Virus record (IMG/VR): IMGVR_UViG_3300032289_001309
Span: 1-27,907 of that record
From: a virus
DNA: 27,907 bases
Strand: one strand, 5' to 3'
Of the stretch, positions 1-27,907 are shown piece by piece (the first letter of the stretch is position 1; every line of letters starts with the position of its first letter). The notes beneath the pieces were generated by a model, which was not told where the DNA came from, did no database searches, and saw only the letters and a program-made list of their open reading frames with translations. Both the position numbers and the translations under genes were made by a program.

Positions 1-135
1 CCTGCACGGCGCCAACCTGAGCTGGGCCAACCTGAGCGGGGCCAACCTGCACGGCGCCAACCTGAGCTGGGCCAACCTGAGCGGGGCCAACCTGCACGGC
101 GCCGACCTGAGCTGGGCCAACCTGAGCGGGGCCAA
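1..135 (+). repeat. 45-bp tandem repeat, three copies
   Basis: Bases 1-45 and 46-90 are identical, and 91-135 differs by one base (aac to gac). Each unit encodes three pentapeptides. Such near-perfect DNA identity points to recent copy-number expansion by slippage or recombination. The array may extend upstream of the window. Confidence 0.9.
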
Positions 136-459
136 CCTGCCCGGGCCGACCTGAGCGGGGCCCAGGGCCTGCCAATCACGGCAGATGCTCCAGCGCGGCT
201 GCAGGCGGTGGCTGCGCAGGTTCTCAGCAACCCCGATTGCCTGCGCATGAACTCGTGGCACAGCAACTGTGGCACCGCCCACTGCCTGGCCGGCTGGGCC
301 ATTCATCAGGCCGGGCCGATCGGGGCCACGCTTGAAGCGCTCCACGGGGCGCACCTGGCTGGACTGCTGCTGCTGGGGGATGACGCCGCAGCGCGGTTCT
401 ACCAGTCGAACGACGAGGTCCTGCAATGGCTGCGGACGGACAGGCGACTCGAGCCGTGA
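1..459 (+). pseudogene. Pentapeptide-repeat protein, frameshifted, 5' truncated by window edge
   Basis: The reading frame from base 2 encodes tandem pentapeptides of the A(N/D)LxG type ([15 protein letters not shown] and so on), expected to fold as a right-handed beta-helix. It stops at a TGA at 152-154. Adding one G in the C/G run at 143-147 would join it to the frame that runs from 148 to the stop at 457-459. That second frame continues with one more pentapeptide (DLSGA) and then a C-terminal domain containing CLRMNSWH and [14 protein letters not shown] remember this Cys/His-rich tail following pentapeptide repeats in other proteins, so both parts were probably one gene. A GTG at 208 could start the C-terminal part alone, but no ribosome site supports it. 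The gene is either truly broken or carries a one-base sequence error. Function unknown. Confidence 0.7.
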
Positions 460-662
460 AACTCCCGCAGCGCTACCAGTGCCAGGGCCTGTGGGTCGAG
501 ACCTGCGGCAGTGGGTTCAACGCCTGCTACCGGGGCAGCTCCCGGTGGTTCGCCAACCGGGCGGACCTGGCGAGCTGGCTGAAGTGGCCGAAGGGCCCAT
601 CGAAGGATGCGCTGACGGCCTGGCTGGACGAGATTGAATCAACCACGCAAACGACACCATGA
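456..662 (+). CDS. Small hypothetical phage protein
   Basis: A 68-residue protein rich in Trp, Gly and Cys ([13 protein letters not shown]). I do not recognise a family. I prefer the GTG at 456, whose GTGA overlaps the stop of the preceding frame; an in-frame ATG at 426 would add ten residues inside the preceding frame. The stop overlaps the next ATG (ATGA at 659-662), so it is probably translated as part of an operon with the nucleotide kinase-like gene. No membrane segment is seen. The two Cys of CQGLWVETC could bind metal or form a disulfide, but nothing shows which. Confidence 0.6.
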
Positions 663-1243
663 AACTCATAGGACTGTGTTCCTGGGCCCCGGGCTCAGGC
701 AAGACGACGGTGGCGGACATCATCAGCCGCCTGCATCCAGACCAGCTGGTGCTGCGACCATCGTTCGCCGGGCCGCTGCGCACCATGCTGCGGGGGCTGC
801 TGGTGGAGGCTGGCTACAAGCACGCCGAGGCCGTAGATGCCCTGACGTGCTACAAGCACCTGCCTCTGGAGCTGCTGCCGGGCGCTCCGACCCCGCGGGA
901 GCTGATGCGCACCCTCGGTACCGAGTGGGGCCGGCAGCTGATCCATCCGAACATCTGGGTGGGGATCATGGAGCGGAAGATCCAGGCGGCTGGCCCCGAT
1001 GACGTGGTCATCATCGATGACGTCCGCTTCCCCGATGAGTTCGCGCTGATCCGCCGCCTCGGCGGCACCGTCGCGGCCATCCGACGCAAGGCGGCCGAGG
1101 ATCAGCTGAGCCTTGAGCAGCGGCGGCACGTCTCGGACATGGCACCAGACATGACGAGCGTGGGCGCACTGATCACGAACGATCAGGGGCTGCAGGAACT
1201 GGAGCAGCAGGTGGCGTCCCTGGCGCGGGAGGGGGTGCTGTGA
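659..1243 (+). CDS. P-loop deoxynucleoside monophosphate kinase-like protein
   Basis: A 194-residue protein that probably phosphorylates a dNMP for phage DNA synthesis in the cytoplasm. Residues 10-17 (APGSGKTT) form the phosphate-binding loop; the first Gly of the classical motif is replaced (Trp9). Residues around 83-100 (LMRTLGTEWGRQLIHPNIW) and the later VVIIDDVRFPDE segment match the conserved R-x-x-x-Q-x-x-G-T-E and DDVRFP-type blocks I know from phage dNMP kinases. Size is normal for these enzymes. The ATG overlaps the preceding stop by ATGA and the stop overlaps the next start, so it sits inside an operon. Nucleotide specificity cannot be read from the sequence. A generic P-loop AAA-type kinase is the alternative. 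Confidence 0.75.
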   Translation: MKLIGLCSWAPGSGKTTVADIISRLHPDQLVLRPSFAGPLRTMLRGLLVEAGYKHAEAVDALTCYKHLPLELLPGAPTPRELMRTLGTEWGRQLIHPNIWVGIMERKIQAAGPDDVVIIDDVRFPDEFALIRRLGGTVAAIRRKAAEDQLSLEQRRHVSDMAPDMTSVGALITNDQGLQELEQQVASLAREGVL

Positions 1244-1815
1244 TGTGGAACCAGAGAGAGGACGGCTGGATCCAGGAGCTGGCCAAAATGATCGCGGACC
1301 TGCGGCAGGAAAGCTACAAGCAGCTGCAGCGCATCGAGGCGCTAGAGGAGGACAGCACAGAGCAGGCCGAAAGCAACCGATTCTGCACTGATGCCATCGT
1401 CGCCCGCATCGAGGCGCTGGAGAAAGACGGCGTCGCAATCAGACTCAACCCTGGCGTAACCATCCAGGGACCCGCCATTCTCAGAACCCGCATCAAGTCA
1501 GAGCAGCAACCGCAGCAGTCAAAGCGGGATGCCGTGCTGGATGCGTTGCGACTCGCCATGCCGCATGATCTTTTCCCGCAGCAGCCCGCCCCAGCTACCG
1601 AGGAATCCTCGGCAACTGCCCCGCCCGCGCCTGCCGGTGGGCTGGTGGAGCGGTTGTCTCATCTACTGGCCAAGCAGTTCAGCGAGTCCCGCCCTGGCAC
1701 CGACTGCACGCCGTTCGCCTGCGACGTGCTCCGCGAGGTGGCGTCATGGCTGCGGTCGGACGGCCCAGACTGGCCATCCGTCGCATCCCTACTGGAGAAG
1801 GAGGCCAACCAATGA
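1240..1815 (+). CDS. Coiled-coil hypothetical protein
   Basis: A protein of 190 or 191 residues depending on whether GTG 1240 (GTGA overlap with the preceding stop) or ATG 1243 is used. Residues 1-65 are charged and heptad-like (LQRIEALEEDSTEQ, IEALEKDG), suggesting a coiled coil. A short extended segment follows (VTIQGPAIL), then a Pro/Ala-rich linker around 110-135, and a compact helical C-terminus (LVERLSHLLAKQF to LLEKEANQ). This looks like an oligomerising N-terminus linked to a small helical domain. I do not recognise the family. The stop overlaps the next gene's ATG, so the operon is continuous. Confidence 0.7.
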   Translation: MMWNQREDGWIQELAKMIADLRQESYKQLQRIEALEEDSTEQAESNRFCTDAIVARIEALEKDGVAIRLNPGVTIQGPAILRTRIKSEQQPQQSKRDAVLDALRLAMPHDLFPQQPAPATEESSATAPPAPAGGLVERLSHLLAKQFSESRPGTDCTPFACDVLREVASWLRSDGPDWPSVASLLEKEANQ

Positions 1816-2279
1816 CCACCGACTTCCGCGCCTTGTCCGCTCAGCTGCTGGCCTGGGCTGAGCGGACCAGCGCCCACTACGTCGTGCCTCCTCATGTGAT
1901 CCTCCGCGCCCGCGCCGCGCTGTCCGCCCCGGAGCAGGGGCCGACGGATGAGGAGCTGATTAGTACGTACCAGTCTGCGTATGAGCCCGCATGGAAGCGT
2001 GGTGAATACAGCGGCTGTCACGTTGACGGCCTCCGCGCCGTGCTCGCCCGCTGGGGCCGCCCTGCCGTCGAGCCGGTGCCGGTCGCTGAGCGGTTGCCGG
2101 GGCCGGAGGATTGCGACGACCAGGGGCGGTGCTGGTGGTTGGACCGACCACTGAAGAACGGCCCAGCCCATTGGATGCTGCGTCGTCAGGATGACGGGCT
2201 GCTGATCCCGTTCATCGCCTGGGCCCCCCACTGGGCGATCCCCGTGCCGCAGGAGGGGGCCGATGACAGTCGCGGATAG
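1812..2279 (+). CDS. DUF551-like small phage protein
   Basis: A 155-residue protein. The ATG at 1812 is chosen over upstream in-frame starts because it gives the ATGA overlap with the preceding stop. The N-terminal half is helical (LSAQLLAWAERTSAHYVVP, RARAALSA, PTDEELISTYQSAYEPAW). The C-terminal half has PVAERLPGPEDCDDQGRCWW followed by a W-P-H-W-A-I-P-VP ending. This resembles the layout of the DUF551 group (RLP near the start, a Trp-rich core and a THW-LP-type end), and I recall close relatives among small proteins of Synechococcus-type cyanobacteria. Function is unknown. It may contact DNA or RNA ends or be a moron, but the sequence does not say. Confidence 0.7.
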   Translation: MTTDFRALSAQLLAWAERTSAHYVVPPHVILRARAALSAPEQGPTDEELISTYQSAYEPAWKRGEYSGCHVDGLRAVLARWGRPAVEPVPVAERLPGPEDCDDQGRCWWLDRPLKNGPAHWMLRRQDDGLLIPFIAWAPHWAIPVPQEGADDSRG

Positions 2280-2454
2280 GTTTACTGGCAAACTGAGAGA
2301 TCATTTGAGCGACTTATTTCCGCATCCCAATGGCAAGTTCTGCGATTATTGCGGGCATTACACGATAGATAGGTGTGGACTTTGTGGTGCTCCTCAGTGC
2401 TGCCCTAGATGCTGCATTGAGACTTTAGAGCAAGGCAACATGGAGGTAGTCTGA
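2263..2454 (+). CDS. Cys-rich zinc-finger-like small protein
   Basis: A 63-residue protein with eight cysteines in 25 residues (C27, C30, C38, C41, C46, C47, C50, C51; the core reads CDYCGH then CGLCGAP then CPRCC). The spacing suggests one or two structural zinc sites, as in small rubredoxin-like or treble-clef-like knuckles. The start at 2263 overlaps the previous gene by 17 nt. From about 2280 the DNA becomes clearly AT-richer than its surroundings and codon use changes (ttt, tta, gat, agg), pointing to a different origin. It is followed directly by another small gene (TGATG). No specific function can be assigned. Confidence 0.65.
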   Translation: MTVADRFTGKLRDHLSDLFPHPNGKFCDYCGHYTIDRCGLCGAPQCCPRCCIETLEQGNMEVV

Positions 2455-2633
2455 TGGGAAGATACCACGTCTCCATTGAGCTTGAACATAGAGACATTGC
2501 AATGATTCTCACTCACTTGCATCAATCATCGCGTGATGGCTGGTACTATGGAAATCGCGTTCATTTTTGTAATCGTAGGGATAGGCTGATTGAATTGCTG
2601 GAATCTAAACTTCCCCAGGAACCTCAACCATGA
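2454..2633 (+). CDS. Small hypothetical protein (59 aa)
   Basis: An ORF of 59 codons beginning at an ATG that shares bases with the preceding stop (TGATG) and ending in an ATGA overlap with the next gene. This tight packing is the main argument that it is real. The product starts MGRYHVSIELEHRDIAMIL and ends LIELLESKLPQEPQP, giving a likely strand-helix-helix fold with several His and Tyr. It lies in the low-G+C island and uses AT-ending codons (ttt tgt aat cgt agg), unlike the flanking genes. No family recognised. Confidence 0.6.
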   Translation: MGRYHVSIELEHRDIAMILTHLHQSSRDGWYYGNRVHFCNRRDRLIELLESKLPQEPQP

Positions 2634-2863
2634 CCGCACCGGAACCTCTCTCCCCCGCCGCGCAGGCGGTGCTGGATGCATTCTTATCTGAATGGGATGT
2701 TTATGCTGTTAGCGAAGCACGTTGGGCAACTGCCGCCGCCATCCGCGCTGCTGCGGATCGGTCGATGAACCTAATCGGTGACATTTGCCATCCAAAGTAC
2801 ATAGAAGGTATCGAAGCAGCATCAGATTTTCTGGAGCGCATCGCCGCCGAGCTGGAGGCCTGA
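2630..2863 (+). CDS. Small helical protein, SPAAQAVLDA family
   Basis: A 77-residue, probably all-helical acidic protein. The N-terminus (EPLSPAAQAVLDAF), the central AAAIRAAADRS and the end (FLERIAAELEA) form a pattern I have seen in many short proteins of high-G+C cyanobacteria and their phages. It is a recognisable but functionally unassigned family. The middle (FLSEWDVYAVSEARW) still has AT-rich codons, so the compositional island ends inside this gene. The start overlaps the previous stop by ATGA. It is the last gene of the tightly overlapping 5' operon; the next gene is 59 nt away. Confidence 0.65.
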   Translation: MTAPEPLSPAAQAVLDAFLSEWDVYAVSEARWATAAAIRAAADRSMNLIGDICHPKYIEGIEAASDFLERIAAELEA

Positions 2864-2922
2864 CCCCGCGGCCCGCCGGAGCCGCACCCAATCCGGCGAA
2901 CATCCACTCGCTCACCTCTCCA

Positions 2923-3510
2923 ATGGCTCTCATCTCTGGAACCTCCCGCGCCGATGTCCTGATCGGCAACACCAACGAAACCGATCAGATCTACGTCAAC
3001 AACATCGGCGATCAGATCCTCAACAGTGAGGGCCGCGACGTGATCCAGTCATGGATCAACTTCGACATGGCCGCCAGCCAGGCCCAGTACCTCGTGCTCA
3101 TGGGCCGCTCCGGTCTCACCGCCACCGGCACCGCCCGTGCGGAGGTGATCGGCGGCAACGCCGGCGACAACATCATCAACGGCGGCAAGGGCCAGGATCG
3201 ACTCACCGGTGGCCGCGGCGCTGACACCTTCGTGTTCGACGCCTACGGCCAGCTCAACGCCGACATCATCGAGGACTTCAGCCGGGCCCAGGGCGACACC
3301 ATGGCCCTGTCCGGCGACGTGTTCGGCGTCGCGGCCGGGACTGCTGTGGACTTCGCCGAGGGTGCTGCCCTGGGCGCTGGCCCGACGGTGTTCCGCGACG
3401 CCACGAACCAGCTGTGGTTCGATGCCGACGGCACCGGCGACGGTGCTGCGGTGGTGTTCGCGCAGTCGCGGGCCCAGGGGCTGGACTCCAGCTGCTTCGC
3501 GGTGATCTGA
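2923..3510 (+). CDS. RTX-type calcium-binding repeat protein
   Basis: A 195-residue protein. Residues 77-103 contain three consecutive glycine- and aspartate-rich nonapeptides (GGNAGDNII, NGGKGQDRL, TGGRGADTF), the RTX calcium-binding beta-roll, followed by VFDAYGQ and DIIEDF as in the C-terminal domain of serralysin-type secreted proteins. An earlier ADVLIGN segment may be a degenerate repeat. There is no signal peptide. Such proteins usually leave the cell by type I secretion using a C-terminal signal. Here the end reads SSCFAVI, which has the hydrophobic tail but not the usual acidic residue before it. ATG 2923 is chosen because upstream in-frame codons are low-complexity. The leader is C/A-rich without a Shine-Dalgarno. 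It may be a host-derived moron or a virion surface module. Confidence 0.8.
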   Translation: MALISGTSRADVLIGNTNETDQIYVNNIGDQILNSEGRDVIQSWINFDMAASQAQYLVLMGRSGLTATGTARAEVIGGNAGDNIINGGKGQDRLTGGRGADTFVFDAYGQLNADIIEDFSRAQGDTMALSGDVFGVAAGTAVDFAEGAALGAGPTVFRDATNQLWFDADGTGDGAAVVFAQSRAQGLDSSCFAVI

Positions 3511-3519
3511 TCGGTCAGG

Positions 3520-3542
3520 GGCCCCGGCACTGCGCTGGGGCC
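3520..3542 (+). terminator. GC-rich hairpin after the RTX gene
   Basis: A nine-pair stem (3520-3528 with 3534-3542, one G-U pair) and a five-base loop, starting 10 nt after the stop codon. Only two T follow, so it is a weak intrinsic terminator or an mRNA 3'-end stabiliser. It separates the RTX gene from the promoter at 3585-3603. Confidence 0.45.
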
Positions 3543-3584
3543 TTGGACGATCCTGGGACTGGCCACCGCCGAGACCGCCGGACC

Positions 3585-3603
3585 GTAACGGTGGGGTTAC
3601 AGT
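3585..3603 (+). promoter_or_regulatory. GTAAC-N8-TACAGT promoter 1
   Basis: GTAAC at 3585-3589, eight bases, then a TACAGT -10 hexamer at 3598-3603. GTAAC and GTTAC (3596-3600) also form an inverted repeat with a six-base spacer that overlaps the -10. ACTGGCCA lies 40 bases before the -10 (3558-3565), as in promoter 13012-13030. No good -35 hexamer is present. It drives the gene at 3647 with a leader of about 37 nt. Confidence 0.65.
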
Positions 3604-3646
3604 GTGAGGGCCGGGGCGGAGACGCTCCACCGTTCACTCACCAGTC

Positions 3647-3889
3647 ATGACCATCCTTCAATCCCGGATTGATAACTTCATCTCTACTGTCAACTGTGGC
3701 GATGAAATGATCCTGAGCGAGCACGGCTCAATAGAGCAGGGAACCGGCCTGATTTTCGGATACGGGCACACGGGCTGGTATCTGCTGGACAGCGGCCACC
3801 GTGTTGAACTTGGGGCCACGGTTACTTCCCAGGCAGTCATGCTCATTGCCGCCGACTGGGCCAGCGATACAGGAGTCGAGCTGGCCTGA
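3647..3889 (+). CDS. Small hypothetical protein (80 aa)
   Basis: An 80-residue acidic protein with likely beta character (GTGLIFGYGHTGWYLLDSGHRVELG) and a hydrophobic segment (AVMLIAADWA) too short and too charged at its ends for a confident membrane helix. I do not recognise the family. It is the first gene after promoter 1, and its leader (gttcactcaccagtc before the ATG) has no Shine-Dalgarno. A GC-rich hairpin at 3901-3919 follows. Codon use is mixed, with more AT-ending codons (gat, agt, ttt) than the genes around it. Confidence 0.65.
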   Translation: MTILQSRIDNFISTVNCGDEMILSEHGSIEQGTGLIFGYGHTGWYLLDSGHRVELGATVTSQAVMLIAADWASDTGVELA

Positions 3890-3900
3890 CCCCACGCCCC

Positions 3901-3919
3901 GCCGGGAGCGCATCCCGGC
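3901..3919 (+). other. Perfect 7-bp hairpin between small genes
   Basis: GCCGGGA (3901-3907) pairs with TCCCGGC (3913-3919) around a five-base loop, 12 nt after the stop of the 3647 gene. No T run follows, so it is more likely an RNA-processing or stability element than a terminator. Confidence 0.4.
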
Positions 3920-3948
3920 ACCACCTTCACCACCTCGCCCCACCACCC

Positions 3949-4152
3949 ATGACCACCACTCCCACTGTCGACCAGATCCTCGATGCCACCAGCATCGGCT
4001 GCGGCGAACACCTCTGGATCAGCGAAGGCGGTGCCATCGCCATCAAAACCGATGAGCTGCGCCCGGTGCTTGAGCAGGCCTACGACCCCGAGATGCTGAA
4101 TTGGACTGGACTGATCAGCATCGATGACGACGGCGACTGGTTCTTCGCCTGA
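3949..4152 (+). CDS. Small acidic hypothetical protein (67 aa)
   Basis: A 67-residue acidic protein, MTTTPTVDQILDATS at the start, then GEHLWISEGGAIAIKTDEL and an Asp-rich end (SIDDDGDWFFA). Alternating strands and turns are likely; there is no membrane segment or Cys motif. Family not recognised. Its C/A-rich leader carries the 16-base word CACCACCTTCACCACC (3919-3934), found again before the next gene at 4157-4172, and both genes begin with ATG ACC ACC AC. The two leaders are therefore probably duplicates although the proteins are not similar. Confidence 0.6.
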   Translation: MTTTPTVDQILDATSIGCGEHLWISEGGAIAIKTDELRPVLEQAYDPEMLNWTGLISIDDDGDWFFA

Positions 4153-4180
4153 TCCACACCACCTTCACCACCACGTCACC

Positions 4181-4369
4181 ATGACCACCACCCTCTGCAT
4201 CCTCGCCACCCTCCTGGCGATCATCACTATCCCCCTGGTCCTGCTGCTCTACATCACCGAGACCCGGCAGCAGCGCATCAAGCGCTGGCGCTCCGCCGGC
4301 TGGACCCAGCAGCGCATCGCTGATCGGCTGGGCATCAGCCGGACCACTGTTCGCAGAATCCTCGCCTGA
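4181..4369 (+). CDS. Membrane-anchored helix-turn-helix peptide (62 aa)
   Basis: Residues 5-25 (LCILATLLAIITIPLVLLLY) are one strong transmembrane helix. A basic stretch follows (TRQQRIKRWRS), then a helix-turn-helix at about 40-61 (WTQQRIADRLGISRTTVRRIL) of the kind seen in resolvases and sigma region 4. The positive-inside rule puts the helix-turn-helix in the cytoplasm. The start ATG 4181 is chosen because it follows the duplicated CACC-rich leader; an upstream in-frame ATG at 4124 lies inside the previous gene and would add only His-rich residues. It could tether DNA to the membrane or sense an envelope signal. No partner is obvious nearby. Confidence 0.65.
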   Translation: MTTTLCILATLLAIITIPLVLLLYITETRQQRIKRWRSAGWTQQRIADRLGISRTTVRRILA

Positions 4370-4372
4370 CCC

Positions 4373-4552
4373 ATGAAAGCGACCATCAACCCAGACGGAG
4401 TGCTCACCGTCATCCCAGACAACGAGACCGAGGCCTATGCGCTTCGGCAGTGGCTGGCCTGCTACAGGCCGGCAGCCCCCACCGATGCCATCATCAACAC
4501 CCCCAGCGCCCTGTGCATCGCATGGGACGACCTTGGCGACACTGCCGCCTGA
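4373..4552 (+). CDS. Small hypothetical protein (59 aa)
   Basis: A 59-codon ORF three nt after the previous stop and three nt before the next start, which argues for translation in an operon with the membrane helix-turn-helix and zinc-ribbon genes. It begins MKATINPDGVLTVIPDNE, continues AYALRQWLACYR and ends CIAWDDLGDTAA. A strand-helix-strand fold is likely. I have an impression of similar short phage proteins with a GVLTVxP start, but cannot name a family. Confidence 0.55.
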   Translation: MKATINPDGVLTVIPDNETEAYALRQWLACYRPAAPTDAIINTPSALCIAWDDLGDTAA

Positions 4553-4555
4553 CCC

Positions 4556-4774
4556 ATGCCCCTCTCCAACACCGAGCGCCAGCAGCGCTTCCGACAGCGC
4601 CAACGTGGTCTGATCCCGCCCGTCCAGCAGCTCTGGTGCCGCATCTGCGGCGCCGGCTGCACCGATGCCCATGGCGTCCTGTGCCGCACCTGCTGGCGGC
4701 TCCACACTCCGGAGGGCAAGGCGTACAACCGCGAGCAGGTGCGCCGGTCCAGGGCCAGGCGTGACAATCCGTGA
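4556..4774 (+). CDS. Zinc-ribbon protein, copy A
   Basis: A 72-residue basic protein. The N-terminus LSNTERQQRFRQRQRGL is a charged helix of the (S)NAERQRRYRER type common in small phage proteins. It is followed by a zinc ribbon with C28-x2-C31 and C43-x2-C46 (CRICG to LCRTCW; C35 is extra) and a basic tail ending DNP. It is a clear paralogue of the protein at 13621-13863: both share LSN-E-Q-R-R, GL-PPV, C-x2-C-G, AHG-LC-x2-CW, TPEG and the final DNP. RNA or DNA binding is likely; the target is unknown. The same promoter-type sequence follows both copies. Confidence 0.7.
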   Translation: MPLSNTERQQRFRQRQRGLIPPVQQLWCRICGAGCTDAHGVLCRTCWRLHTPEGKAYNREQVRRSRARRDNP

Positions 4775-4801
4775 ACCGGTCATTGGCGGGGGTGGCAGGG
4801 C

Positions 4802-4820
4802 GTAACGGGTGGGTTACAGT
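4802..4820 (+). promoter_or_regulatory. GTAAC-N8-TACAGT promoter 2
   Basis: GTAAC 4802-4806, eight bases, TACAGT 4815-4820. GTAAC and GTTAC (4813-4817) form the same six-base-spaced inverted repeat as in promoter 1. A CATTGGC box lies about 33 bases upstream of the -10. The leader then reads CCACCGGGGCGAACCC, matching that of promoter 6437-6455. It serves the gene at 4865. Confidence 0.65.
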
Positions 4821-4864
4821 TGGGCCACCGGGGCGAACCCAGATCCCACCGCAACTCACCAGCC

Positions 4865-5062
4865 ATGACCCAAGCCGAAACCGCCTACGCCGAGCAGCAC
4901 GCTGCAGCCGCCGCGCTCCTCCAGCAGCTCAGCAGCGCCCTGTTCGACATGCCGGCTCCCGAGGGCGACACCCGCATCAACTGGGCCCACGTCGGCAGCG
5001 TGACCGAGATCCGCAGCCAGCTGGAGCAGACGCTGGCGTTCATGACCAACACCCAGGCCTGA
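4865..5062 (+). CDS. Small helical hypothetical protein (65 aa)
   Basis: A 65-residue protein, mostly helical (AYAEQHAAAAALLQQLSSAL and VTEIRSQLEQTLAFM), acidic, without Cys motif or membrane segment. Family not recognised. It is a single-gene transcription unit: promoter 2 lies 45 nt upstream and a strong intrinsic terminator starts at its stop codon (5062-5084). ATG 4865 is used because upstream in-frame codons lie in the promoter leader. The leader has no Shine-Dalgarno (gcaactcaccagcc). Confidence 0.65.
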   Translation: MTQAETAYAEQHAAAAALLQQLSSALFDMPAPEGDTRINWAHVGSVTEIRSQLEQTLAFMTNTQA

Positions 5063-5084
5063 GCCCCCAGCCGGGGGCTTTTTT
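5062..5084 (+). terminator. Strong Rho-independent terminator
   Basis: Perfect seven-pair stem (AGCCCCC 5062-5068, GGGGGCT 5073-5079), four-base loop, six T (5079-5084). It ends the 4865 unit. It is followed by CATGGC, a context shared with the terminators at 7140 and (as CATTGGC) 14485. Confidence 0.9.
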
Positions 5085-5124
5085 CATGGCCCGTAGACTC
5101 ACCCCGTAGGCATGCTGCCGATCC

Positions 5125-5976
5125 ATGCTCGAACTGCGGCGCCACTCGCCCGAGCTGCTGGAGCTGCGCATCCCCTACACCCGGGACATTCCGCACGACT
5201 TCCTGCTGGTCTCGGACGTCCATCTCGACAACCCCCACTGCGATCGGGAGCTGCTGCGGCGCCACCTGAACCAGGCCCAAGGCCGCGGCGCTCCGGTTCT
5301 GTGCTTCGGTGACCTGCTGTGCCTCATGCAAGGCAAGCGGGACCGGCGCGGATCGAAAGGCAGCCTGCGGCCTGAGCACGCCGGGTCCAACTACTTCGAT
5401 CTGGTGTTCGACGAGTGCGCCGCGTGGCTCAGTCCCTGGGCCAGCAACCTGGCACTGATCTCCGACGGCAACCACGAAACGGCGGTGCTCTCCAATCAGG
5501 AGATCGACCCGCTCGAGAACCTGACACGGCGCCTGCGCGGCTACGGCTCCAAGGTGGAGCACCTGCCGTATCAGGGCTGGGTCTGGTTGACGTTCTACCG
5601 ACCCGGTGCCAGCCGGCAGGGGCGCACCCGCCGGGTCACCCTGTTCTTCCACCACGGCGCCTGGGGCGGGATTATCTCGAAGGGCGTCATGGGCGGCGGC
5701 CGGTACGCCAGCATCGCCCCTGAGGCCGACGTGATCGTCAACGGCCACAACCACGAGCGCACGGCTGTGTCGCACGCCTGCTACCGGGTCACGCAGCGCG
5801 GCCAGCAACGGATCCAGCAGCGCTGGCATCTGCAGACGGGCACGTACAAGGAGGAGTTCCAGGCCGGCTCAGGCTGGGCCGTGGAGCGGATCGTGATGCC
5901 GAAATCGCTCGGCGGCTTCTGGCTCCGCTGCACGCCGCGGGACGAGGGGGTGGAGATCGGCTGCGAGCCGGCGTGA
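5125..5976 (+). CDS. Calcineurin-like metallophosphoesterase
   Basis: A 283-residue two-metal phosphoesterase. Metal-ligand motifs are visible in order: SDVH (D31, H33), GD (62-63), GNHE (N116, H117), HH (176-177) and NGHNH (H208, H210). The second block reads GDLLCLMQG; the usual second Asp of GDxxD is Cys66 here. I recall phage relatives with a similar block followed by MQGK and RPEH, which are both present, so this may be a subfamily trait. The substrate is unknown; nucleotides, phosphoproteins or nucleic-acid ends are all possible. The ATG at 5125 is preceded by TAGACT (5094-5099), a possible -10. A CTG-rich upstream ATG at 5112 is in another frame. Its last codons form one arm of a 22-bp direct repeat. 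Confidence 0.8.
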   Translation: MLELRRHSPELLELRIPYTRDIPHDFLLVSDVHLDNPHCDRELLRRHLNQAQGRGAPVLCFGDLLCLMQGKRDRRGSKGSLRPEHAGSNYFDLVFDECAAWLSPWASNLALISDGNHETAVLSNQEIDPLENLTRRLRGYGSKVEHLPYQGWVWLTFYRPGASRQGRTRRVTLFFHHGAWGGIISKGVMGGGRYASIAPEADVIVNGHNHERTAVSHACYRVTQRGQQRIQQRWHLQTGTYKEEFQAGSGWAVERIVMPKSLGGFWLRCTPRDEGVEIGCEPA

Positions 5977-6015
5977 GGTGACAGCGACTGGACTGGCCAG
6001 GGCGGCAGTGCTGGC

Positions 6016-6034
6016 GTAACGCTAGGGTTACAGT
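6016..6034 (+). promoter_or_regulatory. GTAAC-N8-TACAGT promoter 3
   Basis: GTAAC 6016-6020, eight bases, TACAGT 6029-6034, with GTTAC (6027-6031) completing a six-base-spaced inverted repeat. ACTGGCCA is at 5992-5999. It serves the gene at 6058 with a leader of roughly 17-20 nt. Confidence 0.65.
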
Positions 6035-6057
6035 GGCGGAGCAAACGAGGGCCGGCC

Positions 6058-6375
6058 ATGACCACCACTTCCATCTTGACCACCGTTCCCCAGCCGATCC
6101 GCCCCAAGCGGCACCAGTCCGGTAACGCCGAGCGCATGCTGCAGGTGCTGCGCGACCACAGCTCTGATGGCACCCTCCAGCAGCTTGCCTATGGCGTCAT
6201 CTGGGCCGATCACACCTGCCGCACCACTGGCACCGTCTCGATGGCGATCCGTCGCGCCACGGCCTGGCAGGTCGCTCGGATGATCGGCGCCATGGTCGCC
6301 GATGGCGTCAGCACAGCAGCAGCTGTGCCGGCGTGGCTGAACAGCCGGGGCCTTGACGCACTCGCGGCGGCGTGA
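6058..6375 (+). CDS. Small helical hypothetical protein in a repeat-flanked cassette
   Basis: A 105-residue protein. After a Thr/Pro/Lys-rich start (MTTTSILTTVPQPIRPKR) it is helical: ERMLQVLRDH, LQQLAYGVIW, SMAIRRATAWQVARMIGAMV and AAAVPAWLNSRG. The middle helices could form a DNA-binding fold but I see no convincing helix-turn-helix. Family not recognised. Promoter 3 precedes it directly, and the 22-bp direct repeats at 5963 and 6381 bracket promoter plus gene, so it behaves as an independent moron. No terminator is visible after it. Confidence 0.65.
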   Translation: MTTTSILTTVPQPIRPKRHQSGNAERMLQVLRDHSSDGTLQQLAYGVIWADHTCRTTGTVSMAIRRATAWQVARMIGAMVADGVSTAAAVPAWLNSRGLDALAAA

Positions 6376-6436
6376 CCCCCGCGAGCCGGCGTGAGGTGAC
6401 AGTCTGCAAACCGTCACTGGGCCTGTAGGCCGCACC

Positions 6437-6455
6437 GTTCCTCTGGGTTTATTGT
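6437..6455 (+). promoter_or_regulatory. Degenerate member of the GTAAC promoter family
   Basis: GTTCC (6437-6441), eight bases, TATTGT (6450-6455). The hexamer is preceded by GGGTT as in promoters 2 and 3, ACTGGGCC lies 34 bases before it, and the leader CACCGGGGCCAACCC matches that of promoter 2. The GTAAC box is only partly kept, so control may differ. It serves the gene at 6501. Confidence 0.5.
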
Positions 6456-6500
6456 CCGATCACCGGGGCCAACCCGGTCACACTTACACCCACAGGACCC

Positions 6501-7130
6501 ATGACTCAGACATCTCCGGTGGCAGCCCTTGCCATCTCCGCGCCGGACTTCCGGCACCTGAAGATCGACATCAAGGGCACAGCACCGTTGGTCATCAATC
6601 GATTCAGCGCCAAGGCCATGGAGATCATGCGTCAGACGCAAGAGGCCGGCAGTACCGCAAAGTCCAAGAAGACGCGAGACCCCAAGGACTTCGACGCGCT
6701 TTACGAGGGCGCCAAGCACATCTCGAATGAGGGCTGGGAGGGAATCCACGCAGCGGCATTCCGAAACGCTGCAATCAGCGCCTGCCGCGCCTGCGGCTTC
6801 AAGATGACTCACGCCAAACTGGCGTTCATGGTCCTATCAGACGGCTTTGACCGTGTTGACGGTGCGCCCCTGGTTCGGCTCACCAGCGGCGAGGCCGAGC
6901 CCTGGACCGCTCCGACCCGCAACGCGACCGGCGTGGTTGATCTCCGCTGCCGCCCCTTGTATCGCGAATGGTCCGCAACACTGCGGATCAGGTACGACGC
7001 CGGCATGCTGACCGATTCCGATGTGGTGAACCTGCTCGCCAGGGTGGGACTCCAGGTCGGCATCGGCGAGGGCCGTCCCGACAGCAAGCAGTCGGCCGGG
7101 CTGGGTTTCGGCCTGTTCGAGCTGATCTGA
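6501..7130 (+). CDS. Conserved phage early protein of unknown function
   Basis: A 209-residue protein of a type I remember from many phage early regions, usually unannotated. Features: KIDIKGTAPLVINRFS near the N-terminus, the basic SKKTRDPKDFDALYE segment, the central AFRNAAISACRACGFKMTHAK, and the C-terminal VGIGEGRP followed by a Gly-rich GLGFGLFEL end. The Gly-rich end is reminiscent of the glycine loops of RAMP/Cas7-like folds, but that is speculation. An early role in DNA metabolism or host takeover is possible. A terminator-like hairpin (7140-7158) and then the GGCNN repeat tract follow immediately. The next gene (7833) also begins MTQ and may be functionally linked. Confidence 0.7.
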   Translation: MTQTSPVAALAISAPDFRHLKIDIKGTAPLVINRFSAKAMEIMRQTQEAGSTAKSKKTRDPKDFDALYEGAKHISNEGWEGIHAAAFRNAAISACRACGFKMTHAKLAFMVLSDGFDRVDGAPLVRLTSGEAEPWTAPTRNATGVVDLRCRPLYREWSATLRIRYDAGMLTDSDVVNLLARVGLQVGIGEGRPDSKQSAGLGFGLFELI

Positions 7131-7139
7131 TCGCATCGT

Positions 7140-7158
7140 GGCCCGGCTTTGCCGGGCC
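7140..7158 (+). terminator. Terminator-like hairpin after the 6501 gene
   Basis: Perfect eight-pair stem (7140-7147 with 7151-7158), TTT loop, then TTCATGGC. The T run is only two bases, but the downstream context matches that of the strong terminator at 5062. The GGCNN tract starts at its base. Confidence 0.55.
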
Positions 7159-7163
7159 TTCAT

Positions 7164-7807
7164 GGCAGGCAAGGCACGGCTTGGCGCGGCGAGGCCGGGC
7201 AGGGCAGGCAAGGCACCGCAGGCAAGGCACGGCTTGGCGGGCAAGGCGAGGCATGGCGTAGCGCGGCGGGGCTCGGCTTGGCAGGCGAGGCGTGGCTTGG
7301 CAGGGCGCGGCCCGGCCGGGTCAGGCACCGCAGGCAAGGCAAGGCCCGGCAGGGTGGCGACTGGCGAGGTGAGGCAGGCGTGGCGTGGCCTGGCTCGGCA
7401 TGGCACCGCAGGCACGGCAAGGCACGGCAAGGCATGGCACGGCCGGGCACGGCCGGGCAAGGCCCGGCGCGGCAGGCAATGCTAGGAGTGGCTGGGTAGG
7501 CGAGGCAGGCTCGGCGAGGCAAGGCAAGGTAGGCAAGGCAGGCATGGTGCGCCCTGGCTGGGCCCGGCTCGGCAAGGCTCGGCAAGGCGAGGCACCGCAG
7601 GCAAGGCAAGGCCAGGCGCGGCGGGTCGTGGCGGGGCAGGCATGGCAAGGCCTGGCAAGGCGCGGCAAGGACCGGCCGGGCATCGCAGGCAAGGCAGGCA
7701 TGGCAAGGCTTGGCAAGGCCAGGCAAGGCCCGGCATGGCACCGCAGGCATGGCAAGGCCTGGCAAGGCGCGGCAAGGCCCGGCCGGGCCTGGCGAGGCAG
7801 GCAAGGC
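7164..7807. repeat. Degenerate GGCNN pentanucleotide tandem array
   Basis: About 640 bp made almost entirely of five-base steps GGCNN (GGCAA, GGCAC, GGCAT, GGCTT, GGCGC, GGCCG and others), with occasional four- or nine-base steps. The word GGCACCGCA followed by GGCA recurs at 7212, 7324, 7402, 7591 and 7737. The + strand has regularly spaced GG pairs. GGCNN contains no stop codon in most registers, so long ORFs appear on both strands; these are treated as artefacts. No conventional gene is seen here. It separates the genes at 6501 and 7833. Confidence 0.9.
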
Positions 7808-7832
7808 ACCATCAACCTTCACATCAACTCCA

Positions 7833-8312
7833 ATGACTCAGTATCAGTTCAGGGAAGGCAGCCGAATCACGGCCGTCAGTGCACAGACAATCGGCGACGA
7901 ACTCAGCCGAATCCAGCGGGAAGATCACGCCGTCACGCCAACGGCAGTTGTCAATGCCGCCAGGCCGGATGACGCACCGTTGCATCCCGCCTTTGAGTGG
8001 GATGATGTCATTGCCGCAGAGGCTCACCGCGAGCATCAGGCTCGCACGTTGATCCGATCGGTGACGGTCATCCGCGACGAAAAGCGTGAACCGGTCTACA
8101 CCCACGTCCAGTCGATCGGATACATGCCGACGCCGATGGTCGCTGCGAATGAGGATCTGTTTCAGATGGCGGTCAAGGAAGCCACCAAGCGGCTCAAGTC
8201 CGCAGAGGAACAGGTCGGGATTCTGCTGCGCTACAGCAAGGGCGATGATCTGGTCAGGGTTCAATCGGCCCTGCGGGACATCGAGAGCGCGGCGGCTCAG
8301 ATTGAAGGGTGA
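7833..8312 (+). CDS. Hypothetical phage early protein
   Basis: A 159-residue protein. The first part (QFREGSRITAVSAQTIGDELSRIQ) precedes a section with PLHPAFEWDDVIAAEAHREHQARTLIRSV, typical of phage proteins that contain a short helical segment after a PLHP-x-F-EW motif. The later IGYMPTPMVAANEDLF and a helical C-terminus (AVKEATKRLKSAEEQVGIL) follow. I recall similar unnamed proteins near recombination or early genes. ATG 7833 is chosen because the in-frame extension upstream runs into the GGCNN repeat. The leader (accttcacatcaactcca) lacks a Shine-Dalgarno. It is convergent with the helicase gene on the minus strand. Confidence 0.65.
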   Translation: MTQYQFREGSRITAVSAQTIGDELSRIQREDHAVTPTAVVNAARPDDAPLHPAFEWDDVIAAEAHREHQARTLIRSVTVIRDEKREPVYTHVQSIGYMPTPMVAANEDLFQMAVKEATKRLKSAEEQVGILLRYSKGDDLVRVQSALRDIESAAAQIEG

Positions 8313-8319
8313 CCCCCAC

Positions 8320-8337
8320 GGGGCCCATCAGGGCCCC
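8320..8337. terminator. Hairpin between convergent genes
   Basis: GGGGCCC (8320-8326) and GGGCCCC (8331-8337) form a perfect stem around ATCA, just after the 7833 gene stop and 36 nt beyond the end of the convergent helicase gene. No T run on either strand. Position suggests a bidirectional 3'-end element. Confidence 0.4.
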
Positions 8338-8387
8338 ATCACCCTCCCCCGCCCATCACCCTCCCCCGCCCATCACCCTCCCCGCGC
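8337..8387. repeat. 17-bp tandem repeat, three copies
   Basis: Units 8337-8353 and 8354-8370 are identical (CATCACCCTCCCCCGCC); 8371-8387 is a slightly changed third copy. The array spans the 3' end of the helicase gene, whose stop lies at 8373-8375. Copy-number change would alter the helicase 3' region but not most of the protein. Confidence 0.85.
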
Positions 8388-9737
8388 CATCCGCCCCGCC
8401 ACGACCCGCTGGGCCCAGCCCCACGGGTTCGCCATGCCGCGGGCCCTGCCGATCTGGACCAGCTCCTGGTAGGTCCTGGCCTGGCCCTGCTCGCGCTTCC
8501 GGGCCCGGGCCTCGCCGGCCTTCATCTCCCGCAGCTCCCCCGAGGTCATCCGCAGCTCTCGCGGCTTCACCGCCGGCACCGCTCCGCACTCGGGGCAGGC
8601 CGGCAGCGTCGGGCTGTAGCACGCGAAGCACCGGTCGCACTCGCGCACCGGCACCACCTGCCCGCCATCCCGGACCCGGCGGCGCCGGCCGTCCAGGCTC
8701 CACTCCCGTCGCTCCTCCGGCAGCCCGTGGCGCCGAACGTTGCCGACGTGGTCCAGGATCAGGCAGTCATCCTTCCCCGGTGCCGTGCGCAGCCCTCGGC
8801 CGCAGCCCTGCAGCCAGATCGTGACCGATGCCGTCGGCCGCAGCCAGATCACGGCGTCGAGGGCCGGCACGTCGACCCCGGCGACCCACAGCTGGGCGCA
8901 GGCCACCAGGTCCAGGTTGCCAGCCCTGAGCAGCTGCACCGCCTGCTGGCGCTGGTCGTCGCTGCTGCAGCCCGAAACCGCCATGGCCCGCAGCCCGGCC
9001 GCCTGCCACCGCTCGGCCACCGCCTGGGCATGGCGCACGGTTGAGCAGAAGGCCACACCGCGGCGCCCCTGGCACAGCCGCTGCCAGTGCTCAAGCGCGT
9101 CGCCCACGATCGTCGGCCGCGACAGGATCTCCCCGGCAGCCCCCTGGTCGAACTCGCCAGCCCGCATCCGCACCTGCGACAGGTCGGCGATGGCCGGGGC
9201 GAACGTCCGGGGCCGGGCCAGCAGGCCCTCGGCCACCAGCTCGCCGGTGCTGCACGTCGGCACCAGCCCGTCGAACAGCTCGCGCAGGCCACGACCGTCG
9301 AGCCGTTCGGGGGTGCCGGTCAAGCCCAGCAGGAGCGGGTTGCCCGCGGCGGCGATCACCTGCCGGTAGGTGGCGGCCACCGCCAGATGGCACTCATCGA
9401 CGATGATCAGATCCGGCGGATCCAGCTGGCGCCGCGCGGCCGTCTGAACCCCGACGACCTGGACCGGGGCTGGAACCGGGCGATGGCCAGCGCGGATCTG
9501 CCCGAACTGGATCCCGGACTGGTCCAGCCGCTGCGCCGTGTCGTCGAGGATCTCGCGCAGGTGGGCCAGGAACCACACCCGCCGGCCACGGGCCAGGGCC
9601 GACCGGATGATCTCCACCGACACGGCCGTCTTGCCGAACCCCGTGGGCGCCACCAGTACCGGTGCCCGGGCGCCTGAGGCGTAGGCGCGGCGGAGGTCGT
9701 CGAGCGCCTGCTGCTGGCGGGGGCGGAGGGCGAGCAT
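8373..9737 (-). CDS. SF2 DEAD/DEAH-type helicase with C-terminal zinc ribbon
   Basis: A 454-residue ATP-dependent helicase. From the chosen start at 9737 (MLALRPRQQQALDDL, the usual Q-tip-like opening): Walker A APTGFGKT at 30-37, DECH at about 114-117, motif III region LTGTPER, and motif VI QGCGRGLRT. After the helicase core comes a zinc ribbon (CDRCFACYS to CPECG), then a basic helical tail. This arrangement is common in phage SF2 helicases that act in replication or recombination. An in-frame ATG at 9788 would add 17 residues but would lie over the divergent promoter. It is the only minus-strand gene in the window, placed back-to-back with the ribbon-helix-helix gene. Confidence 0.85.
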   Translation of the reverse strand: MLALRPRQQQALDDLRRAYASGARAPVLVAPTGFGKTAVSVEIIRSALARGRRVWFLAHLREILDDTAQRLDQSGIQFGQIRAGHRPVPAPVQVVGVQTAARRQLDPPDLIIVDECHLAVAATYRQVIAAAGNPLLLGLTGTPERLDGRGLRELFDGLVPTCSTGELVAEGLLARPRTFAPAIADLSQVRMRAGEFDQGAAGEILSRPTIVGDALEHWQRLCQGRRGVAFCSTVRHAQAVAERWQAAGLRAMAVSGCSSDDQRQQAVQLLRAGNLDLVACAQLWVAGVDVPALDAVIWLRPTASVTIWLQGCGRGLRTAPGKDDCLILDHVGNVRRHGLPEERREWSLDGRRRRVRDGGQVVPVRECDRCFACYSPTLPACPECGAVPAVKPRELRMTSGELREMKAGEARARKREQGQARTYQELVQIGRARGMANPWGWAQRVVAGRMARGG

Positions 9738-9752
9738 GGGGCCAGGGTCAGC

Positions 9753-9759
9753 TATAGTA
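9753..9759. promoter_or_regulatory. Overlapping divergent -10 elements
   Basis: On the + strand TATAGT (9753-9758) suits the 9787 gene. On the minus strand the same bases read TACTAT (9759-9754) and suit the helicase start at 9737. An ATGG-N5-CCAT inverted repeat (9759-9771) overlaps and could be an operator. No good -35 on either side. Confidence 0.5.
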
Positions 9760-9786
9760 TGGTGCAGCCATGGTAGACCCCAGGGC

Positions 9787-9939
9787 ATGAAGCGCTACGA
9801 CTCAACCCGCATGGTGCGGGTCATCCTGTCAGAGGATCAGCGGCAGTGGCTGGAATCCAAGGCCACAGGGATGAACACGATGTCGGCGGTGATTCGTCGG
9901 ATTATTGATCAGGCGATGACCCAGGGCCCTCATGCCTGA
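9787..9939 (+). CDS. Ribbon-helix-helix DNA-binding protein (50 aa)
   Basis: A 50-residue protein with the CopG/Arc-like plan: a strand (TRMVRVILSE), a helix (DQRQWLESKATG), a turn, and a second helix (MSAVIRRIIDQAM). Such proteins act as dimeric repressors that insert a two-stranded sheet into the major groove and bind short repeated boxes. ATG 9787 is used; an upstream in-frame GTG/ATG stretch lies across the divergent promoter. Its end overlaps the primase-polymerase start by 8 nt. It may repress the divergent promoter at 9753 or bind the GTAAC boxes, but neither is shown by the sequence. Confidence 0.7.
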   Translation: MKRYDSTRMVRVILSEDQRQWLESKATGMNTMSAVIRRIIDQAMTQGPHA

Positions 9940-12616
9940 CCCTATTTCAGGGGAGCAGCCCTCACTCCTCGACCAGCTCCAGGCCCTGCCCTCAGACTGG
10001 CCGCTGGTCGCCGTTGACGGCGAGAAGCGCGCCTACCAGAAGAACTGGCAGCAGAAGCACCTGACCCATTGCAGGGCCGCCACTGAGATCCGCAACGGTC
10101 GGGCCAGGGCGATCGGCGTCGTCGCCGGACCGCCGGCCGGGATCCTGTTCGTTGACCACGACGGGCCCAGCGCATCCGATGTGCTCGCCAGGCTCGGCAT
10201 CCCCGTCGACTCCCTGCCGCCGACGCTACAGGTCACCTCGGGCCGTGACGGCCGGTTCGCGCTGCTGTACCGGGTTCCCGAGCGGTACTGGCCGTCCATG
10301 CGTCAGCGACGGTTCTGGTACACCGGCGAGCCTGACCAGGCCACCGGCAAGCCATCTCGGATCCTCGGCGATGACGGCAAGGCCGAGCAGCTGGACCTGC
10401 GGTGGGCCGGGCACTACCAGATTGTCATCGGCGCCCATCCGATCACCGGCGCCTACCGCTGGGTGCGCGGCCCTGCTGATCACGAACTCGCGGAGGCTCC
10501 GGTCGAGCTGATCGAGCTGATGCTGGCGGAGCCGGATCCGGTCGCGGTCAGCTCAGACCCCCAGCCCCCGATGCCGCCGCCGCCGGCCCCGGTCGGCACG
10601 ATCCCATTGCTGGACATGGTGTCGCGGGACACCCGGCAGCTCATCGAGTCCGGCGGCACTCCAGGTTGCTGGAACGACGACCAGATGCGCCTGTCGCTGG
10701 ACCTGATCGGCACAGAGGCCTGGATCCGCGCCCAGGGCCACAGCCCGGACATGACGGCGCAGGATGCCTTCGAGATCCACGTCCGGGCGGCCCGGGCCCA
10801 GTCCTCGGACTTCGACGAGCGCAAGGCCTGGCGGCGGTTCCACGGGGCCGAATCCCGCAGCTGCCGCCCATCGACGCCGGAGCGGAGTCTGGCCGATCGG
10901 CTGCGCTACCACACCCGCGGGCCTCGGCAGGATCCTCCGGGGGCTGAGGGGCCCACGCAGCCCGGCAGCGAACCCCAGCAGCCGCGCAGCAGCGGCGATC
11001 ACCCATATACCCTCCTGGGATTCGACGGCGACGCCTACTACTACCAGCCCCGCGCGACCGGCCAGATCCTGCGCCTGACCCGCTCGGCTCACACCTCCAC
11101 CAACCTCGTGGCCCTGGCGCCCCTCGAATACTGGGAGGCCATCGCCCCCAGCAAGACCGGCGCCAACTGGACCCAGATCGCTTCCCTGCTGTTCCAGCAG
11201 CAGGCAGCCGTCGGCGTCTACCAGCCCAACAGGATCCGCGGTCGCGGCGTCTGGTGGGATCGGGATCAGCCCGTCATTCACCTCGGCGACCGCCTGATCG
11301 TTGATGGCGCCACCCATCCCATCGGCTATCAGCTGCCCGGCAGCCGCGCGCTCTATCAGCGTCTCGGGGCCCTCGACGGACCTGGCGATGCCGAGGCCAT
11401 GGCCGACGCAGAGGCCGCCGAGATCCTGTCCATCGCTGAGCGGTTCCGCTGGGACGTGCCAGCGTCGGGACTGCTGCTGGCCGGCTGGACGGCCCTGGCG
11501 CCCATCTGTGGGGCCCTGCCATGGCGACCGCACATCTGGCTCACCGGGGCAGCCGGCACCGGCAAGTCTGCGATCCTTGACGACTACGTGCGGCCACTGC
11601 TCGGGGATCTCGCGGTCCGGGCCCTGGGCAACACCACCGAGGCGGGCATCCGCCAGACCCTCCGGGCCGATGCCCTGCCGGTCGTGTTCGACGAGGCCGA
11701 GAGCAATGAGAGGGCCGATCAGCAGCGGATCCAGTCGGTTCTCTCCCTGGCCCGGGTGGCCAGCTCCGAATCCGCCGCTGTGACGATCAAGGGCAGCGCC
11801 GACGGCGAGCCGCTGCAGTTCACGATCCGATCCATGTTCCTGTTCAGCTCCATCGCCCACGGGCTACGGCAGGGGGCGGATCTGAGCCGCTTCGCCCAGC
11901 TCACCCTGCGCAGCCCGGCGGACACCCCGCAGGCCGAGCGCGAGGCTCACTGGCGGACACTGAGCGCCGACCTGGCGGCCACCGTTACGCCGGATGCCGG
12001 GCGTCGCCTGCAACGCCGCATGATCGGGCTGATCCCCTCGGTTCGGCAGAGCATCGGCATCTGCACCGCGGCAGCCGCCTCGCACTTCGGATCGCAGCGC
12101 ATGGGCGATCAGTACGGGGCAATGCTCGCCGGCGCCTGGCACCTGATGGCAGCCGATGCGATCACCGCCGATCAGGCCCGGGCTCTGATCGGTCAGAACA
12201 ACTGGGAGAGCTACTCGAGCGCCGTCGAGCTGCCGGACGAGGAGCGATGCCTGCGCCGGATCCTGCAGCACCAGGTGAGGGTTGAGGCCAGCCAGCGGGT
12301 GGTCAGCCGCAGCGTCGGGGAGCTGGTCGGGCTGGTCGCCGTCGGCGTCGACAGCGACCCTGACGTCACGGTCGGCCTGGCCGCGCAGGTGCTGGCCCGG
12401 AACGGCCTGCGGGTTGACGACGGGCACCTGCTGGTCAGCAACACCGCCGAGGCCATCCGCGAGTGGCTGGACGGCAGCCCCTGGGCCAGCTGCTGGAACG
12501 TGGTCCTGGCGCGGCTGCCGGGCGCCAGCAGGGCCAGGCCGGTGCGGTTCGGCGGCACCGGCAGCGTCTCCAGGGCCGTGCGGCTGCCCGTGAACCTGAT
12601 CGATCAGCTGCCGTAA
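9932..12616 (+). CDS. Primase-polymerase / P-loop helicase fusion
   Basis: An 894-residue replication protein. The N-terminal part has a prim-pol catalytic pattern: ILFVDHDG with D75 and D77, and LDLRWAGHYQIVIGAHPITG with D155, as in the bifunctional DNA primase/polymerase family. A Pro-rich linker occurs around 205-225 and another, Gln/Pro-rich, near 335-350. The C-terminal part is a P-loop ATPase with Walker A GAAGTGKS (539-546) and Walker B PVVFDEAE (D587, E588), like the helicase half of phage primase-helicases of the D5/DUF927 type. It would prime and unwind phage DNA. The GTAAC-box cluster begins at its stop codon. Which superfamily the helicase half belongs to is less certain than the overall role. 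Confidence 0.85.
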   Translation: MPDPISGEQPSLLDQLQALPSDWPLVAVDGEKRAYQKNWQQKHLTHCRAATEIRNGRARAIGVVAGPPAGILFVDHDGPSASDVLARLGIPVDSLPPTLQVTSGRDGRFALLYRVPERYWPSMRQRRFWYTGEPDQATGKPSRILGDDGKAEQLDLRWAGHYQIVIGAHPITGAYRWVRGPADHELAEAPVELIELMLAEPDPVAVSSDPQPPMPPPPAPVGTIPLLDMVSRDTRQLIESGGTPGCWNDDQMRLSLDLIGTEAWIRAQGHSPDMTAQDAFEIHVRAARAQSSDFDERKAWRRFHGAESRSCRPSTPERSLADRLRYHTRGPRQDPPGAEGPTQPGSEPQQPRSSGDHPYTLLGFDGDAYYYQPRATGQILRLTRSAHTSTNLVALAPLEYWEAIAPSKTGANWTQIASLLFQQQAAVGVYQPNRIRGRGVWWDRDQPVIHLGDRLIVDGATHPIGYQLPGSRALYQRLGALDGPGDAEAMADAEAAEILSIAERFRWDVPASGLLLAGWTALAPICGALPWRPHIWLTGAAGTGKSAILDDYVRPLLGDLAVRALGNTTEAGIRQTLRADALPVVFDEAESNERADQQRIQSVLSLARVASSESAAVTIKGSADGEPLQFTIRSMFLFSSIAHGLRQGADLSRFAQLTLRSPADTPQAEREAHWRTLSADLAATVTPDAGRRLQRRMIGLIPSVRQSIGICTAAAASHFGSQRMGDQYGAMLAGAWHLMAADAITADQARALIGQNNWESYSSAVELPDEERCLRRILQHQVRVEASQRVVSRSVGELVGLVAVGVDSDPDVTVGLAAQVLARNGLRVDDGHLLVSNTAEAIREWLDGSPWASCWNVVLARLPGASRARPVRFGGTGSVSRAVRLPVNLIDQLP

Positions 12617-12957
12617 CGCTCTGCGGGCGTAACGCAGGTGGGTCGGTGTAACGCTTTCAGGGGGGTGCGTTACGCCCCGGATCCCTTGGCATGACTGGGT
12701 TGTAACGCTTTTCAGGGTTGTAACGCCGAAAGGTATAGCCCCCTAAATCCATCCTTCCATCCATCCATCCATCCATCCATCCATCCATATATACATATCT
12801 GTTACGTTACATATAAATATAAGAGGGGGTGAGATTCACTGCAGCGCAAGGGATTTCGGCTGTAACGCCCCCCGTTACACCCTGGGTAGCGAGACACATA
12901 AGACCCCAGCCTGGGGCTGTGATCTGGGCCGTTACGCCCCCCTGCTGGACCCGTAAC
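12613..12957. other. Putative replication origin: GTAAC box cluster
   Basis: Twelve GTAAC/GTTAC words within 345 bp (12613, 12629, 12648, 12669, 12702, 12720, 12801, 12806, 12862, 12874, 12931, 12953), most extended to GTAACGC. Some are paired: 12861-12867 with 12873-12879 is a perfect TGTAACG-N5-CGTTACA inverted repeat; 12648-12654 with 12667-12673 is GTAACGC-N12-GCGTTAC. An AT-rich segment (12787-12832) lies inside. Directly downstream of the primase-helicase gene, this is a classic phage origin layout. A dense operator array is the alternative. I see no convincing gene between 12617 and 13083. Confidence 0.6.
12747..12786. repeat. ATCC tetranucleotide microsatellite
   Basis: Ten consecutive ATCC units with one TTCC variant (12755-12758), next to the AT-rich segment of the putative origin. 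Length variation between isolates would be expected. Confidence 0.9.
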
Positions 12958-13011
12958 AACCAGCCCAGCCGCGCCAATCCCCCAACTGGCCACAGCAGCC
13001 CATGCCAGACC

Positions 13012-13030
13012 GTAAGCGGTGCGCTAAGGT
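13012..13030 (+). promoter_or_regulatory. GTAAG-N8-TAAGGT promoter 4
   Basis: GTAAG 13012-13016, eight bases, TAAGGT 13025-13030. ACTGGCCA (12985-12992) is 40 bases before the -10, the same distance as in promoter 1. The leader (GGGCATCGGGGCCGA) matches that of the 13891 promoter. It serves the gene at 13084. Confidence 0.65.
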
Positions 13031-13083
13031 ATGGGCATCGGGGCCGAGGGTTCCGATCTTCCACCGTCACACCCCACGTAGTC

Positions 13084-13311
13084 ATGCTCATCCGCACCAC
13101 CAGCCAGCTCGCCAAGCACGCCCGCTGGGCTGTCCTCAATGTCCAGACCGACGAAGTGGTTGAACTGAAGCTCACCCGTAAAGAAGCTCAGGCCGCCTGC
13201 GACGAGATGCACCGCTATGCCAACACCACCAACTGGATGAAGGTTGGACGCAATCCAGGCTTTGAGTCCGATCTCCAAGCCGGAGCCAACTTGATGGCGC
13301 TAGGGAACTGA
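13084..13311 (+). CDS. Small hypothetical protein (75 aa)
   Basis: A 75-residue protein with a likely strand-strand-helix start (WAVLNVQTDEVVELKLTRKEAQAACDEMHRY) and a shorter C-terminal part (GRNPGFESDLQAG). Family not recognised. ATG 13084 is chosen because upstream in-frame codons cross the putative origin and promoter 4. The leader is C/A-rich (ccaccgtcacaccccacgtagtc) without Shine-Dalgarno. It starts a small run of genes (13084-13863) on the right of the origin. Confidence 0.6.
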   Translation: MLIRTTSQLAKHARWAVLNVQTDEVVELKLTRKEAQAACDEMHRYANTTNWMKVGRNPGFESDLQAGANLMALGN

Positions 13312-13354
13312 ACTGCCTGCCTGGCTGATCCGATCACCACCCCCCACCCGAACC

Positions 13355-13624
13355 ATGACCCCCGCCACCCTCCCGACCATCCACCTCAACGGCACCGGTG
13401 CCGACGCCCTGCGACAGGAGTACCGCGCCGTGCGCAAGGCCATCTCGGCAGCTTCCGACGCCCTGGCCGCGGCCACGTGCAACCAGCGGGACTTCTACCC
13501 ACAGGAGCCAGCCGCATGGCAGCGCGCTCGACTTGAGCGGGAGCGGGCATTTGAGCTGCTGCGGCAGGTGAGCGACTATGCCGAGCAGTGGGAGATGCAC
13601 GCCCTGGAACACCGCCGCCCATGA
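13355..13624 (+). CDS. Conserved small helical phage protein
   Basis: An 89-residue protein with TIHLNGTGADAL near its start, then a helix (EYRAVRKAISAASDALAAA), the motif NQRDFYPQEPAAW, and a long C-terminal helix (RARLERERAFELLRQVSDY). I recognise the IHLNGT and (Y/F)YPQ-x-P pattern from many short phage proteins of unknown function. It overlaps the next zinc-ribbon gene by ATGA, so the two are probably co-translated. The leader is C-rich without a Shine-Dalgarno. Confidence 0.7.
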   Translation: MTPATLPTIHLNGTGADALRQEYRAVRKAISAASDALAAATCNQRDFYPQEPAAWQRARLERERAFELLRQVSDYAEQWEMHALEHRRP

Positions 13625-13863
13625 CCCCCCTCAGCAACGCCGAACACCAGCGCCGCTGGCGCCTCCGCCAGGCGGGCCTGCTGCCGCCGGTGGAGCGCCA
13701 CAGCTGCGTCGCCTGCGGCAAGGCCCACCGCGGCGCCCACGGTGCCCTCTGCGCCAGCTGCTGGGAGCGCACGACCCCCGAGGGCCGGGCCGCCCACAGC
13801 GAACGGGTGAAGCGATCGCAGCGACGGGCCAGGGCCCGCCGGGCCAATGGTGACAATCCGTGA
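13621..13863 (+). CDS. Zinc-ribbon protein, copy B
   Basis: An 80-residue basic protein, paralogue of the one at 4556-4774. It has LSNAEHQRRWRLRQAGL, then C29-x2-C32 and C44-x2-C47 (CVACG and LCASCW), TTPEGRAAHSERVKRSQRRARARR and a DNP end. The N-terminal basic helix and highly basic tail suggest nucleic-acid binding, with the ribbon as structural core. The start ATGA overlaps the preceding stop. Fifteen bases around the end (GTGACAATCCGTGAAC) are shared with copy A, and a promoter of the same family follows both, so the gene and its 3' flank were probably duplicated together. Confidence 0.7.
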   Translation: MTPLSNAEHQRRWRLRQAGLLPPVERHSCVACGKAHRGAHGALCASCWERTTPEGRAAHSERVKRSQRRARARRANGDNP

Positions 13864-13890
13864 ACTGTCCCGATGCCAGGGCCTGAGACC

Positions 13891-13909
13891 GTAAGGCACG
13901 CGCTAAGGT
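13891..13909 (+). promoter_or_regulatory. GTAAG-N8-TAAGGT promoter 5
   Basis: GTAAG 13891-13895, eight bases, TAAGGT 13904-13909. ATGCCAG (13873-13879) and AGACC just before GTAAG are also seen at promoter 4. The leader continues ATGGGCATCGGAGG and a (CAC)n run before the ATG at 13961. Confidence 0.65.
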
Positions 13910-13960
13910 ATGGGCATCGGAGGGACGCACCTCCGGCACCACCACCACCACCACCACGCC

Positions 13961-14458
13961 ATGACCGCCACCTACTTCGCCGGCCTGACCACCCCTGAGG
14001 AGATCAAGCGTGCCTACCGCGACCTGGCCCGCAAGCACCACCCCGACCTCGGCGGCGACCTTGAGACCATGAAGGCGATCAACGCCGCCTACCACGCCGC
14101 CCTCAGCGGCCAGAACGGCAAGACGGCCGAAGGCCGCACCTACAAGTACAACCAGAAGACCGAACAGGAGATCATGGACGTGATCGCCGAACTGCTCAGG
14201 CTGCCCAAGCTGGAGATCAGCCTGATCGGCTACTGGGTGTGGATCCAGGGCGACACCAAGCCCTCGAAGGATCAGCTCAAGGCGATGAAGTGCCGCTGGC
14301 ACTCCGGCCGCAGCTGCTGGTACTGGAAGCCCGCATGGTGCGGCAAGACCCGCAGCAATCCCGGCGGCCTTGAGACCCTGGCTGCCAAGTACGGCTACCA
14401 GGGGTTCACCAGCGAGACCCAGCAGCAGTCATCACCCCGCAAGCTAGCCGCCGCCTGA
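13961..14458 (+). CDS. J-domain (DnaJ-like) protein
   Basis: A 165-residue protein. Residues 1-50 are a J domain with helix II (EEIKRAYRDLARKHH), the HPD triad at 27-29 and DLGGD, then ETMKAINAAYHAAL. J domains recruit and stimulate DnaK/Hsp70. The C-terminal part (LEISLIGYWVWIQGDTKP, then KCRWHSGRSCWYWKP) matches a Trp-rich domain I know from phage and plasmid J-domain proteins, of unknown role. ATG 13961 follows a (CAC)n leader; an in-frame start at 13910 overlaps the -10 and would add a His-rich tract. Promoter 5 and the terminator at 14485 make it a single-gene unit. Confidence 0.85.
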   Translation: MTATYFAGLTTPEEIKRAYRDLARKHHPDLGGDLETMKAINAAYHAALSGQNGKTAEGRTYKYNQKTEQEIMDVIAELLRLPKLEISLIGYWVWIQGDTKPSKDQLKAMKCRWHSGRSCWYWKPAWCGKTRSNPGGLETLAAKYGYQGFTSETQQQSSPRKLAAA

Positions 14459-14484
14459 CCTGAGCCCTGATCCCAGCCCCATCC

Positions 14485-14511
14485 GCCCCGCCCTCACCGG
14501 CGGGGCTTTTT
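14485..14511 (+). terminator. Strong Rho-independent terminator
   Basis: Eight-pair stem GCCCCGCC (14485-14492) and GGCGGGGC (14499-14506), six-base loop, five T. It closes the early/accessory half; CATTGGC follows, as CATGGC does after the 5062 terminator. Confidence 0.9.
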
Positions 14512-14529
14512 CATTGGCAGACTGACCAC

Positions 14530-15216
14530 ATGATCCGAGTCGACACCTCCGGCATCGAAGGCCTGGCCCAGCGCCTGCAGCTGCTGACGGGCGACCAGAT
14601 CAACCGCGACGTGGCCCGGGCCCTGCGACTCACCGGCGTCGCCGCCCGTGACCACCTGCGCCAGGAGCTGCAGAAGCCCGCCGGCGGGCCAATCGAAGGC
14701 GGCGCCACCCGCTGGACCATCGGCGCCACCTATGCCCAGCGGCTGGTCGATCCGCGCCGACTGGAGACCGAGGTGGGCTTCGCGTCGACGCAGCCCCGGG
14801 CGGCCGGCCGCTACCTGCGGCCGTTGCTGTCGGGCACGCAGCCGGTGATCAAGGGCATCGACCTGAAGCTGGCCGAGGGGAAGCGGCTGAGCTACCTGCC
14901 GGCACGGGATCTGCCCCGAACGCCCCAGGGCAACGTCAGCCGCGCGACGCTGGGATCAGCGGTCCTCAAGGGCCAGCCGTTCCTGCGGCCCCTGCGGGGC
15001 GGCTCCGGGTTCGGCGTCTATGCCCGGGTCGAGTCGCGGCTCGGCCGGACCGACACCTACGAATCCCGCCTGCGCCTCCTTGGCGTCCTGGTCCGGGGCC
15101 GCACCCGCACCCGCACCCTGGACCTGGAGCGCATGCTGGCGCCCGTGGCCCAGGCGGAGTTCCAGCGGCAGTTCGCGGCTCAGATCGCCACGACCCTGCG
15201 CAAGGCCGGCCTGTGA
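14530..15216 (+). CDS. Candidate neck/tail completion protein (Z or HK97 gp10-like)
   Basis: A 228-residue basic protein. It opens IRVDTSGIEGLAQRLQLL, continues with a helix (INRDVARALRLTGVAARDHLRQEL) resembling the N-terminal helices of lambda gpZ-like and HK97 gp10-like proteins, and ends with a helix (LAPVAQAEFQRQFAAQIATTLR) also like gpZ ends. The central part is unfamiliar. If correct it would join head and tail. The position is odd: such genes normally lie between the head-joining and gpU genes, where none is found here. A terminator lies just upstream; no promoter is evident, though CAGACT precedes it. The assignment rests on pattern resemblance only. Confidence 0.45.
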   Translation: MIRVDTSGIEGLAQRLQLLTGDQINRDVARALRLTGVAARDHLRQELQKPAGGPIEGGATRWTIGATYAQRLVDPRRLETEVGFASTQPRAAGRYLRPLLSGTQPVIKGIDLKLAEGKRLSYLPARDLPRTPQGNVSRATLGSAVLKGQPFLRPLRGGSGFGVYARVESRLGRTDTYESRLRLLGVLVRGRTRTRTLDLERMLAPVAQAEFQRQFAAQIATTLRKAGL

Positions 15217-15311
15217 GTCAGTTGAGAGTGAGTCGCAATCGCAGGAACCTATGCCACGGTATCCCGGTCGGGATTGGGTCCTTCCTGGGGGGCGGGGGCC
15301 GCGGTTAATTT

Positions 15312-15330
15312 CGACCTCGCGATCTTCGCC
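15312..15330. other. Candidate cosN packaging site
   Basis: CGACCTCGCG (15312-15321) followed closely by CTTCGCC is ten bases identical to the lambda cosN core (GGCGACCTCGCGGGTTTTCGC from memory). It lies in the 231-nt gap before the terminase small subunit, where cos is expected with a GpA-type terminase. AGTCGCAAT occurs on both sides (15231-15239 and 15434-15442) and might be a terminase-binding repeat. The rest of 15217-15447 shows no gene and no promoter I trust. Confidence 0.45.
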
Positions 15331-15447
15331 TAGCGGGTGACCCCGAACTGGCTAAAACCTAGTCATACCAAGCACTTTGCCCCCATCCCCCCGCGGCCTT
15401 TATCGGGTCTTTAGCCTGACTTAAGCCCATTCAAGTCGCAATAAGGC

Positions 15448-15984
15448 ATGAGACTGGTTCGCAAGAGCGAATTCGCCAGGATCCGTGGGGTGACCCCGGC
15501 GGCGATCACGCACGCGATCAGATCTGGCCGAATCCGTGGCGCCGTGGTGACCCGCAACGGCAAGGAGTTCATCGACCACGACCTGGCGATGGAGCTATGG
15601 GAGCGCAACACGATCAGCGATGATCCACCCCCGCCACGCCCCCCAGCCGCCACCCCCACGGCCGCCGACCGCAACGAGCTGCGGGCGATCATCGACGCGA
15701 TCCCGGACGACGAGATTCCGGACATCAACGACAGCCGCAAGCGCCGGGCCTATTACCAGGCCGAGAAAGACAAGCAGGATGCGCTGCAGCGCCGCGGCGA
15801 GCTGGTCCCGATCACAGACGTCCGTCGCGAGGCGACCCGACTGGGCCGCCAGATACGCGACCTGCTGCTGATGATCCCGGCGCGGAACGCGGCGAAGCTC
15901 TGCACCATGCAGGACCAGGAGGACATCCGGCTGCTGCTGCAGGTTGAGATCGAATCCGCCTTGCGAGGCCTGGCCAATGCCTGA
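15448..15984 (+). CDS. Terminase small subunit (Nu1-like)
   Basis: A 178-residue DNA-packaging protein. The N-terminus is a winged-helix or MerR-like DNA-binding domain as in lambda Nu1 (RKSEFARIRGVTPAAITHAI, then a wing with GAVVTRNGKEFID). A Pro-rich linker at 58-72 follows, then a helical C-terminus (RRAYYQAEKDKQDAL, TDVRREATRLGRQIRDLLLMIPARNAA) typical of phage terminase small subunits. It should bind cos DNA and recruit the large subunit. The end overlaps the large subunit start by 8 nt, showing translational coupling. AAGG sits too close to the ATG to be an ideal ribosome site. Confidence 0.8.
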   Translation: MRLVRKSEFARIRGVTPAAITHAIRSGRIRGAVVTRNGKEFIDHDLAMELWERNTISDDPPPPRPPAATPTAADRNELRAIIDAIPDDEIPDINDSRKRRAYYQAEKDKQDALQRRGELVPITDVRREATRLGRQIRDLLLMIPARNAAKLCTMQDQEDIRLLLQVEIESALRGLANA

Positions 15985-17875
15985 CGGCGCCCTGATCTAC
16001 CGCGAGGCCCTGATCGAGGCCCTGCAGCCCCCGCTGGACCTGACCGTCAGCGAGTGGGCGGACCGAGAGCGCTACCTGACCAGTCGCAGCAGCTCCGAGC
16101 CGGGACTGTGGCGCACGGATCGCGTGCCTTACCTGCGCGAGCCGATGGACCTGCTGAGCCCGCGTGAGCGTCGGATTCGACGAGTTGTGCTGCTGTTCGG
16201 CTCTCAACTCGCCAAGACCGAGTGCGGGCTGAACTGGCTGGGACGAACGATCGCCATGGATCCGGCGCCGTTCCTGGCGATGTTCCCGACCGAGTCATTC
16301 GCCAAGCGCCAGGTGCGTCAGCGCCTGACGCCGCTGTTCGAGGACAGCCCAGCGGTCAAGGCGAAGCAGATCAGCAGCAAGTCGCGGGATGCCGCCAACG
16401 CGATGTTCCTGAAGGAGTTCCAGGGCGACATGCTGCTGAGCATCATCGGCGGCAACAGCGGCAGCGCGGCCCAGGGCATGCCGGCTCAGAACGTTTGGGC
16501 CGACGAGGTTTCGAGTCTGCCGCTGGAGATGGATGACAAGGGCGACCCCTTGGAAAATGCCGAGGCCCGTCAGACCAACTTCCCGGACCGCAAGAGCCTG
16601 ATCACCAGCACGCCCGGCACGCGCGGCACCTGCCGCATCACGTGGGAGTACGAGGAACGCAGCGACCGGCGCCGGTACGCGGCCCTGATGCCGTGCTGCG
16701 GCGCCCACGAGGTGCTGGTGTGGCGGGATCACATGGTCTGGGAGCGGCCCGACGGCGAGGTCTGGTGCCAGTGCCCGGCCTGTGGCGAGCGCATCGGGCA
16801 GCACCACAAGGGCTCCATGCTGGACGGCGGCATCTGGCGGCCGACGGCGAAGGGTGATGGCGAGACGGCTGGATTCCACCTGCCCGGGTGGTACGCCCCC
16901 TATGGCTGGCTGAGCTGGGAGAAGATCCGCGACGAGTTCCTGCGGGCGAAGGATGACCCTCTACTACTGAAGGGCTGGGTGAACAAACGCGCGGCCGAGG
17001 CCTGGGAGGATGCCGCAATCGCAGCGGTCAGCGCCGAGGGCCTGATGGGCAGACTGGACGGCGCCCACGAGGACGGCACCTGCCCCGAGGGCGTACTCCT
17101 GCTGGTCCAGACGGTCGACGTGCAGGACACCTGGCTGGAAACGACTGTCTGGGGGTTCGGCCGCGGCGACGAGATGTGGCGCATCTGGCACCAGAAGGTC
17201 GAGCTGACACCGGACGATCCGGAGGCGTGGGAGCAGATCGACAGCATCCGCCGGACGCAATGGCCCACGGCAGCCGGTGGCACGATGACGATCAAGGCCG
17301 CGGGCGTTGACACCGGCGGCCACTTCACCCACGAGGCCTACAGCTACTGCCGCGAGCGATCCCGCGAGGGCGTGGTGGCCCTGAAGGGCAGCAGCACCAG
17401 GTCGGCGGTGGCGATCAGCAAGGGCAAGAAGGTGGACGTGAACACGAAGGGCGAGACGATCAAGGGCGGCGTGACGCTCTACATGGTCGGCACCGACAGC
17501 CTGAAGCGGACGATCTACGCCCGGCTCAAGCGCGACGTGACCGGCCCTGGCGGGATCCACTTCGGTACCGGCACGACAGAGGACTACCTGCGGGGCCTGA
17601 CTTGCGAGCGGCTGGTGCCGAGATCTGTCAAGGGGTTCCAGGTGCTGGAGTGGCAGAAGCCGGCGGGAGCCCGCAACGAGCCGCTGGACCTGACGGTCTA
17701 CGCCCTGGCGGTGCTCGAGCTGATCAAGCGCCGCTACCACCGCGCCACGATGTGGGACCAGATCGAACGGCAACTGAAGCCCGCTACCCCAGTACCTGAG
17801 CCCGAGCCGCTCGGCACTGCCCCGCTAGAGTCCAGGCAGCCCCGGCGCCGCGGCGGGTTCGTGACGAACTGGTGA
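15977..17875 (+). CDS. Terminase large subunit (lambda GpA family)
   Basis: A 632-residue packaging motor and nuclease, near the usual GpA length. The ATPase half has the GpA-type Walker A GSQLAKTE (75-82) and Walker B VWADEV (D176, E177). The nuclease half has VDVQDTWLE (D381) and the downstream GVDTGGHFTHEA, both conserved in this family, and ends with a Pro/Arg-rich tail. A Cys pair cluster (CCGAH, CQCPACG) lies in the middle, consistent with the zinc-binding insert seen in many GpA relatives. ATG 15977 is chosen because it gives the 8-nt overlap with the small subunit; an upstream start would add 11 residues in that gene. GpA enzymes cut cos sites, supporting cos packaging. Confidence 0.92.
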   Translation: MPDGALIYREALIEALQPPLDLTVSEWADRERYLTSRSSSEPGLWRTDRVPYLREPMDLLSPRERRIRRVVLLFGSQLAKTECGLNWLGRTIAMDPAPFLAMFPTESFAKRQVRQRLTPLFEDSPAVKAKQISSKSRDAANAMFLKEFQGDMLLSIIGGNSGSAAQGMPAQNVWADEVSSLPLEMDDKGDPLENAEARQTNFPDRKSLITSTPGTRGTCRITWEYEERSDRRRYAALMPCCGAHEVLVWRDHMVWERPDGEVWCQCPACGERIGQHHKGSMLDGGIWRPTAKGDGETAGFHLPGWYAPYGWLSWEKIRDEFLRAKDDPLLLKGWVNKRAAEAWEDAAIAAVSAEGLMGRLDGAHEDGTCPEGVLLLVQTVDVQDTWLETTVWGFGRGDEMWRIWHQKVELTPDDPEAWEQIDSIRRTQWPTAAGGTMTIKAAGVDTGGHFTHEAYSYCRERSREGVVALKGSSTRSAVAISKGKKVDVNTKGETIKGGVTLYMVGTDSLKRTIYARLKRDVTGPGGIHFGTGTTEDYLRGLTCERLVPRSVKGFQVLEWQKPAGARNEPLDLTVYALAVLELIKRRYHRATMWDQIERQLKPATPVPEPEPLGTAPLESRQPRRRGGFVTNW

Positions 17876-18450
17876 TGACCGCAAGTTTTCCCGCAGAGGT
17901 CCGGCCGGGCGACACCCTGATCTGGGGCACGGCATCGGCTGTAACACCGACCGGCGGCCCGATCACAGCTGCCGCTGGCTGGGCGCTGACGACCTACATC
18001 CGGTTCCCAGTTGCCACCGGCGCCACCCAGTCAACCGGCGCGGCATCTGGCGATGGATGGGATTCGACGGTGAGCGCTGCGCTGACCAGCCTGTTCCCGG
18101 CGGGGCAGCGTGGCAGCTGGCAGTCGGTGGCGACGTTGGCGGCAGATGCCTACACGATCGGGTCGGGATCGTTCACGGTGCTGCCGAGCCTGACGGCTGC
18201 CGGTGCGATCGACACCCGCAGCCAGGCGCGGAAGGATCTGGAGGCATGCCAGGCCGCGATCCGGGCTGTGATTGCCGGCGGCGGGGCGCAGGAGTACCGG
18301 ATCGGCGCGAGGCAGGTGAAGCGGTATGAGCTGAGCGAGCTGCTGACGCTGGAGGCCCAGCTGAAGGCGGAGGTGGCGCGGGAGGAGGAAGCCGAGAACA
18401 TCGCCGCCGGCAGGGGCAGCGGCCGGACGCTCTATGTGAGGTTCACCTGA
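17872..18450 (+). CDS. Head-tail adaptor, gpW-like C-terminus
   Basis: A 192-residue protein (191 if ATG 17875 rather than GTG 17872 is used; both overlap the terminase stop). The N-terminal 110 residues are beta-rich with DTLIW and GWALTTYIRF, a pattern I know from phage proteins encoded next to portal genes. The C-terminal part (TRSQARKDLEACQAAIRAV, then YRIGARQVKRYELSELLTLEAQLKAEVAREEEAE) resembles gpW-type head-tail joining proteins that sit under the portal. The gene lies between terminase and portal, exactly where lambda has W. The end overlaps the portal start (TGATG). Confidence 0.7.
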   Translation: MMTASFPAEVRPGDTLIWGTASAVTPTGGPITAAAGWALTTYIRFPVATGATQSTGAASGDGWDSTVSAALTSLFPAGQRGSWQSVATLAADAYTIGSGSFTVLPSLTAAGAIDTRSQARKDLEACQAAIRAVIAGGGAQEYRIGARQVKRYELSELLTLEAQLKAEVAREEEAENIAAGRGSGRTLYVRFT

Positions 18451-19943
18451 TGGGATTCTGGCAGCGGATTCAGCACGCCTTCGCCGGCCCATTGCCGCAG
18501 CCCGCGCGACGCAGCTATGCCGCCGCGACCGGCGGGCGACTGACGGCGGGATGGCTGACGGCGGGCACGAGCGCCGACGCCGAGATCCAGGGCAGCCTGC
18601 CGCGGATCCGGGACCGGGCCCGGTCAATGGATCGGGATACCCCCTACGTGCCGCAGATCAAGCGGCTGGTGCGGGACAACGTGGTGGGCCCCCACGGCAT
18701 CCAGCTGCAGATGCGAGTGATGCAGCTACGCGGCGGCCAGCTGGATGAGCGGATCAACTCGTCGATTGAACAGGGCTGGCGGCAATGGGGCAACCGCGAC
18801 AGCTGCGACGTGGCCGGGCAGAAGTCCTGGCTGGACTTTGAGTGGCAGGCGGTGATGGCCGGTGTGGATTCGGGCGAGATGATCATCCGCATGGTCCGCC
18901 AGCCGTTCGGCCGCAACAACCGGATCCCACTGGCACTGGAGGCGATTGAATCCGACCAGCTGGACTTGAACCACGTCGGACCGTTGAAGGATCCGCGCAA
19001 CAGTTGGCGGATGGGGATTGAGCGCGACCGCTGGGGGCGCCCGCAGACCTACGCGATCCTGACGGCCCATCCGGGCGACTATCTGACGTCGGGCACCAAC
19101 GCGGCATCGCAGCGCCGGATCGAGTACGTGCCGGCGGAGGACATCGTGCATGTGTTCTTCCCCGAGCGGCTGGGCCAGACCCGTGGCGTGCCGCGGATCC
19201 ATGCGGTGATCGCGGACGCGCACCAGGCGAACGGCTATGAGGAGGCGGCGACGATCCGGGCCAGGACTGCGGCGTCGCAGATGGGGTTCATCCGCACCGA
19301 TTACGGCGAACTGATCGGCGATGGGGTGATGGACAACCAGAGGGTGACGGATTTCGAGCCTGGGGTGTTCAAGTACCTGAAGGTTGGCGAGGATGTGGTG
19401 GTGCCGCAGATGCAGTCGCCGGACTCGCAGTTCGAGATGTTTGTGCGGCAGAAGGGGCGGCGGATTGCGATGGGAACGGGCGTGAGCTACGCCAGCCTGA
19501 CCCGTGACGCAAGCCAGGCGAGCTACAGCAGCCAGCGTCAGGAGTACCTGCAGGATCAGGACGCCTGGAGCGTGGAGCAGACGATGCTGATCCAGCGTCT
19601 GCACGAGCGAGTGTTCGCCGAGTGGCTGCCGCTGGCCGTCCTGGCCGGCGCGGTGCGGCTGCCGGACTTCGAGCTGCGACCGGAGCGCTACCTGATGGCG
19701 GCGCAGTGGCAGCCGAGGGGATGGCAGTGGGTGGATCCCAAAAAGGAGGCCGAGGCAAACGTGATCATGGAGGGAGCGGGCTATGTGAGCAAGACCCAGA
19801 TCATCGCCAGGCTGGGGACCACCTACGAGCAGATCTTGAAGGACAAGCAGCAGGAACAGCAGCTCGAGGCCCAGTATGGGGTGCAGCCTCAGGCGCCACC
19901 GATCCGACCGGATCCGCCAGCGGAGGACTCGCCAGATGCCTGA
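18450..19943 (+). CDS. Portal protein (lambda family)
   Basis: A 497-residue portal that forms the dodecameric DNA entry ring at one capsid vertex. Family marks: the N-terminal RARSMDRDTPYVPQIKRLVRDNVVG, DSGEMIIRM and ALEAIESDQLDL in the middle, the VPAEDIVHVFFPERLGQTRGVPRIHAV block, and the late SYASLTRDASQASYSSQRQEYLQ. Length is normal for the lambda gpB family. The C-terminus is acidic and Pro-rich (PDPPAEDSPDA). It starts at TGATG on the adaptor stop and ends 8 nt inside the capsid-fusion gene. Confidence 0.92.
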   Translation: MGFWQRIQHAFAGPLPQPARRSYAAATGGRLTAGWLTAGTSADAEIQGSLPRIRDRARSMDRDTPYVPQIKRLVRDNVVGPHGIQLQMRVMQLRGGQLDERINSSIEQGWRQWGNRDSCDVAGQKSWLDFEWQAVMAGVDSGEMIIRMVRQPFGRNNRIPLALEAIESDQLDLNHVGPLKDPRNSWRMGIERDRWGRPQTYAILTAHPGDYLTSGTNAASQRRIEYVPAEDIVHVFFPERLGQTRGVPRIHAVIADAHQANGYEEAATIRARTAASQMGFIRTDYGELIGDGVMDNQRVTDFEPGVFKYLKVGEDVVVPQMQSPDSQFEMFVRQKGRRIAMGTGVSYASLTRDASQASYSSQRQEYLQDQDAWSVEQTMLIQRLHERVFAEWLPLAVLAGAVRLPDFELRPERYLMAAQWQPRGWQWVDPKKEAEANVIMEGAGYVSKTQIIARLGTTYEQILKDKQQEQQLEAQYGVQPQAPPIRPDPPAEDSPDA

Positions 19944-22770
19944 CCTGACACCGACCGCCGGGATGCGCGAGGAAGCGCAGCGCTACCGCGACTGGAAAGC
20001 CGAAGGCCGCCGCGGCGGGACAGCCGTGGCCGCCAGACGTGCGGGGCAGATCCTGAGCGGTGAGCCGCTGTCTGAGCAGACCGTGATCACCATGGCCGCA
20101 TGGTTCGCCCGGCATGAGGTGGACAAACAGGCCGAGGGCTTCCGGCCGGGAGAGGACGGCTACCCCAGCCCGGGCCGTGTGGCATGGGCGGCGTGGGGCG
20201 GCGACCCAGGGCAGCGGTGGGCGAGTGAGAGGGCCGATAGCATCAAGGCAGATCGCAGCATTGCCGGGATGGAAGATCAGGGGGCCCGCCCGTATCCGAA
20301 TGAGCATGCCGCGCGACTGGTGGACCCGGATGGGTTCGATAGGTTCCGCCGCCAGAACGACGCAGGGGGCGAGGGGGTGGACTTCATCTACGGCATCAAG
20401 GGCGACGATCCGGTGGTGCTGCAGGCGATCCGATTCGATGCTGATCGGTTCACCCCGGCCGAGGCCCGGCAATGGCTTGAGGACCACGATCACCAGGCGA
20501 TCCTGTTCGAGGAAGCGACGGGAGAGCGTGAGCTGACGCCAGACATGACGGTGGCGCAGGGGATGCTCTACGAGGCACTGGAGGAGATCACCGACGAGGT
20601 GGGCCAGTTCAGCCAGGCTGATGCTCACTACATGCCCGAGAGCCCGTTCGCGGGGCAGGGGATGGTGTGCAGCAACTGCGCGTTCTACCAAGGCCCGGCG
20701 GCCTGCGATCTGGTCGAGGGCGAGATCGCCCCCGGCGCACTGTGCAAGCACTGGATCATCCCGGCGAGCAAGCTGAGCGCTGAGTCTGCGGCACCCCGGC
20801 AGCTGGCGCATGGTGAGCTGCAGCGGTGCTTTGGGTCTGGCGTGGTCCGCCGTGAGCTTGACGTGGCGATGGCTCCGGAGGCGATTGAGGACGGGATCCG
20901 GTTCACGTTCAGCAGTGAGTCACCGGTGGAGCGGTGGTTCGGCAGTGAGGTGCTGAGTCATGCCCCTGGCGCGGCGGACCTGAGCCGGCTGAACAATCGA
21001 GCGGTCCACCTGTGGAACCACGACCGCGACGTGGTGCTGGGCGTCGTGACTGGCGCTGAGATCGGCGCCGATCGCCGTGGCGTGGTGACAACCCGCTGGA
21101 GTCCGAACACCAACGAGCGCGGGAGCGAGGAATGGAAGCGCCGGCAGGACGTCGAGAGCGGGATCACGAGCAAGGTGAGTTTTGCCTATGAGGTGCGCGA
21201 CGCGATGGACATGGGCGACGGCAAGATCCTGGTGACCAAATGGGCACCGCTGGAGGTCTCCACCGTGTCAATCCCTGCTGACGACTCGGTGGGGCATGAG
21301 CGGCAGCTGCGGGAAAGCCAGGCTGAGATTCAGAAGGCTGAGATTGAGGACATAGGAGCAGAGCTGACATCAAGCGAACGGCAGCGGCTGGAGCACCCGG
21401 CTGCCGCCCCGCCGGAACCTCAACAATCGACCCCCCCTATCATGAAGGAGCAACGATCGGCTGCGTCCGAAACGATGACCATCGAAACCACCGATGCCCG
21501 TTCGGCCGCTGAGGTCGAGCGTGAGCGCATCAAGAGCATCAACGCCATCTGCCGCCAGCACGGCATGCCTGAGGGCATGGCCGACGACCTGGTCGACGCT
21601 GGCGCTTCCGTTGACCAGGCCCGTGAGCAGGTGCTGGGCAAGATCGGCGCCCGCAGCCGCGAGCTGCAGCCCGGCGGCCTGCACGTCGAGGCTGACGCCC
21701 TGATCGGGATGGATCAGCGCGACCTGAAGCGCTACTCGATGATCAAGCTGCTGCGGCACATGGCCGAGCCGACCAATCAGTCCCTCCGCGATGCCGCCGG
21801 CTTTGAGCTGGAGTGCCACAACGCTGCCGAGGCCAAGGCCGACCGTGCCGCCAATGGCAAGTGGGTTCCGTTCGACGTGGTGGTCGCCAAGCGCGACCAG
21901 ACCGTCGGCAACTTCGGCAAGGGCGGCGCACTGGTCGGCACCGAGCTGCTGGCCGGATCGTTCATTGATCTGCTGATTAACCAGTCGGCGCTGCTCCAGT
22001 CCGGCATCACCACCCTGGCGGGCCTGACCGGCAACGTGGACATTCCCCGGAAGACCGCTGCATCGCAGCACTACTGGGTTGGCGAGGACGTTGACGTCAC
22101 CAACAGCGACGCCACCTTTGGCCTGATCTCCAGCACCCCCAAGACCATCGGGGTTCGAGTGCCGGTGTCCCGCCGGTCCCTGATCCAGACCACTCCGGAC
22201 ATTGACACTCTGGTGCGCCAGGACATGGCCGAGCGCATGGCGCTGGGCGTGGACTCCAGCGGCCTGTACGGCAGCGGCTCCAGTGCGCAGCCGCTGGGCC
22301 TGCGCAACGTGACCGGCATCGGTTCGGTGACCCTCGGCGGCGGCGCCTCTCAGGTGTACCCGGCCAATCTGGGCAGCGGCACGCACGACTCCGGCGACTG
22401 GAGCGACTACATCGACCTGCGGGCAGCCTGCACCGCGGCGAACGTGAATGTGGGCAGCGCCCGCTACATCATGAACGCCATCACCGAGGCCGGCGGCATG
22501 AAGACCCTGCGGGCTTCGGCTGCTGGGTCGGACTACATCGTCTCGGACGCTGGCACCATCGGCCGCCATCCGGTGCTGGTGTCCAACCAGGTGCAGACCA
22601 ATGACGTGTTCTACGGGGTGTTCTCGGATCTGGTCCTGGCCACTTGGAGCGGCCTGGACATCGTCGTGGACCCCTACACCCAGTCGGCCAAGGGTCAGGT
22701 GATCTACACCGTGATGCAAGATCTGGACTGGGTGTGCCGCCGGGCCGCCAGCTTCGCCCTGGGAAGCTGA
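19936..22770 (+). CDS. Prohead protease - scaffold - major capsid fusion
   Basis: A 944-residue polyprotein. Residues about 15-95 carry a domain common in phage head proteins (ARHEVDKQAEGFRPGEDGYPSPGR). Residues 125-235 include QAIRFDADRFTPAEARQWL, as in XkdF-like proteins. C245-x2-C248, C257 and C270 form a four-Cys, metal-binding-like segment. About 295-455 is the prohead protease with catalytic candidates H362 (WNHDRD) and S415 (SKVSFAY) and the block EVSTVSIPADDSVG. About 470-640 is a helical scaffold (delta-like) region, and about 655-944 an HK97-fold capsid (LVGTELLAGSFIDLL, GVRVPVSRRSLIQT, QPLGLRN). It must self-cleave to release the capsid subunit. ATG 19936 overlaps the portal gene by 8 nt. 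Confidence 0.88.
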   Translation: MPDLTPTAGMREEAQRYRDWKAEGRRGGTAVAARRAGQILSGEPLSEQTVITMAAWFARHEVDKQAEGFRPGEDGYPSPGRVAWAAWGGDPGQRWASERADSIKADRSIAGMEDQGARPYPNEHAARLVDPDGFDRFRRQNDAGGEGVDFIYGIKGDDPVVLQAIRFDADRFTPAEARQWLEDHDHQAILFEEATGERELTPDMTVAQGMLYEALEEITDEVGQFSQADAHYMPESPFAGQGMVCSNCAFYQGPAACDLVEGEIAPGALCKHWIIPASKLSAESAAPRQLAHGELQRCFGSGVVRRELDVAMAPEAIEDGIRFTFSSESPVERWFGSEVLSHAPGAADLSRLNNRAVHLWNHDRDVVLGVVTGAEIGADRRGVVTTRWSPNTNERGSEEWKRRQDVESGITSKVSFAYEVRDAMDMGDGKILVTKWAPLEVSTVSIPADDSVGHERQLRESQAEIQKAEIEDIGAELTSSERQRLEHPAAAPPEPQQSTPPIMKEQRSAASETMTIETTDARSAAEVERERIKSINAICRQHGMPEGMADDLVDAGASVDQAREQVLGKIGARSRELQPGGLHVEADALIGMDQRDLKRYSMIKLLRHMAEPTNQSLRDAAGFELECHNAAEAKADRAANGKWVPFDVVVAKRDQTVGNFGKGGALVGTELLAGSFIDLLINQSALLQSGITTLAGLTGNVDIPRKTAASQHYWVGEDVDVTNSDATFGLISSTPKTIGVRVPVSRRSLIQTTPDIDTLVRQDMAERMALGVDSSGLYGSGSSAQPLGLRNVTGIGSVTLGGGASQVYPANLGSGTHDSGDWSDYIDLRAACTAANVNVGSARYIMNAITEAGGMKTLRASAAGSDYIVSDAGTIGRHPVLVSNQVQTNDVFYGVFSDLVLATWSGLDIVVDPYTQSAKGQVIYTVMQDLDWVCRRAASFALGS

Positions 22771-22976
22771 TGGCCTGGATCATCCTCCAGACCGCCTGCT
22801 GCATTGCAGGCGAACAGTGCCAGCCGGGACCTGATCCAATTCAGGTCTCCTCTGCCGATGCCAAGCTGCTGATCTCCCAGCAGCTTGCCCTGCCGGCGGA
22901 GGCGCCGGCCCCGGCCCCGGTCGAGGCGCCGGTGTGCAAGCCACGCAACCTGAAACCCCCCGTCGCTGACAAATGA
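22770..22976 (+). CDS. Small head-associated protein (68 aa)
   Basis: A 68-residue protein starting MAWIILQTACCIAGEQC and ending in an Ala/Pro-rich tract (PAEAPAPAPVEAP) with KPPVADK. The first half looks like the short beta-type proteins (a few strands, then SSADAKLLISQQLA) found between capsid and joining genes in Mu-like and lambda-like phages. The N-terminal hydrophobic stretch is short, with three Cys, and not a clear signal peptide. It starts at TGATG and ends in ATGA, so it is co-translated with capsid and decoration genes. Function not known. Confidence 0.6.
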   Translation: MAWIILQTACCIAGEQCQPGPDPIQVSSADAKLLISQQLALPAEAPAPAPVEAPVCKPRNLKPPVADK

Positions 22977-23383
22977 CCATCCACAACCTCGGCGGCAAAA
23001 CGACCGCCTTCCAGCTTCACGCCTGCGCCGTCGTGGCACTGGCGAGCACCACCGGCGCCGGCCAGGTTGGCGGCTCGGCCGCCACCGTGGACCTGCTGCC
23101 CTACGAGGGTGACGTGACGTTCTCCCTGGACCATGCCGCTGCCGGCTCTGGCGTCACTCTGACCGCCAAGATCCAGCACAGCGACACCACGACCGCCGGC
23201 GATTTCGTCGACGTGACCGGGGGCGCGTTCACTGCGGCTGCCGCCAACACCGCCGGCTTCGCCACGCTGACGCTGAGCAGCGACATCCTGCGCCGTTACG
23301 TGCGGGTGCTGTTCACCACCTCCGGCGGCACCAGCTCCGGTGCCGTGAGTGTGATGGGTCGGGGTTCGGCGAAGTACCTCTGA
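22973..23383 (+). CDS. Capsid decoration-like protein
   Basis: A 136-residue Ala/Thr-rich beta protein. The pattern KIQHSDTTTAGDFVDVTGGAF, then LTLSSDILRRYVRVLFTTSGG and VSVMGRGSAKYL is one I know from phage head proteins encoded just after the capsid gene, probably decorating the shell. There is no signal peptide; the hydrophobic CAVVALAST at the start is internal to a strand. The start overlaps the preceding stop by ATGA. Other structural roles, such as tail tube or head fibre base, cannot be excluded. Confidence 0.6.
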   Translation: MTIHNLGGKTTAFQLHACAVVALASTTGAGQVGGSAATVDLLPYEGDVTFSLDHAAAGSGVTLTAKIQHSDTTTAGDFVDVTGGAFTAAAANTAGFATLTLSSDILRRYVRVLFTTSGGTSSGAVSVMGRGSAKYL

Positions 23384-23386
23384 TCG

Positions 23387-23800
23387 ATGATTGACGCAGA
23401 CCTGGATCTGCTGTTCAGTTTCGGCGCCAGCAGCGTGACTGCGGGCGCCGTTTCTGGTCTGGGGCTGCTGATGATGCCCGGCGAGATCATCGCCGATGGG
23501 ATGGTGCTGACGACGGACTATGAGCTGACGGTGAAGACCAGCGAGTTCGGCAACCTGCAGTACGGGACCGGAATCGTGGTTGACGCCGTGCCCTACACCG
23601 TGCGGAGCGTGATGCCGATCGATGACGGCCGACTGAGCATCGTGCGGATGCAGGCGACGGCGATCGAGAGCCCGGCGCCCTTGGGCCCGGCGGTGCTCGA
23701 GGGCGACAGCGTGGACACCGACAGCGAGGTGGTGCTGGACGGCGGCACCCCGAGCACGGTCTACATCTACGACAACGTCATTGACGGAGGGGCGCCATGA
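23387..23800 (+). CDS. Head-tail joining protein (gpFII-like)
   Basis: A 137-residue protein. The core LTVKTSEFGNLQYGTGIVVDAVPYTVRSVMPIDDGRLSIVRMQ fits the small beta-barrel of gpFII-like head completion proteins, where a x-YxVR-x-x-x-PIDDG block is typical. The N-terminus (DLDLLFSFGASSVTAG) also fits. The C-terminal extension after about residue 95 (GPAVLEGDSVDTDSEVVLDGG) is acidic and not part of the usual domain. It could be an attachment for the fibre proteins encoded next. It starts 3 nt after the preceding stop and overlaps the next gene by ATGA. Confidence 0.65.
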   Translation: MIDADLDLLFSFGASSVTAGAVSGLGLLMMPGEIIADGMVLTTDYELTVKTSEFGNLQYGTGIVVDAVPYTVRSVMPIDDGRLSIVRMQATAIESPAPLGPAVLEGDSVDTDSEVVLDGGTPSTVYIYDNVIDGGAP

Positions 23801-24414
23801 GCGAACGGATCACCAGGTTGCGGATGCGCGGCGGGACAGCGGCCGAGTGGACGGCGGCCAACCCGGTACTGCTCTCCCGTGAGTTCGGCATCGAGACCGA
23901 CACTCGGCGCCTGAAGATGGGCGACGGCACGACCGCCTGGGCCAGCCTGCCGTACTTTCTGGCCGGTGCTGACGTGCGGGGGCAGGTGAGCCGGCTGACC
24001 AGCTACCAGATTCCCTCCGCGGCCCAGGGCGTCTACCGGGCGATCGGCGCCACCGGCACGCTGGACACGACCACAGTGAGCGGCCTGGCGCTGGGCACGA
24101 CGGACACGATGGGCCTGCGCAACAGCAGCGGCACCACCGTGCTGCTGCGAGTGTCGGGATCGGCGGAGGCGACGGCCGGGAACGGCAACACCCTGGCCCT
24201 GAAGCTGGCCGTGAATGGCGTCGTGATCGATGCGACCGAGGTCCATGAGATCCACAGCACCGGCGACGGCCGCCAGGATGCGAAGCTGACGACGACGTGG
24301 ATGGTGTCGCTGCCGGCAAACGGCGAGGTGTCGATGCACCTGGCGAATCTGAGCGCATCGGCCAACATCACCGTGATCAGGGCCCGGCTGGTGGCGAGCC
24401 AGGTGCATCTGTGA
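23797..24414 (+). CDS. Fibre/spike protein with tropism-determinant-like N-terminus
   Basis: A 205-residue protein. The N-terminal 50 residues (RMRGGTAAEWTAANPVLLSREFGIETDTRRLKMGDG) are a domain found at the start of many phage fibre proteins, where RGT-A-WTAANPVL and IGDGTT-W-SLPY repeat. It probably fastens the fibre to the virion. The rest (from about 60) is a beta-rich Ser/Thr/Gly domain (GTTDTMGLRNSSGTTVLLRVSG, VNGVVIDATEVHEIHS) resembling trimeric fibre heads. It is the first gene of the cassette that lies between the head-joining gene and the tail terminator gene. Confidence 0.7.
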   Translation: MSERITRLRMRGGTAAEWTAANPVLLSREFGIETDTRRLKMGDGTTAWASLPYFLAGADVRGQVSRLTSYQIPSAAQGVYRAIGATGTLDTTTVSGLALGTTDTMGLRNSSGTTVLLRVSGSAEATAGNGNTLALKLAVNGVVIDATEVHEIHSTGDGRQDAKLTTTWMVSLPANGEVSMHLANLSASANITVIRARLVASQVHL

Positions 24415-24435
24415 GGGCCGCTAGCATGAGGGCAC

Positions 24436-24441
24436 AGGAGG
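24436..24441 (+). promoter_or_regulatory. Shine-Dalgarno site AGGAGG
   Basis: A full AGGAGG seven bases before ATG 24449. Strong ribosome sites are rare in this window. An eight-codon ORF (24426-24452, MRAQEARS) contains it and ends in ATGA on the same start. Confidence 0.7.
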
Positions 24442-24448
24442 CGCGATC

Positions 24449-24784
24449 ATGACCCTCGGCGCAACATCAGGGTTTCTGACCCGCGACCTGGGCACCCTGA
24501 CCAGCGCCGGTGTCGGCACAGCCCGCGAGAGCACGGGCGTTGACCTGACGTTCCAGGTGGTCGTGTCAAGCATCGGCACGAATGTGGTCGTGGCGTTTGA
24601 GGGCAGCCTGGACGGCACGAGCTACGGCCGCCTGAGCGATGGCGTGGTGGACAGCTACACGATCACCGCGAACGGCACCTACCTGTATCAGATGCGCGGC
24701 CCGGTGCGATTCGTGCGGCTGCGGCTGGTGAGCGTCACCGGCGGCACGCCGAGCGTGACGGGCACCGTCGGGACTGGTCGATGA
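24449..24784 (+). CDS. Beta-rich fibre-cassette protein
   Basis: A 111-residue Ser/Thr/Gly-rich beta protein (GVDLTFQVVVSSIGTNVVVAFEGSLDG, then YTITANGTYLYQMRGPVRFVRLRLVSVTGG). It has the look of a small beta-sandwich as used in fibre or head-decoration parts; it also resembles the ending of the 22973 protein (YVRVLFTTSGG), so a common fold is possible. It is preceded by an AGGAGG site and followed by an ATGA overlap. No named family. Confidence 0.6.
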   Translation: MTLGATSGFLTRDLGTLTSAGVGTARESTGVDLTFQVVVSSIGTNVVVAFEGSLDGTSYGRLSDGVVDSYTITANGTYLYQMRGPVRFVRLRLVSVTGGTPSVTGTVGTGR

Positions 24785-25368
24785 TTCCGGACGACTATCC
24801 GATCACGGTGGCCCAGGGCGGCACCTACCAGCTGGACGTGCAGCTGCTGGACAACGTGCGGCCGGTGACGCTGACGGCCGGCAGCGACCTGATCGGTCTG
24901 CGGTGCCATGGATTCGTGGCAGGCGATCTGGTGGGCTTCCGATCGGACGCCGGGACGTTCCCCTGCGGCATGGCCGGGGTGGCGGGCTACTACGTGATCA
25001 GCGGCGGCCTGACCAGCGATGCGTTCAAGGTGAGCGCGACGGTGGGCGGCGCGAGCATCGGGATCAGCCCGATCGCTGAAGATCTGACCGGCATCGGCTA
25101 CGAGGTCGGCAAGGCCGTGAGCCTGGTCGGCGCGACGTTGGATGCTGACGTGAAATCAACGATCGACGGTTCACTGGTCGCATCGTTCACCGTGACGCCT
25201 TTGACCGCCGCGGCCGGCACGTTGCGGATGAGGCTGGCCCCGGCGGCGACCCTGGCGATGCCCGCCGGCGACCAGTACGCCTACGACCTGAACTACCAGG
25301 TGGGCGGCGACAGCTACTACCCGATGGCTGGCCAGCTGACGGTGCTCGGCACCAGGAGCCGCCCATGA
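24781..25368 (+). CDS. Fibre-cassette protein with inserted HGF-type domain
   Basis: A 195-residue protein. It begins with an Ig-like strand pattern (DYPITVAQGGTYQLDVQLLDNVRPVTL). An inserted module at about 42-92 (HGFVAGDLVGFRSDAGTFP to YYVISGGLTSDAFKVSATVGG) matches a small domain I know from many phage structural proteins (GF-x-GD and YYVI-x-x-x-x-x-x-FKLA). The remainder resumes the first domain (DADVKSTIDGSLVASFTVTPL to YDLNYQV). The start overlaps the preceding stop and the end overlaps the next start (ATGA), so the cassette is co-translated. A virion surface role is likely; receptor binding is not shown. Confidence 0.6.
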   Translation: MIPDDYPITVAQGGTYQLDVQLLDNVRPVTLTAGSDLIGLRCHGFVAGDLVGFRSDAGTFPCGMAGVAGYYVISGGLTSDAFKVSATVGGASIGISPIAEDLTGIGYEVGKAVSLVGATLDADVKSTIDGSLVASFTVTPLTAAAGTLRMRLAPAATLAMPAGDQYAYDLNYQVGGDSYYPMAGQLTVLGTRSRP

Positions 25369-25745
25369 GCGCAAGCGTGATGGAGCAGGGCCGCGCCGGT
25401 GTGTCGGTGTCAGTGCCGGGGCAGCGAGGCCCTGCCGGGATCATCCGTCGCCGGACGGTGGCCAGCACGAGCTACACCCTGACCATCGAGAATTGGAGCG
25501 AACTGCTGGTGTTCACCAGCAGCAGCACCGTGACCGTGACCTACCCGGCTGGGCTGGGGGCCGAGTTCGAGTGCCTGATGCTGCAGTACGGCACCGGCCG
25601 AGTCGTGGTCAGCGCTGGAGCTGGCGCCACACGACGGGCGGCGACGAGCGCGACGGGCACGGCCTACCAGTATGCGACCGCGAGCGTGATCGCCCTGCCG
25701 GCCACTGATGAGTTCCTGCTGACTGGAGAGGTGAGCGCAACATGA
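25365..25745 (+). CDS. Small fibre-cassette protein
   Basis: A 126-residue protein. It starts MSASVMEQGRAGVSVSVPGQRGPAG, with a short collagen-like GxxGxxG flavour that could trimerise, followed by a beta region (TLTIENWSELLVFTSSSTVTVTYPAG, FECLMLQYGTGRVVVSAG) similar to the end domains of phage fibres. No family named. It overlaps the genes on both sides by ATGA, consistent with stoichiometric production with the other fibre proteins. Confidence 0.6.
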   Translation: MSASVMEQGRAGVSVSVPGQRGPAGIIRRRTVASTSYTLTIENWSELLVFTSSSTVTVTYPAGLGAEFECLMLQYGTGRVVVSAGAGATRRAATSATGTAYQYATASVIALPATDEFLLTGEVSAT

Positions 25746-26911
25746 CCCACCTGGTGCCGGTGTTGAGGCCCGTCCTGGGCAGCCCGTTCCGGCGGGCATC
25801 GCTGTATCGAGCAGCCGGCGAGATCCCGAGCTGGCACATCGCCCCGGTGCGAACCGGCACGGTGACGGATTTGATCTCGGGGTCGAACATCATCACGTTC
25901 ACCAACAGCAGCCCGGCCTGGGGGTTCAACAGCTCGGGCGTGCTGGTGCAGCCCTCGGCCAATGTGCCATTCATCGAGTATGACCCGGCGACGGGGGCGG
26001 CGTTGGGGTGGCGGGTGTGGGATGTGGTGACGAACCTAGCGCTGCACTCCAGGGATCTGACGCAGACGGCATGGGTGAAGTCTGGGATCACGCCAACACG
26101 AGATCAGGTCGGTGCTGACGGCACCGCCAACATGGCGACGAGGCTGACCGCAACGTCGAGCGATGGCACAGCGCTGCAGACGATCACGAGTGCATCAGCT
26201 ACTCGCGCCTCTGGATTCCTGATCAAGCGCATTACCGGGACTGGCGTGATTCAGATCACGCAGGATGGCGGCGCGACATGGAACACTGTCTCGATCACAA
26301 ATCAATGGCTGCGGTATCCGATCGCGGCGGCAACCGTGACGAATCCACAAATCGGGTTCCGGATTCGCAGCAGCGGCGATGAGATCGCAGTCGACTTCGC
26401 TCAACTGCAGTCGTCTTCAACTCTTGGCCCGCCCGTTGAAACTGGTGCCCTCACCGCCAGCAGCACGGCGGACGTGGCGAGCATCACGGGCGCGGCGTTT
26501 GCGGGGATCTGGAATCAGGCGGCGGGGACGGTCTATGCCGAAGCCACTACGTCGTCAACAACTGGCGTTCCCGTGCTTGCCCCACGCGCCACCGCGTCAT
26601 CCGGAGACAGAATACAACTTGTATTCGGCTCAAGTGGTCAATCTGCAGTCTTAGTATCTAGCGTCATTCAGGCGATTTTTTCGACACCAGCGGCTTCCAA
26701 AAGAGCACTGGCATTTGCGGCCAATGACTTCGCTCTTGCCTATGGCTCAACGATCGAAACAGATACGTCTGGCGCAGTGCCAACAGTCGATTATGCGACG
26801 ATCGGCAGGTTCGACTTCGGTGGTAACCAAACTCTCAACGGCTACATCCGCGACATGGCAATCTTCAAGTCCCGCCGCCCAAACGCCAACCTCCAAGCGA
26901 TAATGCAATGA
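25742..26911 (+). CDS. Large head/tail spike protein with LamG-like C-terminus
   Basis: A 389-residue protein, the largest of the fibre cassette. The central block (TNLALHSRDLTQTAWVKSGITPTRDQ, then ATRLTATSSDGTALQTIT) matches the phage spike domain usually written NL-x-x-S-x-DF-x-x-AW-x-K. The last third (TVYAEATTSST, GRFDFGGNQTLNGYIRDMAIF) looks like a concanavalin/LamG-type beta sandwich, often carbohydrate-binding. Bases from about 26577 to 26905 are distinctly AT-richer than the rest, with rarer codons (ata, tta, tct), so the tip may have been exchanged horizontally. This is the best candidate for host recognition in the window. Confidence 0.7.
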   Translation: MTHLVPVLRPVLGSPFRRASLYRAAGEIPSWHIAPVRTGTVTDLISGSNIITFTNSSPAWGFNSSGVLVQPSANVPFIEYDPATGAALGWRVWDVVTNLALHSRDLTQTAWVKSGITPTRDQVGADGTANMATRLTATSSDGTALQTITSASATRASGFLIKRITGTGVIQITQDGGATWNTVSITNQWLRYPIAAATVTNPQIGFRIRSSGDEIAVDFAQLQSSSTLGPPVETGALTASSTADVASITGAAFAGIWNQAAGTVYAEATTSSTTGVPVLAPRATASSGDRIQLVFGSSGQSAVLVSSVIQAIFSTPAASKRALAFAANDFALAYGSTIETDTSGAVPTVDYATIGRFDFGGNQTLNGYIRDMAIFKSRRPNANLQAIMQ

Positions 26912-27243
26912 ACCACTACACCCTCCGCTTCCCCGACGAGCCCAAGGCCGAGGCCACCGCCGACCGGATGGGCTATCTCGATGACGATGGCGAGATCAAG
27001 AGCCTCGGCCACAAAGGTGCCCTCGACATCATCGGCACCGCCACAGTCCCCGGCACCTACGACGAGCAAGGCAACGAGATCACCCCGCCCATCGTGCTGC
27101 CCGGCTTCTACGTCAACCTCGCCATCCCCGGCCCGCTGTCCCGCGCTCTGGCTCCATTCCGCACCGCCTATGGCTCAGGCGGGCGGATCTTCGCCGGCAC
27201 CGAGCCCGACCCAACAGCCTGGCCCCCAACCCCGACCCCATGA
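26908..27243 (+). CDS. Conserved small phage protein after the spike
   Basis: A 111-residue protein. NHYTLRFPDEPKAEA at the start and DIIGTATVPGTYDEQGNEITPPIVLPGFYVNL in the middle follow a pattern I recall from phage genes located just after fibre genes, where the (G/D)WHVN or FYVN motif ends the domain. The role is unknown; it could be a spike chaperone or structural accessory. The Pro/Thr tail (PTAWPPTPTP) is low-complexity. The start overlaps the preceding stop by ATGA and the end overlaps the next gene likewise. Confidence 0.65.
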   Translation: MNHYTLRFPDEPKAEATADRMGYLDDDGEIKSLGHKGALDIIGTATVPGTYDEQGNEITPPIVLPGFYVNLAIPGPLSRALAPFRTAYGSGGRIFAGTEPDPTAWPPTPTP

Positions 27244-27665
27244 CCACCCGCCGCGAACAGATCCTGTCCACCTGGGCCGCAGCCCTCGCGGGGATGCCGC
27301 AGGTGTCGGGCCGAATCTGGCGCAGCCGGGTGGAGCCGCTGCAGCGCCACGAGTCGCCCGGCATCGCCCTGGAGTGGATTGACGACAGCCCGGACGTGCG
27401 GACCAGCCTGCCGTTCCTTGACTGGACCCTGCAGGCCAGGGCGGTGGTGATCGTGCGCGATGCCCAGCCGGACGTGATCGCGGATCCGATCGTGGCCGAG
27501 ATCCACCGGCGCACGATGGCCAGCACGACCTTGCGCGATCTGGCGATTGACGTCATGCCTGGCCGGACCACCTGCGAGCTGCTGCAGGCCGATTCGCCAG
27601 CTGGCCTGATCACCGTCCCATTCGTGTTCAACTACCGTACGAGTGAAGCCGACCTGGAGGCCTGA
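27240..27665 (+). CDS. Tail terminator (gpU-like)
   Basis: A 141-residue protein resembling lambda gpU, which caps the tail tube and sets its joining to the head. Features: an opening helix (TRREQILSTWAAAL), RIWRSRVEPLQRHESPGIALEW, then LDWTLQARAVVIVRDAQPDVIADPIVAEIHRR, and the end FVFNYRTSEADLEA with the typical YRT-x-x-x-DL. Length is close to gpU (131 residues in lambda). It lies immediately before the tail tube gene, as expected. The start overlaps the preceding stop (ATGA). Confidence 0.7.
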   Translation: MTTRREQILSTWAAALAGMPQVSGRIWRSRVEPLQRHESPGIALEWIDDSPDVRTSLPFLDWTLQARAVVIVRDAQPDVIADPIVAEIHRRTMASTTLRDLAIDVMPGRTTCELLQADSPAGLITVPFVFNYRTSEADLEA

Positions 27666-27670
27666 GTAGC

Positions 27671-27823
27671 ATGGAGGACGACACCCGCGGCATCGGCGGG
27701 ATCTGGGAGATGGATCCGGCCACCGGCCTGAGGCATCGCCCCGCAGCCGAGCCAGCCCCTGCCGACCCCGAACCCGAGCATGGCCTACAAGACGAAGCTG
27801 CGGACGATCCTGGCCAAGACTGA
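27671..27823 (+). CDS. Small acidic tail-region protein (50 aa)
   Basis: A 50-residue acidic, Pro-rich peptide with IGGIWEMDPATGLRHRP followed by Ala/Pro/Glu repeats (AEPAPADPEPE). I recognise the G(I/L)WEMDP-x-TG motif from short proteins encoded before tail tube genes in many phages; function unknown. It starts 5 nt after the gpU-like stop and overlaps the tail tube gene by 44 nt in a different frame, an unusually long overlap for this operon. Confidence 0.6.
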   Translation: MEDDTRGIGGIWEMDPATGLRHRPAAEPAPADPEPEHGLQDEAADDPGQD

Positions 27824-27907
27824 GGGCGCCAGCTATGGCGTCAGCTCAAGCCCGGATGGCACCAATGCGGTTCTGGTCAACTCCGACCTGGCCCTGACGC
27901 CCCTCGC
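27780..27907 (+). CDS. Major tail tube protein, 5' part only
   Basis: The first 42 codons are visible before the window ends. The opening MAYKTKLRTILAKTEGAS, then NAVLVNSDLALTPL, resembles tail tube proteins of siphoviruses, which typically start with (L/R)-x-x-(L/I)LAK-x-E and reach a SDL-x-x-TPL motif. The position after the gpU-like gene supports this. The start lies inside the preceding small gene (44-nt overlap). Confidence 0.65.
   Translation, partial: MAYKTKLRTILAKTEGASYGVSSSPDGTNAVLVNSDLALTPL

Follow-up and report, generated by a model that had tools for sequence, protein, structure and literature searches.

A phage-borne locus that very probably encodes a VIPR system, with at least two guides predicted to match a PLD-like endonuclease gene

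The first description of VIPR (Viral Interference Programmable Repeat), an RNA-guided class of systems, came in an April 2026 preprint on Escherichia phage SUSP1 and a Pseudomonas fulva prophage (PMC13142463). According to that preprint, VIPR combines a RAMP protein, Vipr, defined as a single-RRM RAMP homologue with a G-loop and a thumb, with vrRNAs in which a constant GGY alternates with a hypervariable NN over 9-16 tandem repeats. Transcription is reported for the arrays of SUSP1 and P. fulva, as is their co-purification with Vipr; in SUSP1 there are four separate vrRNAs, each about 100 nt long with a structured 3' tail, and 'staggered arrays with overlapping vrRNAs' are also mentioned. The NNs pair with double-stranded DNA, and from one NN to the next a single base is skipped, in most cases the wobble position of a codon; binding silences the targets, which lie in rival phages and sometimes in other VIPR systems (PMC13142463). 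Here, a 27.9-kb virus record (IMGVR_UViG_3300032289_001309, positions 1 to 27,907; the whole stretch analysed, hereafter the window) with terminase, portal and head genes and a PrimPol-type primase is compared with these systems. It very probably carries a phage-borne VIPR system, consisting of vipr, a guide array and a candidate vap (VIPR accessory) gene, with at least two guides aimed at a PLD-like endonuclease gene (Table 1). The assignment to VIPR follows from the linkage of the array to two genes, from a profile match to PDB entry 36pp and from the RAMP fold. An initial annotation of the array had held that no phage element of this kind was described, which is almost true given the date of the preprint; what looks new here is the decoded target, together with guides that look like duplicates which then diverged to suit variants of the target, the VIPR class itself being a recent description.

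The array contains 115 GGC trinucleotides, and 86 of the 114 spacings between them are exactly 5 nt, against 5.9 ± 2.4 GGC pairs at this distance (maximum 14) in 1000 dinucleotide shuffles. Its self-match at lag 5 is 0.618, compared with 0.330 ± 0.018 for these shuffles (z 15.8), and the best other 647-nt stretch of the window reaches only 0.33. These values bear out the period-5 GGCNN array reported in the initial annotation, with a signal far above composition-matched shuffles, whereas the claim that it is strictly phased was wrong. Among the units of the parse, 112 are GGC and 6 are GGT, and the phase is reset by 4-nt units (in most cases GGCA or CGCA, with GGC next) that split the array into runs, of which the full ones hold 6-12 pentamers between delimiters. 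The recurring word noted in the same annotation, GGCACCGCA, is present but proves to be one pentamer plus a 4-nt delimiter. Over the 96 whole units, positions 1, 2 and 3 (GGC) carry 1.83, 1.83 and 1.61 bits while positions 4 and 5 carry 0.17 and 0.05 bits, so that the NN is free, and 94 of these units have a pyrimidine in third place, rarely T and otherwise C, in agreement with the GGY/NN unit of VIPR.

The regular spacing of GG, every 5 nt along 650 nt of one strand, could suggest two-tier G-quadruplexes, formed in DNA or RNA and controlling replication or early-gene expression, as the reason for the pattern. A pyrimidine conserved at the third base is superfluous for a quadruplex, the loop NNs are free, and the 4-nt delimiters, the linkage to Vipr, in arrays that stay with two protein genes even in distant phages, and the in-phase target matches described below would be left unexplained, which makes this explanation extremely improbable. 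A coding repeat was also considered; ORFs run through the array in several frames, yet the unit statistics and the delimiters argue against it. In Mycobacterium phage Donkeykong, the ORF annotated as gp48, 'hypothetical protein' (L009:5913-6299), coincides with the VIPR array. A collapsed or chimeric assembly is contradicted by a related array of 61 GGC that five separate assemblies (L013, L015-L018) show with identical extent and spacing counts, and the array type is therefore not an assembly artefact. The hairpin before the array had been called terminator-like, and its stem is indeed perfect, but it was not called by the terminator scan because it lacks a T-run. No promoter was found, and an Rfam search of the window returned no match.

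The two families flanking the array, phrog_4652 and phrog_15946, are annotated without known function. Among solved structures, a profile of 55 phrog_4652 relatives matched a single chain, the 'SUSP1 Vipr protein' of PDB 36pp (E 5.5e-11). The AlphaFold2 model of the window protein (pLDDT 86.7) was compared with the PDB by Foldseek, where the top 23 matches are all CRISPR RAMPs; its best Z is about 11, to Csm3/Cas7 chains, and the family has an invariant glycine-rich loop close to its C terminus. By profile and model, the gene product is a Vipr homologue with a predicted Cas7/Csm3-like RAMP fold. The phrog_15946 protein gave a confident, mostly helical model with no significant fold match in the PDB.

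Scanning IMG/VR with both families yielded 157 loci, and all loci with either gene number 161; the two genes occur together in 148 of the 161, and a period-5 G array is present in 157 of them, the four loci that lack it (L044, L077, L113, L145) being contigs that end near the gene. The GGC of the arrays lies on the coding strand of the genes and not on the complement. With phrog_4652 as A and phrog_15946 as B, the order is A-array-B in 115 loci, A-B-array in 28 and array-A-B in 4, with a single gene in view in 10. GGCNN arrays had been proposed as something to look for in other genomes, and when phage records were searched at the DNA level, Mycobacterium phages Donkeykong, Quico and Florinda as well as Cyanophage Cy-LDV1 proved to carry similar arrays. 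In the three of these records that were examined (Donkeykong, Quico and Cy-LDV1) the array adjoins genes of both families, in an order that differs between the window (4652-array-15946), the mycobacteriophages (array-4652-15946) and Cy-LDV1 (4652-15946-array). These observations tie phrog_4652 and phrog_15946 to VIPR in probable cyanophages, in phages of mycobacteria and of Gordonia and at loci of proteobacterial genomes. For the window phage itself, a close vipr gene in a Synechococcaceae MAG contig, together with Cy-LDV1, suggests a cyanobacterial host.

With GGC recurring every 5 bp next to two conserved genes, the repeat might also be read as a DNA landing array, on which Vipr or the phrog_15946 protein would sit on a GGC every half turn at an operator or partition site; a protein-binding face of this kind had been raised in the initial annotation. 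Vipr, however, is a RAMP, a family that binds guide RNA, the transcription of the SUSP1 and P. fulva arrays and their co-purification with Vipr (PMC13142463) speak for an RNA, and the delimiters break the helical phase, so that a landing array is very improbable and the reading is not needed. The alternative guess, a functional RNA made from the array, appears to have been right.

Arrays in GC-rich genomes are of the GGCNN type and those in AT-rich genomes show a looser period-5 G pattern. In the AT-rich relatives L048, L049, L055, L061, L064, L065 and L070, degenerate period-5 arrays follow the vipr gene, with GGN-like units and GCA-GGC delimiters that amount to a different unit consensus. 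Next to the candidate vap gene of the window lies a ResIII/DEAD helicase gene (phrog_16; 8373-9788, minus strand) that is probably outside the system; it was rejected as a fixed part, being found in just 34 of the 161 loci and at scattered distances. The 17-bp CCCATCACCCTCCCCCG is repeated three times in tandem at 8335-8388, just after the candidate vap gene.

With VIPR as known from SUSP1 and P. fulva, the window shares a RAMP-fold Vipr, a minimal two-gene phage locus, GGY/NN units, putative targets in other phages or other vipr genes, and a skipped base that is the codon wobble. In the SUSP1 record itself, a repeat of the GGT type adjoins the vipr gene. In contrast to the four separate, tailed vrRNAs of SUSP1, the window has one 650-bp head-to-tail array with 4-nt delimiters, in which the unit parse finds no obvious tail between guides, and this architecture may correspond to the staggered, overlapping arrays mentioned in PMC13142463. 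Moreover, the Y of the window is almost always C, unlike SUSP1-type VIPR, and its accessory family phrog_15946 is not mapped to any of the vap numbers (vap1-6) of the preprint. Class 1 CRISPR-Cas, with its Csm3/Cas7 RAMPs, has in common with the window the RAMP fold, an array adjoining the effector gene and periodic protein-guide contacts, whereas the window array consists of GGCNN units only, without other cas genes, palindromic repeats or contiguous spacers; the period is 6 nt in class 1 CRISPR-Cas and 5 nt in the window, where pairing would be noncontiguous. A Pfam scan of 10 early-region proteins, including those of both array-flanking genes, gave no cas match. To our knowledge, the Tas proteins of TIGR-Tas systems are unrelated to RAMPs, and their repeat organisation differs from that of VIPR. 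TIGR-Tas resembles the system proposed for the window in being phage-borne, RNA-guided and DNA-targeting with a tandem guide array (PMC12045711).

Table 1. Features of the putative VIPR locus (window positions; guide intervals without the delimiter in brackets)
Feature	Position	Strand	Details
vipr gene	6501-7130	+	phrog_4652, E 3.8e-16; 209 aa; predicted small RAMP (Cas7/Csm3-like)
Hairpin between vipr stop and array	7140-7158 (arms 7140-7147/7151-7158)	+	8-bp GC stem, perfect; no T-run
vrRNA guide array (predicted)	7164-7810	+	133 units, GGC(NN), 4-nt delimiters GGCA/CGCA; from unit parse, shuffle test, per-position information and conservation beside two genes
Longest unbroken guide	7411-7474 (7411-7470)	+	12 NN: AC AA AC AA AT AC CG AC CG AA CC GC, plus delimiter
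Guide g6	7639-7687 (7639-7683)	+	AT AA CT AA GC AA CC CG AT, plus delimiter; reads MNLNANPRM; 18/18 in L183
Guide g7	7697-7745 (7697-7741)	+	AT AA TT AA CA AA CC AT AC, plus delimiter; frame MNxNxNP
Guide g8	7746-7795	+	AT AA CT AA GC AA CC CG CT GA; reads MNLNANPRLE; 20/20 in L181
Candidate vap gene	7833-8312	+	phrog_15946, E 2e-18; 159 aa

The guides of the window were decoded by the 1-nt skip rule taken from PMC13142463. The first nine NN of g8 gave one match in IMG/VR, in contig L181, which extends to all ten NN and lies on the coding strand, in codon phase and with the wobble base skipped. The gene matched belongs to phrog_16945 (E 6e-30), the protein of which we read as a PLD-like endonuclease from its HxK and SMN motifs, and RTSMNLNAN is a conserved motif of this family. 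Guide g6 shares eight NN with g8 and then diverges, and it fits the homologue in L183 over its full length, likewise in codon phase. When 0, 2 or 3 nt are skipped, the scores of g6 and g8 drop to 13-15, and a scan with the g8 units in shuffled order gave no match. Guide g7 keeps the AT-AA-x-AA-x-AA-CC frame of the other two, and no convincing target was found for it: its phage matches came from a single AT-rich phage, present as two records, and fell outside the codon phase, so that they were attributed to chance, and 400 Synechococcaceae-family genomes searched at up to 2 mismatches gave background only, the reversed control behaving alike. For the longest unbroken guide, IMG/VR matches in L212/L213 cover 9 NN but reach 20/24 in full and are non-coding, and they were set aside as chance. 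Guide 7541 had no match in IMG/VR, and no target was found for window guides other than g6 and g8.

The phrog_16945 gene adjoins a terminase gene in L181, in L184/L185 and in the Synechococcaceae-family genome L235, and the terminase, portal and head protein of L181 are 29-32% identical to those of the window phage. The PLD-like gene at L181:9793-10392 and that at L235:9596-10270 are directly next to the terminase large subunit. Among Synechococcaceae-family genomes the PLD-like gene is rare (4 of 330) and found in prophage-like loci, a rarity that is expected for a prophage gene. The phrog_15946 family is absent from the four target-bearing virus records that were searched. On sequence grounds the candidate target is a gene of mobile elements, placed beside terminase genes in phages and in prophage-like regions whose head genes are homologous to those of the window phage, and its carriers, with their related head and packaging genes, are likely rivals of the window phage; PLD-like genes would be the biological targets of g6 and g8, and silencing them would harm the rival.

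It is conceivable, although we consider it unlikely, that the VIPR array is real and the match to the PLD-like endonuclease a coincidence, the guides being aimed at genes outside the databases and homologues matching through the conserved motif. Most window guides are without a match, and the g6 and g8 matches are not independent because the two guides have eight NN in common and the motif is conserved. Gapped 18-base matches arise by chance at about 0.5 per scan, and in each of two further scans a single chance phage came up at this length; since such matches are common, g8 is persuasive through its full length of 20/20, its phase, the gene in which it falls and the g6 variant. A coincidence would have to place that match on the coding strand of a phage whose terminase, portal and head genes have homologues in the window, fit the differing unit of g6 to the natural variant in L183, and strike a gene that also occurs in prophage-like loci of Synechococcaceae-family genomes.

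The skip rule was also applied elsewhere in the clade, where 271 guides from all loci were read against the DNA of the collected loci. The two best 1-nt-skip matches among them are a guide of L165 (5479-5523), with 16/16 within the vipr gene of L142 (4735), and a guide of L172 (7636-7690), with 19/20 within the vipr gene of L030 (890), both in codon phase. As candidate VIPR-against-VIPR guides, these fit the report in PMC13142463 that other VIPR systems are sometimes targeted, and they lend the code independent support within this clade. Over all guides, near-match counts are at most slightly above shuffles and do not clearly exceed them, a weak excess explained by the small amount of candidate target DNA searched, and such clade-wide statistics were rejected as a stand-alone proof, being too weak alone.

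By analogy with the described systems, the array would be transcribed from the plus strand into vrRNAs, RNA production being known from the preprint (PMC13142463). Each Vipr subunit is thought to hold one GGC, leaving the NN dinucleotides to pair with the target, and with one target base skipped between NNs about 8-12 units would read 16-24 bases over 24-36 bp. The skipped base is the codon wobble, so that synonymous changes in the target would give no escape. Binding would be expected to silence the target gene, as in PMC13142463, and at least two guides would be directed at the conserved motif of the PLD-like endonuclease gene beside rival terminase genes. Tandem duplications (58 and 107 bp) contain guides g6 and g8, and the units that distinguish these two guides are variable in the target family as well, a pattern suggesting that new guides originate as copies in which single units then change. 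It may be, and we propose it tentatively as somewhat doubtful, that arrays of this type learn in this way, by tandem guide duplication followed by single-NN divergence that tracks the natural variants, in rival phages, of one conserved motif (g6, g8 and perhaps g7; MNxNxNP of the PLD-like endonuclease), without spacer-acquisition machinery. The analysis thereby provides, in g8 and L181, a directly testable guide-target pair, a hint at guide origin without an adaptation module, and a simple rule for recognising VIPR arrays in raw sequence.

Other features of the window include a 15/45-bp tandem repeat at 1-162, which reads like a pentapeptide-repeat protein and is cut by the window start, an ORF at 2785-3510 in which Pfam recognises an RTX calcium-binding repeat (HemolysinCabind, E 1.3e-6), and a tandem repeat of ten ATCC units at 12747-12788, after the primase gene.
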